Of a DNA stretch of 64,000 nt, positions 1 to 64,000 are shown in pieces. How positions within the stretch are numbered: the first letter of the stretch is position 1; the number at the start of each line of letters is the position of its first letter. The position numbers were made by a program, and so were the translations under genes. The notes under the pieces were generated by a model. The model saw nothing but the letters and a program-made list of their open reading frames with translations, was not told the DNA's origin and made no database searches. This stretch comes from Candidatus Sulfotelmatobacter sp. (lineage in GTDB: Bacteria; Eisenbacteria; RBG-16-71-46), in NCBI GenBank assembly GCA_035498555.1, contig DATKAB010000006.1, forward strand, positions 1 to 64,000, in the 5' to 3' direction.

Positions 1-1132
1 CTGCGGCGATTGGCTCTCCGCCGGCTGGCCACGGTGACACCGCGCCACCGCCGGCATCGAGTCGCACCGCGTAGACTTGATAGCTTCCCGATCTCCGGTC
101 GATCCAGTCGAGGAAGAGTCCGCCCGCCTCATCGGAAGCCAGCGCGACGTAAATCTGGTCCCCGGCGACGCCGGGCGTCACCGCGACGCCGCTCCCCCAC
201 TGCGCCTGTAGCGATGAGTCGAATCGTTGCGCGCGGAGGTGACGCCCGCTTGTCGCGCTCGAGTCTTCCCACGCCAGGAACACGCCGCCCACGCCATCCG
301 AGAGCAACCTGGGTCGCCGCTGCGCGAGCGGTGCGGACGTCACCGCCACGCCCGAAGAGTCGGCGATGTTGCCCGCCGCGTCGAAGTGCTGGAGGTAGAT
401 CTGCGGGACAGGCCCGCGCCGATCGGACCACGCGACGAATGCGCCTCCGGATCCATCGGCCGCGAGCGATGGATCGTCCTCGGACTTCGGCGAGCGCGGC
501 GCCACCAGGCCGCCCGACAAGGCCGACGGCCAAATCCGCGTCCCCGAGCCGTCGATCCGCGCGACGCGCAGAACGTCGGATGTGTCCGTGTACGCTTCCT
601 GCTGCATGCAGATGACGATGCCGCCGTGGCCGTCCCGCTCGAGCAGTGGCGGCGTGTTGACGCCCATGTCGGTGACCTGAATCCCTTCAGGGTGCCAGCC
701 GGGGAAGATCGTCGGGATCGAAGTGAATCGCTGGAGATGCACGGGGCCTCCATCCAGGCGAGTACAGCTGCTGACGCAGTCGCTGTGCACCCACGCGACG
801 TAGACGCCGCCCGCGCCGTCCTCCCGGAGCGCCCCGGCAAAGTTCAAACCGAAGAGGTCGGTCGGGTTGATGCCGTACCCGGGCCACCCGGGATCGAGAT
901 CTCCGTTCGCGAGAAGGTGGTGGATCTGGAGTCCCCGACCGCCGTCCCAGGTCGAGACGTACGCGCCGCCGGCTCCGTCCCCCGCCAGTGCAGGCTCCCG
1001 GTAGATGCTCCACCCGCACGCGGGGCAGACGTCAACGCCGTCGGGTTGCCAGCCGGCGGCCGTGTCGCGCGGCGAGAGAAGCGCGGCGATCGCGATCAGG
1101 ATCGAAGCGACGGGGAGAATTCGGAGGCGCAT
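1..1132 (-). CDS. secreted repeat protein, C-terminus beyond window
   Basis: The frame opens at an ATG (1132-1130) and stays open for 377 codons to the window edge, so the C-terminus is missing. Residues 1-27 are a Sec signal peptide ending near DTAAG. The rest carries about six degenerate repeats built around D-G-x-G-G-x-x-V-A-W, for example EDGAGGVYVAWVHS, ADGSGGAFVAWSDRRG and SDGVGGVFLAWEDSS, spaced roughly 45-70 residues apart. Such short Gly/Trp repeats usually form beta-propeller blades, so an exported propeller protein is the best reading. Homologous proteins in FCB-type bacteria often end in a FlgD-like sorting domain, which would lie outside the window. Function is unknown. Confidence 0.75.
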   Translation of the reverse strand, partial: MRLRILPVASILIAIAALLSPRDTAAGWQPDGVDVCPACGWSIYREPALAGDGAGGAYVSTWDGGRGLQIHHLLANGDLDPGWPGYGINPTDLFGLNFAGALREDGAGGVYVAWVHSDCVSSCTRLDGGPVHLQRFTSIPTIFPGWHPEGIQVTDMGVNTPPLLERDGHGGIVICMQQEAYTDTSDVLRVARIDGSGTRIWPSALSGGLVAPRSPKSEDDPSLAADGSGGAFVAWSDRRGPVPQIYLQHFDAAGNIADSSGVAVTSAPLAQRRPRLLSDGVGGVFLAWEDSSATSGRHLRAQRFDSSLQAQWGSGVAVTPGVAGDQIYVALASDEAGGLFLDWIDRRSGSYQVYAVRLDAGGGAVSPWPAGGEPIAA

Positions 1133-1256
1133 GCGAGGGACTCCTTCGATCGCGCTTCCCTGCGGGCCGGGAAGAAGGGTAACGCCGCGCCCCGGCGGCT
1201 CACAGGAAAATGATGCTCTTCCCGCCGGCGGCGCGTTCGGCTAGTTTGTCCGCTCC

Positions 1257-1793
1257 ATGAGACGTGCCACGGTCGGCGCTTCGCGCGCCCTGATCGGTGC
1301 TGCCCGCGGGATGGCCGCCACCCTCCTCGTGCTCGCGCCCGCCGGATGCGGCAAGTCGAAGCCTGCGGAACACGAAACCCTCGAGTTCGAGACCGCGCCC
1401 GATACCTCCGCGATCGCCCGCGGCCAGCCGCTCCTCACCCGTTTCGAGCCCTACCGAGCCTCCGACGGCGCGATGCGCGCGCGTGGCCACCTCGATCTGC
1501 CGGATGGCACGCGCATTCAGCTCTCGGTGCGCCGCGCCGACGGCTCGGAGTTGGACCGCGTGCAGGTCGACATCGCCGGCGGCGGCTTCGACACGCCGCC
1601 GATCCTCGACAATGGCCGCCCGCCGGCTCAGGGCCTCTATCGCTTCGTGGTCAGCACCCAGTTCAACAGCGTCTGGCAGCCCGAAAACGTGCTGAGCGCG
1701 ACGCGCAACGGCCTCGATCTGCGCGGGCCGGGCGTCCGGCGCGGCGCGCATGGCGAAGCCATGTTCGAGATCGCGATGGAGAAGCGGCTGTGA
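1257..1793 (+). CDS. predicted lipoprotein of unknown function
   Basis: The 178-residue product starts with a basic, then hydrophobic leader and a lipobox-like L-A-P-A-G-C at about residues 26-31, so Cys31 is the probable lipidated residue. The mature part begins GKSKPAEHETLEFE and has no domain I recognise; its beta-rich middle (RIQLSVRRADGSELDRVQVD) resembles the Ig-like or carbohydrate-binding folds common in such lipoproteins. It is divergent from the repeat protein to its left, 124 nt away, and is followed 28 nt later by the Eis-like acetyltransferase, so it may head that operon. Confidence 0.65.
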   Translation: MRRATVGASRALIGAARGMAATLLVLAPAGCGKSKPAEHETLEFETAPDTSAIARGQPLLTRFEPYRASDGAMRARGHLDLPDGTRIQLSVRRADGSELDRVQVDIAGGGFDTPPILDNGRPPAQGLYRFVVSTQFNSVWQPENVLSATRNGLDLRGPGVRRGAHGEAMFEIAMEKRL

Positions 1794-1821
1794 CGCGCGC
1801 GCCGTTCGCCGGGAGCGCCGC

Positions 1822-3093
1822 GTGAGCCCGCGGCCGCCGCGCCCGCCCGCGCTCCGCTATCGCACCGCGCGGCGCACCGACGTCGAGACGCTCGCCGATC
1901 TCGGCTATCGCGCCTACCGGGTGGCGAGCCTCGAGAAACGGCGCGAGTTCTACACCGATCACCCGCGCTTCACGATCCGCGACGTTCGCGTCGGCGAGCT
2001 GGAAGGCCAGATCGTCGCCTCGATGGTGCTCTATCCGCTCACCGCGCTGGTGCGCGGGCAGAAGCTGCCGGTGGTCGGCGTCGGCTCGGTGGCGGTGTCA
2101 CCCGAGCATCGCCGGCGCGGCGTGGCCGAGACGCTGATGAAGTTCGCGATTCGCGAGATGCGCCAGCGCGGTGACGCGCTCAGCATGCTCTACGCATTTC
2201 GCGGCTCGTACTACCGCAAGCTGGGCTATGGCGTGATCGAATACGTACACCAGGTCGCCGCGTCGCCGGCGAACCTGCCGGTCTCGGACGAGGCGCGTTT
2301 CGTGCGCCGGCTGATGATTCCCGACCGGCCCGCGGTGCAGGCGCTATTCGAGAAGGTCTCCGGTCAGGGCCACTTCGCGCTGGTGCGAAAACCCGAATGG
2401 TGGACCCAGCGCCTGTGGGGATACGCCAGCGACTGGGTGGTGTACGAGGGGCGGCGGCGCGGGCAGATCGAGGGCTACCTCTGCTACGACGTCGATCACT
2501 CGAACGGCCCCTTCAAGCTCCAGCTCTCGCTGCTCGAGTTCGTGGCGGCGACACCGGCCGCGTTCAAGGGACTGGTCGGCTACCTCGCTTCGCTGCGTGA
2601 CCAGGTCGCCGAGATCCACAGCGCGCTGCCCGCGGATCACGCCTGGCTGCACACGCTCCAGACCGCGCAGAACCTTCGTCCCGGCCTCGAAATCAGCGTG
2701 TTCGCCGACACCGCCGGCGTCGCCGCCGGGGCGATGTTGCGCTTCACCGACGTGAAGCTCGGGCTCGAGATGCTGCCGGTCTCGCCGCACGCACGCGGCG
2801 AGGTCGTGGTGGAGCTCGACGATTCGGTGATCGCCGCCAACGCCCGCGCCTGGCGCGTGAGCGCGCGCGAGGGGCGCCTCACGGTCGCGCCCGAATCGCC
2901 GCGCGCCGGTCGCCGCCGGCCGCCGCGACTGCGCATGCCGATGGACGCGCTCGGCCCGATCGCCGGCGGCACGCTGTCGCCGCGGCGCGCCGCCGAGGCC
3001 GGCTTGATCGAAGCGAGCGGCGGCGCCGACGAGATCGTCGACAGCTGGTTCCGCGCTCGGCCCGCCTTCCTCTACCAGTTGAACGGGTTCTGA
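1822..3093 (+). CDS. Eis-like GNAT N-acetyltransferase
   Basis: I chose the GTG at 1822 because the frame upstream overlaps the lipoprotein gene and reads as low-complexity arginine-rich sequence; this gives 423 residues, the usual Eis length. The N-terminal GNAT domain shows GVGSVAVSPEHRRRGVAETL (beta-4 plus the acetyl-CoA loop R-R-R-G-V-A) and FRGSYYRKLGYG with the Tyr that serves as general acid. A second GNAT-like part and an SCP2-like C-terminal domain follow. The chain ends in Phe (YQLNGF), as in Mycobacterium Eis, where the terminal carboxylate is the catalytic base. It probably acetylates amino groups of small molecules or peptides; the substrate is unknown. It ends 2 nt before the thioesterase start. 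Confidence 0.85.
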   Translation: MSPRPPRPPALRYRTARRTDVETLADLGYRAYRVASLEKRREFYTDHPRFTIRDVRVGELEGQIVASMVLYPLTALVRGQKLPVVGVGSVAVSPEHRRRGVAETLMKFAIREMRQRGDALSMLYAFRGSYYRKLGYGVIEYVHQVAASPANLPVSDEARFVRRLMIPDRPAVQALFEKVSGQGHFALVRKPEWWTQRLWGYASDWVVYEGRRRGQIEGYLCYDVDHSNGPFKLQLSLLEFVAATPAAFKGLVGYLASLRDQVAEIHSALPADHAWLHTLQTAQNLRPGLEISVFADTAGVAAGAMLRFTDVKLGLEMLPVSPHARGEVVVELDDSVIAANARAWRVSAREGRLTVAPESPRAGRRRPPRLRMPMDALGPIAGGTLSPRRAAEAGLIEASGGADEIVDSWFRARPAFLYQLNGF

Positions 3094-3095
3094 GC

Positions 3096-3536
3096 TTGAG
3101 TGTCGCGGGCTTTTCGGTCGGGCACGAGCTGGTTCCACGCTTCCGTGACACCGACGCGATGGGCCACATCAACAACGCCGTCTACGTGACCTATCTCGAG
3201 GTCGCGCGGCAGGCCTACTGGCGGAAGCTCGAATCGGCGACCGACTACCGGCGCGTCCCGTTCATCCTCGCCAGCGTCACGATCGACTTCCGCTCCGAAG
3301 CGCTGGTGCAGGAGGTGCTCGATCTCGGCGTGCGCTGCGACTGGATCGGCACCAAGTCGTTCGGTTTCGCCTACCGGATCGAGGAGAAGAGCAGCCGGCG
3401 CCTGGTGGTTGAAGCCAGCTCGGTTCAGGTGTGCTACGACTACACGACGAAACAGAGCATTTCGATGCCCGACTCCCTGCGGCGCCGACTCGAACAGTTC
3501 GAGGGCCGCGATCTCACCCGAAAGGTGCCGTCATGA
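3096..3536 (+). CDS. acyl-CoA thioesterase, 4HBT/YbgC-FadM type
   Basis: This 146-residue single hotdog-fold protein hydrolyses acyl-CoA thioesters in its family. The signature RFRDTDAMGHINNAVYVTYL carries the Asp of the active site followed by G-H-I-N-N-A and then E-V-A-R on the long helix. The second half, ASVTIDFRSEAL and SFGFAYRIEE, matches the sheet strands of the family. The start is a TTG 2 nt after the acetyltransferase stop. The last codons overlap the ATG of the next gene by 4 nt (ATGA), so it is translationally coupled to the Tat-signal protein. Chain-length preference cannot be read from sequence. Confidence 0.85.
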   Translation: MSVAGFSVGHELVPRFRDTDAMGHINNAVYVTYLEVARQAYWRKLESATDYRRVPFILASVTIDFRSEALVQEVLDLGVRCDWIGTKSFGFAYRIEEKSSRRLVVEASSVQVCYDYTTKQSISMPDSLRRRLEQFEGRDLTRKVPS

Positions 3537-3910
3537 AGCGAACGCCTCGCGAGGAAGAACCCGCCCGCGCCGACGCGCCGCCGCCGCATGGGCCGCGCAC
3601 GCGCCGCGCATTCATGAAATTGATGGCCGCCGGCTCGACCGCGCTGCTGGTGTCGGGCACCGCGCCGCGCGCGCGTGCCGCATCGAGCAAGAAGCGCGCG
3701 GCGGTCGCCACGCCCGCCTCCAGCGACTCGGTCCTAACGCCGACCAGGCCGGGCGCGCATCCGGCGCTGGCCGAGGAGATCGAGAAGCAGAAGAAGTACA
3801 CCGCCGACAGCCTCAAGCGGATTCGGGACTACTCGCTGCCCGCCGGCAGCCCGCAGGGATTCGCCTTCCGGCCACTGCCCGCGAAGCACTCGCCGAGGAG
3901 AGCACGCTGA
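3533..3910 (+). CDS. small twin-arginine signal protein
   Basis: A 125-residue protein with a Tat-type leader: T-R-R-A-F-M-K at about residues 24-30 followed by a short hydrophobic segment (LMAAGSTALLVSG) and an A-R-A cleavage-like site. The mature part is only about 75 residues, charged and partly helical (EEIEKQKKYTADSLKRIRDY), with no catalytic motif. Its start overlaps the thioesterase stop (ATGA) and its stop overlaps the amidase start (TGATG), so it sits inside a tightly coupled cluster. It may be an exported partner of the amidase, or a truncated relic of a longer Tat substrate. Function is not known. Confidence 0.65.
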   Translation: MKRTPREEEPARADAPPPHGPRTRRAFMKLMAAGSTALLVSGTAPRARAASSKKRAAVATPASSDSVLTPTRPGAHPALAEEIEKQKKYTADSLKRIRDYSLPAGSPQGFAFRPLPAKHSPRRAR

Positions 3911-5325
3911 TGCTCGGCGAAGACGTGCTGTTCCAGACCGTGGACGAGCTGGCTCCCAAGATCCAGGCGAAGCAGATCTCGCCGATCGAGCTGACCGAGT
4001 CGTATCTCCAGCGCATCCGCAAGTACTCGTCGAAACTCAACGCGTTCGAGACCGTCACCGCCGACCTGGCGCGCAGGCAGGCGCGAGCCGCCGAGACCGA
4101 GATCAACGGCGGCAAGTATCGCGGGCCGCTCCACGGCATTCCCTACGGTGCCAAGGATCTGTTCGACACCGCCGGCATCCGCACCTCGTGGGGCGCCGTG
4201 CCGTGCCGCAATCGCGTTCCGAACACCGACGCCACCGTGATCCGCCGCCTGCGTGAGGCGGGCGCGGTGCTGCTCGGCAAGCTCGCCATGGTCGAGTTCG
4301 CCGGCGGACTCGGCTACCGATTCGCCGACGCTTCGGCCAGCGGCCCGTGCCGCAATCCGTGGGATCCGTCGCGCTGGACCGGCGGCTCGTCGGCCGGCTC
4401 GGGCGCGGCGGTCGGGGGCGGACTGGTGGCATTCGCGCTCGGCACCGAGACCTGGGGCTCGATCCTCTGCCCGTCGGCGTTCTGCGGATGCACCGGACTG
4501 CGTCCCACCTACGGCCGCGTGAGCCGCGCCGGCGGCATGGTGTGCTCGTACACCTTCGACAAGGTCGGACCGATCGCGCGTTCGGCCGTGGACTGCCGCA
4601 TGATTCTCTCGGCGATCGGCGGCCCCGATCCCGACGACGCGACCGCGAGTCACGAGCCGCTCGCGCTCGATGGCCCGGTGCGCGACCCGCGCACGATTCG
4701 CGCCGCGCTCATCCCGCTCGATTTCGCGAAGCACGGCGAGCCCGAGGTGAAGCACGCATTCGACGCCGCGGTGGCCGTGCTCAAGGGCCTCGGCGTTCGC
4801 ATCGAGCCGGCGTCGCTGCCCGACTTTCCGGCCGGCGACGTGGCCGGCGCGATCATCACCGCCGAGGCGCTGTCGGCGTTCGAGAGCTTCTTCCGCGACG
4901 GCTCGGTGAAGCAGCTGAAGGATCCCTACGCGCCGTATCAAATGGAGATCGCCCAGCCGATGACCGCCGCCGATCTCACCAAGGCGTGGCGGATGCGAGA
5001 GGTGTTGCTGGAGAAGATGGCCGACTTCTTCGGCAAGTACGACGTGATCGTGACGCCCAACTTCATGTCGGTGGCGCCGCCGGTGGATGGCGACCTGAAC
5101 GAGACGCTCGACTATCCCGATCCGGTGGGCGGCGTCGGCAACACCTGCGGTCTGCCGTCGCTCGCGATGCCGACCGGGCTCGGCAAGGACGGCCTGCCGG
5201 TGAGCTTCCAGATCATGGGCGCGCCGTTCGACGAGGCGACCCTCTTGAACCTCGGCGAAGCGTTCCAGTCGAAGACCGAGCACCACCTGGAGCATCCCTC
5301 GCTCGCGCAGACACTCGCGAGCTAG
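3910..5325 (+). CDS. amidase signature family hydrolase
   Basis: This 471-residue protein has the Ser-cisSer-Lys triad of the amidase signature family: Lys82 in PYGAKDLFDT, cis-Ser160 in TGGSSAGSGAAVGGG, and nucleophile Ser184 in TWGSILCPSAFCG, with the 24-residue spacing seen in FAAH and GatA. GLRPTYGRVSR follows. The usual D-x-G-G-S is E-T-W-G-S here, so the oxyanion region differs slightly. It hydrolyses amide bonds; GatA is unlikely because no gatB or gatC is nearby and the pocket region differs. No signal peptide is seen, so it should be cytoplasmic unless carried by the Tat protein encoded just upstream, with which it overlaps by 1 nt. Confidence 0.85.
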   Translation: MLGEDVLFQTVDELAPKIQAKQISPIELTESYLQRIRKYSSKLNAFETVTADLARRQARAAETEINGGKYRGPLHGIPYGAKDLFDTAGIRTSWGAVPCRNRVPNTDATVIRRLREAGAVLLGKLAMVEFAGGLGYRFADASASGPCRNPWDPSRWTGGSSAGSGAAVGGGLVAFALGTETWGSILCPSAFCGCTGLRPTYGRVSRAGGMVCSYTFDKVGPIARSAVDCRMILSAIGGPDPDDATASHEPLALDGPVRDPRTIRAALIPLDFAKHGEPEVKHAFDAAVAVLKGLGVRIEPASLPDFPAGDVAGAIITAEALSAFESFFRDGSVKQLKDPYAPYQMEIAQPMTAADLTKAWRMREVLLEKMADFFGKYDVIVTPNFMSVAPPVDGDLNETLDYPDPVGGVGNTCGLPSLAMPTGLGKDGLPVSFQIMGAPFDEATLLNLGEAFQSKTEHHLEHPSLAQTLAS

Positions 5326-5335
5326 AATCATCGGG

Positions 5336-6253
5336 ATGTTCCATCGCTACCTGCCGATCGCGCTGGCCGCGCTGGTCTCCGTGCCGGCCGGGGCGGGCTT
5401 CGCCGCCGCCGCCGCGCCGATACCGGTCGACTCGCTCCAGGTCGTCGATCTGCCGCGTTACAAGCTCTACGGGCCCGACATCGCCTCGCTCCAGCTGACG
5501 CGGCACGAGATGGACTACGCGTTCAACCAGTTCCGCCGCTACATCGGCGACTCGCCTCCCAAGCTCACGATCGCCGTGCTCGGCTCGCTTCCGGATCCGT
5601 CCCGCGTCAGCGCCGCCTCGCTGCGCGAAGCCGGCGTCGACTACGTGCTCACCGACTGGCCGCCGCGAGCCGGCGCGCCGCCGCCGGCGCCCGAGCTCTC
5701 GGAGCGAGCCGGCCGCTGGTACCTCGCGGCGTTCGAGCGGGTGAACGCCAGGGCTTCGCCGCCGCCGGGCAAGGCGCGGCTCACACCCGACTGGTTCGAC
5801 AGCGCGGTAGCGGGACTGTGCGCCTCGCCGGTCGAGCAGGGCCGCCGCCTCGGGCTCGTGAGCGCGCACATCGACCAGCACATCCCCATCGATCGGCTGC
5901 TCGCCATGTCGCGACCCGAGCCCGGGCCGCCGGCGAAATCGAAGGGCCAGCCCGCGAACGCGGCGAAGAGCGGCGGCAAGTCGACGCCCGCTGCCGGCAA
6001 GCCGGCGCCGGCCGGCGCCACCGGTGCCGATGCGCCGTTCTACGACGCGGAAGCCCTGTCGTTCGCGCGCTTCCTCGCGATGCGCGAAGGCGATCGCTTC
6101 ATCGGCTGGGTGCTCGAGCCGATCCTGGCTGGCGAGCCCGCCAGCGCCGGGCTCAATCGGGCGAAGACGCTGTTTCCGCGCCCCGACCAGCTCGAGACCG
6201 CATGGGTCGCATGGGTCAAGGGCGGCATGAAGAACGAGGCGCCGCAGCAGTGA
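5336..6253 (+). CDS. secreted protein of unknown function
   Basis: A 305-residue protein with a Sec signal peptide (about residues 1-25, cleavage near GAGFA-AAAA). Two conserved-looking parts flank a low-complexity Ala/Lys/Pro/Gly linker at about residues 195-230. The N-terminal part contains LTRHEMDYAFNQFRRYIG; the C-terminal part contains AEALSFARFLAMREGDRF and ends with PDQLETAWVAWVKGG. The last part resembles the tail of secreted peptidase-like proteins (helix after a metal site), but no HExxH is present. It begins 10 nt after the amidase stop and is probably in the same transcript. I do not recognise the family. Confidence 0.55.
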   Translation: MFHRYLPIALAALVSVPAGAGFAAAAAPIPVDSLQVVDLPRYKLYGPDIASLQLTRHEMDYAFNQFRRYIGDSPPKLTIAVLGSLPDPSRVSAASLREAGVDYVLTDWPPRAGAPPPAPELSERAGRWYLAAFERVNARASPPPGKARLTPDWFDSAVAGLCASPVEQGRRLGLVSAHIDQHIPIDRLLAMSRPEPGPPAKSKGQPANAAKSGGKSTPAAGKPAPAGATGADAPFYDAEALSFARFLAMREGDRFIGWVLEPILAGEPASAGLNRAKTLFPRPDQLETAWVAWVKGGMKNEAPQQ

Positions 6254-6277
6254 CGTCCGCCGCAGTGCCGCGCTCGA

Positions 6278-8149
6278 CTACAGAATCTCTTTCAGCGTGG
6301 CGTTGAGGTTCTTCTGCTTCCCGTTGCGGAGCACCACCAGCTTCACCCGGGTGCCGGCCACGCCATCCACGAACTTCTGCTCGAGCTGATCGGGATCGAG
6401 TTGCGCCGCAGCCACGCCGTCGATCGACACGACTTCGTCATCTTCCGCCAGTCCGGCGCGATCGGCGGGTGAATCCTTCAGCACCTGGAAGGCCTTGATC
6501 GTTCCGTCCTCGCGCGCGAGCTGAGCGCCGAACAGGCTGAAGCCGGGACGCTTGGTGTATTTCGCCGCCGGCTCGAGATAGATCTTCCGCCGCTCGTAGT
6601 CGAGCGTGACCTTGAAGCGCTCGAGCAGCTCGTTGCCGATGTTGCCGGCGTAGTCCTCGCTGGCGAGCGCGCCCTCGGTGGTGGTCGAGAGCCCGATTAG
6701 CGGCTCGTCGACGCGATACGGCCCGATTTCGAGCGACTTCATGCGCGCCAGCTTGCTCTCGAAGGTGCCGCCAAAGCCGCCGCCCATCACGGTGATCGCG
6801 CGCGGAGCCTTCGCGATCAGCTCGTACTTGGCGACGAACGGCGTGTGCAGATCGAGCATGGAGCCGCTGCCCACGTCCACGCGCGCCGCGCCTTCGTACA
6901 GGCCATCGAGCTTGATGTTGACGACCGGGGCGTGGCCAGCCAGCGTCATCGGGATCGCGGTGCCCTTGCCCTCGTAGGTGAAGGTCTTGGGATCGTAGAG
7001 GAACAGGTTGTGGCCGTCGTAGTCCACCTGGTTCACGAACCGCACGATGACGTCGAAGCCCACGACGCCCGCGCAGTCGCGCCAGAAGAACGGCGCCAGC
7101 ACCGAATTCACGTTGAGCACCGCGACCTTCAGGTTCTGGAGTTCGACGCCGTCGGCGTCGGCGGTGGTGAGGCGCAGCCGGTCGAGCGTGGCGAACGACG
7201 CGCCGCCGCCCGAGCCCGCCCCCTCGGCGTGCATGTTTCCCACGGATTTGAGGCCGATCTTCGCGGCGTAGGCGCTGTCGATCACGGTGACGCTCGCGCC
7301 GGTGTCGAACAGGAAATCGGCCGGCGGGCCACCGTTCACCGAGGCGTGGATCCACAGATGCCGCGAGTGATATTCGAATGGAATTCGCGCCACGCCCACA
7401 GTCTTGAGCCAGGTGACGGGCGCGAGCGCCTCGGCGGGCGGGGTGAACTGGGTGTCGGGAATGTCTTCGACCAGGATCGAATCCACGGTCACGGTGGCGT
7501 TGTTGGCGGCCGCGCCGGCCACCTCCTGCACCGATTTGAACGCGACCATCATGCCGTTCACGCTCCGATAGTCGGAGTTGGTGGTGGTCACCGTCATCTG
7601 ATCGCTCTTGGTGATCAGACGGACGAGGTAGCCGGTCTTCCTGTCGAACTCGAGGCGCCGCGGCTTGGCCCCGGGCGGCGTCACCTCGAGCACCGCGAAC
7701 GAGCCCAGCGAATCGGTGACGTCGGCGAGCCGCGTGATCGTGCCGCCGGCCTGATCGGGTTCGAGCCAGCGTTCGTTCTCGAACCAGCCGCTCGAGAGCG
7801 CCTGCTCGAGCGCGACGCCATCGAGCGGCAGGATCTTGCCGCTGGTGTCGAGTCGCCACGCCTGGTTGCCGCTCTGCCAGTCCTTGATCGTGATCGGGCC
7901 GATCGATATCGCGCTCGAACGCTTGTCGGGCGCCTTCCGCCACGCTTCGAGCGTTCCCTGCAGACCGAACGCCGTCAGCTTGCCCTTCACGTGCGTCGAG
8001 CGCGTCGCCTGCCATTTGTCTCGACCGCCGGTGACCTGGAGGTAGCGATCGAGCACGGTCTTGGCCTCGGGAGTGATGGTGGCGCGCGCGGCCGCGGGCG
8101 CCAGCGCGGTGAGCAGTGATAGAAGGACAAACAGACGGCGGATTCTCAT
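6278..8149 (-). CDS. secreted retropepsin-like aspartyl protease with PDZ domain
   Basis: The 623-residue protein has a signal peptide (residues 1-22), an N-terminal LolA/DUF-like beta domain (about 25-240), a retropepsin-type protease region (about 255-510), and a C-terminal PDZ domain (about 530-615, SPADRAGLAEDDEVVSIDG). The first protease half has the canonical active Asp282 in FLFDTGASVTVID. The second half has VDVGSGSMLDL, where Asp425 sits in D-V-G-S rather than D-T-G, so either the single-chain enzyme tolerates Val or the second site is weak. It is probably periplasmic or outer-membrane associated. It converges with the secreted gene to its left, 24 nt apart. Confidence 0.8.
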   Translation of the reverse strand: MRIRRLFVLLSLLTALAPAAARATITPEAKTVLDRYLQVTGGRDKWQATRSTHVKGKLTAFGLQGTLEAWRKAPDKRSSAISIGPITIKDWQSGNQAWRLDTSGKILPLDGVALEQALSSGWFENERWLEPDQAGGTITRLADVTDSLGSFAVLEVTPPGAKPRRLEFDRKTGYLVRLITKSDQMTVTTTNSDYRSVNGMMVAFKSVQEVAGAAANNATVTVDSILVEDIPDTQFTPPAEALAPVTWLKTVGVARIPFEYHSRHLWIHASVNGGPPADFLFDTGASVTVIDSAYAAKIGLKSVGNMHAEGAGSGGGASFATLDRLRLTTADADGVELQNLKVAVLNVNSVLAPFFWRDCAGVVGFDVIVRFVNQVDYDGHNLFLYDPKTFTYEGKGTAIPMTLAGHAPVVNIKLDGLYEGAARVDVGSGSMLDLHTPFVAKYELIAKAPRAITVMGGGFGGTFESKLARMKSLEIGPYRVDEPLIGLSTTTEGALASEDYAGNIGNELLERFKVTLDYERRKIYLEPAAKYTKRPGFSLFGAQLAREDGTIKAFQVLKDSPADRAGLAEDDEVVSIDGVAAAQLDPDQLEQKFVDGVAGTRVKLVVLRNGKQKNLNATLKEIL

Positions 8150-8254
8150 GGAGGATTCACCTCGCGAGGGGAATGGGGAGGAGCCGGCGGCACTCTAACC
8201 CAGGCCTTCGCCGGCGGCACCCGCGCGCGGAAAATATCGGACGAGCGCGGAGCG

Positions 8255-8284
8255 TTGCCTTGCCGCTGGCAGTGCGCTTATTCT
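8255..8284 (+). promoter_or_regulatory. candidate sigma-70-type promoter
   Basis: TTGCCT (8255-8260) and TATTCT (8279-8284) are separated by 18 nt, four matches of six in each hexamer. It would start a transcript near 8291 with a short leader before the barrel gene at 8329, whose Shine-Dalgarno GGAGGAG lies at 8317-8323. The match is by eye only and GC-rich genomes may use different consensus elements. Confidence 0.35.
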
Positions 8285-8328
8285 GCCGCGTCCATCACTC
8301 CCGACCCGATCTCACGGAGGAGCCACGC

Positions 8329-8823
8329 ATGTTCAGAAAGATCTTGGTCTTGGCGCTCGTCGCGAGCGCCACGCCGGTGGCCGCGCTGGCGGCGAACTCG
8401 TCCGGCGGCACCGCACTCAATGCCTGGGGACCGCGGGTCGGATTCAGCACCGGGCCCGATCAGTTCCTGATCGGCGCGCAGCTGGACTTCAGCGACGTCG
8501 CGCCCAACATCGGCTTCGTTCCCAATCTCGACATCGGGTTCGGCGATCACGTGACCACCTTCGATTTGAACGCCGATCTCCACTACATGTTCACCCTGCG
8601 AGACTCTCCGTGGCGCCCGTACGTCGGCGCGGGCGTCGGCATCACTTTTTCGAATTTCAGCAGCGACGTGGGCGGAGACTCGGAAACCGACGTCGGCGGC
8701 AGCCTGATCGTCGGCGCCACCGCTCCGACCAAGCGCGGCAGCCGCTTCTTCTCCGAGGCCAAGCTCGGCCTCGGCGACATCGCCGACTTCAAGCTGCTGG
8801 TGGGCTGGAATTTTCCGATGTAG
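8329..8823 (+). CDS. outer-membrane beta-barrel protein
   Basis: The ATG at 8329 follows a strong GGAGGAG. The 164-residue product has a Sec signal peptide (residues 1-21) and then alternating amphipathic strands such as FLIGAQLDFSD, HVTTFDLNADLHYMF, WRPYVGAGVGITFSNF and FFSEAKLGLG, ending FKLLVGWNFPM with an aromatic residue two from the end, as outer-membrane barrels need for assembly. The length suits an eight-stranded OmpA/OmpX-like barrel. Its cargo or partner is unknown. It lies 28 nt before a second barrel gene in the same direction. Confidence 0.75.
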   Translation: MFRKILVLALVASATPVAALAANSSGGTALNAWGPRVGFSTGPDQFLIGAQLDFSDVAPNIGFVPNLDIGFGDHVTTFDLNADLHYMFTLRDSPWRPYVGAGVGITFSNFSSDVGGDSETDVGGSLIVGATAPTKRGSRFFSEAKLGLGDIADFKLLVGWNFPM

Positions 8824-8851
8824 CTCCGCGCTCTGATCCGGAGGTGACGTG

Positions 8852-9655
8852 ATGCACATGCCCCGTGCAATCCTCCTCGCCCTGCTGGTGGTTTCCGCGT
8901 GCGCGCCCTCGCGCGCGCTCGCCGCGAGCGAAGTCAGCTCCGACGAAATGAACAAGAGCAACAATCCGCTCAATCCCGCGCCTTCGCTCAACCTTCAGGA
9001 CTACTGGTACCCCACGCTCTACGGCACCGATCAGTCCTCGAACGATTTCTTGATCCGCGGCGCCACCGTGCTGCCGAAGGGCAAACCGCTGCCCATGCCG
9101 CAGATCATCCGGCTCACGGTGCCGGTCAGCACCCGCCCCGATTTCAAGGGCGGCACGACCACCGGGCTCGGCGACCTCAACATCTTCGACATCCTGCTGC
9201 TCGGGCAGAAGAGCGGCGCGACGTTGGGTGCCGGCCCGCTGATCACCATGCCGACGGCCAGCGAAGACGCGCTCGGCACCGGCAAGTGGCAGATCGGCGT
9301 GGCCGGGACCGCGGTCCACGTGGCCGCCAGCGGGGTGCTGGCCGCACTGCTCCAGTGGCAGACCTCGTTTGCCGGCGATGGCAATCGAGAGGACGTGAGC
9401 TCGCTCACGTTCCAGCCGCTGCTGATCCACAACCTGCAGAAGGGTCTGTATCTGCGCAGCACGGGCGTGTGGTCGTTCGACACGCGGAGCAGCCGCTACT
9501 ACATCCCGCTCGGCATTGGTCTCGGCAAGGTGGTCAAGCCGAGCGCCAAGACCTTCAACGCTTTTGTCGAGCCGCAGTGGACGGTCGCGCACGACGGCGA
9601 CGGCTGGCCCAAGTTCACGCTGTTCTTCGCGCTCAATACGACGTTTGGGAAGTAG
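8852..9655 (+). CDS. outer-membrane channel-like protein, MetA-pathway/neuromedin-U-annotated family
   Basis: I preferred the ATG at 8852 over the GTG at 8849 because GGAGG (8840-8844) is then 7 nt away; the product is 267 residues. After a signal peptide ending at A-L-A, the motif NKSNNPLNPAPSLNLQDYW and then IRLTVPVSTRP and TGLGDLNIFDIL follow the pattern of the PF13557-like family, often misnamed neuromedin U, which forms outer-membrane barrels. The chain ends in FALNTTFGK with alternating strands. A transport role for hydrophobic compounds is known for some relatives, but no substrate can be named here. Confidence 0.7.
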   Translation: MHMPRAILLALLVVSACAPSRALAASEVSSDEMNKSNNPLNPAPSLNLQDYWYPTLYGTDQSSNDFLIRGATVLPKGKPLPMPQIIRLTVPVSTRPDFKGGTTTGLGDLNIFDILLLGQKSGATLGAGPLITMPTASEDALGTGKWQIGVAGTAVHVAASGVLAALLQWQTSFAGDGNREDVSSLTFQPLLIHNLQKGLYLRSTGVWSFDTRSSRYYIPLGIGLGKVVKPSAKTFNAFVEPQWTVAHDGDGWPKFTLFFALNTTFGK

Positions 9656-9691
9656 CGGCGCCGTCGGCCGCGCGACCCCGCCGGGCGAGCG

Positions 9692-11616
9692 CTACTCGTT
9701 TTCCGCGCGCGCGCCGCTTTGGGTCGCCAGCTTCATGCGCGCGAGGAACGGCTCGGGCGCCAGGAAGCCCTCCACGCGCAGCGACTTGATCTCGCCCCCG
9801 TCGGTGCCCAGGAAGATCACGGTCGGCACGCCGCGCACCCCGTAAACGCGCCGCCAGCGCTCGGACTCGGGCGAGTCGTAGCGCGTGAGATCCACCTTGA
9901 AGGTGTGGAAGTCGCGGCTCGCGGCAATCACCCCGCGATCGCTGAAGGTCGAGCGCTCCAGCTCGTGGCAGGGCACGCACCAGTCGGCCGAGAACTCGAG
10001 CAACACCGGCCGCCCGGTGGCGATCGCCGCCTGCAGCGACTGATCGTCGGCGGGGCGGAACGCGACGCCCTGAGTGGGCGTGCTGAAGATGATCCACGCG
10101 CCGACGACGATGGCCGCCCCTCCCATCGCGCGCTTGGCCCAGCGGAAATTGGGTCCGCGTCCTTTCGTCTTCTCGATGAAACCGAGGTAGAGGCCGCCCA
10201 GCACCAGCGCCGCCGGCAGCACCCAGCCGCCGAGCTTCGGCGCGAACGCCAGCAGCAGGTAGAAGGCGCCCACCCCGGCGAGAATCACGCCGAAGATCGC
10301 CTTCACCCACACCATCCATTCGCCCGAGCGCGGCAGGCGCTGGAGGAGATTCGAAAAGGTCGCGAGCAGCAGGTAGGGGAAGCCGAGCCCGAGCGAGAGC
10401 GTGAAGAAGGTGGTGAAGCCGAGCCAGGGATCGCCCTTCGCGCCCACCACCGCGAGCAGCGCGACCACCGCCGGCCCCACGCACGGGGCCGCGAACACGC
10501 CGACCACGAGTCCCGACAGGAACACGCCCGCGGCGCTGGTGGCGGTGGCGCCGCCCAGCTTGTTCATGAGTTGTGGCGGCACGGTGAACTCGTAGAGCCC
10601 GAACATCGAGAGCGACATGACCAGCAGCAGCACGCCCACCGCGGCCAGCACCAGCGGGCTCTGCAGGAAGCCGCCGAACAACCCGCCGGTGAGCGCAGCC
10701 ACCACGCCGAGTGTCGTGTACATCAGCGCCATGCCGAGCACATAGAGCGCGGCGTAGCCGATCACCTGCCGCGGCGGCGCGGCGCGGCGCGCGCCGAAGA
10801 TCGAGACCGTGACGCCGAGCATCGGGTAGACGCACGGCGTGAGATTGAGCGCGAGCCCGAACAGGAACAGCGCGAGCAGTGCGGTGATGCCGCCGCCCTC
10901 AATCGCGCGCGCCACGGGATTGTCGGGCACCGGGGCGGCGCCCTTCGGCGGCGGCGCGGTGGTGAACGATCCCGGCGAGCCAGACGAGGTGCCCGCGCCG
11001 GTCGCGGCGCCGGTGTCGGAGGCGGCCGGCGGCGAGGGACTTGCGGCGGTGCCCGGCGCGGTCGACCCGCCGCGATTCGACGCCCCGCCCGATGGCGTCG
11101 CGCCTCCTGCGACGTCGACCGGCAGATCGAAGTCCACGCTCGCCGGCGGCAGGCAGACCTGGTCGTTGCACGACTGGAACTTCACCTTGCCCTTGAGCAC
11201 GACGTGACCGGTCGCGCTCGCGGCCGCGGTGATCGGGATCGGGATCGCGATATCGCCGTCCCAGACCAGCTGTGGCTGCGGATCGAAGGAAAGCTTCTCG
11301 ATCCTGGGCGGCGGGTACTCGATCGCGCCGGCGCTCACGCCGGCGGCCGGCATCAGCGATACTTCGGTGGGAATCGAGTTCTCGTTCGAGGGCGGGTTGG
11401 CGTTGACGTGCCAACCTTTCAGGATGTGCAGCGTGACGATCGCCCGGGCGCGATCGTCGGGCGCCACACGCGCCGGCGCCACCGTGACCTTCACGAGCTG
11501 TCCCGGCTCGGGCACCGGGCCGCCGCCGAATTGGGCGAGACTTGCGGCGGGGATCGTGCACGCCGCGCTCAGCGCGACTGCGAACCAAAGCGCGACGCGC
11601 GCTCGACCGGACCATT

Positions 11617-11620
<4 letters not shown>
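9692..11620 (-). CDS. dsbD: thiol:disulfide interchange protein DsbD
   Basis: This 642-residue membrane protein moves electrons from cytoplasmic thioredoxin to periplasmic acceptors. All three redox modules are visible: an N-terminal immunoglobulin-like domain with Cys151 and Cys156 ([10 protein letters not shown]), a central membrane domain of about eight helices with [11 protein letters not shown] and [11 protein letters not shown], and a C-terminal thioredoxin domain with Cys548-x-x-Cys551 ([11 protein letters not shown]). A Pro/Ser/Gly-rich linker of about 60 residues separates the first two. The ATG at 11620 overlaps the YyaL stop by 4 nt (ATGA), which fixes the start and indicates coupling. 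Confidence 0.92.
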
Positions 11621-13743
<2,123 letters not shown>

Positions 13744-13794
13744 CGAGCGAGGGTAGCAGAAGGCTCGCGGTGCCAGCGGGGGGCGGGGATCAGG

Positions 13795-14361
13795 CTATGG
13801 GTGGCGCGCCACGCGCGCGGCAACCGCCTCGGTGGCGCGGAAGAGGCGCCAGCCGAGCCACGCCAGCGGCGGCAGCGCGGCGATCATCACTCCGAGCCGC
13901 GCCCAGTCCGGAACGCCGGGCGGCACAAGTCTCGGCGCGCTGAACAACGCCGCCGCCCGACCGGCCAGCGCCAGCGCCGCCGCCGGAGCCGCGACGACGA
14001 GCGCCGGGCCGCGCCAGGCGACCAGCGCCGCGACCAGCAGCGCCAGCACCACCGCCGGATCCGACACCGCGCGCAGCCAGAGCGGGCCCGAGCGAAGGCC
14101 GGTGCCGAGCCGCGCCCGGGCCGAGATCGGCGCGGCGGAGATCTGCGGCGTCACGATCACGCGATTCATCACGCGCTCGGTGAAATCGGCCGGTGCGCGG
14201 CCCGCGACCCGATCCGGGGACGCCAGCAGCGCGTCCACCTCGAGCGCCGCCGCCAGCGCGCGCATGCACCGCGCGCAGCTCGTAGCGTGCGCCGACATCG
14301 CCTCGAGCCGCTCGCGCGGCTGGCCCTCGTCCAGCCAGCGATCGAATTCCGCGCAGATCAC
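13795..14361 (-). CDS. zinc-finger anti-sigma factor
   Basis: The start is a GTG (14361-14359) that overlaps the sigma-factor stop (GTGA); this gives 188 residues. Near the N-terminus the ZAS motif is visible: HATSCARCMRAL, that is H-x3-C-x2-C, which in RsrA/ChrR-like proteins binds zinc and may respond to oxidants. Two or three hydrophobic segments follow (VVLALLVAALVAW, ALVVAAPAAALALAG, LGVMIAALPPLAWLGW), so it is an inner-membrane protein. It should sequester the sigma factor encoded just upstream. The signal is unknown, but the redox genes downstream suggest thiol stress. Confidence 0.8.
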   Translation of the reverse strand: MICAEFDRWLDEGQPRERLEAMSAHATSCARCMRALAAALEVDALLASPDRVAGRAPADFTERVMNRVIVTPQISAAPISARARLGTGLRSGPLWLRAVSDPAVVLALLVAALVAWRGPALVVAAPAAALALAGRAAALFSAPRLVPPGVPDWARLGVMIAALPPLAWLGWRLFRATEAVAARVARHP

Positions 14362-14963
14362 TCTTCGTCCCCGGTGAGCCACGCCGCGCGCAACACGGCG
14401 CGCGCGCGGCTCAAGTGCGTCTTCACGGTGTTCTCGGGCAGGTTCAGCACCCGGGCCACGTCTTCCACCGAACGCTCCTCATAGTAATACAGCGTCACCG
14501 CCGCGCGTTGCGCGTCGCTGAGGTTCGCCACCAACGCATCCAGTTTCCGCGCGCGCAGGCGAGCGTCGTGGTCGGGCCCCTCGACCGCCGGCTCGAGCGC
14601 ATCCTCCAGGGCCGGTTCCCGCCGCTGCCGCCGGCGCATCGCCTCCAGCCGGTCGAGCGAAAGGCGCATCACGATCCGGTGCAGCCAGGTGCCGAAGCTC
14701 GAATCGCCACGAAACCCCGGCAGCGCCCGCCAGGCGCGAACGAACGCGTCCTGCGCCACTTCTTCGGCATCGGGATCGCTGCGCAACATGCGCCGCGCGA
14801 GCCCGTGCACCCGATCGCGGTGCCGCTCCACCAGCAGCCGAAACGCCGCGGCGTCGCCGGCGCGCGCGCGCTCGATCCATGGGCCCTCCTCGTCCGGTGG
14901 CTGCGGCCTCGCGGTCTGGTGCACCAGCGGGTTGGACGGGGGCTCGGGGTCGCCGGGTTTCAC
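14358..14963 (-). CDS. ECF sigma factor
   Basis: I place the start at the GTG 14963-14961, preceded by GGAAG five nt upstream; the open frame further up is the opposite strand of the divergent gene's region. The 201-residue protein has sigma region 2 (RMLRSDPDAEEVAQDAFVRA then FGTWLHRIVMRLSLD) and region 4 (LSDAQRAAVTLYYYEERSVE then LPENTVKTHLSRARAVLR), with no regions 1 or 3, as in ECF sigma factors. It directs RNA polymerase to specific promoters and is probably held inactive by the coupled ZAS protein. The DUF6249 gene diverges 108 nt away and is a plausible target. Confidence 0.88.
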   Translation of the reverse strand: MKPGDPEPPSNPLVHQTARPQPPDEEGPWIERARAGDAAAFRLLVERHRDRVHGLARRMLRSDPDAEEVAQDAFVRAWRALPGFRGDSSFGTWLHRIVMRLSLDRLEAMRRRQRREPALEDALEPAVEGPDHDARLRARKLDALVANLSDAQRAAVTLYYYEERSVEDVARVLNLPENTVKTHLSRARAVLRAAWLTGDEE

Positions 14964-15071
14964 CGAAACTTCCGCCCGCGAGGCGTGAAACCCGCCCGGG
15001 GCCCTCGGCCGTCCAAGCGATTGAAGCAGGCCATCTCGAGCGACACCCCACCCAATTCCAGGAGGCCGGCC

Positions 15072-15542
15072 ATGTGGCTCGGCAACATCTTCGACGCGGA
15101 CTTCATCGTTCCCCTGATGATCTTCTCGGTGCCGATCGTCGCCATCATCGGCGGCATCACCATGGGCATCGTACGCACCCTGGCGAGGCAGCGCATGGTC
15201 GAGCTGGCGCAGCAGGAGCGCATCGCCGCGATCCAGCGCGGCGTGGATCCCGGCAAGCTTCCGCCGATTCCGGCCGGATCCGACGACTGGGACGACCCGA
15301 GCGCGATGTTCCGCAGTTTCGACGATATCTCCCGCCGCCGCTCGCAGGGACTGATGATCGGCGGGATCGTCACGCTGTTCACCGGCATCGGCCTCTCGGC
15401 GATGCTGATCGTCATGCACACCGGCGACAACGCCTGGGCGATCGGACTGGTGCCGGGACTGATCGGCCTCGCTCTGATCCTCAGCGGGCTGCTGGTGCGC
15501 CCGCGCGGCGACGGTCAGCGTCCCAACGCGCCGACCCGCTAG
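15072..15542 (+). CDS. DUF6249-like small membrane protein
   Basis: The ATG at 15072 follows GGAGG (15061-15065). The 156-residue product has a hydrophobic helix at about residues 11-35, a cytoplasmic segment with the motif QQERIAAIQRGVDPGKLPP, and two further helices at about 98-145. The E-R-x-A-x-I-x-x-G-x-D-P pattern is typical of DUF6249 membrane proteins, whose role is unknown; they are often found next to ECF sigma factors. Divergent from the sigma gene here, it may share a regulatory region or belong to the same regulon. Confidence 0.75.
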   Translation: MWLGNIFDADFIVPLMIFSVPIVAIIGGITMGIVRTLARQRMVELAQQERIAAIQRGVDPGKLPPIPAGSDDWDDPSAMFRSFDDISRRRSQGLMIGGIVTLFTGIGLSAMLIVMHTGDNAWAIGLVPGLIGLALILSGLLVRPRGDGQRPNAPTR

Positions 15543-15584
15543 GGCGGCGCGGCGCGCATCACGCGCGCGCCGCGCGCGGCCGCG

Positions 15585-17798
15585 CTACTTCGCCTGCAGC
15601 GCGGTGGCGGTGCGTTCGAGCGCCGCGCGGATCGGCTCGACGCCGTCGCGCCACGCGTGCGCGTCGTGCTCGAGCACCGCCTGGCCGAGACGCGGCAGCG
15701 GCACCGCGGCGTAGCCGGTGTTGAGCCCCGGCGCGTAGATCTCGTTCAGGAACCAGGTGCGACCCGGCAAGCCCGCGCCGATGAAGTTGCGCTCGGCGCC
15801 GATCAGGAGCCGGTTGGTGCTCGCCGCACTCCCATCCGGCCACACGCCGCGGGTGAGCGCGCGATCCACCGCGCTCTCGAGCGTGCGCCCGGCATCGCGC
15901 AAGTGCGTGGCCGCGGCGCGCAGCGCGGTGAGATCGGCCTTGAGCTTCGAGGAATCGGCGAGCGCGGCGTTCACGTCGTCGGCCCGATCGTCGAGCGTCT
16001 GGATTTCCTCGAGCGCGAAATTTCCGGTCTCCGAGTAACGCAGCGGAATCGCTTCGGCTTCGGCGAGCCGCAGCGCCAGCCGCGACCAGATCTCCACCAT
16101 CGCGACGTGGTAGGCGTAGCCGGGATCCACCACCCGGTCCATGAACGCGAAGTCGTCGTACTGGGAGTGGTAGACGCCGCCCACGCCTCCGAAGCCGAGA
16201 TTGCACGAGGCGATGCCGAGACGATCCTCGAACGCAGTGTAGTCGGAACCGCTGCCGAGCGAGCCGGGCATCGGCACGAAGATCTGCTCGGGCTCCCCGC
16301 GCCAGCGGCGTTCGCGATTCCTGCGCGCCCAGTCGGCACGGCCCTCGTTCTTCAGCCGATCCGCCCACACCTGCCCGACGCTCGGGCCCTTGCCGGGGTC
16401 CTTCACGTCGTTGATGACCTCGGTGATCACGTCGCCCAGGGCGTGCGCGCCGCTGACGCCGAAATCGTGCCCTCCGACCGCGGCGTCGACGTTGACGTAG
16501 GCGACCGCCTTCTGCTTCAGCTCGGCGGCGTTGGTCTCGCACCATTCCGTCGAGCCGAGCAGGCCGTACTCCTCGCCATCCCACGAGCACAGCACCAGCG
16601 TGCGGCGCGGCCGCCAGCCGTTGCGGGTGAGCGCGCCGATCCCGCGCGCCACCTCGAGCATGGTGATGGTGCCGCTGTTGGGATCGTTGGCCCCGTGGAC
16701 CCACGCGTCGCGATGATTGCCGCCGATCACCCATTGATCGGGCGCTTCGCGTCCCTTGAGGGTCGCGATCACGTTCCAGATCGGCCGCACCGAATAGTTC
16801 TGGCCGATCTTCATGTGCACCTTGGCCGGCCCGGGACCCATGTGATAGGTCAGCTCGAGCCCGCCCTGCCAGGCGTCGGGGACGCGCGGCCCGTCGAGCG
16901 CGAGCAGGATCTTCTTCGCTTCGCCCCACGACAGCGGGATCGACGGAATCTTCGGAATGCCCTTGACCTCGGAGGGCTTGAGCCGCTTGCCCTTGTCGGT
17001 CGAGCCCCAGCCCGGCGTGGTCGGATCTCCCGGGCCCTCCGACAGGTACTGGACGCTGCCGCGCTGGATCGCGTCCTCCGGGCGGCCCTGGCCGCGCGGA
17101 TAGACGTCGTCCCTGGCGAAGCCGTCGTCGGCCGGATCGCTGTAGATGATCACCCCGGCGGCTCCGGCGCGCTCGGCGTTGCGCACCTTGAGCCCGCGGA
17201 AGTTCCTTCCGTACCTCGCCAGCACGATCCTTCCGCGCACGTCGATGCCGACCTCGGCGAGCTTCTTGAAGTCATCCACGTCGCCGTAGTTGGCGTACAC
17301 CACCTGCGCGGTGACCTCGCCGGCCGCGCCATAGCCGTGAAACGCCGGGAACGCGTCGCGATCGTAGGCGTCCTTGTCCCACTGCAGGCCGCGCTCGCGC
17401 GTGGCGAGCGGCGTGGCGGTGGGCTCGGTCAGCTCGAGCACCGGCTCGGCCGGATAGTTGAGGTAGACCGGCACCGCCTCGAGATGCGCATCCCAGCCGT
17501 AGGCGATCAGCCGGTTGCGCACGTACTCGGCGTCGGCGAGATCGGCGGGCGTGCCGGCGACATGCGGCGTCTCGGTCAAGATCCGCAGGTGGCGGCGCAG
17601 CGAGTCGGGCCGGATACCGGCGTCCAGCGTGGCCTCGCGCGCGCGCTCGGCCGGCACGTCGGCACTGCGGAAGCCGAGCAGGCTTGGAAGCGGCGCCTGC
17701 GCCGAGGCGCGCGACGCGACGCCGAGCCGCAGCAGCCCCAATGCCACGACACCGCTCGACAACACGGATGCGATTCGCCGCGCGGAGGTCGGGGGCAT
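15585..17798 (-). CDS. M28 family zinc peptidase, glutamate-carboxypeptidase-II-like
   Basis: The 737-residue exported enzyme has the layout of PSMA/NAALADase and transferrin receptor: signal peptide (1-34), protease-associated domain (about 150-300, GRIVLARYGRNFRGLKV), M28 catalytic domain and a C-terminal dimerisation helix bundle. Zinc ligands and catalytic residues are visible in order: NHRDAW (His), GANDPNSG (Asp), WDGEEYGLLGS (catalytic and ligand Glu), YVNVDAA (Asp) and YHSQYDDF (His). It should cleave C-terminal acidic or other residues from peptides in the periplasm. It starts 11 nt after the ATPase stop, probably the third gene of that unit. Confidence 0.9.
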   Translation of the reverse strand: MPPTSARRIASVLSSGVVALGLLRLGVASRASAQAPLPSLLGFRSADVPAERAREATLDAGIRPDSLRRHLRILTETPHVAGTPADLADAEYVRNRLIAYGWDAHLEAVPVYLNYPAEPVLELTEPTATPLATRERGLQWDKDAYDRDAFPAFHGYGAAGEVTAQVVYANYGDVDDFKKLAEVGIDVRGRIVLARYGRNFRGLKVRNAERAGAAGVIIYSDPADDGFARDDVYPRGQGRPEDAIQRGSVQYLSEGPGDPTTPGWGSTDKGKRLKPSEVKGIPKIPSIPLSWGEAKKILLALDGPRVPDAWQGGLELTYHMGPGPAKVHMKIGQNYSVRPIWNVIATLKGREAPDQWVIGGNHRDAWVHGANDPNSGTITMLEVARGIGALTRNGWRPRRTLVLCSWDGEEYGLLGSTEWCETNAAELKQKAVAYVNVDAAVGGHDFGVSGAHALGDVITEVINDVKDPGKGPSVGQVWADRLKNEGRADWARRNRERRWRGEPEQIFVPMPGSLGSGSDYTAFEDRLGIASCNLGFGGVGGVYHSQYDDFAFMDRVVDPGYAYHVAMVEIWSRLALRLAEAEAIPLRYSETGNFALEEIQTLDDRADDVNAALADSSKLKADLTALRAAATHLRDAGRTLESAVDRALTRGVWPDGSAASTNRLLIGAERNFIGAGLPGRTWFLNEIYAPGLNTGYAAVPLPRLGQAVLEHDAHAWRDGVEPIRAALERTATALQAK

Positions 17799-17809
17799 GG
17801 CGGCGGAGT

Positions 17810-20701
17810 CTAACTCTTCGCGGCGGCCGGCCGCGCGGCCGCCAGATCGAGCCACTGGACGCGTTCGGCATAGAGCGCGCGATCGGCCTCGGCCAGCGTC
17901 TGGTGCCGGCCGCGGTGGCAGGTCACCACCAGCACCTGGTGCTGCTGCGCGAAGTGCTCGATCAGAAGCTTCATGCCGAGCTTGGCACGCGTGTCGTCGC
18001 TGCTCGCGAATGCGTCGTCGATCAGCATCGGCAGCGGCGCCTTGCCGCGCGACAGGTACTCGCTCACTGCGAGGCGCACCGCCAGATAGAGCTGGTCGCG
18101 CGCGCCGGCCGACAGCGTCTGTACGGCGCGGCCGCGCGCCATCTGCTGCCCGGTCACGGTCACCGAGAAGTCGAGGTCGTCGCCGAATCGCACCTGTTCG
18201 ACCACCGCGCCCACGCCGGCGAGCAGCTCGGCGACCCGGGTGTTGAGGTGGTCGGCCCAGCGCTTGTGGGTCTCCTGCGCCACGGTCGAGATGGTCTCGC
18301 GCGCGATGTCCACCGCGCGGCGAAAGCGGCGCGCGCGGGCCAGCGCCATCTCGGCGCGCTCGAGACGCTCGGCTTTCTCGGGCTGCTCGGTGTGGTAGCG
18401 GCTCCAGGTCCGATCGATCTCGAGGCGCAGATCGTTCCGCTGCTGTTGCACCTTCTCGAGCGCCTCGCGCTGCGTGCGGCTCTCCTGATCGATCTCCGCC
18501 TGAGCGCGCGCGCCGGACGCACCCGCGCTGGCGCCCTTGGATTGCAGCATCTCGAGCTGGTTCTCGAGGTCGGCGCGTGACTTGTCGGGCAGCACGCGCC
18601 GCTTCGCCTGCGGGATCAGCTCGTTCTCGAGCGTGGCGAGCCGCGACTTGCTCTTCGCCCGTTCGGCGAGCTGCTGCACCTGCGGTCCCCACGGCTGCGC
18701 CGCGTCGTAGGTCAAACCCGCCGCGGCCAGGATCTTGACCGCCCGCTCCTTCAATCCGGTGGCCGACGCTTCGGCGACGCGCTTCTCGTCGTCGATCCAC
18801 GACCAGCTCTTCTCCGTGTCGGCCATCCTCTGGCGGATGCTCGCGAGCTTTCGGACGCCGGCGGCCAGCGCCTCGAGCCGTTCGGCGGTGGGCTCGCCGC
18901 CGCCGGCGCGCGCCAGCAGGCCGCGCGCTTCGTCCACCGCGCTGCGTTTCCGTGTATCGAGCGAGCCGAGCTGCTGCTGCGCGCGCGTGACCGGCCCGCT
19001 CTCTTCCTGGAGCTGCGCGTATTCGCCCCAGTCGCGCATCAGCTCGACCGGATCGCGGTAGCCCATGCTGCGCGACAGCTCGCTCAATCCGACCTCGGTC
19101 TCTGCCCGCTGGCTGCGCAGCTGGTTGAGCCGCCGCTGCGCGTCGCTGAGCTGCCGCAGCGCCAGCTCGCGATCGTCGCTGCGCGCGCCCGCGGCGTTGC
19201 CCAGCAATCCGCCGCCGACCAGCAGCAGCACCGCGGCGCCCCCGAGCAGCACCACGCCGAGCGGCCCGCCCATCTTGAACGCCATGAACACACCGCCAGC
19301 GATGCCGAGGCTGACCCCGCTCGCCAGCAACACGAGGCCCGGCAGCCGCCGCGAGGTCCGCAGCGAATCGATGCGCCGCAGCATGTCGGTGCTCTCGGTT
19401 CGGGTGCGCTCGAGGTCGGCGACCTCGGTCTGGAAGGCCAGCGCCAGTTCGGACTGGCTGCGCAGCAAGCGCTGCTGGTCGGGCGAGAGGCGCTGGAAGC
19501 GCCCACCGAGCTGCTGGATGCGCTCGGGCTCGACGCCGCGGCCGGCCAGCGCGTCGCGCAGCCCGAACACCTCGGTGCGCAGCTTCTGGTCCTCCTCGCC
19601 CACCCGGCGCATCTCCCCGGCCAGCGCCACGGCGCGGTCGGCGTCATCGGGCTCGCACGCCGAGTAGATCGAGAGCGATTCGGCCTCGGCCGCGAGCGCT
19701 CCACGCTCGCGGGCCTGCTCTTCCTTGCGGCGCGTTTCGAGCGATTCGAGACTCTTCAGCGCCTCTTCGTGCTTGGCGACGGTTTCGCGCAGGTCGGCCT
19801 CGGCGTTGGCCGGTATTTCGGCGGCCACCGACAGGCTCTTGACCTCGTCCTCGAGCTGTTCCAGCTCGGCCTGGTGGCGGCGATTCTCCTCGAGCTGGCG
19901 GCGGATCTCGCCGGCCAGCGCCTCGCGCCGCTCGGAGTCGAGCGTGTCGAGCACGGCGCGCGCGTCCTTCTCGGCGTCGCTGAGCTTGCTCAGTCGCTCG
20001 AGCGGCGCCTGAATCTGCGAATAGTCGTGCTCGAGCTGCTTCAGCTCGCTCTCGAGCAGACCGGTCATCATCTCGAGCCGCTTGACCGCGTTCTCGACGG
20101 TGAGCGTCGAGTCCAGCTCGCGGCTGGTGTAGTTGGCGGCGGCCGTGGCCAGCACCTGCAGCGCCTCGGTGGCGTTGGTGTCGCCGACACGCGTGTCGGC
20201 CGCGTTCTCGAGCCGCGCATGGAGCGTGGACATGCGGCGCGCCTTCTCTTCGCCGGGCACCACGCCTTCGAGATCGTTCTGGCGCACCAGCGCACACTTC
20301 TCGAACTCGAAGAGGTCGAGGCCGAGCAGCTTCTGCCCGACCGGATAGAGGTCCTTGCCGGCGCGGAACTCGGCGGTCACTTCCTGTCCCTTGTCGTTCC
20401 AGACTTCGACGCCGCCGCGCGCGAAGTCGCGCTTGATGGTGTAGCGCGTGCCGTCCTCCTCGATGTCGAGTTCGACCCGGTAGCTGCCGCCGTCCCAGGG
20501 CCGCCAGCGATCGAGCGGCGTCATCACGCGATGGGCGCGCTTGTCGTCGTCGAGCCCGTACAGCGCCGCCGTGATCGCCGCGATCAGGGTCGACTTGCCG
20601 CGCTCGTTGTCGTCGACGATCAGCGTCAGCCGCCCGGGATCGAACGAGAACTCGCCTCGGAGCGCTCCGAAACCGTCGGCCTTGAGGCGCAGGAGCTTCA
20701 C
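17810..20701 (-). CDS. YhaN/SbcC-type SMC-like ATPase
   Basis: The 963-residue protein has split ATPase halves at the ends and long coiled coils between. The N-terminal loop reads VDDNERGKSTL, so the Walker A has Asp where the first Gly is expected (GxxxxGKS). The C-terminal half has the signature LSAGARDQLYLAVRLA and Walker B PLPMLIDDAFASSDD near residue 895. Unusually for SbcC, two hydrophobic stretches occur near residues 440-490, a trait of YhaN proteins. The GTG start overlaps the nuclease stop (GTGA). The pair probably processes DNA ends or hairpins, possibly at the membrane; the substrate is inferred from SbcCD only. Confidence 0.82.
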   Translation of the reverse strand: MKLLRLKADGFGALRGEFSFDPGRLTLIVDDNERGKSTLIAAITAALYGLDDDKRAHRVMTPLDRWRPWDGGSYRVELDIEEDGTRYTIKRDFARGGVEVWNDKGQEVTAEFRAGKDLYPVGQKLLGLDLFEFEKCALVRQNDLEGVVPGEEKARRMSTLHARLENAADTRVGDTNATEALQVLATAAANYTSRELDSTLTVENAVKRLEMMTGLLESELKQLEHDYSQIQAPLERLSKLSDAEKDARAVLDTLDSERREALAGEIRRQLEENRRHQAELEQLEDEVKSLSVAAEIPANAEADLRETVAKHEEALKSLESLETRRKEEQARERGALAAEAESLSIYSACEPDDADRAVALAGEMRRVGEEDQKLRTEVFGLRDALAGRGVEPERIQQLGGRFQRLSPDQQRLLRSQSELALAFQTEVADLERTRTESTDMLRRIDSLRTSRRLPGLVLLASGVSLGIAGGVFMAFKMGGPLGVVLLGGAAVLLLVGGGLLGNAAGARSDDRELALRQLSDAQRRLNQLRSQRAETEVGLSELSRSMGYRDPVELMRDWGEYAQLQEESGPVTRAQQQLGSLDTRKRSAVDEARGLLARAGGGEPTAERLEALAAGVRKLASIRQRMADTEKSWSWIDDEKRVAEASATGLKERAVKILAAAGLTYDAAQPWGPQVQQLAERAKSKSRLATLENELIPQAKRRVLPDKSRADLENQLEMLQSKGASAGASGARAQAEIDQESRTQREALEKVQQQRNDLRLEIDRTWSRYHTEQPEKAERLERAEMALARARRFRRAVDIARETISTVAQETHKRWADHLNTRVAELLAGVGAVVEQVRFGDDLDFSVTVTGQQMARGRAVQTLSAGARDQLYLAVRLAVSEYLSRGKAPLPMLIDDAFASSDDTRAKLGMKLLIEHFAQQHQVLVVTCHRGRHQTLAEADRALYAERVQWLDLAAARPAAAKS

Positions 20702-21969
20702 GCGCCGAGGTCCTCGTAGGCCGGCATCACCTCGCGCAGCTTGAAGGCGTCGAGGCCGTAGTAGAGCGCGCTCTCGAGCACCGCCTTCTCTTCGGGATCC
20801 TTCTCGGCGTCAATGCGGTCGAGCAGGGCCCTCGCGAAACGCGCCTCGGTGGTCGAGGGCTCTTCGCGCCGATAGCGATCGAGATCGTAGTCGGGGCGCA
20901 CGCGCTTGAGGTCCACGCGCAGGAAGAACGCGCGGCGCTGCATCTCGGCGCTGGCGCCCGCGTAGCGCAGCCCGTGCGCGAGCCGGCCCTGGAGCCGCAC
21001 CTGCGCCAGATCCAGCTCGCTCACGCCGGCTTCGTCGAGCGCTTTCTGCACGCGGCGGTCCACCTGCTCGGCGCTGGAGCAGCCGCTGATGTCGGCGTTG
21101 AGGTCGAAGGTGCGCCGGCGATCGAGCGCGATCGGCTCGACCTCGATCATCGGTTGGCGCCCGCCGTACTCGACCCGCACCTCGAGCGCGCCGTGTTCGC
21201 CGGTCTCGGAGAGGTCGAGGGCGATCGGCGAGCCGGCATAGGCGAGCCGCACTCCGGCCGAGGCGCGGCCGCTCACGCCGCGCCCCGTGGTCGAGGACAT
21301 GTCGCCGCCCTTCTGCTCGATGCGCGACGGCACGTGGTAGTGGCCGACGGCGTGGTAGGCGAACGGCGAGTGCGCGATCTCCTTCTCGCTGAAGGGGGCG
21401 GTGACCTTCTGGCCCGGCGGGCATTTCTCCTCGTTCGAGCCGTGGAACATCGCGATTTCGAGACCCTGGGCGTCGGCCGAGTCCGGCAGGATCACCGAGC
21501 CCTCTTCGAGGGGGCGCGACGTGGAGACGGCGCTCGAGGTGAAGCAGCGGCCGTAGACGTGGACGCTGCTGAGATTCGGCACCGTGGCCGCGCTCCAGTT
21601 GGCGGTGGTGAAGATGTGGACGGTCTCGGGCCAGCTCCAGCCGCGCGCCTTGAGCATGCGCGCGCTCCACAGGTGCGAGCTCTCCGACCAGGGATCGTGG
21701 TTGCCGGGCGTGATGAACACCGGCGGGCAGCCCGGGACCTCGAACACCTTGACCGTGAACGCCATGGTCTCGGCATCCACTCCGTCGGCGTCGAACAGGT
21801 CGCCGGGAATCAGGATGGCGTGGATCCCGCGCTCGATCGCCTCGCGCACCGCGCGCTCCAGGGCGCGGCGCTGATCGGCGCGGCGCTCGGCGCGCTTCTC
21901 GGCGGGCAGCCATCCGAAGCTGCGGCCGAGGTGGAGATCGGAAATCTGGAGGAAGCGGGCAACGGCCAT
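20698..21969 (-). CDS. YhaO/SbcD-type metallophosphoesterase
   Basis: The 423-residue protein is a calcineurin-like phosphoesterase. Metal-binding blocks appear in order: ISDLHLG (D-x-H), IPGDLFDADGVD (G-D), ITPGNHDPWSES (G-N-H-D) and YHAVGHYHVPSR (G-H-x-H). The C-terminal 150 residues form the capping and ATPase-docking region typical of Mre11/SbcD/YhaO. The ATG at 21969 starts right at the family motif (ARFLQISDLHLG); upstream sequence in frame is not conserved-looking. Its stop overlaps the ATPase start by 4 nt, so they are made as a complex. Expected activity: Mn2+-dependent nuclease. Confidence 0.87.
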   Translation of the reverse strand: MAVARFLQISDLHLGRSFGWLPAEKRAERRADQRRALERAVREAIERGIHAILIPGDLFDADGVDAETMAFTVKVFEVPGCPPVFITPGNHDPWSESSHLWSARMLKARGWSWPETVHIFTTANWSAATVPNLSSVHVYGRCFTSSAVSTSRPLEEGSVILPDSADAQGLEIAMFHGSNEEKCPPGQKVTAPFSEKEIAHSPFAYHAVGHYHVPSRIEQKGGDMSSTTGRGVSGRASAGVRLAYAGSPIALDLSETGEHGALEVRVEYGGRQPMIEVEPIALDRRRTFDLNADISGCSSAEQVDRRVQKALDEAGVSELDLAQVRLQGRLAHGLRYAGASAEMQRRAFFLRVDLKRVRPDYDLDRYRREEPSTTEARFARALLDRIDAEKDPEEKAVLESALYYGLDAFKLREVMPAYEDLGA

Positions 21970-22108
21970 AGGGCGCGAAACACTCCTCGTGAATGATCGC
22001 GTGGAGCCGTAACGGTCGCGACAGTGCGCGATTGCCCGCCAAAATAGCAGGCGGCAAGGGGGGCGGCAATGCCCGGGTGTCCCCTTCACGCTACACTGCC
22101 GGCTCGCC

Positions 22109-22846
22109 ATGACCCGGACGCCGCCGCCGTTCCCCGCGCCCGCCGCCCAGTTCGAGCGCCATTTTCGCTGGCGCTGGTGGGCGATCGTCGGCTTTCTCGG
22201 CCTGATGCTCGGGCTCGCAGCGATGGCGCTGGCCTCGATCCTGGTGCCGCCGCGCATCCTTGGCGGCGTGCCCGACGACGACGACGCGCGCGCGGCGTGG
22301 GCGCTGATGCCACCGGCGATGGACGTCGGGTTGCTCGAGCTGCGCTTCGATTCCGAGCTGGGCGTTTCCTCGACGCCGAGTGGCCGCGTGCATCCCGATC
22401 AGCTGCGCCGCGCCGAGCGCGCCGAGTCACTGCTGGTGGCAGCGCTGCGCCGGCACCCCGATGACCCGCGGCTCCACGCCGCGATCGGCCATCTCGATCT
22501 GGTGCGCCAGAGCCCGCATCACGCCGAGCAGCGCTACCTGGCCGCGGTGGATCTGGCGCCGCACCACGACGAGGCGCGGTTGGGGCTGGGCGTGACTCTG
22601 GCGCGGCTCGCGGCGCTCGAAGCCGATCCGATCGAGCGCCGGCGCCTCGAGCTGCGCGCCATCGCGCAGCTCGCCGCGGTGCGCGACCAGGCGCCGGTGC
22701 GGCTCGACGCCGTCTACGACCGAGCGGTGCTGCTGGCGCAGGTCGGACGCGCCGAGGAGGCGCGGAAATGGGCCGCCCTCTACCTGGCGAGCGACTCCTC
22801 CAGCGCCTGGGCCGCCCAGCTGCGCGAGAGGGTGCCGGGAAGCTGA
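22109..22846 (+). CDS. membrane-anchored TPR-like protein
   Basis: The 245-residue product has one transmembrane helix (about residues 23-45, WWAIVGFLGLMLGLAAMALA) and then helical repeats: RRAERAESLLVAALRRHPDD, LHAAIGHLDLVRQSPHHAEQ and AEQRYLAAVDLAPHHDEARL resemble tetratricopeptide repeats with the usual small/large residue pattern. It probably scaffolds proteins in the periplasm. It diverges from the nuclease gene across 139 nt and no clear Shine-Dalgarno precedes its ATG. The partner is unknown. Confidence 0.6.
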   Translation: MTRTPPPFPAPAAQFERHFRWRWWAIVGFLGLMLGLAAMALASILVPPRILGGVPDDDDARAAWALMPPAMDVGLLELRFDSELGVSSTPSGRVHPDQLRRAERAESLLVAALRRHPDDPRLHAAIGHLDLVRQSPHHAEQRYLAAVDLAPHHDEARLGLGVTLARLAALEADPIERRRLELRAIAQLAAVRDQAPVRLDAVYDRAVLLAQVGRAEEARKWAALYLASDSSSAWAAQLRERVPGS

Positions 22847-22992
22847 AGCGGGCCCCCGGAATCACTGGCACAAACCGCCCGGAAGCGGCTAAGGTACCCG
22901 CCCGGCCGCCGGCCCGCTCGGGCCGGATTCAGCCAGGCACGCGGCCTCGACACGCGACCGATCACCCGACCGGAAATCCTGAAGGAGTCTCG

Positions 22993-23736
22993 ATGCGGTT
23001 CTGGCGTTCGCTGGGAATGCTGGCGTTGGCGATGATTGTCCTCGGAGGATCCGCCCGCGCCCAGGGCCAGCCACCCGCGCCTTCCACGCCGCCCGCGCCC
23101 GCAGCGCCTCCGCCCGCCACCGGAACCGGCGCGCCTCCGGCCACCGCGCCGACCGCCACGCCGGCCCCGAAGCCGAACGCGAAGGCTCCCAGATCCAGCC
23201 AGAGCCGGATCCCGACCCGCCGTTCGTGGATGATGGGTTTCAGTTACGGCTACGGCTCGGCGAATTTCATTGGAGCCGGCAAGGATGCATTCGTCGCGCT
23301 TCCGCCCGACGGATTCAGCGACCAGAGCCGCGAGTCCGCGCCTCTGGTCCAGTTCCGCTTCGCCTACGCGATCAGCCACAAGGTCGCCGTCGGTTTCGAG
23401 CGGATCGACTGGAGCAAGAAGATCAACGGCGACCAGTGGAAGCTGAGCGCCACCACCGCGATGGGGACCTGGTTCCCGACCGCGGGCGGCTGGTATCTGC
23501 GTGGCGGATGGGGCGTGGCCAGCGCCCACGACAAGCACTTCCCGGTCGAGGACAGCAACGCCAACATCCAGTACTCGGATGACGGCTTCGCGTTCGTGGG
23601 CGGCGCCGGCTACGAGTATCGCCTGTGGAAGCGCTGGAGCCTCGCGCTGCAGGCCGACTATGTGTACGGCGCCCTGGGCGAGAACACCGCGTTCAACTAT
23701 CCACTCGGCAGCCTCGGGCTCAATTGGTGGTTCTAG
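22993..23736 (+). CDS. outer-membrane beta-barrel protein with Pro/Ala-rich linker
   Basis: The ATG at 22993 follows GAAGGAG. The 247-residue product has a signal peptide (1-23), an Ala/Pro/Thr-rich stretch (about 24-72) that may span the cell wall, and a barrel domain with strands such as WMMGFSYGYGSANF, VQFRFAYAISHKVAVGFERI and WYLRGGWGVASAHD, ending in the C-terminal aromatic LGLNWWF. This pattern resembles OmpW/OmpA-type small barrels. Its stop overlaps, tail to tail, the stop of the leftward membrane gene by 4 nt. Confidence 0.72.
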   Translation: MRFWRSLGMLALAMIVLGGSARAQGQPPAPSTPPAPAAPPPATGTGAPPATAPTATPAPKPNAKAPRSSQSRIPTRRSWMMGFSYGYGSANFIGAGKDAFVALPPDGFSDQSRESAPLVQFRFAYAISHKVAVGFERIDWSKKINGDQWKLSATTAMGTWFPTAGGWYLRGGWGVASAHDKHFPVEDSNANIQYSDDGFAFVGGAGYEYRLWKRWSLALQADYVYGALGENTAFNYPLGSLGLNWWF

Positions 23737-25613
23737 CGGTGCGGCGCGCTCCCGCCCGGCGCCCCGTAACCCAGCCCGCGTAGCAAGAGGGTCGCGTTCG
23801 GCTCGCCGGGCTGCAGGCGCAGCATCTGCAGCGCCGCCTCGCGCGTGGTGGTGGTGTCCCCGAGCTGCGACGAGACCGCGGCGAGCCCGCTCCAGGCGTT
23901 CAGGTCGTCGGGCGACTTCTCGAGCATGCGCCGGTAGATCTTCTGCGCCGCCGGGTAGTGGCCCTCCTCGGTTTCGGCGACCGCCCACTGATGCAGGATG
24001 CGCGGGCTCGGCGCGGTTTCGGCGGCATGCGCGAAGGCCGTCGCCGACGCCTCCCAGCGCTGCAGCCTGAAGTTGCGGATGCCGAGAAAGTCCCAGGTGT
24101 TGCCGCGCTCGGTGTCGGTGCGCGGCGGCGGCTCGGCAACGATCGCCTCGACGCGCTTCAATCCCCGATCGAGATCGCTCTGCAGCACCAGCCACTGGAA
24201 GCTCGGCACCGCCGCCGCCAGTGCCAGGCCGAGCGCCAGCCACGAAAACCGCGGGGCGCCGCGTAGCGACTCGCCCGCCATCCACGCGCAGGCCGCAGCG
24301 GTCGCGGCACCCGCGCAGGCGAAATCGTCCCAGTCGCGGAACATGCCCTGCGCCGGATGGAGGAACGGGATGACGCCGACCAGCGGCACCACCAGCGCCG
24401 CGAGCAGCAGCGCCTCGCGCTTGCGCGGCAGGGCGCGCGCGCTGATCGCCAGCGCCGCCAAGGCCGCGGGCAGCAGCGGCGCCAGCATCAGCAGCAGACT
24501 GGCGAGATCGGCCGGGCGATTGCCGTAGAACGCGGCGCGCAGCGGCCCGCCCTCGAGCTTCACCTCGGCGGGGGTGAGATGGATCGCGTCCCATCTCAGG
24601 AACGTCGCGACCAGCTTCGGGACCATCAGGCCGAACATCGCGATCGGAATCGCGAGCGCGATCCACGTCGCCGGGCGCTTCCATGCGCCGGAGGCTCCGT
24701 GCTCCCTTCCCCACAACGCCCAGGTCGCGATGCCCAGGGGTGCAAAGCCGATCGCCGAGCGATGGAGCGTCAGGCTCAGGCCGAACAGAATGCCGAACGC
24801 GAGCGGCGGCGCACCGGTGCGCAGCGCCCGGATCGCGAGCCAGACGAGGGCAAGAGACAGGACGCTCAGCTCGGCGAACGCCTTGCTGTAGCCGGTGAAC
24901 ATCGAGAGCGCGCCGCTCCACCAGGCGATCGCGGCCACCGCCACCACCGTGGCGCCGCGCACTCCAAGCGTGCGCGCGAAGCGGATCGACAGCGCCGCGA
25001 GCACCGCCGCTTCGACCGCGCCGACGGCGCGCGCGGCGCTGTTGGCGTCGAAGCCGAGACCGTCGATGAGTTGCGTGGGCAGCGTGACGTGCAGGAAGAC
25101 GTCGAGCGGCAGCGCCTGCGGGAAGAGCAGCCCGGGCTTTCCCGCCTCCTCGACCGTTCCCTGCCGCAGCAGGAAGTCGCCGACGAATCGCACCCGATCG
25201 GGAAGCGCGAGCACCACGCCCGCGCCGATCGGGGCCGCGATCAGCGTCGCGCGCCACGGCGCGTCCACCAGCGTGTCGCCGAGGCGCGCGAGCGGCGCGG
25301 CGAGCGGCCGAGCCAGCGCCGGAATCAGCGCGGCCGAGGCCAGCGCCCACAGCGGCCAGCCGGGCGCGGGCGGCAGGAAGCGGAGCGTGTTGAGGCCCCA
25401 CGCCGCCATGCCGTGCGTCGCGCCGAGCCCCGCGCGCAGCGCGGCCATGAGAACCAGCGCCGCCAGCGCCGCCCAACAGGCGCGCGTCGCGACACCCTCG
25501 GGCATCGCCGGTAGCGCGGCCGCGCGCTCGGCCGTCGCCGCGGCACGCGCCGGCTTCGACGCGCCGCGCATTCGCGCGGCGGACCTGCGCGGATCGCCCG
25601 GCCGCGCGCTCAT
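23733..25613 (-). CDS. polytopic membrane protein with TPR-like tail, paralog 1 of 3
   Basis: The 626-residue product has about ten to twelve hydrophobic helices and a C-terminal cytosolic or periplasmic tail of about 150 residues with TPR-like helices (WAVAETEEGHYPAAQKIYRR). Shared with its two upstream neighbours: LPDRVRFVGDFLLRQ, FPQALPLDVFLH, FTGYSKAFAELSVL, FLHPAQGMFRDWDDFA and RTDTERGNTWDFLG. The layout (Asp-containing loop after the first helices, many helices, soluble tail) resembles GT-C glycosyltransferases, but no donor motif is decisive. The ATG at 25613 is 13 nt after the stop of paralog 2. It is last of a five-gene leftward unit. Confidence 0.75.
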   Translation of the reverse strand: MSARPGDPRRSAARMRGASKPARAAATAERAAALPAMPEGVATRACWAALAALVLMAALRAGLGATHGMAAWGLNTLRFLPPAPGWPLWALASAALIPALARPLAAPLARLGDTLVDAPWRATLIAAPIGAGVVLALPDRVRFVGDFLLRQGTVEEAGKPGLLFPQALPLDVFLHVTLPTQLIDGLGFDANSAARAVGAVEAAVLAALSIRFARTLGVRGATVVAVAAIAWWSGALSMFTGYSKAFAELSVLSLALVWLAIRALRTGAPPLAFGILFGLSLTLHRSAIGFAPLGIATWALWGREHGASGAWKRPATWIALAIPIAMFGLMVPKLVATFLRWDAIHLTPAEVKLEGGPLRAAFYGNRPADLASLLLMLAPLLPAALAALAISARALPRKREALLLAALVVPLVGVIPFLHPAQGMFRDWDDFACAGAATAAACAWMAGESLRGAPRFSWLALGLALAAAVPSFQWLVLQSDLDRGLKRVEAIVAEPPPRTDTERGNTWDFLGIRNFRLQRWEASATAFAHAAETAPSPRILHQWAVAETEEGHYPAAQKIYRRMLEKSPDDLNAWSGLAAVSSQLGDTTTTREAALQMLRLQPGEPNATLLLRGLGYGAPGGSAPHR

Positions 25614-25626
25614 TCGATTTCCGTGC

Positions 25627-27423
25627 TCATCGAGAGGTCGCGCCCGAGTCCGAGACCGCCAGTACCTGGAGCATCGCCCGCAGGGCGCGGCCATCGGGAT
25701 CGAGACGCACCGCGTGCTCGATCGCGTCCTGAGCGCCCGCGTCATCCTCCAGTCGCCGCGCGGCGAGCGCAAGCCCGGTCCAGCCGAACGCGTCGGTCGA
25801 ATCGCGCGCGACGATCCCTTCGTAGACGCGGCGCGCGCGCGCGTAGCGCCCGGCGCGCAGCTCCGCGACGCCCCATTGCCGCGTCACGTTCGGGCTCGGC
25901 AACAATTCGGCCGCCTGCGCATAGGCGTCCGCGGACGGCACGAAGCGCCGGCGGTCGGCCTCGCTCTGCCCGATGAACTGCCAGGTCACGGCGCGCTCGA
26001 AGGCGATCCGCCGCGGCGGCTCGGTGACGAAGCGCCGCACGCGCTCGAGCCCGCGCGCGAGATCGCCGTGATGTGCGAGCCACTGGACCGTGGGCATCGC
26101 GCACGCCAGCACCAGCGCCGGCGCGAGGGCGGCCGCGCGCGGCGAGGCGCGCAGGGTCTCGCCCGCGAGCCACGCCGCGACCAGCGCCAGCGCCACGCCG
26201 GTCGCCGCGAAATCGTCCCAGTCCCGGAACAGGCCCTGCCCGGGATGGATCCACGGCATCACCAGCAGGAACGGCAGCGCGAGCGACAGCAGCACCACGG
26301 CGTCGCGCCGGCGCACGTGGTGGGCCGCCGGCCATGCGAGGGTCGGCACGAGCGGCGCAAGCGGGACGAGGAAGATCAAGAGGTTCACGAGATCCGCCGG
26401 TCGAGCGCCGCCGAGCTCCCGCGCCAGGAACGACCCGCCGCGGAGCGCCTGCGGCGCGAAGTGCATCGGATCGATGTGCGTGACGATCCGGACGATGCGC
26501 GGCAGCATGAAGGCCAGCACGACCACCGGCGCGAGCGCCGCCCGCGCCAGGGCCGCGGGCTTCGCCCGAGCACCCGCGGGATCGCCGCGCGCCACCTGCA
26601 TCCACGCGACGATCGCGACCGGCAGCAGCGCCAGCGCCGAGCGGTGGAAGAGCAGCGCCACCGCCAGCGTGAGCCCGAGTCGCGCGAGGCCGCGGCCGGT
26701 GCGCGCCGCGCGCAGCGCGTGGACCCCACACGCCGCGGTCAGCACCGCCATCTCGGCGAAGGCCTTGTTGTAGCCGGTGAACAGCGTGAGCGCGCCGCCC
26801 CAGAACACGATCGCGCCGCAGGCCAGCGCCGCCGCCCCGCGCAGCTCGAGCACCCGCGCGAACGCCACCGCGCACAGCGCCAGCAGCCCCGCGTCGCACG
26901 CCCCGATCAGCCGCCCGGGCAGCGCGGCGCTCACGCCCAGCGCATGGATCATCGCGCTCGCAAGTTGATGATGCAGGGCGAGGTCGAGCGGGAGCGCCTG
27001 TGGATACCAGGCCGCGGGAATCAACCCTTGCACTTCGAGCGTGCGCTGGCGCAGCAGCGCGTCGCCCACGAATCGCACGCGATCGGGAAACACCAGCACC
27101 AGGATCGCGGCCGCCAGGGCCGGGGCGACGAACGCGGCGGCGGGCGAGCGCGTCGCCGCATCGCCGAGCCGCGCCGCCGGCGCCGCGAGCGCGCGCGCGA
27201 CCGGCGGCAACAACGGGAGCGCGCCCAGCAGCCACAGCGGCCAGCTCCAGATCGGCGCGAGATCGCGCTGCGCCGCCAGGCTCCAGCCCCAGGTGCCCGG
27301 CAGAAAGGTGAACGCGGCGCGCGCGGCGAGGATCAGCGCCAGCGTGAGCCACAGCGCGCGGGCGCCGTCGCCGCCCGCAGCCGACATTCCGGTCGAGCCG
27401 GCGTCGCGATCAGGGGACGACAT
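25627..27423 (-). CDS. polytopic membrane protein with TPR-like tail, paralog 2 of 3
   Basis: The 598-residue product repeats the architecture of its neighbours: VFPDRVRFVGDALLRQ, YPQALPLDLALHH, FTGYNKAFAEMAVLT, HPGQGLFRDWDDFAATG, and a tail with WGVAELRAGRYARARRVYEG. Divergence from the other copies is substantial outside these blocks, so the duplication is old. It overlaps the end of paralog 3 by 14 nt. The tail ends SDSGATSR without further domain. Role: possibly GT-C-like sugar transfer or export of a surface polymer; this is inference from topology only. Confidence 0.75.
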   Translation of the reverse strand: MSSPDRDAGSTGMSAAGGDGARALWLTLALILAARAAFTFLPGTWGWSLAAQRDLAPIWSWPLWLLGALPLLPPVARALAAPAARLGDAATRSPAAAFVAPALAAAILVLVFPDRVRFVGDALLRQRTLEVQGLIPAAWYPQALPLDLALHHQLASAMIHALGVSAALPGRLIGACDAGLLALCAVAFARVLELRGAAALACGAIVFWGGALTLFTGYNKAFAEMAVLTAACGVHALRAARTGRGLARLGLTLAVALLFHRSALALLPVAIVAWMQVARGDPAGARAKPAALARAALAPVVVLAFMLPRIVRIVTHIDPMHFAPQALRGGSFLARELGGARPADLVNLLIFLVPLAPLVPTLAWPAAHHVRRRDAVVLLSLALPFLLVMPWIHPGQGLFRDWDDFAATGVALALVAAWLAGETLRASPRAAALAPALVLACAMPTVQWLAHHGDLARGLERVRRFVTEPPRRIAFERAVTWQFIGQSEADRRRFVPSADAYAQAAELLPSPNVTRQWGVAELRAGRYARARRVYEGIVARDSTDAFGWTGLALAARRLEDDAGAQDAIEHAVRLDPDGRALRAMLQVLAVSDSGATSR

Positions 27424-29296
27424 GCAGCGAGTCCCCGCGCGCCAGCATGTTTAGGATGCCGATCGCCTCGGGTCGCGAAGGCTCGAGCTGCCGCGCGATC
27501 ATCGCCGCCCGCCACGCTTCGGCGCGATCGGCGAGATTGACCGAGTTGTTGGCGATGCCGAGCCAGCCCACGGTGGCTTCGGGCGAACGTGCCACCAGCT
27601 TGCGATACACCTCGCGGGCCGCGGCCCAGTCGTGGCGATCCTCCTCGGCCAGCGCCCACTCGAGCAGGATTCTCGGACTGGGCGCGAAATCGGCCGCCTT
27701 CGCGAACGACGCCACCGCCTGGTCTCGCCGGTCGAGCGCCAGCTGGCGCTCGGCGACAAACGACCACAGGAGCGCGCGCTCCGTGTCGCTCCGCCGCGGC
27801 GGACCCTCGAGATACGCCTCGATCCGGTGGAAGCCCGCCGTGATCTGGTTCTGGAGCAGCAGATGTTCGAGCGCCGCACCGGCGGTCACCAGCGCCAGCG
27901 CCGGCACCAGCCAGGCGCGCGCCGGAGTCGCGCGCAGCGTGTCCCCGAACAGCAGCGCGCTGGCCAGCGCCAGCGACACCAGCGAGGGCGCGAACACGTC
28001 GTAGTCGCGGAACAATCCCTGGCGCGGATGAACGAACAGCAGAATCAGCAGCGCGGGAACCACCAGCGCCAGCAGCACCACCCACTCGCGGCGACGCGCC
28101 GCCAGCGCGCTGCCCGGCGCCAGCGCGACGATCGGCGCGAGCAGCAGGAGCGGCGTCTCCTGCCCGATCAGGTTCAGGATCTCGAGCAGATGCATGGGGG
28201 CGAACGCGGCGCCGGCGATGGCCCCGGGCGAGCGCCCGGTCGGCGCGAGATGCGCGGCGTCGGTCACCTTCATCGACGCGATCAGTTGCGACGAGAACAG
28301 TCCCGCGGCGAGGAACGGCGCGGCCAGCGCGGCGAGTCGCGGAAGACTCGCCGCCGCGGCTCGCGCGCCGTGCGCCCGCCACCACAGCACGCCGGCCACC
28401 GGCGGCAGGAGGAGCAGCGTGATCGCCGAGCGATGGACGGCGAGCGCCGCGATGATCGCGATCGCCATCCACCAGGCGCCGCGTCCGGTGCGCGCGAAGC
28501 GCAGCGCCGCGACGCCGGCCCCGACCGTCAGCACCGTCAGCTCGACGAAGCCCTTGCCGTAGCCGGTGAACATGCCGAGCAGGCCGGTCGCGCACACGCT
28601 CGCGAACGCGGCGACCAGCGCGGCTCCCGACAGGCCCAGCTCGCGCCCGAACACGATCGCCAGCGCCGCCAGCGCTCCGGCCTCCGCCGCCCCCAGCACG
28701 CGCTCCCAGGTGTTGGTGTCGGCGACGTCCATGGACTGGAGGATCACGGGGAAATGGTGGTGGAGAAACACGTCGAGCGGCAGTGCCTGGGGGAACACGA
28801 GGTCGACAGGGATCTGGCCGCGGGCGCAGCCGAGGCGCAGCAGGAAATCGCCCACCAGCCAGACGCGATCGGGAAGCAGCGCGACCAGCGCGGCGGTGAG
28901 CGCCACCAGCACCACCGCCTCCGGAAACGCCCGGCGCGCCAGTGAATCGCCGAGCGCTGCGAGTCGTGGCTCGAGCCGGCGCGCGAGCGGCGGCGCCAGC
29001 GCGAGTGCGGCGAGCGCCGCCATCGTCCACCCCGCGATCGGCAGGAAGCGCGCGGCGTTGAATCCCCACGCCCACATGCCGGGCGCGAACGTGAGCCCGG
29101 CGCGCGCCGCCACCAGCGCGCCGAGACCGATCGCCAGCGCCCGCGAGGCGCGAGCGCCGCCGGCCGAATCGAGCCGCGGCGCGGTCGGAAGCGGAGGCGG
29201 CCGGCCTTCGCGGCGCTTGACGGAGCGCGCGACCGCCTCCTTCTGCTCGGCGCCACGGCGGTGCCGGGCGCGCCGATCAGAAGGCGAGGTCGTCAT
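27410..29296 (-). CDS. polytopic membrane protein with TPR-like tail, paralog 3 of 3
   Basis: The 628-residue product starts with a basic cytoplasmic N-terminus (about 45 residues), then LPDRVWLVGDFLLRL, VFPQALPLDVFLHHHFP, FTGYGKGFVELTVLT, FVHPRQGLFRDYDVFAPS and a helical tail (WALAEEDRHDWAAAREVYRK). It is the most divergent copy: RDWDDFA is RDYDVFA here. Its ATG (29296) lies inside the end of sppA, a 20 nt overlap, so it is translationally linked to the peptidase gene. Same caveat on function as for its paralogs. Confidence 0.75.
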   Translation of the reverse strand: MTTSPSDRRARHRRGAEQKEAVARSVKRREGRPPPLPTAPRLDSAGGARASRALAIGLGALVAARAGLTFAPGMWAWGFNAARFLPIAGWTMAALAALALAPPLARRLEPRLAALGDSLARRAFPEAVVLVALTAALVALLPDRVWLVGDFLLRLGCARGQIPVDLVFPQALPLDVFLHHHFPVILQSMDVADTNTWERVLGAAEAGALAALAIVFGRELGLSGAALVAAFASVCATGLLGMFTGYGKGFVELTVLTVGAGVAALRFARTGRGAWWMAIAIIAALAVHRSAITLLLLPPVAGVLWWRAHGARAAAASLPRLAALAAPFLAAGLFSSQLIASMKVTDAAHLAPTGRSPGAIAGAAFAPMHLLEILNLIGQETPLLLLAPIVALAPGSALAARRREWVVLLALVVPALLILLFVHPRQGLFRDYDVFAPSLVSLALASALLFGDTLRATPARAWLVPALALVTAGAALEHLLLQNQITAGFHRIEAYLEGPPRRSDTERALLWSFVAERQLALDRRDQAVASFAKAADFAPSPRILLEWALAEEDRHDWAAAREVYRKLVARSPEATVGWLGIANNSVNLADRAEAWRAAMIARQLEPSRPEAIGILNMLARGDSLHVVP

Positions 29297-31742
29297 CGGC
29301 CTCGAGCCGGATCCCTTCCGGATCGTGGATCTGAGCGCCGCGCCCGATGGCCTCGCGCGCCGCGGTGCCCAGCGCGCGCTGCAGCAGACTCGGTCGCGGC
29401 CGGCGCAGCTCGAGCGGCTCGATCTTCTGCCCCTCAGGAATCCCGGCCAGCTTGCGCGCGTGGGCGATCGCCTGATCGAGGCCGCCGATCTCGTCGATCA
29501 GCCCGCGCTCGAGCGCGTCATCCCCGAGCCACACCCGGCCCTGCGCCACTTCCAGCACCCGTTCGCGCGGCAGCTTGCGCGCCGCCGCCACCTTGTCGAT
29601 GAACTCGTCGTACGAGCGACGGATCGACGAGTCGGCGCTGGCCTGGAGCTCGGCGTCCCAGTCCTGATTGAACGAGCCGCCGCGCATGAAGGCGCCGCGC
29701 TCGATCGCCTGCTGCCTGACGCCCTGCTTCGCGTAGAAGCCCTCGAGCGACGGATGCGTGAACACCACGCCAATCGAGCCGGTGCGCGTGGCGCGGTCGG
29801 CGAAGATCCGATCGGCGGGAAGCGCGATGTAGTAGCCGCCGCTCGCTCCGAGCAGTCCCATCGAGACCACCAGCGGCTTCCGGGTCTCGCGCTTGAGATG
29901 CTGGAGTGCGTGGTAGATGAGATTCGAGGCCAGCATCTCGCCGCCCGGGCTGTCGATGCGCAGCACCACCGCGCCGACGTCGGGCGCGCGGAACGCGGTG
30001 TGGAGCTGGCGGGCCAGCGTGCTCGAGCCGAGCGTCCCGCCTTCGAGCAGATCGTTGCCGCTGTCGCCCGACTCGATCGCGCCGGTCGCGTAGACGATCG
30101 CGATGCCGCGCGGGACGCGCCACTCACGGCGTGCCGGCGGATGCTGGTCGAGCGCTACGGCGCGCGCCGCGCGCCCGAGCTTCGCCAGCCGCTGGAGCTC
30201 GGCGAGCGCCTGCTCGCGATAGCCGACGGAATCGATCACGCCGGCCTTCTGCAGCTCGGCCGAGCTCCACTGGCGGCCGTCGAGCAGGGCTTCGAGCCGC
30301 GCGCGATCGATGTGGCGCGCGTCGCTCACCGTGGCGACGAACGACTCCTGCACCTGGTCGAGCAGGTGCTCGATCGCCTCGCGATCGGGCGCGGGCATCG
30401 AGTCCACGCTGTAGTTGCGATAAGCCGACTTGTACTGGCCGATCGACGAGCGATCCACGCGCACCCCCCAGCGCGCGAGCAGGCCTCGGTAGTAGCGCTC
30501 CTCGATGCGCAGTCCGAGCTGCCAGAACAGCGCGCTTTCGCTCGCGAACACCCGATCGCACGCCGAAGCCAGCAGCAGATCGCCGCGGCCGCCGCCCTCT
30601 TCCAGGTAGGCGACCACCGGCTTGCCGGCCGCGCGCAGCCGGCTGAGGCGCGGGCGAAGCTCTTCGATCGCCGCCGAGTTGCGCGCCCCGCCGAGGTCGA
30701 GCAGCACGCCACGCGTCAGCGGATCCTCCAGCGCGCGGTCGAGCTGGCGGCGAACCGGATCGATCGAGGTCTGGCCGTTCAGGCCGCCGAGCAGCGAGAT
30801 CTCGGTGAGATCCTCGTCGCCCAGCGAGCCGGTCACCGTCAGGTGCGCGACGCGCTTCGCGGTCGGGGGAATGAGCCGCGTCGGCTCTTCGCCGGAGTGG
30901 AACGACAGCGAATAGGTGGTCCAGTCGGCCCGCTCGGAGCGGGGCGCGACGCCGGCGATGGTCGGCGGGCTGCTCGAGGGGCCGGGGGAGAACGCCGCCG
31001 CGCCGCTCGCGCCGGGGAGCCGCAGCGTGAGGCCGACTTCGTAGCGATGGCTCCCCACGCCGCCGGCGGTGATCACGACGCCTGAAAGCAGCTCGAGGTC
31101 GCCCCCCCAGCGCCATTGCCGATCGTCCTTCGGCGCAGCTTCGGGGATGACGCGATCGGCGAAGAGCGTGAGGCGCGTGCCGACGGTGTGCGCCGCCGCG
31201 CCCTCGAGCGCGAGCGGTCGAATCGCCGCGCCCACGGTGTACTCGCGATTCAGCACCACGCCGCCGGCGTGAGGCTGGAACAGATGGTCCACGGTGGCGC
31301 CGAGCGACAGCCACGGCGCCGGGCGCGACAGCGCGCCGACGCGGCTGTCCGCGTACTCGGGCGCGGCGAGATCGGGGCCCGCCCACTCCGGCGACCAACC
31401 AAGTCGGAACAACGGCGAGCCGCCGGCCAGCGAGAAGCCGAAGCGCTGCTCCACGTTGACGTGGCGCGTATAGCGAAGGCCGAATCCATGAATCGCGCCG
31501 AGCGCGTCGCAGGTGACGTCGTTTCCGAACTCGTCGCGCGTGTAGTCGAGCAACAGCTCGCCGGGATGGCGCAGCCCGACCAGCGCCGGATTGAAGATCG
31601 TGCCGAGCGCGCCGTCGGCGGTGGCGACGCCTTCGAAGCCGGTGCGCGGAAACTCCGCCGCCCTCGCGGGGCGCGACGCGCCGAGCACGACCAGCGCCAG
31701 TCCGACCGAGAGGGCGCGACAGCGGGCGCCGGTTCCGCGCAT
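29277..31742 (-). CDS. sppA: signal peptide peptidase SppA with barrel-like N-terminal domain
   Basis: The 821-residue protein is longer than E. coli SppA (618). A signal peptide (1-27) leads into about 270 residues of alternating strands (GFGLRYTRHVNVEQRFGFSL, LSLGATVDHLF) that look like an outer-membrane or periplasmic barrel-type domain. Two S49 repeats follow: the first holds the general base Lys438 in IGQYKSAYRNY, the second the nucleophile Ser634 in LLGASGGYYIALPAD, as in E. coli (Lys209, Ser409). It should degrade cleaved signal peptides or membrane fragments. The ATG at 31742 is 4 nt after the endonuclease III stop. Confidence 0.88.
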   Translation of the reverse strand: MRGTGARCRALSVGLALVVLGASRPARAAEFPRTGFEGVATADGALGTIFNPALVGLRHPGELLLDYTRDEFGNDVTCDALGAIHGFGLRYTRHVNVEQRFGFSLAGGSPLFRLGWSPEWAGPDLAAPEYADSRVGALSRPAPWLSLGATVDHLFQPHAGGVVLNREYTVGAAIRPLALEGAAAHTVGTRLTLFADRVIPEAAPKDDRQWRWGGDLELLSGVVITAGGVGSHRYEVGLTLRLPGASGAAAFSPGPSSSPPTIAGVAPRSERADWTTYSLSFHSGEEPTRLIPPTAKRVAHLTVTGSLGDEDLTEISLLGGLNGQTSIDPVRRQLDRALEDPLTRGVLLDLGGARNSAAIEELRPRLSRLRAAGKPVVAYLEEGGGRGDLLLASACDRVFASESALFWQLGLRIEERYYRGLLARWGVRVDRSSIGQYKSAYRNYSVDSMPAPDREAIEHLLDQVQESFVATVSDARHIDRARLEALLDGRQWSSAELQKAGVIDSVGYREQALAELQRLAKLGRAARAVALDQHPPARREWRVPRGIAIVYATGAIESGDSGNDLLEGGTLGSSTLARQLHTAFRAPDVGAVVLRIDSPGGEMLASNLIYHALQHLKRETRKPLVVSMGLLGASGGYYIALPADRIFADRATRTGSIGVVFTHPSLEGFYAKQGVRQQAIERGAFMRGGSFNQDWDAELQASADSSIRRSYDEFIDKVAAARKLPRERVLEVAQGRVWLGDDALERGLIDEIGGLDQAIAHARKLAGIPEGQKIEPLELRRPRPSLLQRALGTAAREAIGRGAQIHDPEGIRLEADDDLAF

Positions 31743-31746
31743 CGCG

Positions 31747-32562
31747 CTACTGCGAGACGGTGACGCCGATCCGCGGGCAGTAGGCCGCGATCGGACAGCT
31801 CGAGCAGCGCGGCTTGCGCGCGTTGCAGACACGGCGGCCGTGCAGGATCAGCCAGTGCGAGAACAGCGTCCAGCGCTCCCTGGGAATGACCGGCATGAGC
31901 GCGAACTCGATCTTCACCGGGTCCTTCTCGCGCGTGAGCCCGAGCCGGTGAGAGAGCCGCGCGACATGCGTGTCCACCACCAGCCCGGGAATGCCGAAGG
32001 CGTTGCCGAGCACCACGTTCGCAGTCTTGCGGCCGACGCCGTGCAGCGCGGTCAGTTCCTCGAGCGTCCTCGGCACCTCGCCGCCGTGCTTCGACACGAT
32101 GTCCGCGCAGCACGCGCGGATCGCCTTCGCCTTGTTGCGATAGAAGCCCGTCGAGCGGATGACTTCCTCGAGCTCGGCCTGGGGGGCTCTCGCCAGCGCC
32201 TCGGCGTCGGGATACTTCGCGAACAACCCCGGCGTCACCATGTTCACCCGCTCGTCGGTGCACTGCGCGGAGAGAATGGTCGCGATCAGGAGCTGGAGCG
32301 GGGTGTTGAATCGCAGCTCGGTCCCGGCGTCCGGGTAGAGCGAGTGCAGCTCCTCGAGGATCGACGTGACGCGCGCGGGATCGGGCGGGACGAAACGGCG
32401 ACCCGCGCGCGAACCATGCGCGCGGCGCGACGCGGAGGGCGCCGCGCGCTTGGCGCTGGCGCGCGCCTGGCGCCGTCCCGGCGTCGCGCGCGGCCGGCCG
32501 CGCCCGGGAACGCTGGATCTGCGCGACGGTTTCTGGCGCGAACGCGGGGACTTTCGAGGCAT
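31747..32562 (-). CDS. nth: endonuclease III, DNA glycosylase/AP lyase
   Basis: The 271-residue protein removes oxidised pyrimidines in base-excision repair. The helix-hairpin-helix reads LHGVGRKTANVVLG with catalytic Lys179, and the GPD Asp is Asp197 in GLVVDTHVARLS. The C-terminal [4Fe-4S] cluster ligands are Cys246, Cys253, Cys256 and Cys262, spaced C-x6-C-x2-C-x5-C as in E. coli Nth. An unusual Arg/Lys/Pro/Ser-rich N-terminal extension of about 55 residues, absent from E. coli Nth, may bind DNA non-specifically. It is first in a leftward unit with sppA and the three membrane paralogs, a link that is probably only transcriptional. Confidence 0.93.
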   Translation of the reverse strand: MPRKSPRSRQKPSRRSSVPGRGRPRATPGRRQARASAKRAAPSASRRAHGSRAGRRFVPPDPARVTSILEELHSLYPDAGTELRFNTPLQLLIATILSAQCTDERVNMVTPGLFAKYPDAEALARAPQAELEEVIRSTGFYRNKAKAIRACCADIVSKHGGEVPRTLEELTALHGVGRKTANVVLGNAFGIPGLVVDTHVARLSHRLGLTREKDPVKIEFALMPVIPRERWTLFSHWLILHGRRVCNARKPRCSSCPIAAYCPRIGVTVSQ

Positions 32563-32662
32563 GGCCGCGCGAGACTAGTGGACGATCGGGTGGGCTTCAA
32601 GAACCCGCGCAGGATCGCCCGGCGCTCGGCGCGGCGGAGTCGCGTGCTACGCTCCGCGTTCC

Positions 32663-34774
32663 ATGGTGGCCTCTTCATCCTCCCCGCGACGCGGTGGCCG
32701 TCCAGCGGAATCGAAGAGTCGCGCCGCGAAGCCGGGCCGGCCGCGCGCGGCGCCGAGCTCCGCCCCCTCCCTGCCGGCGCGGCTCGACGCGCGGCTCGAT
32801 CGGCTTGGGCCGCGCGTGGTGGTGGTCGCGATCGCCCTGTACGCCCTGGTCTATTTGATCGTGTGCGCGATCAAGTACCGCGACTACCTCTACAAGGATT
32901 TCGATCTCGCGATCTTCGTTCAGGCCACCGATCGCATCCTGCACGGCACCACCTTCAGCTCGATTCGTGGCATGTCGTGGCTCGGCGACCATTCCTCGCT
33001 GGTGCTGTTTCTGCTCGCGCCGCTGTGGGCGGTGGCGCCCCATCCCTTCACCCTGCTCGCGGTGCAGACCCTGGCGCTCGCACTCGGCGCGTGGCCGCTC
33101 TACCGGCTGGCGCGGCGGACGCTGCCGGGCGGCACGCTGCCGGTGACCGTCGCGCTCCTCTATCTGATGTATCCGGCGGTCGGCTACACCAATCTGTTCG
33201 AATTCCATCCCGAGACGCTGGCGACCGGCGCCCTCCTCGCACTGCTCGACGCGTTCGACGCCGGGCGACTGCGCGCGGCGCTCCTGTGGGCCGCGTTGGC
33301 GTTGAGCTGCCGGGAAGACGTGGCGTTGCCGGTGATGGGGATCGCGGTGCTCGCCGCCCTGCCGGGACGGGCGCGCCGGGTCGCGTTCGCCGCCGGGCTC
33401 GCGGGTCTCGCGCTGCTCTCGATCGCCGTCACGTTCGCGTGGCTCAAGCCCACCTTCAATTCGGGCGAGGCGGAGTACGGGCGCATGTACGCGGCGTGGG
33501 GATCGACGCCGGCCAGCGCGATCCTCCATCTGCTCACGCATCCACTGCAGGCGCTGGCCGCGCTCACCGGCACGCCCGACAATCCGGGCGACACGCTCGC
33601 CAAGCGCGAGTATCCGCTCCACCTGCTGCTGCCGCTGCTGGGGCTGCCGCTGCTCGCGCCGCTCCAGCTCCTGCCTGCGCTGCCGGTGGTGCTGGAGCAC
33701 TTCTGGTCGGAGCGCCGGCCGCAGCACACCATCGTGTTCCAGTACACGGCGCTGGTGACGCCGTTTCTGATGAGCGCCACCGTGGCCGGCATGCGGCGCC
33801 TCGTCGACTGGCGGCGCGGCGCGGGGGCGCGGACGCCTCCGCCGTGGATCGCGCCGCTGGCGCTGATCGCTTCGGTCGCCTGCAACGTCCTGTTCGGGCC
33901 GCTGTTCGGGATGCACCTGCTGCAGCGCGTGCCGCGCAACGAAGCGATCGTCGCGCCGGAATACGAGCGCACGCTCGACCCCTATCGGGAACGCATGCTC
34001 GCCCGGGTGCCGCGCGAGGGCGGCGTGGTGGCCGGATTCGAGTTCCTGGCGCGGCTCGCGCGTCGCGACCAGATCTATTCGATCCACCACATCCTGACCG
34101 GCCGCTACACCTACTCCGACCGGCCCTATCCCATCCCCCGCGACGTGCGCGCGGTGCTCGCCGACATGGCGGGACAGATCCCCAACCTGCGTTTCGACTC
34201 GGGCCAGAGAATGGGGCGGCTGCTGTCCGAGAACGATCTGCATCCGGTGGATGCGGCGGGCTCGCTGCTGCTGTTCCTGCGCGGGGCGCGCGACAGCGTG
34301 CCGTTGCTGCGCTACCTGCCGCCGCGGCCCGACACTTCGGCCGCCTTCATCACCGACGGCCAGCTCGCCTTCTACGACGCCGACCCGCTGCCCGACTCGG
34401 TGGCGCGCGGCGCGCTGCTGCCGATTCGCACGCGCTGGCGCCGGGTGGGACCCGCCACCCGCCAGTACCTGATGCAGGTGCGCGTCTATCACGAGGGCGA
34501 TTTCACGCGTGCCGCCTACGGCCGCAATCGCCCGATCGCCTACGGCCTGCTGCCGCTCGCCGACTGGCCGGCGGATTCGCTGGTCGAGGAGACCTATCGG
34601 CTCGAGATGTCGACGATTCTCACGCCCGGCGTCTATCGCGTCGCGCTCCTGCCGCAGGCCGAGGATTCGCTCGCGCACCCGGTCGGTTCCCAGTACAGCA
34701 TGCGGCACCCCTACGAAGGCGGAGAGATCGTCAATCTCGGCACGGTGCGCGTGTTCGAGGACCGCGGGCATTGA
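32663..34774 (+). CDS. DUF2079 membrane protein, tandem copy A
   Basis: The 703-residue product has a basic N-terminal tail (about 50 residues), around ten transmembrane helices, and a C-terminal soluble domain of about 200 residues. DUF2079 signatures are clear: YLYKDFDLAIFVQATDRILH, SWLGDHSSLVLFLLAPLW, LFEFHPETLATGALLA and SCREDVALPVMG. The tail (LAFYDADPLPDSVARGALLP, then VGPATRQYLMQVRVYHEGDF) looks like a beta-sandwich also found behind GT-C glycosyltransferases. The family is thought to include GT-C-type enzymes, but its reaction is unknown. Divergent from nth across 100 nt and coupled to copy B. Confidence 0.82.
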   Translation: MVASSSSPRRGGRPAESKSRAAKPGRPRAAPSSAPSLPARLDARLDRLGPRVVVVAIALYALVYLIVCAIKYRDYLYKDFDLAIFVQATDRILHGTTFSSIRGMSWLGDHSSLVLFLLAPLWAVAPHPFTLLAVQTLALALGAWPLYRLARRTLPGGTLPVTVALLYLMYPAVGYTNLFEFHPETLATGALLALLDAFDAGRLRAALLWAALALSCREDVALPVMGIAVLAALPGRARRVAFAAGLAGLALLSIAVTFAWLKPTFNSGEAEYGRMYAAWGSTPASAILHLLTHPLQALAALTGTPDNPGDTLAKREYPLHLLLPLLGLPLLAPLQLLPALPVVLEHFWSERRPQHTIVFQYTALVTPFLMSATVAGMRRLVDWRRGAGARTPPPWIAPLALIASVACNVLFGPLFGMHLLQRVPRNEAIVAPEYERTLDPYRERMLARVPREGGVVAGFEFLARLARRDQIYSIHHILTGRYTYSDRPYPIPRDVRAVLADMAGQIPNLRFDSGQRMGRLLSENDLHPVDAAGSLLLFLRGARDSVPLLRYLPPRPDTSAAFITDGQLAFYDADPLPDSVARGALLPIRTRWRRVGPATRQYLMQVRVYHEGDFTRAAYGRNRPIAYGLLPLADWPADSLVEETYRLEMSTILTPGVYRVALLPQAEDSLAHPVGSQYSMRHPYEGGEIVNLGTVRVFEDRGH

Positions 34775-36720
34775 GCGAACGGCGCGGCTTCGCGATCGTG
34801 CTGGCGCTGATGGCGGCGCACGTTGCGCTCTACGAAACGCTGTCGGTGGTGAAGTTTCGCTACTACCTGTACCGCGACTTCGATCTCGCCATCTTCACGC
34901 AGGCCGTGAACGGGCTGCTGCATGGCACGGCCTTCAGCTCGATCCGCGGCATGAACTGGCTCGGCGATCACAGCTCCCTGATCCTCATTCCTCTCGCGCC
35001 CCTGTTCCTGATCGCGCCCCATGCGCTGACGCTGCTCACCCTTCAGACCGTGGCGCTGGCACTCGGCGCGCTGCCGCTTTGGGCGTTGGCGCGCCGCGAG
35101 CTGCCGGGCGTGGCGCCGCCGTTGATCGCGGTCGCGCTCTATCTGCTCCATCCGGCGCTCGGCTATCTCAACCTGTTCGAGTTCCACCCCGAGACGCTCG
35201 CCACGCCGCTCCTCATTTGGTGCGCCTGCGAGCTGCGGGGTGGCTCGCCGCGCCGGGGGCTGTTCGCCGCCGCGCTGGCGCTGCTCGCACGCGAGGACGT
35301 GGCGCTGGCGATGCTGGGCCTCGCGGCGATCGTGGCCGTGGCGCCACGCCATCGCCAGCCGAAGCTCGCGGCGGCGCTCGCGCTGCTCGCGATCGCGAGC
35401 CTCGCTCTCAGCTTCGGCGTGCTGCGGCCGTGGCTGCAGGCCGGGCAGTCGGAGTACGGGCTGCTCTACGCGCGCTGGGGGGCGACTCCCGGCGCGCAGC
35501 TCCTGCAACTGATCACGCATCCGCTCGCGGCGCTCGCGGCGTTCTGGAGCACGCCCGGGAGTCCCGCCGACACCCTCGCCAAGCGCGAGTTCTGGCTGCA
35601 TCTCTTCCTGCCGGCGAGCGGCCTCGCGCTGCTCGCGCCGCTCTGGCTCCTGCCGTCGTTGCCGATCCTCGCCGAGCATCTGCTCTCCGAGCGCATCCAT
35701 CAGCACGCGATCGCGTTTCAGTACACCGCGCTGATCTTGCCGTGGATCAGCGTCGCCTCGGTGATCGGGCTCGGCGCGCTCACCCGCCGCGCTCGGGGGC
35801 GAGCCTGGCCGGGGGTTGCGGCGCTGCTGATCGCCCTCGCCTGCCAGTGGATGTTCGGACCCGTCATCGGCCACCGGCTCCTGCAGAGCCAGCCGCGCAA
35901 CGAAGCGATCTGGCCGGACGGCGAGGAACGCGCGATGAAACCCATTCGTGACGCGATGGTGGCGCGGTTGCCGCGAGCCGGAGCACTGGTCGCCGGCAAC
36001 GAGTTCCTGCCGGGGCTGGCGCTGCGCCCCGACGTGCATGCCGCGCGGCACGTGGTGACCGGACACTACACTGCTTCGACGCGTGCCTACCCGCCTCCGG
36101 TCGGGGTTCGCGCGTTGCTCGTGGACTTCTCGGCCGAGATCCCCTCGATGGACTTCGACGCCGGCCGCCGACTGCGTGCGTTCCTCACCGACAACGGATT
36201 GCGCCCGGTCGAAGCGGCGTCGGGAACGGTACTGATGCTCGCGGATACCGCGGACTCGCTCGAGCTCTACCGCGTCGGCGCGAGATTCTCGGGCGAACGA
36301 CTCGACCTCGTGGCCGACGACCAGCTGCGCTTCGTCGGCGCCGAGCGGCTCGATTCCGCGGTGGCGCGGGGCGGCCTGCTTCGGGTCGCCCTCTACTGGC
36401 AGCGCGTCGCGCCCGCCAATCGCCGCTACGTGGCCAAGCTCGTTTGGACACGTGACGGTCGAATCGTCTCCGACTCCCGTCCCTGGCCGCTGGGCTACGG
36501 AATCCTGCCGCCCGCCGACTGGCCGCTGGATTCGCTGGTTCGCGAAATCCACTCGGTGCTGGTGCCGCTCTCGCTCGCGCCGGGAAGCTACGTGCCGGCG
36601 TTTCGCCTCGCGGCCGTGGATTCGAGCGGGGAACAGAGCCCGACCTTCGTGCGCCCGCGTCCCGATGCGCCCGCCGAGCTCATGAACCTCGTGGGCCTGG
36701 GGCGGATCGTGGTGCGGTGA
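34771..36720 (+). CDS. DUF2079 membrane protein, tandem copy B
   Basis: The chosen start is TTG 34771, which overlaps the stop of copy A (TTGA) and opens a 649-residue frame; an ATG at about 34810 is the alternative. The same blocks as in copy A appear: YLYRDFDLAIFTQAVNGLLH, NWLGDHSSLILIPLAPLF, LFEFHPETLATPLL and LAREDVALAMLG, again with a beta-sandwich-like tail (RVAPANRRYVAKLVWTRDGR, then GYGILPPADWPLDSLV). The two copies clearly arose by duplication, and both keep the likely catalytic Asp and Glu/His positions. A divergent-substrate pair is plausible. Confidence 0.82.
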   Translation: MSERRGFAIVLALMAAHVALYETLSVVKFRYYLYRDFDLAIFTQAVNGLLHGTAFSSIRGMNWLGDHSSLILIPLAPLFLIAPHALTLLTLQTVALALGALPLWALARRELPGVAPPLIAVALYLLHPALGYLNLFEFHPETLATPLLIWCACELRGGSPRRGLFAAALALLAREDVALAMLGLAAIVAVAPRHRQPKLAAALALLAIASLALSFGVLRPWLQAGQSEYGLLYARWGATPGAQLLQLITHPLAALAAFWSTPGSPADTLAKREFWLHLFLPASGLALLAPLWLLPSLPILAEHLLSERIHQHAIAFQYTALILPWISVASVIGLGALTRRARGRAWPGVAALLIALACQWMFGPVIGHRLLQSQPRNEAIWPDGEERAMKPIRDAMVARLPRAGALVAGNEFLPGLALRPDVHAARHVVTGHYTASTRAYPPPVGVRALLVDFSAEIPSMDFDAGRRLRAFLTDNGLRPVEAASGTVLMLADTADSLELYRVGARFSGERLDLVADDQLRFVGAERLDSAVARGGLLRVALYWQRVAPANRRYVAKLVWTRDGRIVSDSRPWPLGYGILPPADWPLDSLVREIHSVLVPLSLAPGSYVPAFRLAAVDSSGEQSPTFVRPRPDAPAELMNLVGLGRIVVR

Positions 36721-36787
36721 CGCGGCCGCCCGGCTCGCTGCGCTCGCGACCCGGGGCGGGGGATCTCCCCGCGCGCGGAAACGAATC

Positions 36788-36817
36788 GGCGCCCCCGGTC
36801 GTCGTGCCGGGGGCGCC
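36788..36817. terminator. bidirectional terminator-like hairpin
   Basis: An 11-bp perfect stem (GGCGCCCCCGG with CCGGGGGCGCC) and an 8-nt loop sit between the convergent DUF2079 copy B and the leftward gene ending at 36845. T-rich tracts are weak on both sides, so termination may be partly Rho-dependent or imperfect. Confidence 0.6.
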
Positions 36818-36844
36818 GTGGCCATCGATCGTTTCAGCGAGCGG

Positions 36845-37726
36845 CTAGAAGCCCCATTGGAGACCGCCGCGCACGCCGGTGCCGTTGGCGTTCACCACTT
36901 CTCGATAGTTGGTGCCGTCGAGCGCGGTCAGATTGCGCGAGGGCGAGCTCTGATTCATGAACGCCTCGCCGGTGATGCGCAGCTGCTTCGAGAGCGCAAG
37001 TCCGAGACCTCCCCACGCCTGCCAGCCCCAGCCTCCGAAGGTCGCGTTGTAGGAAGTGTTGTTGGCGTAGTCGTTGGAGTTCAGGAACAACATCTCGTAC
37101 CCGCCGGCGATTCCCGCGTAGGGAACCAGGACCATGTTGCTGCCGCCGCTCAGCTGCAGGAACGCCAGGATCGGAACCAGATCCGAGTTGGCGCTCGCCA
37201 GCACGCGCTGCGGCGTGATGGTGGTGCCGGCCTGAGTGAACGGATTGCCCGCGAGCGTGGTCTGGTTCTGCGAGCGATGCGACCACTCGGCCATGCCGCC
37301 GATCTGCACGTGCGGATCGAATTGCGGGCCGCCGCGCAGCGCGACATCGAAGCTGTTGTTGCCGCCCGCGTCGGGCTGGTAGAAGCCGCCGAGGATCGAC
37401 ATCGGCACCGGAGTCGCGGGCCCGTGCGTGCTGGTCGAGGGATACGGGCGCGGCGTGTAAGGACGGGGCGAGTAGTGGATGTATCCGCTGGTCGGAACGA
37501 ACACCATGCGACCGTAGGCGTGATACCCGCCGTAGCCGTAGGGACGGTATTCGTAGGCCGGCCGCACCTGCGGAAGCGGAACCTGAACGATGGTGGCGAC
37601 CGAAGGCGTGATCGTGAACATGCTGGCTTCGAGGGCGGTGGTCGGTGCGGTGAGCGATCCCGCCGACGAGGTCCCCGCGAGCGCGGCGACGAGCGCGAGC
37701 GGAGAGAGGGATCGGATGAGGCGCAT
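36845..37726 (-). CDS. secreted Tyr/Gly-rich barrel-like protein
   Basis: The ATG at 37726 has GGAG 8 nt upstream and opens a signal peptide (MRLIRSLSPLALVAALAGTS). The 293-residue product has a Pro/Tyr-rich segment (about 55-100, VRPAYEYRPYGYGGYHAYG, YSPRPYTPRPYP) and then strands with aromatic girdles such as FQLSGG-like repeats, NMVLVPYAGIAGGYEMLFLN, WQAWGGLGLALSKQLRIT, ending VRGGLQWGF with a terminal Phe. This suggests an outer-membrane barrel with a surface-exposed linker. Role unknown. It diverges from the LolA-like gene across 253 nt. Confidence 0.65.
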   Translation of the reverse strand: MRLIRSLSPLALVAALAGTSSAGSLTAPTTALEASMFTITPSVATIVQVPLPQVRPAYEYRPYGYGGYHAYGRMVFVPTSGYIHYSPRPYTPRPYPSTSTHGPATPVPMSILGGFYQPDAGGNNSFDVALRGGPQFDPHVQIGGMAEWSHRSQNQTTLAGNPFTQAGTTITPQRVLASANSDLVPILAFLQLSGGSNMVLVPYAGIAGGYEMLFLNSNDYANNTSYNATFGGWGWQAWGGLGLALSKQLRITGEAFMNQSSPSRNLTALDGTNYREVVNANGTGVRGGLQWGF

Positions 37727-37979
37727 GGCGTGCTCCACGAGATGGGGCGGCCGATCGAACTGCGTGACTACGACCGTATGAGGCATTCCCCGTGCCGGGT
37801 AACCTTCTTGCCTCTTCTGCCTAAATGATACTCCAAGCCGCGGCGAATATCGCTCGATTCCGTGCGCTCGCGGTCCATCGGCCGTCCCGGACGGTACGCG
37901 TCCGGGTGGTCCAAATGTCACGAACTGTTGCGGGCCCGCCGCACCCGATGCTAGCGTCCCGCACTCTTTCGGAGCCCGC

Positions 37980-38840
37980 ATGCCTCTGCCGCCGTCACTC
38001 GCGCCTCTTGTGATGCTCTCCGTGCTACTGGCGGCTACGCCTTCCACTTCGCCCCCTGCCGCCGGGCCGTCCTCTCCCACCCTGGCGGTCGAGGACACCA
38101 TGCACACGGCGGTGCCCGAGGTGCTCATCCGGGCCCCCCGCGTCACCTTGAACGAGATCCTGGACCGGGTGGCGCGCGGCGAGGCGCGCCGGGACTCCCT
38201 GATGCGGGATCAGACCTTCCTGTTCAGCGTTCGGGTGCTCTCGACCAGCCTGAACGGCTCGAAGCCTCCCGACCTGCTCGCCGAGACCGTGACCCGCGTT
38301 TACAAGAAGCGACCTGACAAGGTGCGCAGCCTGACCCTGCGGGAATGGCAGAAGAAACCCGACAAGAAGAAGGACGACGACCAGCCGGTCGACGTCAACT
38401 TCCGCTCGGATATGAGCGAGGAGATCGTCAACTTCGCGTTCCGGCCCGAAAATCGGCGCGACTTCAACTACCGGATCGTGGCCCGCGACCTGGTGGGAAA
38501 CCACCTCATCTACCGGATCGCGTTTCAGCCGCGATCTTCGGTGGACCCGCTGACCCCGAGCGGGCTGGTGTGGGTGGACACCAACGACTTCGTGATCGTC
38601 CGTCAGGAAGTGAACTTCGAACGTTCGCCGGTGCCGCTCCTGCTCAAGGGCATCCGCCGCATGGTGATCGAGCGCGTGCAGTCGGGCCCCTTCTGGGTGC
38701 TGGGGCGCGTGCTGATCCGGATCGAGCTGACCGTGCCGCTGCCGCAGATCGGCCGCGCGTTCGACGTCGCGATGCGTTTCGACCAGTACGCGATCAATAC
38801 CGGGCTCGCCGACTCGCTGTTCGTGGCGGCGAAGAAATGA
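37980..38840 (+). CDS. secreted LolA/LppX-like beta protein
   Basis: GGAG lies 5-8 nt before the ATG. The 286-residue product has a signal peptide (1-19) and a sheet-rich core (YRIAFQPRSSVDPLTPSGLV, WVDTNDFVIVRQEVNFERSP, IRIELTVPLPQIGRAFDVAM) with the half-barrel pattern of outer-membrane lipoprotein carrier-like folds (LolA, LppX, DUF4292/DUF5686 relatives). A charged helix-rich part (RRDSLMRDQTFLFSVRVLST) precedes it. It overlaps the next gene by 4 nt (ATGA). Together they may act in envelope assembly, but no direct homolog is claimed. Confidence 0.6.
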   Translation: MPLPPSLAPLVMLSVLLAATPSTSPPAAGPSSPTLAVEDTMHTAVPEVLIRAPRVTLNEILDRVARGEARRDSLMRDQTFLFSVRVLSTSLNGSKPPDLLAETVTRVYKKRPDKVRSLTLREWQKKPDKKKDDDQPVDVNFRSDMSEEIVNFAFRPENRRDFNYRIVARDLVGNHLIYRIAFQPRSSVDPLTPSGLVWVDTNDFVIVRQEVNFERSPVPLLLKGIRRMVIERVQSGPFWVLGRVLIRIELTVPLPQIGRAFDVAMRFDQYAINTGLADSLFVAAKK

Positions 38841-40222
38841 GCCGGCGGGGCGGCGTCTTCCCGTGCATGCCCGGGCTCGCGATGACGCTCCTCGCGCTGG
38901 TGCTGGTGAGCGCTCCGGCCCTCGCCCAGGCGAGCCGCGATTCGCTCGGCGCGACGGCCGACAGCTCGCTCGCGCGCTACCTGCAGTCGCTGCGCGACTC
39001 GACCGATCTGTATTTCGCCGGCAGCGCGCCGCCGGTCGACACCACCGGACTCGACAGCGCGCAGGCGTTCGCCTTCGCGCATCCGGGCAGGCACTATCAG
39101 TCGCACCGGCTCAGCTTCGGGGCGTGGCCGTGGGTGGGCTTCAATCGCGTGGACGGACCCCGCTACGGCGCGGGTGCGAGCTTCGGCCGGCGCGGCTGGA
39201 TCGGTGAATTCACCGGCAAGGTCGCCTACGCCGTCGGCCCCGACACCTGGCTCGGCTCGGGACGCTGGGACAAATGGCTGCGTGAAGGAACGCGCCGCTG
39301 GAAGTTCTCGATCGAAGCCGGTCGGCTCACCGCGCTCATGAATCGTGATCGCGTCGATCCCTACTTCAGCGAGCTGCAGGGCTTGCTGACCGGCAACGAC
39401 ACCCAGCGCTACCTGCGCCGTGACGGCCTGGAGGCCGCGGTCGCGGTGGCGCATCCAGCGTGGCGCGGCGCCGTGACGTTTCGTGACCAGCTCGAGTCGC
39501 CGCTTCCGGTGACGGCGAGCTGGAGCCTCACCGACGATCCGCTCACGGTGCCCGACAACCTGCCGGCGACGCGCGCGCGCGTCCACGAGCTGGGTTACTC
39601 GCTGGCGATGCGCGTCCCGCTCACCAACTTCACCGCCGAGGGCGGCTACTGGTCATCGAGCCATTCGATCGGCAGCAGTCTTGAATACCGCCGCGCGCGC
39701 GTCGCGCTGGGCGGCGACATCGGGCTCGGCCGCTGGTTCGCGCTCATCCCGCAGGCGGCCTACGGCCATGCGACCGGCGAGGCCGTGCCGCAGGAAGCGT
39801 TCTTCCTCGGCGGCACGACCTCGCTCCGCTCGATCCACGGCGACACCTACGGGGGCACCGGCGTCGCGCTGGCGCGGCTCGATCTGTACGAGATGCCCGA
39901 CATCCTCGAGGTGCTGCACCTTCCGCATCCCGCGATGACGCCGATCCAGCTCGCGGCGTTCGTCGCCACCGGCTCGGTGTGGGGCACCGATCCCTACGGT
40001 GGGCCGCCGCGTGAGGGCGGCGACTGGCCGGACAAGGACGACTTCATCGGCGACGCGGGAGTCTCGGTTCTCTACCGGCCCGGGCTTCCCGATCCGGCGG
40101 CGTATCTCAAGATCAACTGGGGTTGGCGCCTCGGCCCGGGCGGAGGCAACTATCTGGTCTCGGTCGCCTATTCGCATGCCGTGGATCTGGTCCGCCGCGT
40201 CGCCGCGGACGACGACCAGTAG
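38837..40222 (+). CDS. D15/BamA-type outer-membrane barrel protein
   Basis: The ATG at 38837 overlaps the previous stop and opens a 461-residue frame with a signal peptide ending APALAQA. The second half reads as the bacterial surface antigen D15 barrel: AFFLGGTTSLRSIHGDTYGG (the R-G/S-x-x-G-like strand), AYLKINWGWRLGPGGGNYLV and repeated alternating strands. It lacks visible POTRA repeats, so it is too short for BamA itself. Probable role: a modest-size barrel used with the coupled beta protein upstream. It faces the FG-GAP gene tail to tail, 21 nt apart. Confidence 0.7.
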   Translation: MSRRGGVFPCMPGLAMTLLALVLVSAPALAQASRDSLGATADSSLARYLQSLRDSTDLYFAGSAPPVDTTGLDSAQAFAFAHPGRHYQSHRLSFGAWPWVGFNRVDGPRYGAGASFGRRGWIGEFTGKVAYAVGPDTWLGSGRWDKWLREGTRRWKFSIEAGRLTALMNRDRVDPYFSELQGLLTGNDTQRYLRRDGLEAAVAVAHPAWRGAVTFRDQLESPLPVTASWSLTDDPLTVPDNLPATRARVHELGYSLAMRVPLTNFTAEGGYWSSSHSIGSSLEYRRARVALGGDIGLGRWFALIPQAAYGHATGEAVPQEAFFLGGTTSLRSIHGDTYGGTGVALARLDLYEMPDILEVLHLPHPAMTPIQLAAFVATGSVWGTDPYGGPPREGGDWPDKDDFIGDAGVSVLYRPGLPDPAAYLKINWGWRLGPGGGNYLVSVAYSHAVDLVRRVAADDDQ

Positions 40223-40243
40223 CCGGGGCGCGACGCGCGCCTC

Positions 40244-42442
40244 TCAGCGCAGCACCAGCACGCGCCGCACGTCGCCGCGACGCCCTTCCACCTGGAACTG
40301 GCAGAAGTAGAGCCCCGGCGGCGCCGGCACGCCGCGGTCGTCGGCCAGATCCCAGCGCACGCTGTGGGCGCCGGGTTGAAAATCCAGCGTGCCGAGCCTT
40401 CGAACCAGCCGTCCGGTGAGATCGTGGATCGAGAGCGAGACACGCGCGGCGCGCGTCATGTGGATCGGAATCGTCACCGACTTGCGCGCCGGCGATGGAT
40501 AGGGCGCCCCCATCTGGATGGCGCGCTCGGGAGTCGCCGGGGGCGCGCTCGCCACGCTCGCCACTCCGAGGTCGCCGAGCTCGACGGTTCCATTCTTCCG
40601 GACGGTGATCACCGGCCGAATCAGGTTGCGGGGCTCGATCCGGCCGAGCAGAGGATTCACCAGCGAGTCCACCACCAGCCGCGAGCCCGGCGGGCTCGGG
40701 AACACGACCTCGAGCGCATAGCTTCCGGACGAGAGGCCGCCGAAGCGGACCGGATACTCGTCTTGCGAGAGATAGCCCGAGCCGCCGTCCACCACCCTCA
40801 CCTGCTGGAATCCGGGCGGTCCATCCAGCGGCTTCAGGCGCACGGTCGCGCCGTACTCCGTCTGAGCTCCCCCTTCGTCGAGCACGTTCACCTGCAGGAT
40901 CGCGCCGTCGATGCCCGGCCTCGATTGCAATTGGTTCCGATACAGCTCGCGATTCCAGCCGTCGCCCACCACCAGATCCACGTCGCCATCGCGATCGAAG
41001 TCGGCCCACGCCGCCATGTCCGGAATCACGTGCACCTGATCGAACAACGAATCGCGAACGAAGGTGCCGTCGCCCTGATTGAGCATCAGGCAGGCGTCCT
41101 TCCAGTCGCGGATCAGGTAGAGGTCCAGATCACCGTCTCCGTCCACGTCGGCCCAGTTGTCGCCCCACGCCAGGGCGTCGGCGGAAATCCCGGAGCTGGC
41201 GGTGACTTCCGTGAAATGGCCGTTGTCGTTCCGGAACAGATGCGGCCCGTCTTCGGCCCGGACGAACAGGTCGAGATCGCCGTCCTGATCGATGTCCTGG
41301 AAGCTGCAACCTTCGTCGAAGAGAATCGGCAGGCCGACGGCCTCGCGAACGTCGGTGAAATGCCCGGTGCCGTCGTTCTGGAACAGGTGACTCGCCGTGT
41401 AGAGGTCGAGGTAGCCGTCGTTGTTCCAGTCCACCGCCACCGCGCCCTCGGGCCGCAGCTCGGCGGGAATGTTGGCCAGCGCGACGCCAGACTCCAGGGT
41501 GACGTCGGTGAACGTGCCGTCGCCGTTGTTGTGATAGAGGAAGCTCTGGAACGGGTAGATGAACGAGTAGTAGGGAATGAACAGGTCCGGCCAGCCGTCG
41601 CCGTCGAAGTCGCCCCACACCGCCGTCTCGCCCGAGGCGACGATGTTCATGCCTTGAGACGGCGCGATGTCGACGAAGCCGGCCGGGCCGTCGTTGCGAA
41701 GCAGCCGCGTCGGCGTTGGTTCGCCTCCGTCGACGCCGGAATAACCCACCAGCACCAGATCGAGGTCGCCGTCACGATCGAAATCGCACCATGCGGCGCC
41801 GTGATAGTTGCCGGCGGCGAGCAGGTCCCGGAAGCCGGGAATCTCGTGAAAGACTCCGTCCGGGCCGTTCTCAAACAGGGGCAGGTCGGGGTAGCCGTCG
41901 CCATTGAAGTCGCCCCATGCGTCGGGCAGCGTGCCGTCGGCATATCGCGTGAACCCGGCGTCGATGTGCTGGAACGTGGTGCGCTCGTCGTTGTCGATGA
42001 ATCCGTACGCCACGCTGTCGTCGACCACGGCCCCGATCGCGTGTGACAGCCGGACACGCATCCACTCGTTGCCCTCGAAGATCGTGTCGCCCTTCACCTC
42101 GACGATCAGATCGCTCACGGTGTCGCCGGGCGCGAGGCTCAGGAGACCACTCGATTGGACGTAGTCGCTGTCGGCCACCGTGGCGGTGCCGTCCTCGGTC
42201 GCGAACTCCGCGGTGACCAGGGAGTCGGAGGACGGCGCGAGTTGGACGTGGAAGATGAGGTAGCTGTATCCCGAGTCGCCCTCGAGCACGCGCGCGCCCT
42301 GGATGGACAGATGCGGTGTCGGATCATCGGGCAGCGTTCCGGCCCGCGCGCTCGCGGGCGCGAACGCCAGCCAGATCAGCAGAGCGGCAGACTCGAGACG
42401 CCGGGGTCGGCAACGCTCGGGGGAGCACGGCCCTCGATCCAT
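40244..42442 (-). CDS. FG-GAP/VCBS repeat protein with FlgD-like sorting domain
   Basis: The 732-residue exported protein has a signal peptide, a Calx-beta domain (about 50-150, FATEDGTATVADSDYV), and about seven FG-GAP/VCBS repeats with Ca2+-loop D-x-D-x-D-G motifs (GDFNGDGYPDLPLF, DFDRDGDLDLVLVG, GDFDGDGWPDLFIP, DIDQDGDLDLFVRA, DVDGDGDLDLYLIR). A short UnbV-like part follows, and the end is a FlgD/T9SS-like domain (ARVSLSIHDLTGRLVRRLG, then GLYFCQFQVEG). Repeats form integrin-like propellers that bind Ca2+. It is probably a cell-surface adhesin or a secreted binding protein; the ligand is unknown. Confidence 0.88.
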   Translation of the reverse strand: MDRGPCSPERCRPRRLESAALLIWLAFAPASARAGTLPDDPTPHLSIQGARVLEGDSGYSYLIFHVQLAPSSDSLVTAEFATEDGTATVADSDYVQSSGLLSLAPGDTVSDLIVEVKGDTIFEGNEWMRVRLSHAIGAVVDDSVAYGFIDNDERTTFQHIDAGFTRYADGTLPDAWGDFNGDGYPDLPLFENGPDGVFHEIPGFRDLLAAGNYHGAAWCDFDRDGDLDLVLVGYSGVDGGEPTPTRLLRNDGPAGFVDIAPSQGMNIVASGETAVWGDFDGDGWPDLFIPYYSFIYPFQSFLYHNNGDGTFTDVTLESGVALANIPAELRPEGAVAVDWNNDGYLDLYTASHLFQNDGTGHFTDVREAVGLPILFDEGCSFQDIDQDGDLDLFVRAEDGPHLFRNDNGHFTEVTASSGISADALAWGDNWADVDGDGDLDLYLIRDWKDACLMLNQGDGTFVRDSLFDQVHVIPDMAAWADFDRDGDVDLVVGDGWNRELYRNQLQSRPGIDGAILQVNVLDEGGAQTEYGATVRLKPLDGPPGFQQVRVVDGGSGYLSQDEYPVRFGGLSSGSYALEVVFPSPPGSRLVVDSLVNPLLGRIEPRNLIRPVITVRKNGTVELGDLGVASVASAPPATPERAIQMGAPYPSPARKSVTIPIHMTRAARVSLSIHDLTGRLVRRLGTLDFQPGAHSVRWDLADDRGVPAPPGLYFCQFQVEGRRGDVRRVLVLR

Positions 42443-42585
42443 CGAATCTCCACGCGACCTTCGGGTCAGGCGGGGTTTCCTTCCCGTGCGCGATCGTCCT
42501 GATCGCGGCGCATACCAAACAACCTACATCAATTGCCGCAAGGGATTCGCCGGGAAGCGCGAATGCCACAAAATTGCAACAAAGC

Positions 42586-42613
42586 GCCCCCGACGGATTG
42601 CTCCGCCGGGGGC
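42586..42613 (-). terminator. Rho-independent terminator for the small secreted protein gene
   Basis: A 12-position stem (GCCCCCG-A-CGGA with TCCG-C-CGGGGGC, one A-C mismatch) with loop TTGC, read on the minus strand, is followed by GCTTTGTTGCAATTTTG. It lies 114 nt after the stop at 42727. The rest of 42443-42726 shows no gene I can support. Confidence 0.65.
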
Positions 42614-42726
42614 ATCGCCGCCGCAGCCGACCCGTCCCCTTGCCCTGGCACCTTTGCGGGGCGGCGCGTCGGACGTTTGAAACTCGAGGCCGGCTCGAAC
42701 CGATCGGCGAGCCGGCCCGGCTGGAT

Positions 42727-43053
42727 CTACATCACGCGCGTACGGGCGTTGTGCTTCTTCCGATAGATCTTGCTGCTCTGATGATTCTGAGCGGCGGTGA
42801 TGCGCGCGCGTTCGCGCGGCGTCACCACGCCGTCCGCCTTCGCACGGCGTTCCACGCGATTCACGTGGCGCTGTCCGGCGCGCAGATTGGCCGCTTCGCC
42901 GCGGGTGAGCTGTCCGCTGTGCACGCCTTCGCGGATGCGAGCATGCTGATTGGCCTTGCGGGCGTCGATGCCGGGCGTCGAGTCGGCGAGCGCGAGGCTC
43001 GCCAGGGTCGCCATCGCCGCGGCGAACAGGACGATCATCAGGGTGCGCTTCAT
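42727..43053 (-). CDS. small secreted basic protein of unknown function
   Basis: GGAGGAG lies 5 nt before the ATG. The 108-residue product has a signal peptide (1-23) and a charged helical mature part: ARIREGVHSGQLTRGEAANL, AKADGVVTPRERARITAAQN and SSKIYRKKHNARTR. This R-I-x-x-G-V-x-S-G-x-L-T-x-x-E-A pattern recurs in many bacterial periplasmic proteins of unknown role; the T-x-x-E and D-G-x-x-T-x-x-E spacing is EF-hand-like. A terminator-like hairpin follows at 42586-42613. Confidence 0.7.
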   Translation of the reverse strand: MKRTLMIVLFAAAMATLASLALADSTPGIDARKANQHARIREGVHSGQLTRGEAANLRAGQRHVNRVERRAKADGVVTPRERARITAAQNHQSSKIYRKKHNARTRVM

Positions 43054-43425
43054 GGTCTCCTCCGTCAGGGGCGTTGGCCCCGTTTGAGGCGTCGGCTGGG
43101 AGCGCGGCCGTCGCGCATGCTGTCGTGCTACGCCGGGAGACAGGAGCAGTGTGCGTGCCGGGGGCCGCCATCGGCGCCCGCGATCTCGCCGCCGCAGCGA
43201 CTTAGGGAACTCACTGGGCGGAATTTCCCGGCCGTTTGTGGCCCGGGTGTCCGCACCGGTTCACTGCTCGTGGCGCCCGCTGCACGCGCGGGGGCAGTTT
43301 GAAGGCCTTCCCTGCAAATCGCGGAGGATCTTGACGGATTCTGCAACACGTCCAAGCGCCCGGGCGTAAGCTCCACCTGTCGCGCGCCCCGCCGGGGCGC
43401 TCCTTTCTCATTTCCGAGGTGTCCG
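43054..43425. promoter_or_regulatory. divergent intergenic region with terminator-like hairpin before the ABC genes
   Basis: The stretch of 372 nt has no convincing gene. Near its right end, GCGCCCC-GCC-GGGGCGC (43384-43400, 7-bp stem, 3-nt loop) is followed by TCCTTTCTCATTT (43401-43413), terminator-like and only 25 nt before the ATG of the ABC ATPase. No rightward gene lies upstream that would need termination, so attenuation of the ABC operon is possible. A 12-codon frame (TTG 43331 to TAA 43369) precedes the hairpin but its GGAGG is only 3 nt away, so I do not call it. Confidence 0.4.
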
Positions 43426-44382
43426 ATGCTCGAGATTCGCGGTCTCGTGAAGGTCTATCCCGGCCCGGTCGCCGCTCTGCAGGGCGTCGATCTCGACATT
43501 CCTCTCGGCATGTTTGGACTGCTCGGTCCCAACGGCGCCGGCAAGACCACGTTCATGCGCATCCTGGCCGGACTGCTCGAACCCACCTCGGGTTCGGTCC
43601 GGCTCGACGATCACGACGTCATCGCCGACCCGCAATGGCTGCGCGCCCGGCTCGGCTATCTGCCCCAGGAATTCGGCTTCTATCCGCACCTCTCCGGCGA
43701 ACAAATGTTGCTCCACCTCTTGAAGCTCAAGGGCGTGAGCTCGCCCGGTGGATTGAAGAAGCTGGCGGGCGAGCTGCTCGAGCGGGTCAATCTCTCGTTC
43801 GCGGCCCGGCGCGCCGTGCGTTCGTACTCGGGCGGCATGCGCCAGCGCCTCGGCATCGCGCAGGCGATCGCCGGCAATCCGCGGCTGGTGATCGTGGACG
43901 AACCGACCGCCGGGCTCGATCCCGAGGAGCGGCTGCGCTTCTACCACCTGCTCGCCGAGCTGGCCGAAGACCGCACTGTGGTGCTCTCCACCCACATCGT
44001 CGAGGACGTCGCGGTGCTCTGCCCGCAATTCGCGGTGATCCGCGCCGGGCGCCTGGTGGCGATGACCACGCCACGCTCGGCGCGCGAGGCGATCCAGGGA
44101 TCGATCTTCGAGGGCACGGTGCCGCCGGCCGAACTGCCCGAGCTGCGCCGCACACACGCCGTGACGCAGGCGGTGCTGGTCGAGGGCCGTCACCGGGTGC
44201 GCGTGCACGCGCCGCACGGCGAGGCGCCGGCCGGCTTCGAGGCCGTGGCGCCGACGCTCGAGGACGCCTACCTGGTGCTGATGCGCGGCGAGGGGAGTCT
44301 GAATCCGCTCGCCGGCCGCAATGGCTCGGGCGCAGCGTCTCCGACGCGCGTCGAAACGGCGCGCGTCGAGGTCCGCTCGTGA
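43426..44382 (+). CDS. ABC transporter ATP-binding protein
   Basis: The 318-residue protein has all nucleotide-binding motifs: Walker A GPNGAGKTTFMR, Q-loop LGYLPQEFGFYP, signature YSGGMRQRLGIAQ, Walker B LVIVDEPTAGLD and the H-loop VVLSTHIVEDVA. It resembles the CcmA/NatA-like ABC-2 subunits. The GTG of the permease overlaps its stop (GTGA), so it powers the permease-M1 fusion next door. Substrate unknown; the attached peptidase suggests peptide export or envelope maintenance. GAGGTG precedes its ATG. Confidence 0.9.
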   Translation: MLEIRGLVKVYPGPVAALQGVDLDIPLGMFGLLGPNGAGKTTFMRILAGLLEPTSGSVRLDDHDVIADPQWLRARLGYLPQEFGFYPHLSGEQMLLHLLKLKGVSSPGGLKKLAGELLERVNLSFAARRAVRSYSGGMRQRLGIAQAIAGNPRLVIVDEPTAGLDPEERLRFYHLLAELAEDRTVVLSTHIVEDVAVLCPQFAVIRAGRLVAMTTPRSAREAIQGSIFEGTVPPAELPELRRTHAVTQAVLVEGRHRVRVHAPHGEAPAGFEAVAPTLEDAYLVLMRGEGSLNPLAGRNGSGAASPTRVETARVEVRS

Positions 44383-47300
44383 GCGCTCCGCGCTGGCTGG
44401 AAGTCGCCGCGCAGGACCTGCGTCACAACCTGCGGCGGCCCCTGTTCTGGGTGCAAATCGTGATCCTGGCGTTTTTCCTCTCGTCCCTCGCCGGCGGACA
44501 CGCCAGCATTGGCTCGGGCGACGCGCGGGTCGGTGGCACCAAGGCCTGGATCAATTCCGAGTTCGCGAACGCGCAACTCGTGATCCTGTTCTACGCCGCG
44601 ATCTACGTGTTCTTCATCTCGGTGGGCGCCGGGATGACCCTGATCCGCGACGACGAGCTGAAGGTTGGAGAGCTCCTGCACGCCACGCAGCTCACGCCCG
44701 CCGAGTACACGTGGGGCAAGTACCTGGCGGTGGTGGTGAGCTTCGGCGGAATCCTGGCCGCTCAGATCCTGCTGCAGATCTTCTTCAATCACGCGGTGCC
44801 GCACGGCGCGAACGCGGAATACATCGGGCCCTTGAATCTCGCCGCCTACCTGCGGCCGGCGATCGTCTTCGGCCTCCCGGCACTGATCCTGTTCACCGGC
44901 ACCTGCTTTGCGGTCGGCGGACTCACGCGGCAGCCGGTGCTGGTCTTCGCGCTCCCGATCGCGGTGCTGGTGCTGGGCCTCGGCTTCCTGTGGGACTGGT
45001 CGCCGGCGTGGCTTTCGCCGGCGGTGAACAAGATCCTCCAGTTCGCGGATCTCACCGGCTATCGCTGGCTCAAGGAGACCTATCTCAACGTCGACCGCGG
45101 CGTGGCCTACTACAACCGGGCGCCGGTCCGCCTCGACCTGATGATGGTCGCCCAGCGACTCGTGGCGCTCGCGGTCGGCCTTGGCAGCGTGTTCCTGGTG
45201 CAGCGCAAGATCGCCGGTGCGGTGCGCGGCGCGGCACTGAGCCGGCGCGCGAAGGCGGTGTCGGTCGCCACTGTCGAGGCCACGGCGAGCGCCGAGCCCG
45301 CGTTCCTGTCGGCGCTCCGCATGCAGTCGGGCGCGCCGGCGTTCGTGGCCAGCACGCTCGAGGTCGCGCGCACCGAGCTCAAGCTGCTCGGCCGCCATCC
45401 CGGCCTTTACCTGTTCGTGCCGCTCATCCTCGTCCAGATCTTCGGCGGCCTGGTGTCGGTCGGCGCCTTCGACACACCGTTGCTCCAGACGCCCGGCTAC
45501 CTGGCGGTCGGCAACATGAACACGCTGACGCTGCTGATCAGCATGGTGATCCTGTTCTACACCACCGAATCGCTGCAGCGGGAGAGCAGCACGGGTCTCG
45601 GCTCGATCGCCTATTCCACGCCGCTCCGCACCGGCGCGATGCTCACCGGAAAATCGATCGCCAACGCGCTGCTCGGCACCGCGATCGTGATCGCCGCGCT
45701 GATCGGCTGTGCGATCGTGCTGGCGATCGAGGGCAAGGTCGCCTTCGACATTCGCCCGTTCGCGCTGGTCTGGGGCCTGCTGCTGCTGCCGACCTTCGCG
45801 TTCTGGACGGCGTTCGTGGGCACCGTCTACTCGGCGACCTCGAGCCGCACCGCCACCTATTCGATCGGGCTGGCCGCCATGGCGCTCACCGGCTGGTTCC
45901 AGTTCCGCGGCAAGATGAACTGGGTCGCCAACTGGGATCTGTGGAGCGCGACCCGCTGGAGCGACATCAGCTTCCTGCAGCTCGACGGCACCGCGCTGCT
46001 GCTCAATCGCATCCTGGTGCTCGGCCTCACCGCGTTCTTCATCGCGCTCACCGTGAAATTCTTCCCGCGTCGCGAACGGGACGCGACCCGCAACGTGCAG
46101 CGGCTGCAGCCCGCGCTCCTCGGGCGCGAGGCACTGGCGCTGTCACCGTGGCTGGTGGTCCCGCTCGCCGCCGGCGTGGCGCTGGCGTTGATGGTCACCA
46201 ACGGCTGGGAAGGCGCCGCGGCCAAGAAGCTGGCGCGCGACTACTGGAAGAAGAACGTGCTGACCTGGCGCGACGCGCCGCTGCCCTCGATCGGATTCGC
46301 CGATCTCGACGTGGCGCTCGAGCCCGAGAAGCGCTGGGTGAAGAGCCGGGGAAGCTACCAGCTGATCAATCGCACCGGCGCACCGCTCCAGGCGATTCCG
46401 CTCTCGCGCGGCCTCGACTGGAAGAAGACCGAATGGACTCTGAACGGCAAGCCGGCGAAGCCCGAGGATCGTGCCGGACTGTGCGTGTTCTGGCCCGAGC
46501 AGCCGCTGGCGCCCGGCGACAGCGTTCGCATCGGCTGGTCGTTCGAGGCCGAAGAACCGAATGGAATCAGCAAGAACGGCGCGGGCCTGATGGAGTTCGT
46601 GATGCCGTCGAGCGTCGTGCTCACCGGCTTCAGCAGCGCCAATCTCGCGCCGTACCTCGGCTACGAGCCGTCGATCGGCGTCGAGGAAGACAAGAACAAG
46701 GCCGACCCCAAAGAATACGCCGACAACTTCTACGTGGGCGTCACCCGCGCCGGCATGGCGATGGCCGAGGACTGGTACAACACGCGCATGCGCGTCACGG
46801 TGCCGGCCGGCTGGCAGGTCAACGCGACCGGCGAGTGCGTGAGCGATTCGACACACGCGGGTCATCGCGTCACCGAGTGGCGGACCGACCACCCGGTGCG
46901 CATCTTCAACCTGGTCGCGGGCCACTGGAAGGAGAAGCGCGGCGACGGCGTGGTGGTCGATTACGACCCGCGACACACCTATAACGTGGACGAGATGCTC
47001 GAGGCGCTGCAGGGCGCGCGGCGCTGGTACGGCGAATGGTTTGCGCCGTTCCCGTGGCGCGAGCTGCGACTCAGCGAGTTCGCGGGACTCGCCAGCTACG
47101 CCCAGGGCTCACCCGGCAACATCACGTTCTCCGAGAACATCGGCTTCCTGACGCAGAGCAAGCCCGAAGCCAACGCCGCGTTCTGGATCACCGCGCACGA
47201 ATCGGCGCACCAGTGGTGGCCGAACATCGCGATGATCGGCGAGGGCCCGGGCGGGGACGTGCTGTCGGAGGGCATGGCGCACTTCTGCACCATCCTGCTC

Positions 47301-48023
47301 ACCGAGCAGGTGAAGGGACTCGAGCAGCGCATCGCCTTCTGCAAGAACATCGAGACGCGCTACGGCCGCACCCGGCGCAGCAATTCCGAGCGGCCGCTGG
47401 TCAAGGTGAACGGCGAGCTACCCGGCGACAGCCGCATCATCTACGACAAGGGCGGTTGGGCGCTGTGGATGCTGTTCCAGCTCATGGGCCGCGAGAACGG
47501 ACTGAGCGCACAGCGGGACTACATCGAGACCTATCGCAACAGCCGCGATCATCCGGTGCTGCAGGACTACCTCGCGGTCATGCGCCGGCACGCGCCCGAC
47601 ACCACCGCGTTCGACGCCTACGTGAAGCAGTGGTTCTACTCGGTGGTGGTGCCGCAATACCTGATCAGCGACGCCGCCGTCGCGCGCGATGGCGATCGCT
47701 GGAAGGTGACCGCGCGCGTCAGGAACGTCGGCACCGGGGTCATGCCGATCGAGGTGGCGGCCGCCGCCGGCGACCGCTTCCCGCACGGGGCCGGCAGGCA
47801 CGAGGCCTATCGCGACGCCCGCACCACGTTGACGCTGGCGGCCGGCGAGGAGAAACCGGTGACCCTGTCATGCGACTTCGCGCCCGATCGGGTGCTGATG
47901 GATCCCGACGTGCGCGTGATGATGCTGGAGCGACAGAAGGCCGAAGTGAAGGTGAGCGCGCCGCACGCGGCGGCGCCGGCGACGGCCGCCCGAGCCACGA
48001 AGCGGCCGCTCAGGGAATCGTGA
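44379..48023 (+). CDS. ABC-2 permease fused to M1 zinc aminopeptidase
   Basis: One continuous frame of 1214 residues from GTG 44379. Residues about 1-270 and 310-560 are two ABC-2-type membrane halves of about six helices each; a further helix near 590 leads into an M1 peptidase-type domain (about 620-1214). The zinc motif is His940-Glu941-x-x-His944 (TAHESAHQWW), and Glu964 in DVLSEGMAHF, 19 residues after His944, fits the third ligand in this fused family; classical M1 enzymes have 18. FSENIGF corresponds to the G-x-M-E-N substrate loop. The enzyme part should lie on the periplasmic side. It converges with phzF, overlapping by 14 nt. Confidence 0.87.
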   Translation: MSAPRWLEVAAQDLRHNLRRPLFWVQIVILAFFLSSLAGGHASIGSGDARVGGTKAWINSEFANAQLVILFYAAIYVFFISVGAGMTLIRDDELKVGELLHATQLTPAEYTWGKYLAVVVSFGGILAAQILLQIFFNHAVPHGANAEYIGPLNLAAYLRPAIVFGLPALILFTGTCFAVGGLTRQPVLVFALPIAVLVLGLGFLWDWSPAWLSPAVNKILQFADLTGYRWLKETYLNVDRGVAYYNRAPVRLDLMMVAQRLVALAVGLGSVFLVQRKIAGAVRGAALSRRAKAVSVATVEATASAEPAFLSALRMQSGAPAFVASTLEVARTELKLLGRHPGLYLFVPLILVQIFGGLVSVGAFDTPLLQTPGYLAVGNMNTLTLLISMVILFYTTESLQRESSTGLGSIAYSTPLRTGAMLTGKSIANALLGTAIVIAALIGCAIVLAIEGKVAFDIRPFALVWGLLLLPTFAFWTAFVGTVYSATSSRTATYSIGLAAMALTGWFQFRGKMNWVANWDLWSATRWSDISFLQLDGTALLLNRILVLGLTAFFIALTVKFFPRRERDATRNVQRLQPALLGREALALSPWLVVPLAAGVALALMVTNGWEGAAAKKLARDYWKKNVLTWRDAPLPSIGFADLDVALEPEKRWVKSRGSYQLINRTGAPLQAIPLSRGLDWKKTEWTLNGKPAKPEDRAGLCVFWPEQPLAPGDSVRIGWSFEAEEPNGISKNGAGLMEFVMPSSVVLTGFSSANLAPYLGYEPSIGVEEDKNKADPKEYADNFYVGVTRAGMAMAEDWYNTRMRVTVPAGWQVNATGECVSDSTHAGHRVTEWRTDHPVRIFNLVAGHWKEKRGDGVVVDYDPRHTYNVDEMLEALQGARRWYGEWFAPFPWRELRLSEFAGLASYAQGSPGNITFSENIGFLTQSKPEANAAFWITAHESAHQWWPNIAMIGEGPGGDVLSEGMAHFCTILLTEQVKGLEQRIAFCKNIETRYGRTRRSNSERPLVKVNGELPGDSRIIYDKGGWALWMLFQLMGRENGLSAQRDYIETYRNSRDHPVLQDYLAVMRRHAPDTTAFDAYVKQWFYSVVVPQYLISDAAVARDGDRWKVTARVRNVGTGVMPIEVAAAAGDRFPHGAGRHEAYRDARTTLTLAAGEEKPVTLSCDFAPDRVLMDPDVRVMMLERQKAEVKVSAPHAAAPATAARATKRPLRES

Positions 48024-48792
48024 TGGTGCCTTCGAGGTAGAGCGCGGCGTGGCCGGCGATCTTGACGCGATCGCCGTGCAGCTCGCACCACAGTTCGCCT
48101 CCGCGCGCGGAAATCTGCCGCGCCCGGAGGCGCGCCCGCTCCAGGTGTCCGGCCCAGAACGGGATCAGCATGCAGTGCGCGGAACCCGTGACCGGGTCCT
48201 CGGGCACGCCCACGCGCGGCGCGAAGAAGCGCGAGACGAAGTCCACGTCGGAGCCCGGCGCCGTGACGATCACCCCCCGCGCATCGATCGCCCCCAGCGC
48301 GGCGAGGTCGGGGCACAGCGCCCGCACGTCGTCTTCGGTGTCGAACACCGCCATCAGGTCGACCGCCTTCAGCGTCTCGCGCGGCGTGGCGCCGAGCGCG
48401 CGGGCGAGGCCGGCGGGCGGCTCGCAGCGCGTCCCGGGCTGCGAGGGGAAGTCGAGCGCCAGCCGCGGACCGTCGCGCACCACGCGCAGGGCGCCGCTGC
48501 GCGAAGCGAAGGCCACTTCGCGGAGGCCGGGCTCGAGCTTCTCGAACAGCACGTGGGCCGAGGCCAGCGTCGCGTGACCGCACAGATTCACCTCGACCTT
48601 CGGCGTGAACCAGCGGATGCGATAGCCCTCGGGCTCGCGCACGAAGAACGCGGTCTCGGCGAGATTGTTTTCGTTGGCGATCGCCTGCATGGTGCGATCG
48701 TCGAGCCAGCGCTCGAGCGGCACCACCGCCGCCGGATTGCCGCGGAACGCCTGATCGCTGAAGGCGTCGACCTGGTAGAGCGGCAGCTTCAT
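48010..48792 (-). CDS. PhzF family isomerase-type protein
   Basis: The 260-residue product has the diaminopimelate-epimerase-like double fold of PhzF: YQVDAFSDQAFRGNPAAVVP, the catalytic Glu46 in NENNLAETAFFV, RWFTPKVEVNLCGHATLASA, and EDPVTGSAHCMLIPFW. PhzF in phenazine synthesis isomerises dihydro-hydroxyanthranilate; most homologs act on unknown compounds and no phenazine genes are nearby. I chose ATG 48792, which overlaps the preceding GNAT stop by 4 nt (ATGA). Its 3' end overlaps the M1 fusion gene by 14 nt. Confidence 0.88.
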   Translation of the reverse strand: MKLPLYQVDAFSDQAFRGNPAAVVPLERWLDDRTMQAIANENNLAETAFFVREPEGYRIRWFTPKVEVNLCGHATLASAHVLFEKLEPGLREVAFASRSGALRVVRDGPRLALDFPSQPGTRCEPPAGLARALGATPRETLKAVDLMAVFDTEDDVRALCPDLAALGAIDARGVIVTAPGSDVDFVSRFFAPRVGVPEDPVTGSAHCMLIPFWAGHLERARLRARQISARGGELWCELHGDRVKIAGHAALYLEGTITIP

Positions 48793-49136
48793 GGCTTCTC
48801 CATCGGCGTGATATCGCCCGGTAACGCTCGGGCGGCGCTCGCGAACCGGCACTCCAGGAAGCGCGTCCCTTCGATCGGATTGTGACGATAGGGCGGGATC
48901 TCCCGGAAGCCGAGCCGGCGATAGAGCGCGAACGCCGCGGTCATCGTCGGCAGGGTGTCGAGCCGCATGTGCAAGAGCGCGCCGCGTGGCGGCGCGTAGT
49001 CACCGGGAAGCCACTCGACCTCCCGATCGAATCCCTGGACCGAGAGGTCCACGTCCAGGCTCCGCACGTACTCGAGGAACAAGGCCTTCACCTCCGGCAG
49101 GTCATCGGGGATTCGCGCGGGGAGGATTCTCAGCAT
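48789..49136 (-). CDS. GNAT-family protein lacking the acetyl-CoA motif (internal in-frame deletion)
   Basis: The 115-residue frame begins as a normal GNAT of the DL-x-x-V-x-x-L-F-x-E-Y type (PDDLPEVKALFLEYVRSLDV, EVEWLPGDYAPPRGALL) and ends as one (MRLDTLPTMTAAFALYRRLG, PPYRHNPIEGTRFLECRF). Between ALL and HMRLDT about 50 residues are absent, the part that should hold beta-4 and the R-x-x-G-x-G acetyl-CoA loop. The frame is intact and its stop overlaps the phzF start (ATGA). It probably cannot acetylate; it may survive only as a coupling leader for phzF or be decaying. Confidence 0.65.
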   Translation of the reverse strand: MLRILPARIPDDLPEVKALFLEYVRSLDVDLSVQGFDREVEWLPGDYAPPRGALLHMRLDTLPTMTAAFALYRRLGFREIPPYRHNPIEGTRFLECRFASAARALPGDITPMEKP

Positions 49137-49244
49137 GGAGCGGAAAGTCTAGCAGGCTGCTCGCCGGCTGGCCGGGGTGCCGCCGCGCGGCCAGAAGGTG
49201 CGCGTGGCCAGGGTCGAGCGCGAGTACGGCTTCGACCGCAAGGG

Positions 49245-50465
49245 CTAGCCGAGCTTCTCCCACACGCGCCGGGCGGCGGCGCGGGCGTTCTCGGCGACCT
49301 CGCGCTCGTCCACGGACAGCACCACGCCGTTGTCCATCACCACTTCGCCCGACACCATCACGCCCGAGATCGGCGCGCGCAGGAGTCCGGTCCAGAGATG
49401 GTCGAGCAGGGTCTTCGTGGAGAACTCGGTCGCCGGCCGGTAGTCGACCAGCACCAGATCGGCCGGAGCGCCGGGCGTGATCTGGCCCAGGTCCTCGCCG
49501 AAATGCGCGGCCGCCCAGCTCGCGCCGTTCACGAACATGCGGCGATAGTGCATCTGGCTGCGCACGCCCATGCCGAGCGCGTGCGCGCCGTCCGGCAGCG
49601 GTGGCGCGTTCACCGATGAATCGCTGCCCCAGGCCACCTCGGCCTCGCGCACCAGGGCGGCGACCGATCCCGCGCCCACGGCGCTCAACGCGTCGCCACG
49701 CTCGCGTGCAGCGCCCAGCAGCCCGCGCGGCGCCGACTCGACGTGCGCCCACAGCGCCGGCAGCGATTCGCCGCGCCACGGACCGCGCGCGTTCCAGCGC
49801 TCGGCCGGGGTGAGATCGAGGGCCAGGTCCACGTGCACCGGCACCTGATCGCCGGCCGCCTCGAACGCCTCGGCCACCAGAGTCTCGACGCCGCCCAGGG
49901 TGGTGGCCTGCACGCCGACCGAGGCCTTGAGCCGCCCCGAGCGCTTGCGACGCAGCTCGGCCGCGAAGGCGCGGCATTCTTCCAGCGCCGCCTTGCGCTC
50001 GCGCGGCGAGTCGTGCTCGCTCGCGGTGTAGCCGGTGGCGACGCGGACCCCCACCTGGCTCGCGGCCGCCACGATCTCCGACAGTGACAGCTCCACGCAG
50101 CCACTCGAACGATGGAGATCGCACACCGTGGTCACGCCGTGACGCACGCCTTCCACCAGCGCCGCGGACACCGCCCAGCGGATGTCCTCCGGCGACAACG
50201 CGCGCTCGTAACGATCCCAGGCGCCGAGCGAGCGGAGCCCCAGCCCGCGCGCGAGATGGCGCGCGAGATGCGCGTGGGTGTTGACGAAGCCCGGCATCAG
50301 CACGCGACCGCGCGCCGGCCACAGGGTTTCCTTGCGATAGGCGCGGGCGAGGCTTCCGCTGCTCGCGATCTGCGCGATGTGGGATCCCACGATGCGCACT
50401 CCGACGTCGTCGTGCACCTGCGGTTCCGGTCCGCCCGTCACCACCGTACAGGGAGCGATGATCAT
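49245..50465 (-). CDS. SsnA-like amidohydrolase
   Basis: The 406-residue protein belongs to the metal-dependent amidohydrolase superfamily. Likely ligands are seen in FVNTHAHLARHLARG (H-x-H), VPVHVDLALD (His), ALWAHVES (His) and AWGSDSSVN (Asp). The early part (VTTVCDLHRSSGCVELSLSE) resembles SsnA, usually linked to purine or selenium-dependent metabolism, but the match is partial. Its ATG overlaps the preceding amidohydrolase stop by 1 nt (TGATG), so the two are coupled. Likely substrates: N-containing heterocycles. Confidence 0.78.
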   Translation of the reverse strand: MIIAPCTVVTGGPEPQVHDDVGVRIVGSHIAQIASSGSLARAYRKETLWPARGRVLMPGFVNTHAHLARHLARGLGLRSLGAWDRYERALSPEDIRWAVSAALVEGVRHGVTTVCDLHRSSGCVELSLSEIVAAASQVGVRVATGYTASEHDSPRERKAALEECRAFAAELRRKRSGRLKASVGVQATTLGGVETLVAEAFEAAGDQVPVHVDLALDLTPAERWNARGPWRGESLPALWAHVESAPRGLLGAARERGDALSAVGAGSVAALVREAEVAWGSDSSVNAPPLPDGAHALGMGVRSQMHYRRMFVNGASWAAAHFGEDLGQITPGAPADLVLVDYRPATEFSTKTLLDHLWTGLLRAPISGVMVSGEVVMDNGVVLSVDEREVAENARAAARRVWEKLG

Positions 50466-51817
50466 CAGGCCGCCTCCATGCGCCTCAACAGACCCTGCGT
50501 TTCCGCGCGCGCGTCGGCCGCGGCCCGGCCGGCATCGAGCGTCGACCACGCGCCGTCGCGATACAGCACCCGCCCCGCCACCATGGTGAGCCGCACGTCG
50601 CTCGGCCGGGCGGCGTACACCAGCGTCGAATAGGGATCGCGACTCGCGTTGGGCGCGAGATGCGGCCCCTCGCCCTCCACCACGATCACGTCGGCTTGCT
50701 TGCCCACCTCGAGCGAGCCGACGCGATCGGCGAGGCCGAGCGCCCGCGCGCCGTCACAGGTGGCGAGCGCCAGCACCTCGCGAGCCGCGAGCGGCTTCTG
50801 CGGCTCGAGCGCGCGCGAGATGCCGCCCGCCAGCGACAGCTCGTGGAAGGTGTCGAGCCGGTTGTCGCAGGCCGCGCCGTCCGAGCCGATGCCGCAACGC
50901 ACGCCGGCCGCCCGCCAGCGCCGCACGTTGGCGAAGCCCGAGCCGAGCTTGAGATTCGATCCCGGACAGTGGACCAGCGCGGCATCGGTGCCCTTCAGCG
51001 CCGACAGCTCGTCGTCTTCGAGCCACACGCCGTGCGCGCCCACGAAGCGAGTGCTCAGCACCTCGCGCGCGGCGAAGTAGCGCGCCGCGCTGGTCCCGAC
51101 CGCCGCCGCCACCTCGCGACCTTCGCGCGGGCTCTCGGCGAGATGCGTGTGGATGGTGAGCCCGCGCTCGCGCGAGGCCGCCACCACGTCGCGCCACAGC
51201 TCGTCGCTGCACGAGAGCACGAAGCGTGGCGCCAGCGTGACCTGGAGCCGCCCGCCGCCTGCACCATGGAAACGCTTCATCAGCGCCAGCGCGTCCTCCA
51301 GGGCCGCGCGCCGGTCTTCGAGCATGCCGCGCGGCGCGCCCTCGCCGCGATCCATGAGCGCCTTTCCAAACAACGCGCGGACCCCGCATTCTTCCAGGAT
51401 CGCGCCGATCGCGTCGGTGTGACGCACGGTGCCCATGTCGTTCACGCAGGTGACGCCGCCAGCGATCAGCTCGACCAGCGCGAGGCGCGCCGAGGCCGCG
51501 ATCGACGACTCGTTGTGCGCATGCTCGAGCGGCCAGATCGATTCGCGCAGCCACGGCAGTAGATCGCTCTGCTCGGCAAGGCCGCGGAACAGGGTCTGAC
51601 AGAGATGAAGGTGCCCCTGCACCAGCCCCGGGAGCACGAAGCCCGAGCGCGCGTCGAAGCGCTCGTCGGCGCGTCCGCCCGGCAGTTCCGCCAGCGCGGC
51701 AGAGCAGTTGCCCAGCGCCGCAATCGCACCGTCACGAACCAGCAGGTCGCCGCGCATCACGGTCGACGCCGCGTCCATGCACACCAGTTGTCCGGAATGA
51801 ATGAGAAAGCTGCTCAG
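50465..51817 (-). CDS. TRZ/ATZ-family amidohydrolase (deaminase-type)
   Basis: The 450-residue frame from residue 51817 fits the family of 5-methylthioadenosine/S-adenosylhomocysteine deaminase, guanine deaminase and TrzN: GLVQGHLHLCQTLFRGLAEQ (H-x-H), TIHTHLAES (His), VGAHGVWL (His) and GIGSDGAACDN (Asp). I place the start at a CTG (51817-51815), because GGGAGG at 51830-51825 lies 7 nt before it and the only upstream in-frame start leads into the divergent pabB leader. If CTG is wrong, translation may start at the ATG 14 codons later. Probable hydrolytic deaminase of a purine or pterin-like compound. Confidence 0.8.
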   Translation of the reverse strand: MSSFLIHSGQLVCMDAASTVMRGDLLVRDGAIAALGNCSAALAELPGGRADERFDARSGFVLPGLVQGHLHLCQTLFRGLAEQSDLLPWLRESIWPLEHAHNESSIAASARLALVELIAGGVTCVNDMGTVRHTDAIGAILEECGVRALFGKALMDRGEGAPRGMLEDRRAALEDALALMKRFHGAGGGRLQVTLAPRFVLSCSDELWRDVVAASRERGLTIHTHLAESPREGREVAAAVGTSAARYFAAREVLSTRFVGAHGVWLEDDELSALKGTDAALVHCPGSNLKLGSGFANVRRWRAAGVRCGIGSDGAACDNRLDTFHELSLAGGISRALEPQKPLAAREVLALATCDGARALGLADRVGSLEVGKQADVIVVEGEGPHLAPNASRDPYSTLVYAARPSDVRLTMVAGRVLYRDGAWSTLDAGRAAADARAETQGLLRRMEAA

Positions 51818-51957
51818 GCGAGAGCCTCCCTGCCCGCGAGCGTCCCGGCGTCCGTGCCGGTGACCACTATCTTTGTCTCGGGCGGTCGCGCGCGAGCCGC
51901 GCGCGGCTGCCGACGGTGTGACGTTGGCACCGGTCCCGGAGCGTGTCAAGATTCGGC

Positions 51958-53370
51958 ATGCGCTCCGCCCCCACTCGCCTCGTTCGGACGGTCGAGCTTC
52001 GCGATCCGCTGGTCGCGTTGCGCGCGCTCGCCGGATGGCCGCATGCGTTTCTGTTCCGCTCGACCTCCCGCGACAACCCGAGCGAGCGCTGGTACTTCGG
52101 CGCGGATCCGTTCGCCACGTTCGGCCCCGATCGGTACGACGAGGCCATCACGCTGTGGCGGCGGAATCTCGCGCCGGAGCCGGGCGGCCGCCCGGCCGGA
52201 CGCGCGCCGTTCACCGGTGGCCTGGTCGGGGCCTGGTCCTACGACTTCGGCCGGCGGCTCGAACGCCTGCCGGAGCGCGCGCTCAACGATCTCGGCTGGC
52301 CCGATGTCTGGCTCGCCGCTTACGACGTGGTGGGGGCGTGGGAGCCGGAAGCGGGCGTCGCGCGACTTTTCTCGAGCGGGCTTCCCGCCGCCGGCGCGGA
52401 GGGCGCGCGCCGGGCCGAGCGCCGGCTCGACGAGTTCGCGAGACGACTCGAAGCCGCGCCGGAGCGTGCCCCCGAACTCCAGCCGACGTCCGGGGCACTC
52501 CTCGAAGCGCGCTCGACCTTCACCCCCGACCGCTATCGCTCGGCGGTCGAGCGGGTGCGGGAGCACATTGGTCGCGGCGACATCTTCCAGGCCAATCTCT
52601 CGCAGCGCTGGACGATCGTATCGCGAGGTCTGCTCGGTCACGCGTCGTCGCTGTTCGCAGAGCTTCGCCGGCAATCGCCCGCGCCGCACGCCGCCTATCT
52701 CGACCTCGGCGACTTCGCGGCGGTGTCGGCGAGCCCGGAACGCTTCCTGCGCGTGAGCCGCGGGCGCGTCGAAACGCGCCCGATCAAGGGCACGCGCCCG
52801 CGTGGCGCCGACGCCGCGAGTGATGCCGCGCTGGCGTCGTCGCTACTTGCGAGCGCCAAGGATCGCGCCGAGAACGTGATGATCGTGGACGTGCTGCGCA
52901 ACGATCTGGGTCGCGCCTGCCGGACCGGCAGCGTCGTCGTCGACGAGCTGTGCGCGCTCGAGAGCTTTCCCCAGGTTCATCATCTGACCTCGACGATCTC
53001 CGGCCAGCTGGCCGCCGGGCGCGACGCGATCGATCTGCTCCATGCCTGCTTTCCGGGCGGCTCGATCACCGGCGCTCCCAAGATCCGCGCGATGGAAATC
53101 ATCGAAGCCTTGGAGCCGGTGCGGCGCCACCTCTATACCGGCGCGATCGGCTGGCTCGACTGGAACGGCGACGCGGACTGGAACATCGCGATCCGCACCG
53201 CGCTGCTGAGTCGCGATCGCATCGATTTCGCGGCCGGCGGCGGCATCACCGCCGACTCGGATCCCGACGCCGAATATCTCGAGACCCTGCACAAGGCCGA
53301 AGGAATGCGCCTCTCGCTCGCGGCGCTGCTGGGGCCGGTCGCGCTGGCGCACGAAGAGGTGCGCGCGTGA
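51958..53370 (+). CDS. pabB: aminodeoxychorismate synthase component I
   Basis: The 470-residue enzyme aminates chorismate to 4-amino-4-deoxychorismate with ammonia from PabA. The chorismate-binding domain is intact: HIGRGDIFQANLSQRW, RPIKGTRPRG, NVMIVDVLRNDLGR, CFPGGSITGAPKIRAM and DWNIAIRTALL. The N-terminal part has the FTGGLVGAWSYDFGR block of PabB/TrpE. PIKGTRPRG is typical of PabB; the PabC-like neighbour supports the assignment over anthranilate synthase. Start: ATG 51958 chosen, GTG 51943 possible. No pabA is in the window. It diverges from the deaminase gene. Confidence 0.88.
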   Translation: MRSAPTRLVRTVELRDPLVALRALAGWPHAFLFRSTSRDNPSERWYFGADPFATFGPDRYDEAITLWRRNLAPEPGGRPAGRAPFTGGLVGAWSYDFGRRLERLPERALNDLGWPDVWLAAYDVVGAWEPEAGVARLFSSGLPAAGAEGARRAERRLDEFARRLEAAPERAPELQPTSGALLEARSTFTPDRYRSAVERVREHIGRGDIFQANLSQRWTIVSRGLLGHASSLFAELRRQSPAPHAAYLDLGDFAAVSASPERFLRVSRGRVETRPIKGTRPRGADAASDAALASSLLASAKDRAENVMIVDVLRNDLGRACRTGSVVVDELCALESFPQVHHLTSTISGQLAAGRDAIDLLHACFPGGSITGAPKIRAMEIIEALEPVRRHLYTGAIGWLDWNGDADWNIAIRTALLSRDRIDFAAGGGITADSDPDAEYLETLHKAEGMRLSLAALLGPVALAHEEVRA

Positions 53371-54290
53371 GCCGCCCGCCGATCGGTCCCGCGAGCGGCG
53401 CGGAAGCACGCATGAAGTCGGCGACTCCGTGGCTTCCCGCGGGAGCGCGAGCGCCCGACCGTACGGTTTGGGTGAACGGCCAGCTGGTGCGCGGCTCCGA
53501 CGCGGCGCTGTCGCTGTTCGATCGCGGCGCGCGCGATGGCGGCGGATTGTTCGAGACGGTGCGTGTCTACGGCGGGCAGCCGTTCGACTGGAATCGCCAC
53601 ATGGAGCGCCTGGTGCTCGGCGCCGCACTGCTGGGATTTCCCGTGCCGTCGGCGCCGTCGCGTCTGCGCCACGCGCTGGCGCAGGTGCTGGCGACCGAGG
53701 GCCTGTCCGACGCGGTCGCGCGGCTCACCGTGACGCGCGGGATCTCCGGCGGGCGCCCGACGCGCACCGGCGCGTGGGTCGAAGCGACGCCGCTCGCCGG
53801 CCGGCTGTGGGCCGGGACGAGGAATGGCGCGGCGAGCGTGGTGATCTCGAAGCGTGAGTTCCACCCGGGCGCACTCGGCGCCTACAAGACCTGCAGCCGG
53901 CTGGCCTACGACCTGGCGCGCGAGGAGGCGCGCACTCAGGACGCCGACGAAACGCTGCTGCTCGGCGGCGCGCAGGTCTACGAGGGCGCAGTGAGCAACG
54001 TGTTCGTGGTGATCGCCGGAGAGATTCGCACGCCGCCGCTCGCGCTGGGCATTTTGCCCGGCATCGCGCGGCGCCGCGTGCTCGAGCTCGCCGGGTCGCT
54101 CGGGCTGACGGCACGCGAAGCGGTGATCGAGCGCGCGGATCTCGAGCGCGCCGACGAGCTGTTTCTCACCAATTCGGTGCAGGAGGTGGTGCCGGTCGCG
54201 CGCTGCGGCGAGCGCGCGCTGCCGAGTCGCGCGCTCGGTGAGCGCCTGCGCGAGGCCTATCGCGCGCTGGTGGCGCGGGGCGAAGGCTGA
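53367..54290 (+). CDS. pabC: aminodeoxychorismate lyase-type, class IV PLP enzyme
   Basis: A GTG at 53367 overlaps the pabB stop (GTGA) and gives 307 residues; ATG 53412 is the alternative. The class-IV aminotransferase fold is visible: VNGQLVRGSDAALSLFDRGA, GGLFETVRVYGG, the PLP lysine in GAYKTCSRLAYDLAR, and LFLTNSVQEVVPVAR with the S/T-N-S motif. Together with pabB it should release pyruvate and p-aminobenzoate for folate. Branched-chain or D-amino-acid transaminase are the alternatives, but the operon favours PabC. Confidence 0.82.
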   Translation: MSRPPIGPASGAEARMKSATPWLPAGARAPDRTVWVNGQLVRGSDAALSLFDRGARDGGGLFETVRVYGGQPFDWNRHMERLVLGAALLGFPVPSAPSRLRHALAQVLATEGLSDAVARLTVTRGISGGRPTRTGAWVEATPLAGRLWAGTRNGAASVVISKREFHPGALGAYKTCSRLAYDLAREEARTQDADETLLLGGAQVYEGAVSNVFVVIAGEIRTPPLALGILPGIARRRVLELAGSLGLTAREAVIERADLERADELFLTNSVQEVVPVARCGERALPSRALGERLREAYRALVARGEG

Positions 54291-54588
54291 GCGCCATTCC
54301 CCACCGGCCGGGGGCTCCCACCCAGCGGGGCTCTCTTCCAATGAATCGCCGCCGCGCCGCGGCGGTCGTGAACTTGTGAGGTTGGCGGGCCCGGAACGCC
54401 AGTGTCGGCCGGCGTCTGGAGCGGGTCCCGGGACAGGCAGATCGCCTCGAATCCGTGGCACATCGCGTGCACTCCAATAGGGTAGCGCGTGGATCCCCGC
54501 GAATGCCGGAACGCTCCGGACGGCGCCGGATCCCCGAACTCGCCGGGCGCGCACGCTTCCGCGCCTGGCACGAGGCCGGAGGGGCCGC
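54291..54588. other. intergenic stretch, no gene seen
   Basis: About 298 nt between pabC and the hydrolase. A 6-bp GC-rich hairpin (CCGCCG-CGCCG-CGGCGG, 54349-54365) lacks a T-tract, so I do not call it a terminator. Both strands hold open frames without start sites or protein-like composition. Confidence 0.5.
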
Positions 54589-56025
54589 GTGGAGAAGACC
54601 AAGACCGTGAACGTCCGCGGTGGAAGGCTCGACTTCCTCGCGCCGCATCTCCTCCGCAGCCAGTTCCTTCGCCCCGGATTCGTGCGCATGAGCCTTCGAC
54701 TGGGCTTCGCGCAGCAGATGCCGGGCTGGGCCAAGCTCCAGTTCACCAACGCCGGCGTCTCCTCCGAGGATCTGGAACGCGTGCTCGGCCGCATCACCAG
54801 CCTGGGCGCCTGGGCCGACGAGTGGGAATCGCTGGCGCGCGCCCACGATCAGGCGGGGCGCGACGCCCTCCAGCTCGGCCGGCCGCGAGAGGCCGGGCGT
54901 CGCTTTCTCGCCGCGTCGGCCGCCTACAATTTCGCGCAGTACGTCCTCTTCATCGATATCAACCGCAAGCGCGCACTGCACGAGGCGTGCGTTCGATCGT
55001 ACGCCGCCGGCGCGCCGTTCTACGATCCGCCCGCGACGCCGTTCGAGGTGGTCTACCGCCGCCGCGTGATGAAGGGCTACCTGCGTCTGCCGCGCATCAA
55101 GGGCCCCGCGCCCGTGGTGGTGCTGTTCCACGGCACCAACGCGGTGAAGGAAGAGCTGCACTGGTGGTCGGACGCGCTGCTCGAGCGCGGCATCGCCACC
55201 ATCACGTTTGACGGGCCCGGACTCGGCGAGACCTTCCATCGCATGTCGATGGTGGCCGAGCCGCGGCCGGTCGGCGTCGCGATCCTCAATGCGATCGAGA
55301 CTCGCCCCGAATTGAATCCGGAGGCCGTGGCGCTCTTCGGCCAGAGCCTCGGCGGCTATATTGCGATCCAGATGGCCAGCCACGATCGCCGGATTCGCGC
55401 GGTGGCGGCGGTGAGCCCCCCGTATGCCGCCGACATCTACTGGAACGTGACGCTGTCGAGCCTCCGCCGGGAGCTGGCCAATCTCTACGGCATCACCGAG
55501 CAGGAGATGGGTGCTTCGATCGACAAGATCACGCTTGCGAACACGCTGCCGGATCTCAACTGCCCGCTGATGGTGTCGGGCGGCGGGCACGACATGATCA
55601 CGCCGGGGAGCGAGGCGTGGCGCATCTTCGAGGCCGCGACCTGCGAGCGCGAGCTGGTCTACTACCCGCGCGGCGCGCACGATTGCTTCAACGTGCTGGC
55701 CGACCTCCGGCCGCGCATGGTCACGTGGCTCGCTCGGCAACTCGAGCGGCATCACGGCCCGCTGCAGCCGAGTCAGCCACCGATCGACAACGAGGCCGAT
55801 GCCGGCTGGCGAGCGGGCGAAGCCGTGGATCCCGATTTCGCCGAGGCGCTGCTCGGCGACGTGAAGCGCATCGAGTGGCACTCGCGCGAGACCGAGAGCC
55901 TGCCCGCGCACTGGCGCTGGCTGCTGCGCCCGGCGGGGCGCGAGCATCTCGAGGTCGTGCACCGGCTCGCGGGCCAGCGGTTCGCCGCGGCGGCTTCGGG
56001 CGGAAACGGCGCGACACTCCGTTAG
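54589..56025 (+). CDS. alpha/beta hydrolase, FrsA/DHPON-hydrolase-like
   Basis: A GTG start at 54589 follows GGAGGGGCC. The 478-residue protein has an N-terminal helical part (about 1-150, VRMSLRLGFAQQMPGWAKL) and an alpha/beta-hydrolase domain. The likely triad is Ser253 in LFGQSLGGYIAIQMA, Asp335 in SGGGHDMITPG and His364 in PRGAHDCFN; TFDGPGLGET is the oxyanion-loop side. The helical lid plus the core resembles FrsA and the 2,6-dihydropseudooxynicotine hydrolase group, which cleave esters or C-C bonds. Substrate unknown. A hairpin terminator follows at 56095. Confidence 0.82.
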   Translation: MEKTKTVNVRGGRLDFLAPHLLRSQFLRPGFVRMSLRLGFAQQMPGWAKLQFTNAGVSSEDLERVLGRITSLGAWADEWESLARAHDQAGRDALQLGRPREAGRRFLAASAAYNFAQYVLFIDINRKRALHEACVRSYAAGAPFYDPPATPFEVVYRRRVMKGYLRLPRIKGPAPVVVLFHGTNAVKEELHWWSDALLERGIATITFDGPGLGETFHRMSMVAEPRPVGVAILNAIETRPELNPEAVALFGQSLGGYIAIQMASHDRRIRAVAAVSPPYAADIYWNVTLSSLRRELANLYGITEQEMGASIDKITLANTLPDLNCPLMVSGGGHDMITPGSEAWRIFEAATCERELVYYPRGAHDCFNVLADLRPRMVTWLARQLERHHGPLQPSQPPIDNEADAGWRAGEAVDPDFAEALLGDVKRIEWHSRETESLPAHWRWLLRPAGREHLEVVHRLAGQRFAAAASGGNGATLR

Positions 56026-56094
56026 CGGCGAGCGGGCGCCGCGACGCAATCCGGGTCCGCGGCCGCATTTACTCCTCCGATCGCCCCGCAAGCC

Positions 56095-56127
56095 AACGAG
56101 GCGGGAGCCCATGGCCCCCGCCTCGTT
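56095..56127. terminator. hairpin terminator between hydrolase and secreted gene
   Basis: An 11-bp stem (AACGAGGCGGG with CCCGCCTCGTT) and an 11-nt loop is followed on the plus strand by TCGTTTCGGGC, T-rich enough to end the hydrolase transcript. On the minus strand the tail is weaker. It lies 69 nt after the hydrolase stop and 24 nt before the stop of the leftward gene. Confidence 0.7.
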
Positions 56128-56151
56128 TCGTTTCGGGCTTGTTGCGCGAGC

Positions 56152-57060
56152 CTACCGGTAAAGACTCTTCAGGCGGCCCCAGGTCGACTCGTTGGCCGGC
56201 GTGGTGCCACAGCGCACGTGATACTTGCCGTTGTTGTAGTCGTCGAGAATCTGCGTCTTGTGCGACGTCGAGCTCGGCGAGAGATAGCCGCTGCCGACCG
56301 GCGGCACCACCAGCGCTCCGATCTGCGCGTCGGCCGCCGCCACCGTCGAAGACACCGGCGTCGGATCGGCGCCCATCGCGATGTTGAGCTTGGTCGCGAT
56401 CAGCTGGTGCGCGAGCGAAATCAGCCCGTTGCCGCCAGCCGGCTGGCCGAGAATCGAGAGCAGCTGAGTCTTGGTGTAAGTCACGGTGCCGAGCATGAGG
56501 CTCGAAACCGGCCAGGCCGAGGAATGCGTCTTCCAGTAGCCCTGGGTCTTGACGCAGCTCTCTTTGTCGATGGTCGAGCCGACCGCATTGAGCGAATAGT
56601 CGCTGCGCGTTCCGCCGGTCCCGCTGTTGGCATAGACGCAACCGACGTAGTTCTGATTGGCGTCCATTTCGTCGGGGGTATTGGTGGAGACGCCGGTCTC
56701 GTCGAACAGGTCGCCGATCTCGATCTGGACCGATTGATTGGGGCCGAGGATGAAGCTGGTCACGGTGTCATCGAACGTGTTGAGCGTCGGCGTGCCCGTG
56801 AACTGCGCCCAGTGCAGCGTCGGGTACGAGAGCGAGCTTGGCCACACGTCGCCGTAATCGTCGTAGTCGGCTTGCGTCATCCAGTAGACGCTGAACCCGG
56901 ACGGCGCTCCGCTTGGTCCGGCGGTGACGGTGAGCGTCCACTTGGCAGAGCCCACGTCGGTGAGCGTGAAGGTCGGAGTGTCGAAGATCGCGGCCTGCGC
57001 GGAAACCGCGGCGAACGCGAGCGAAGCGGCAAGCAACACGGCGGCATAGCGAGCGTGCAT
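56152..57060 (-). CDS. secreted protein with G-Y-W-K-T-H motif
   Basis: GGAGG precedes the ATG. The 302-residue product has a signal peptide (1-23), a beta-rich N-terminal half with several aromatic strands (WTLTVTAGPSGAPSGFSVYW), and a C-terminal half built on CVKTQGYWKTHSSAWPVSSL, then TKTQLLSILGQPAGGNGLIS and a second Cys near the end (HVRCGTT). The C-x4-G-Y-W-K-T-H motif is common in exported proteins of many phyla but its function is unknown; a disulfide between the two Cys is plausible. Likely cell-surface or extracellular. Confidence 0.7.
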   Translation of the reverse strand: MHARYAAVLLAASLAFAAVSAQAAIFDTPTFTLTDVGSAKWTLTVTAGPSGAPSGFSVYWMTQADYDDYGDVWPSSLSYPTLHWAQFTGTPTLNTFDDTVTSFILGPNQSVQIEIGDLFDETGVSTNTPDEMDANQNYVGCVYANSGTGGTRSDYSLNAVGSTIDKESCVKTQGYWKTHSSAWPVSSLMLGTVTYTKTQLLSILGQPAGGNGLISLAHQLIATKLNIAMGADPTPVSSTVAAADAQIGALVVPPVGSGYLSPSSTSHKTQILDDYNNGKYHVRCGTTPANESTWGRLKSLYR

Positions 57061-57378
57061 GAGGCCTCCGAGGTAGCGCGGAAAGCAGGATGTCGAAGCA
57101 ATCGCGCGTCACCCACGGGGGATCGCACGATTCGGACGACCTGACCTCGACCTCGGCGGACGGCAAGGGGGGCAGAGGGTTGAGGCGCGGCGCGGCCAAC
57201 TCCAGCAACCAGTCTGGGGCTCGGTACAGGTTTCGGCAAGGACAGAATTGCACCGGGAGACCGGTTTCGGCCGCTTTTCGAGGGATTCCGGCCGGCCCGC
57301 CGGCGTGCAGAAGGGCCCGCGAAGCTGCTACCCTGCACGTGGTTCAGGCCGTCTGCCCCCATTCGCAGGGAGAATCGG
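57061..57378. other. divergent intergenic region
   Basis: The 318 nt separate the secreted gene (leftward) from the GNAT gene (rightward). AGGGAG (57367-57372) is the Shine-Dalgarno of the latter. I found no convincing promoter pair, hairpin or short gene. Confidence 0.5.
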
Positions 57379-57843
57379 TTGCCCGACACCGCCGCCCAGA
57401 TCCGGATTCGCCCGGTCGACGAGCTGGACATCGGCAGCATCGTCCGGATCGACGAGCGCATCACAGGCACGTACCGCCCCGACGTCTGGGAGCGGCGGGT
57501 GATGTACTACCTGCGGCGCGACCCGGACGCCTCCCAGGTGGCTGAAGTGGAAGGAAAAGTGGTCGGTTTCATGCTCGGCGAGGTCAAGGCGGGCGAGTTC
57601 GGCATCGAGGAGCCGAGCGGCTGGATCGAACGCTTCGGCATCGACCCCGACCACCGCGGCCGCGATCTGGGACGCCAGATGTTCGCGGCCATGCGCCGCC
57701 ACTTCTCGGAACAGGGCGCCGCGGTGATCCGCACGCTCGCCGACATGAAGCAGCCCGGCGTGGCGGGATTCCTGACCGCGCTCGGCTTCGGGCCGTCTCG
57801 CTATCAGGCGCTGGAAATCTCGAACGCCCCCGAAGGGCGCTGA
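57379..57843 (+). CDS. GNAT family acetyltransferase
   Basis: A TTG start at 57379, 6 nt after AGGGAG, gives 154 residues. The fold is a typical single GNAT: IRIRPVDELDIGSIVRIDER, a substrate strand (GWIERFGIDPDHRGRDLGRQ) with R-G-R-D-L-G at the acetyl-CoA loop where R-G-x-G-L-G is usual, so Gly is replaced by Asp, and TLADMKQPGVAGFLTALGFG at the C-terminus. The Asp may lower cofactor affinity. It lies 13 nt before the diiron-protein gene and is probably co-transcribed. Substrate unknown. Confidence 0.8.
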   Translation: MPDTAAQIRIRPVDELDIGSIVRIDERITGTYRPDVWERRVMYYLRRDPDASQVAEVEGKVVGFMLGEVKAGEFGIEEPSGWIERFGIDPDHRGRDLGRQMFAAMRRHFSEQGAAVIRTLADMKQPGVAGFLTALGFGPSRYQALEISNAPEGR

Positions 57844-57856
57844 GGAAGACACGACG

Positions 57857-59197
57857 ATGAAAGTCGAAAATGTCCTGCTCGAGAAGAAGTATCACGACGC
57901 GATCGAGCATTGGAGCAGGCACAACTTCAAGGACTATCCGGTGCTCCTCGAGAAGTGGGAGGAGTACTTCCCGAGCGACGAGAAGTTCTGCCTGTGCGCC
58001 AAGCTCGAGGTCGGCACGCCCGACCTGATCCAGATCGGCGAGCAGAAGGGCGAGAAGAAGCGCCTCGAGCCCGATCAGCTCACCGAAGAGCAGGCGCATC
58101 ATCTGCTGGCGATCATCAAGGCGCAGGCCTCGACCGAGTTCGGCTCGATCCAGCAGCATTCGGGAACGCTCGACCGTGCGAACGACGATCAGGATCGCAT
58201 GTGGGTGCTGCGGGTGATGGCCGAAGAGCTGCGCCACGGCTACCAGATGATCCACCTGCTGCTGTCGAAGGATTGGAGCCACGTATCGGGCGGCGTGACC
58301 GGCCGCCAGATGGTCGAAGAGATCCTCTCCATGACCACCGGCAACCACGTGCTCGACGCCTTCAATCTCGACTACGACTCGTTCATCGACAACATCACTT
58401 TTGCGGCGTTCATCGATCGCGTCGGCAAATACCAGCTGACCATGCAGAAGGTCTGCGCCTACAAGCCGATGGCCGACTCGATGCCGCCGATGCTGCGGGA
58501 GGAGGCCTTCCATCTCGCCGCCGGCGTCATTCCCCTGCGGCGCTTCGCGCAGCGCGCCGGCAGCGGCGATCCGCTGGCGTCGATGCGGTCGGTCCAGCAT
58601 TCGGTGAACAAGTGGTTCCCGCGCGGACTCGAGATGTTCGGCGACGAGCGCGGCGGCGAGACCAACGTGAAGTTCGGCTTCAAGGACATGAAGAACCGCG
58701 AGGCCCAGGACCTCTACATCGAGGAAGTGCGGAAGATGCTGCGCGACATCAACGCGCGCTTCGTCCGCGCGCGCTTCCCGGAATATTCGCCCGAGCAGGC
58801 CGAAGACGTGATCACCGAGCTCGAGCAGACCCGCGGTTCGCACCGCGGCCTCCAGCACGAGGACCTGCTGCGACTGCCCGACCGCCGCTTCTTCCGTCGC
58901 AAGGGCGAAGCCGCGTTCGAGATGATCGGCATCGACGGCGAGACCTTCACCGACGCCGATGAGTACATCCGCTATCTCTCGAAGAACCTGAACGAGGGTT
59001 ACGTCGCCAGCCGCGACCTGGTGAACTTCGCCGACGTGCTGCGCAAGGTGAAGTCGGGCACGATGACCGTGAAGGACGGCATCATGGCGATGCCCAAGCT
59101 CAAGCGCCTCGGCGGCATGTGTCCGTGCTCGAAGGGCGTCCGCTGGGTGATGGAGGACGAGTCCGGCGGCCAGACGCCCGTGGGCATTCGAGCCTGA
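57857..59197 (+). CDS. BoxB/PaaA-like diiron ferritin-fold protein
   Basis: The 446-residue product resembles benzoyl-CoA 2,3-epoxidase BoxB and phenylacetyl-CoA epoxidase PaaA. Likely iron ligands: Glu94 (STEFGSIQQHSG), Glu124 and His127 (AEELRHGYQM), Asp in FIDRVGKYQL, and Glu216 and His219 (REEAFHLAAG). The lengths of helices and the FxDRxGKxQL block support BoxB more than PaaA. No boxA, boxC or paaBCDE genes are near, so its reaction cannot be assumed. A C-terminal C-P-C (LGGMCPCSKGVRW) looks like a metal or redox site. GAGGAAG precedes its ATG. Confidence 0.75.
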   Translation: MKVENVLLEKKYHDAIEHWSRHNFKDYPVLLEKWEEYFPSDEKFCLCAKLEVGTPDLIQIGEQKGEKKRLEPDQLTEEQAHHLLAIIKAQASTEFGSIQQHSGTLDRANDDQDRMWVLRVMAEELRHGYQMIHLLLSKDWSHVSGGVTGRQMVEEILSMTTGNHVLDAFNLDYDSFIDNITFAAFIDRVGKYQLTMQKVCAYKPMADSMPPMLREEAFHLAAGVIPLRRFAQRAGSGDPLASMRSVQHSVNKWFPRGLEMFGDERGGETNVKFGFKDMKNREAQDLYIEEVRKMLRDINARFVRARFPEYSPEQAEDVITELEQTRGSHRGLQHEDLLRLPDRRFFRRKGEAAFEMIGIDGETFTDADEYIRYLSKNLNEGYVASRDLVNFADVLRKVKSGTMTVKDGIMAMPKLKRLGGMCPCSKGVRWVMEDESGGQTPVGIRA

Positions 59198-59302
59198 GTT
59201 CGTGGGGCCTTCCGCAGCAGCGCCGACCCGGGTGTCTGCGCCGGCGTCCTCCAGCCGCCCGCGAGGCTTCGCGGGATCCCCTTCGATTCGCCGCCTCATT
59301 CG

Positions 59303-60139
59303 ATGACACCGCTGGGCTATTCGCTCAGCGCGTTCGGGATCTCGCTCGGGGCGGGATTCCTCGGCTCGCTCGTCGGCATCGGCGGCGGCATCATCGTCGT
59401 CCCCGCCCTCACTCTGATCTTCGGCTTCGATATCCGCCACGCGATCGGCGCCTCGATCGTTTCCGTCATCGCCACCTCGAGCGGAGCCGCGGCCGGTTAC
59501 GTGCGCGAGCGCATGACCAACCTGCGCGCCGCGATGCTGCTTGAGCTCGGCACCACGATCGGCGCGGTTTGCGGTGCGCTGCTCGCGGGGGTCCTGCACG
59601 GGCGCTGGCTGTATCTGTTGTTCGGGCTCATGCTGCTCGGATCGGGGTTCGCGATGCTCAAGCGGCTCCGCGACCACGCGGAGCACGTTCCGCCCAGCCG
59701 ATGGGCCGACGCGTTGCGGCTGCACTCGAGCTACTTCGACGAACGCCTCGGCCGCGAGGTGTACTATCGCGTGGCCCGCGCGCCGCTCGGCCTGCTCTTG
59801 ATGTTGATCGCCGGACTCCTCAGCGGACTGCTGGGGATCGGCTCGGGTGTGCTCAAGGTGCCGGCAATGGATCTCGCGATGGGGCTGCCGCTCAAGGTCT
59901 CGAGCGCCACGAGCAACCTGATGATCGGCGTCACGGCGGCGGCCAGCGCTGCGATCTACTTCACGCGCGGGGACATCAATCCGTTCATCGCCGGGCCCGT
60001 GGCGATCGGCATCGTGCTGGGAGCGGCCATCGGAGCTCGCTTCCTTTCGCGCGCGAGCCACGCATGGCTGCGCATCCTATTCGTCGCCGTGCTTGCGGTC
60101 GTCGCCCTCCAGATGATCGGCAAAGGGCTTGGGCGATGA
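59303..60139 (+). CDS. TauE/SafE family anion exporter
   Basis: The 278-residue membrane protein has two repeated halves of about four helices, each with the family glycine-rich motif: GFLGSLVGIGGGIIVVPALT near the start and GLLSGLLGIGSGVLKVPAMD in the middle, plus SATSNLMIGVTAAASA. TauE/SafE proteins export sulfite, sulfoacetate or related anions. Its stop overlaps the DUF1634 start by 4 nt (ATGA), a common pairing. Substrate not deducible. Confidence 0.88.
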   Translation: MTPLGYSLSAFGISLGAGFLGSLVGIGGGIIVVPALTLIFGFDIRHAIGASIVSVIATSSGAAAGYVRERMTNLRAAMLLELGTTIGAVCGALLAGVLHGRWLYLLFGLMLLGSGFAMLKRLRDHAEHVPPSRWADALRLHSSYFDERLGREVYYRVARAPLGLLLMLIAGLLSGLLGIGSGVLKVPAMDLAMGLPLKVSSATSNLMIGVTAAASAAIYFTRGDINPFIAGPVAIGIVLGAAIGARFLSRASHAWLRILFVAVLAVVALQMIGKGLGR

Positions 60140-60558
60140 GCGAGCCCCTTCAGAGGGCGCCACACGGCGCGGCGCGCCCGGGCGAGCTCGAGATCGTCGT
60201 GAGCACGCTGCTGCGCGCCGGACTGATCATCAGCCTGGGAACCGTCACGGCGGGTCTCGTCGTGCTGTTCGCCAGGCACCCCGCCGAGCTTCTCTCTCCG
60301 GCGCGCTTCGCGGCTCTCACGGCTCGCGGCGCCGAATTCCCGCACACGCTCTCGACCCTCGTGGCCGGCATCGTGAAAGGCGACGGCCAGTCCGTCATCG
60401 CCACCGGGCTGCTGCTTCTGATTCTCACTCCGGTGATGCGCGTGGCGGTCTCGTTCATCGAATTCCTCCGAGCCGGCGACCGGGCTTTCTCGCTCATCAC
60501 TGCCGGCGTGCTCGCGGTGCTGGTGCTCTCCATGTCCCTGAGAGTCGGTGGCGGGTAA
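60136..60558 (+). CDS. DUF1634 membrane protein
   Basis: The 140-residue product has three predicted helices (about 26-48, 78-100 and 115-135) and the pattern VSTLLRAGLIISLGTVTAGL, TLVAGIVKGDGQSVIATGLL, LLILTPVMRVAVSFIEFLRA that I associate with DUF1634. Members are typically coupled to TauE/SafE genes, as here, and may be a partner subunit. Start: ATG at 60136, overlapping the exporter stop by 4 nt. The function is unknown. Confidence 0.75.
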   Translation: MSEPLQRAPHGAARPGELEIVVSTLLRAGLIISLGTVTAGLVVLFARHPAELLSPARFAALTARGAEFPHTLSTLVAGIVKGDGQSVIATGLLLLILTPVMRVAVSFIEFLRAGDRAFSLITAGVLAVLVLSMSLRVGGG

Positions 60559-60576
60559 GGCGGCCAGGCGCCCTCC

Positions 60577-62169
60577 ATGATCCGCACCCCCCACATCGCG
60601 TACTTCTGCATGGAGTACGGGCTCGACGAATCGTTCCCGATCTATTCCGGCGGGCTCGGCGTGCTGGCGGGCGACTTCATCAAAGCCGCGCGCGACCTCG
60701 GCAAACCGGTGGTCGCAGTGGGCCTGCGCTGGGAGCGCGGCTATTGCGCCCAATACATCGACGACGACGGCCACCCCTACGAAGAGTACCCGGGGTACGA
60801 CCATTCCTTCCTCAAGGACACCGGCGTGCGCCTGCGTGTGCGGGTGCGCGGCCATGAGGTGGCCTGCGCGGTGCGCGTCACCGACCGGTACGGCCATGTG
60901 CCGCTCTACCTCATCGATCCGCTGCGCGCCGAGGATCGCTGGATCACGCACCGGCTCTACGAGTCGGGCACCGACGTACGCATCGCCCAGGAGATCCTGC
61001 TCGGGATCGGCGGCGCGCGAGCGCTCAACTGGCTCGGCATTCCGGTCGCGACCTATCACTTCAACGAGGGCCACGCCGTGTTCGCCGGGCTCGAGATGAT
61101 CGCCGACCGCATGGAGAGCGGCTGGTCGTTTCCGGCGGCGTGGGCGGAGACGCGCAAGAGAATCGTCTTCACCACCCATACGCCGGTGAAGGCCGGGAAC
61201 GAAGAACACACGCTCAAGGATCTGCGCCGGCTGGGAGCGTGCCTCCAGCTCTCGGGCGCCGAGATGCGCGAGATCGGCGGCGACCCGTTCAGCATGACGA
61301 TCGCGGGGCTGAGGCTCGCGCGCATCGCCAACGGCGTCTCGGCGCTGCACGGCGAGACCGCTCGCCGCATGTGGGACGGCGTCGCCAACATCGCGCCCAT
61401 CACGCACGTGACCAACGGCGTGCACGTTGCCACCTGGCAGGCGGAGCCGATCCGCCGCGCCGGCAACGATTCGGCCGCCCTGTGGCGCGCGCACGTCGAG
61501 CTCAAGAACGCCCTGCTCGATGAAGTCGAGCAGCGCACCGGCGAACGATTCGACCGCGAGGCGCTCACCATCGGCTTCGCGCGGCGCGCCGCCAGTTACA
61601 AGCGCGGCGACCTGATCCTGCGCGACACGGCGCAGCTCGAAGACCTGCTCTCACAGCACCACGTCCAGCTGCTCTTTGCCGGCAAGTCCCACCCGGCCGA
61701 CGAAGCCGGCAAGGCGATCATTTCGAAGCTGGTGGCGGCGCAACGCTCGCACCCCGGCAAGATCGCGTTTCTCGAGAATTACGACATGGCGCTCGCCCGG
61801 CTGCTCACGCGTGGCTGCGACGTGTGGCTCAACAATCCGGTGCGCCCGCTCGAGGCCTCGGGCACCTCGGGCATGAAGGCGGCGATGAACGGCGTGCTCA
61901 ACCTGAGCATCCTCGACGGCTGGTGGCCGGAAGGCTGCGAGCACGGCGTCAACGGCTGGGCGATCGGCAACGAGCACGCCGGCGACGACACCCGCGATCT
62001 CGAAGCGCTCTACGAGACGCTCGATCGCGACGTGCTGCCGGCATGGCGGGATCGCGAGCGCTGGCAGAAGATGATGCGTGCGAGCATTGCGATGGGCGTT
62101 CAGAAGTTCTCCGCCGAGCGCATGGTGCGCGACTACTTCGACCGCATGTACGAGCCGAGGCCCGCATGA
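60577..62169 (+). CDS. short alpha-glucan phosphorylase, GT35
   Basis: The 530-residue enzyme belongs to the short bacterial alpha-glucan phosphorylases (full-length GlgP is about 800). Motifs in order: IAYFCMEYGLDESFPIYSGG, HFNEGHAVFAGLEMI, FTTHTPVKAGNEEH, FARRAASYKRGDLI, LENYDMALARLLTRGCDVWL, and the PLP-lysine site EASGTSGMKAAMNG with Lys434. It should cleave glucan chains with phosphate to glucose-1-phosphate. The start is an ATG 18 nt after DUF1634; its stop overlaps the transporter start (ATGA). Confidence 0.9.
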   Translation: MIRTPHIAYFCMEYGLDESFPIYSGGLGVLAGDFIKAARDLGKPVVAVGLRWERGYCAQYIDDDGHPYEEYPGYDHSFLKDTGVRLRVRVRGHEVACAVRVTDRYGHVPLYLIDPLRAEDRWITHRLYESGTDVRIAQEILLGIGGARALNWLGIPVATYHFNEGHAVFAGLEMIADRMESGWSFPAAWAETRKRIVFTTHTPVKAGNEEHTLKDLRRLGACLQLSGAEMREIGGDPFSMTIAGLRLARIANGVSALHGETARRMWDGVANIAPITHVTNGVHVATWQAEPIRRAGNDSAALWRAHVELKNALLDEVEQRTGERFDREALTIGFARRAASYKRGDLILRDTAQLEDLLSQHHVQLLFAGKSHPADEAGKAIISKLVAAQRSHPGKIAFLENYDMALARLLTRGCDVWLNNPVRPLEASGTSGMKAAMNGVLNLSILDGWWPEGCEHGVNGWAIGNEHAGDDTRDLEALYETLDRDVLPAWRDRERWQKMMRASIAMGVQKFSAERMVRDYFDRMYEPRPA

Positions 62170-62822
62170 ACTGGCTCGCGCTGCTCGGGCTCGGCCTGGC
62201 GCTCGGCATCCGCCACGCCACCGATCCGGATCATGTGGTGGCGGTGGCCGCGATCACCGCGCGCACGCGCCGCTGGCTGCCGGCGGCGGCGATCGGCGCG
62301 ATGTGGGGTCTCGGCCACACGCTCACGCTGTTCGTGGTCGGCGCGCTGATCATCGCCTTCAACCTCACCGTGCCGCCGCGCATCGGCCTCGCCATGGAGT
62401 TCGCGGTGGCGCTGGCGCTGATCGCGGTCGGGGCGTTCAACCTCGGCCACCGGCACGGCGCCGCGCCGTCGCCCGCCGGCGAGGCGCCGCTTCCCGCCGG
62501 GCGCGCGTTCGGTGTCGGCCTGGTGCACGGACTGGCCGGCAGCGCGGCGGTCGCGCTGCTGGTGCTGTCGCTGATCCGCGAGCCGCTGTGGGCATGCGGC
62601 TACCTGCTGCTGTTCGGCCTCGGCACGCTGATCGGGATGGTGCTGATCACCACCGGTTTCGCGGTGCCGCTCTCGACCGCGTCGCGGCGCTGGCCACGGT
62701 TCGAGCGCGCCGCGCGCTTCGCCACCGGCGCCGCCTCGGTGGCGTTCGGGGTGTGGCTGGTGTGGCGGATCGGGTTCGTGGACGGTTTGTTCCGCGCGAG
62801 CCCGCACTGGACGCCGCACTAG
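62166..62822 (+). CDS. NiCoT/UreH-like membrane transporter
   Basis: The 218-residue protein has about six helices and, in the first, the metal-binding signature R-H-A-T-D-P-D-H (GLALGIRHATDPDHVVAVAA), as in HoxN/NixA and UreH-type nickel or cobalt transporters. A second half begins near FGVGLVHGLAGSAAVALLVL. Substrate could be Ni2+, Co2+ or another cation. It is coupled to the phosphorylase by an ATGA overlap, so it may be transcribed with it. No urease or hydrogenase genes are in the window. Confidence 0.82.
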   Translation: MNWLALLGLGLALGIRHATDPDHVVAVAAITARTRRWLPAAAIGAMWGLGHTLTLFVVGALIIAFNLTVPPRIGLAMEFAVALALIAVGAFNLGHRHGAAPSPAGEAPLPAGRAFGVGLVHGLAGSAAVALLVLSLIREPLWACGYLLLFGLGTLIGMVLITTGFAVPLSTASRRWPRFERAARFATGAASVAFGVWLVWRIGFVDGLFRASPHWTPH

Positions 62823-62859
62823 CCGCAGGTCGTCCGCAGACTGGCGACGCACTTAGCTC

Positions 62860-62888
62860 TTGCTCGCGGCGCGCGCGACCTCTACACT
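62860..62888 (+). promoter_or_regulatory. promoter driving the tyrosine leader
   Basis: TTGCTC (62860-62865) and TACACT (62883-62888) are 17 nt apart, the ideal spacing. Transcription from it would begin about 62894-62896, at or within a nucleotide of the ATG of the leader peptide, implying a leaderless mRNA. The hexamers each match 4 of 6 consensus bases. Confidence 0.5.
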
Positions 62889-62894
62889 TCTCTC

Positions 62895-62963
62895 ATGAAC
62901 AACAACGCGCACGCGGCCCGATACGCCTACCCCATCCCCTTGCGGGGTGGGTTGCCGACCTGA
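62895..62963 (+). CDS. 22-residue Tyr leader peptide
   Basis: Frame ATG 62895 to TGA 62961-62963: 22 codons, too short for an automated call. Sequence order: three Asn, an Ala/His/Arg part, then Tyr10 (62922-62924), Ala11, Tyr12 (62928-62930), Pro13, Ile14, Pro15, and a Gly/Leu/Pro end. Two Tyr codons just before Pro, directly ahead of a chorismate-mutase/prephenate-dehydrogenase gene, fit a regulatory leader whose translation senses charged tRNA-Tyr. No Shine-Dalgarno precedes it, consistent with the leaderless start predicted from the promoter. Confidence 0.6.
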   Translation: MNNNAHAARYAYPIPLRGGLPT

Positions 62964-63016
62964 CGTCGCGATAGTCGCGCGTTCGACGCCCACTTCCGTA
63001 ACCCGGAGGTGGGCGT
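62931..63016 (+). terminator. attenuator hairpins: early stem, anti-terminator, terminator
   Basis: Early stem A: 62931-62939 (CCCATCCCC) with 62944-62951 (GGGGTGGG), loop TTGC, one T bulged. Terminator stem: 62986-62998 (ACGCCCACTTCCG) with 63004-63016 (CGGAGGTGGGCGT), 13 bp with one T-G wobble and a 5-nt loop, followed by a pyrimidine-rich tail (TCTCGCTTCTCC). Anti-terminator: 62947-62951 (GTGGG) can pair with 62989-62993 (CCCAC), competing with both. A ribosome stalled at Tyr codons 62922-62930 would mask the 5' arm of stem A and allow the anti-terminator. Confidence 0.6.
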
Positions 63017-63055
63017 TCTCGCTTCTCCTCCGCGAACTCATCAGCCGGAGGAGCA

Positions 63056-64000
63056 ATGTCCGATTCCGCATCCACCATCGCCGCCGTCCGCGGCGCCATC
63101 CAGATCGCCGACAACCGCGCCGAGCTGGTGCAGTTCGGCACCGCCCGGCTGCTCACCGAGCTGCTGGCCCGCAACGAAATGAGCGCGGATCAGATCGTCA
63201 GCGCGATCTTCACCGCCACCCCCGACTTGAACGCGGATTTTCCCGCCCACGCCGCCCGACGTCTTGGCTGGCACGACGTGCCGCTGCTCGGCGCCGTCGA
63301 GGTCGGCGTGCCCGGCGCGATGCCGCGCGTGGTGCGCGTGCTGCTCACCGTTTCGGGAGTCCCGGTCGGACGCCGGCTCGAACCCGTGTATCTCGACGGC
63401 GCGGCGGCGCTGCGGCCTGACCTGGCGGCGGGTGAATCCGCGCGCGCGTCGGCGAGCGACGGCGATCCAAAGCCGGCGCGCACGCTGGCGATCATCGGAC
63501 TCGGGCAGATCGGCGGATCGATCGGGTTGTCGCTCGCGCGCCGGCCGGAATGGCGCCGCGTCGGGTACGACACCCACGCGACAACGCTGGCGGCCGCGAT
63601 GGAGGCGGGCGCGATCGACCGCACCGCCGCGTCGCTCGCGGAGGCCTGCGTGGCCGCCGATCTCGCGGTGATCGCGACCCCCGTCGACGAGCTGGCGCGC
63701 TGCGTTGCCGCGGCCGCCGAGGCGCTGCCCCCGGGCGCCGCGCTCGTCGACACGGGGAGCGCACGCGCCGGCGTGAGCGACGCGCTGCGTGAAGCGGCGC
63801 GCCGCGGCGTGCGCGCGGTGGGCGGACACCCGCTCGCCGGGAACGAAGGGCGCGGCTTCGACTCGGCGCGCGCCGGATTGTTCGAGGGCGCTCGCTTCGT
63901 GGTCTGCCCGGTGAACGACGGCATTCCGGAAGAGGTCGAGAGTCTGATCGCTTCGCTTGGCGCATCGCCGCTGCTCGCCAACGACGAAGAACACGACGCG
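63056..64000 (+). CDS. AroH-type chorismate mutase fused to prephenate dehydrogenase, C-terminus beyond window
   Basis: GGAGGAG (63047-63053) precedes the ATG. Of 315 residues shown, about 1-122 are an AroH-class (trimeric barrel) mutase: VRGAIQIADN with Arg12, IFTATPDLNADFPAHAARRL, VPLLGAVEVG with Glu82, VVRVLLTV with Arg94, and EPVYLDGAAALRPDL with Tyr112. The residue matching Cys75 of Bacillus subtilis AroH is Gly79. A linker (about 123-141) leads to a TyrA Rossmann domain, GLGQIGGS at 148-155 and GGHPLAGNEGRGFDSA near 256. It should convert chorismate to prephenate and on to 4-hydroxyphenylpyruvate for tyrosine. E. coli TyrA uses an AroQ-type mutase instead. Confidence 0.88.
   Translation, partial: MSDSASTIAAVRGAIQIADNRAELVQFGTARLLTELLARNEMSADQIVSAIFTATPDLNADFPAHAARRLGWHDVPLLGAVEVGVPGAMPRVVRVLLTVSGVPVGRRLEPVYLDGAAALRPDLAAGESARASASDGDPKPARTLAIIGLGQIGGSIGLSLARRPEWRRVGYDTHATTLAAAMEAGAIDRTAASLAEACVAADLAVIATPVDELARCVAAAAEALPPGAALVDTGSARAGVSDALREAARRGVRAVGGHPLAGNEGRGFDSARAGLFEGARFVVCPVNDGIPEEVESLIASLGASPLLANDEEHDA

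Follow-up and report, generated by a model that had tools for sequence, protein, structure and literature searches.

A tandem set of TPR-tailed membrane proteins with a GT-C_A-like core: a putative new subfamily of glycosyltransferases in Candidatus Eisenbacteria

The window analyzed here, a stretch of 64,000 nucleotides, derives from a member of Candidatus Eisenbacteria that we take to be an uncultured soil or groundwater bacterium. On its minus strand, three genes for polytopic membrane proteins, here called A, B and C, lie behind nth and sppA:

31747..32562, minus strand: nth (endonuclease III), upstream of sppA, a conserved neighbor (Pfam, synteny)
29277..31832, minus strand: sppA (Peptidase_S49), a conserved neighbor, 20 nt overlap with A (Pfam, synteny)
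27410..29296, minus strand: gene A, 628 aa, predicted GT-C-like membrane domain and TPR tail (ORF, Pfam, alignment, genome search)
25627..27423, minus strand: gene B, 598 aa, paralogue of A and C (ORF, Pfam, alignment)
23733..25613, minus strand: gene C, 626 aa, paralogue of A and B, ATG at 25613 (ORF, Pfam, alignment, structure models)

Open reading frames, pairwise identity and a whole-genome search all bear out the original prediction of three tandem paralogues at this position. Compared to A, B shows 37% and C 41% identity, with conserved blocks all along both proteins. Employing A as query, the whole-genome search returned C with an E-value of 8e-100 and B with 1e-89, so the resemblance is not due to chance. 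A and B overlap by 14 nt and a gap of 13 nt separates B from C if C is read from its ATG, which agrees with the predicted overlaps or gaps of 14 nt or less. The N terminus of C had to be corrected to this ATG, since the TTG listed before (25772) is an unlikely start that would lead to an overlap of about 145 nt with B. Three is not the genome total either: the same search revealed four more full-length paralogues and one fragment on other contigs, making eight places. One of these paralogues (contig C173, L032:567-14601) is found at 6985-8739 in a type VI secretion cluster, flanked by tssM and tssA; tssJ, tssK, tssB, tssC, hcp and tssF are part of this cluster as well. The sequence closest to this paralogue in the tree, from genome G005, has no type VI genes beside it. 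Another (contig C60, L030:5694-8871) is preceded at 4 nt by a gene for a PMT_2 glycosyltransferase, with which it probably forms one operon, and a further one adjoins a PIG-L deacetylase gene.

All named relatives belong to Candidatus Eisenbacteria, several of their contigs being identical to contigs of our close-relative genome set, and close relatives occur throughout the same GTDB family. In most relatives with readable flanks the same site consists of nth, usually sppA, and then one, two or three copies; the triplet is hence not a universal arrangement. Beyond the copies, many relatives carry a TPR gene and sbcD/sbcC. In a tree of 43 sequences, A groups with the first copy of genome G008 from another genus (97/91) and B with the second (100/99). 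Since the orthologues of A and B hold the same rank in G008, the duplications that gave rise to both predate the split of these genera. Thus the predicted old triplication stands as an old multiplication for A and B, while the position of C was not resolved in the tree. To judge from the sequences compared, copies elsewhere were lost or never gained. The first copy of G008 (L037:2477-4305) is broken by a frameshift, either an assembly error or a pseudogene. On a short contig of G015 (L047:3-5804), where no nth was seen, three members lie side by side, one of them on the opposite strand to the other two. Separately, an intein is probably inserted in the AAA domain of an FtsH (Peptidase_M41) gene (L042:1265-4660). 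The membrane profile matches 38 of 47 genomes of the phylum and, at E 1e-8, 22 of 338 sampled genomes outside of it, while no relative was found among viral contigs. No glycan operon was seen at the nth-sppA locus, neither in the window nor in the flanks of relatives, and the locus gives no functional hint.

All motif blocks of the original prediction were recovered from the translations of all three copies: PDRVxxVGD, PQALPLD, FTGYxKxFxE and HPxQGxFRD[WY]D, together with HRSA, are present in A, B and C. Its TPR-like tail was substantiated by Pfam, which detects TPR repeats within the last hundred or so residues of family members. The sites are distributed as follows:

24177..25499, minus strand: C, membrane domain, residues 39-479, 13 predicted TM helices (AlphaFold models, fold search, topology)
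25176..25202, minus strand: C, PDRVRFVGD, residues 138-146, first external loop; D146 invariant, candidate catalytic base (profile alignment, conservation)
25101..25121, minus strand: C, PQALPLD, residues 165-171, aligned with DHPPL of PMT_2 (profile alignment)
24870..24899, minus strand: C, FTGYSKAFAE, residues 239-248, second external loop; K244 where the wider family has E (conservation)
24753..24764, minus strand: C, HRSA, residues 284-287, third external loop; H284 near-invariant, R285 subfamily-specific (profile alignment, conservation)
24327..24359, minus strand: C, HPAQGMFRDWD, residues 419-429, external loop preceding the penultimate helix; R426, D427 and D429 (profile alignment, conservation)
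23808..24107, minus strand: C, TPR tail, about residues 503-602, predicted periplasmic (Pfam, model, topology)
28847..28873, minus strand: A, PDRVWLVGD, residues 142-150 (motif search)
27998..28030, minus strand: A, HPRQGLFRDYD, residues 423-433 (motif search)
27061..27087, minus strand: B, PDRVRFVGD, residues 113-121 (motif search)
26215..26247, minus strand: B, HPGQGLFRDWD, residues 393-403 (motif search)

To compare the fold, an AlphaFold model of full-length C was built from a 23-sequence alignment (pLDDT 88.8, pTM 0.89), along with one of the membrane part alone (pLDDT 88.2, pTM 0.91). Against the PDB, the list for the full-length model was filled by TPR structures and the fold search was consequently repeated without the tail. 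With the membrane model, Foldseek gave ArnT with undecaprenyl phosphate (5f15) as top match (prob 1.00, TMq 0.44), followed by PglB, ALG3, STT3, EmbC, Pmt4 (TMq 0.45), AftA and ALG9. The GT-C matches reach prob 0.8-1.0, whereas the other listed matches, mostly transporters, remain at about 0.2 or less. Thus GT-C_A enzymes are the sole credible matches, with modest TM values of 0.44-0.45. Taken by themselves the E-values are weak (best 7.7e-3, for ArnT), and it is the consistency of the list on which the case built from these models rests. A PDB sequence search with the membrane profile gave no match. Based on the model helices and on where Lys and Arg fall (predicted inner loops contain 1.9 per 10 residues, outer ones 0.75), a topology of 13 crossings with the N terminus inside and the tail outside is predicted, the assignment of helices to crossings having been made by hand. 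The original prediction had counted about ten helices. The 13 helices would correspond to an 11-helix GT-C core, as described for TMTC (PMC7801869), preceded by two extra N-terminal helices with a conserved Trp between them. In the predicted topology the GD, GYxK, HRS, D342 and RDWD sites all lie on the outer face; GT-C enzymes carry their conserved motifs on the external side (PMC6801728, PMC7801869).

Profile comparison points in the same direction. Aligning 46 membrane-domain sequences of the family to a PMT_2 alignment drawn from related genomes gave a probability of 96.8% (E 4e-10, 360 columns) and 96-97% overall, while an MFS alignment employed as control reached 0.1%, and 12 block-shuffled and one reversed alignment at most 3.9%. 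With this and the fold matches of C, the GT-C-like core suspected from the outset found support. Within the alignment, the segment from PDRVRFVGD to PQALPLD falls on FRDELYY to DHPPL of PMT_2, HRS on LDKIS, that is, on the PMT_2 Lys site, and the Arg of RDWD on the conserved Arg of PMT_2 in GSSRPNY. Other comparisons gave lower values, namely 47-55% with TMEM260-like proteins and 9%, weak overall, with five bacterial TMTC-like proteins; in the latter alignment HRSA is matched by KESA and the GYxE/K site by GRAE. On the plus strand, at about 32663-36720, the window encodes a tandem pair of DUF2079 membrane proteins, transcribed divergently from nth. DUF2079 proteins (PF09852) are polytopic as well and align with PMT_2 (97%), but reach only 8-11% with the A/B/C family and were rejected as close kin.

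Among the 46 sequences, G145, D146, G241 and D429 (numbering of C) are invariant and H284, P379, G423, R426 and D427 nearly so. D146, H284, P379 and the Arg and both Asp residues of RDWD are kept, or nearly kept, across phyla and are present in A, B and C. The original prediction proposed the PDRV and FRD[WY]D loops as active sites. It hit the right loops, but the invariant residue of the first is D146 of GD and not the Asp of PDRV, since D139 is conserved in the close family only and lost in the wider one. GT-C_A enzymes are described with a two-acid DxD/DD motif (PMC6801728) and a late-loop Rx4-14P pattern. Here, the two acids of the first loop are not kept and a single Asp is invariant (D146, 46/46). 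In the late external loop the Arg occurs in 43 of the 46 members, while the Pro of Rx4-14P is found in 16/20 wider versus 6/23 close members. PimE likewise depends on a single Asp, D58 being essential while D55A is tolerated (PMC12041525). By analogy, D146 is likely the catalytic base, and R426 together with H284/R285 likely provides the phosphate ligands. In addition, three sites separate the window's order from the remaining family: all 24 aligned members of the order possess Lys or Arg at 244, Arg at 285 and Asp at 342, whereas outside the order E244 is found in 22/22, R285 in 0/22 and D342 in 2/22. From the aligned sequences, this split suggests that donor or acceptor handling changed within the order. 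At the nth site of G002 (L052:3382-5118), a wider E244-type copy lies directly before a K244-type copy.

Domain libraries give little guidance on this broad bacterial family. Neither Pfam nor NCBIfam holds a credible match to the membrane part among the 36 and 27 members scanned, and because the membrane domain has no model there, both annotate these genes as TPR proteins only. No Pfam match to PF13231 (PMT_2) was listed in family members, PF11028 gave none in those scanned, and PF08409 (DUF1736) was found neither in the proteins nor, at E 1e-5, in their own genome. Consequently TMTC membership was rejected, even though the TMTC-type TPR tail is detected by Pfam and predicted on the non-cytoplasmic side. 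As the two-acid motif, DUF1736, PF11028 and PF13231 are all missing, we assigned no named glycosyltransferase family. Nevertheless, by predicted fold and sequence homology the three proteins are GT-C-like. With GT-C_A enzymes of the PMT_2/ArnT type they share the predicted fold, the order of external-loop motifs, a PPL-like segment after the catalytic loop and an Arg before the last helices. Identity to these is about 16%, and they differ by one invariant acid instead of DE and by two extra N-terminal helices, the TPR tail and the RDWD signature. PimE, to our knowledge without TPR tail, is likened here by description. It is a GT-C_A enzyme in which one Asp is essential and Lys/His bind the phosphate (PMC12041525). 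TMTC1-4 (GT105) and TMEM260 (GT117, PF11028) combine a GT-C core with a non-cytoplasmic TPR tail as well (PMC7801869, PMC11292533), and the KESA/HRSA and GRAE/GYxE sites align; without DUF1736 or PF11028, and at 9% (bacterial TMTC-like) and 47% (TMEM260-like) profile probability, A, B and C are not placed among them. A literature search for GT-C proteins with TPR and DUF2723 found nothing.

Taken together, we consider it probable that A, B and C are inner-membrane GT-C_A glycosyltransferases that face the periplasm, use a lipid-linked sugar donor and carry a periplasmic TPR tail. While homology, fold, predicted topology and conserved residues are results of computation, we infer the enzymatic activity, the donor class and the roles of the residues. 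In the mechanism we propose, the N terminus would be cytoplasmic, followed by the two extra helices, the 11-helix core and, next to the active site, the periplasmic TPR tail. A sugar borne on polyprenyl phosphate would enter from the membrane, with its phosphate held by the Arg of RDWD and by the His/Arg that the third external loop provides. The acceptor hydroxyl would be activated by D146, at the tip of the first such loop, and the sugar would be transferred with inversion. The acceptor would be recruited by the TPR tail, most likely a periplasmic or exported protein and less likely a glycan or lipid. That the acceptor is a protein, and that each copy serves one client, is a guess at this stage.

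The closest contender retains the same GT-C_A enzyme but assumes a periplasmic glycan or glycolipid as acceptor, as for ArnT, PimE and GT136, with the TPR tail serving complex assembly. We regard this as a serious, if less favored, possibility: the nearest structural match ArnT modifies lipid A, and the neighboring PMT_2 and PIG-L genes of two paralogues fit to it. However, TPR tails typically bind proteins, and the main locus is without glycan genes. Furthermore, TMTC and TMEM260, the known GT-C enzymes with such a tail, act on proteins (PMC11292533). One might also envision that these GT-C-like proteins lack catalysis and, much as PIG-U, form a scaffold that organizes envelope proteins through its TPR tail. 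The reduction of the two-acid motif to one Asp and the copy within the type VI secretion cluster would suit such a role, yet it is improbable, as D146, H284, R426, D427 and D429 are kept across phyla, as expected of an active site, and PimE functions with one essential Asp (PMC12041525).

Weak matches to PF11846 (Wzy_C_2) in 7 of 36 members (best E 7.7e-4) might hint toward an O-oligosaccharyltransferase or ligase of the GT-C_B/Wzy_C (PglL) kind. Since the match in the window copy sits at the start of the tail, the fold search delivered GT-C_A enzymes only and Pfam gave no Wzy_C membrane-domain match in the members scanned, this reading is disfavored and very improbable. Finally, it is hardly credible that A, B and C are transporters or other polytopic proteins with no relation to GT-C: a few transporters appear low in the Foldseek list, but their probabilities are far below those of the GT-C enzymes, and the PMT_2 profile match with its MFS, shuffled and reversed controls disfavors this reading as well.

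Returning to the periplasm-facing GT-C_A glycosyltransferases as preferred reading, A, B and C very probably put sugars onto molecules outside the inner membrane. From sequence and models, they represent a real, old tandem set and a new subfamily of GT-C_A-like glycosyltransferases with TPR tails. One might speculate further, though we consider this rather unlikely as a whole, that the broad bacterial family around them, as yet undescribed, consists of protein glycosyltransferases guided by their TPR tails, as a prokaryotic counterpart of TMTC and TMEM260. In Candidatus Eisenbacteria this family would comprise client-specific copies, one for the type VI secretion system, with an active site re-tuned by the coupled charge switch K244/R285/D342. 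Recognizing these proteins as GT-C-like, with the signature GD ... FxGYxE/K ... H ... GxxRDWD, would bring in a further family of glycosyltransferases, one that extends beyond this phylum. If their acceptors are proteins, they would provide a bacterial system for how a TPR tail chooses glycosylation clients, a question still open for human TMTC and TMEM260.
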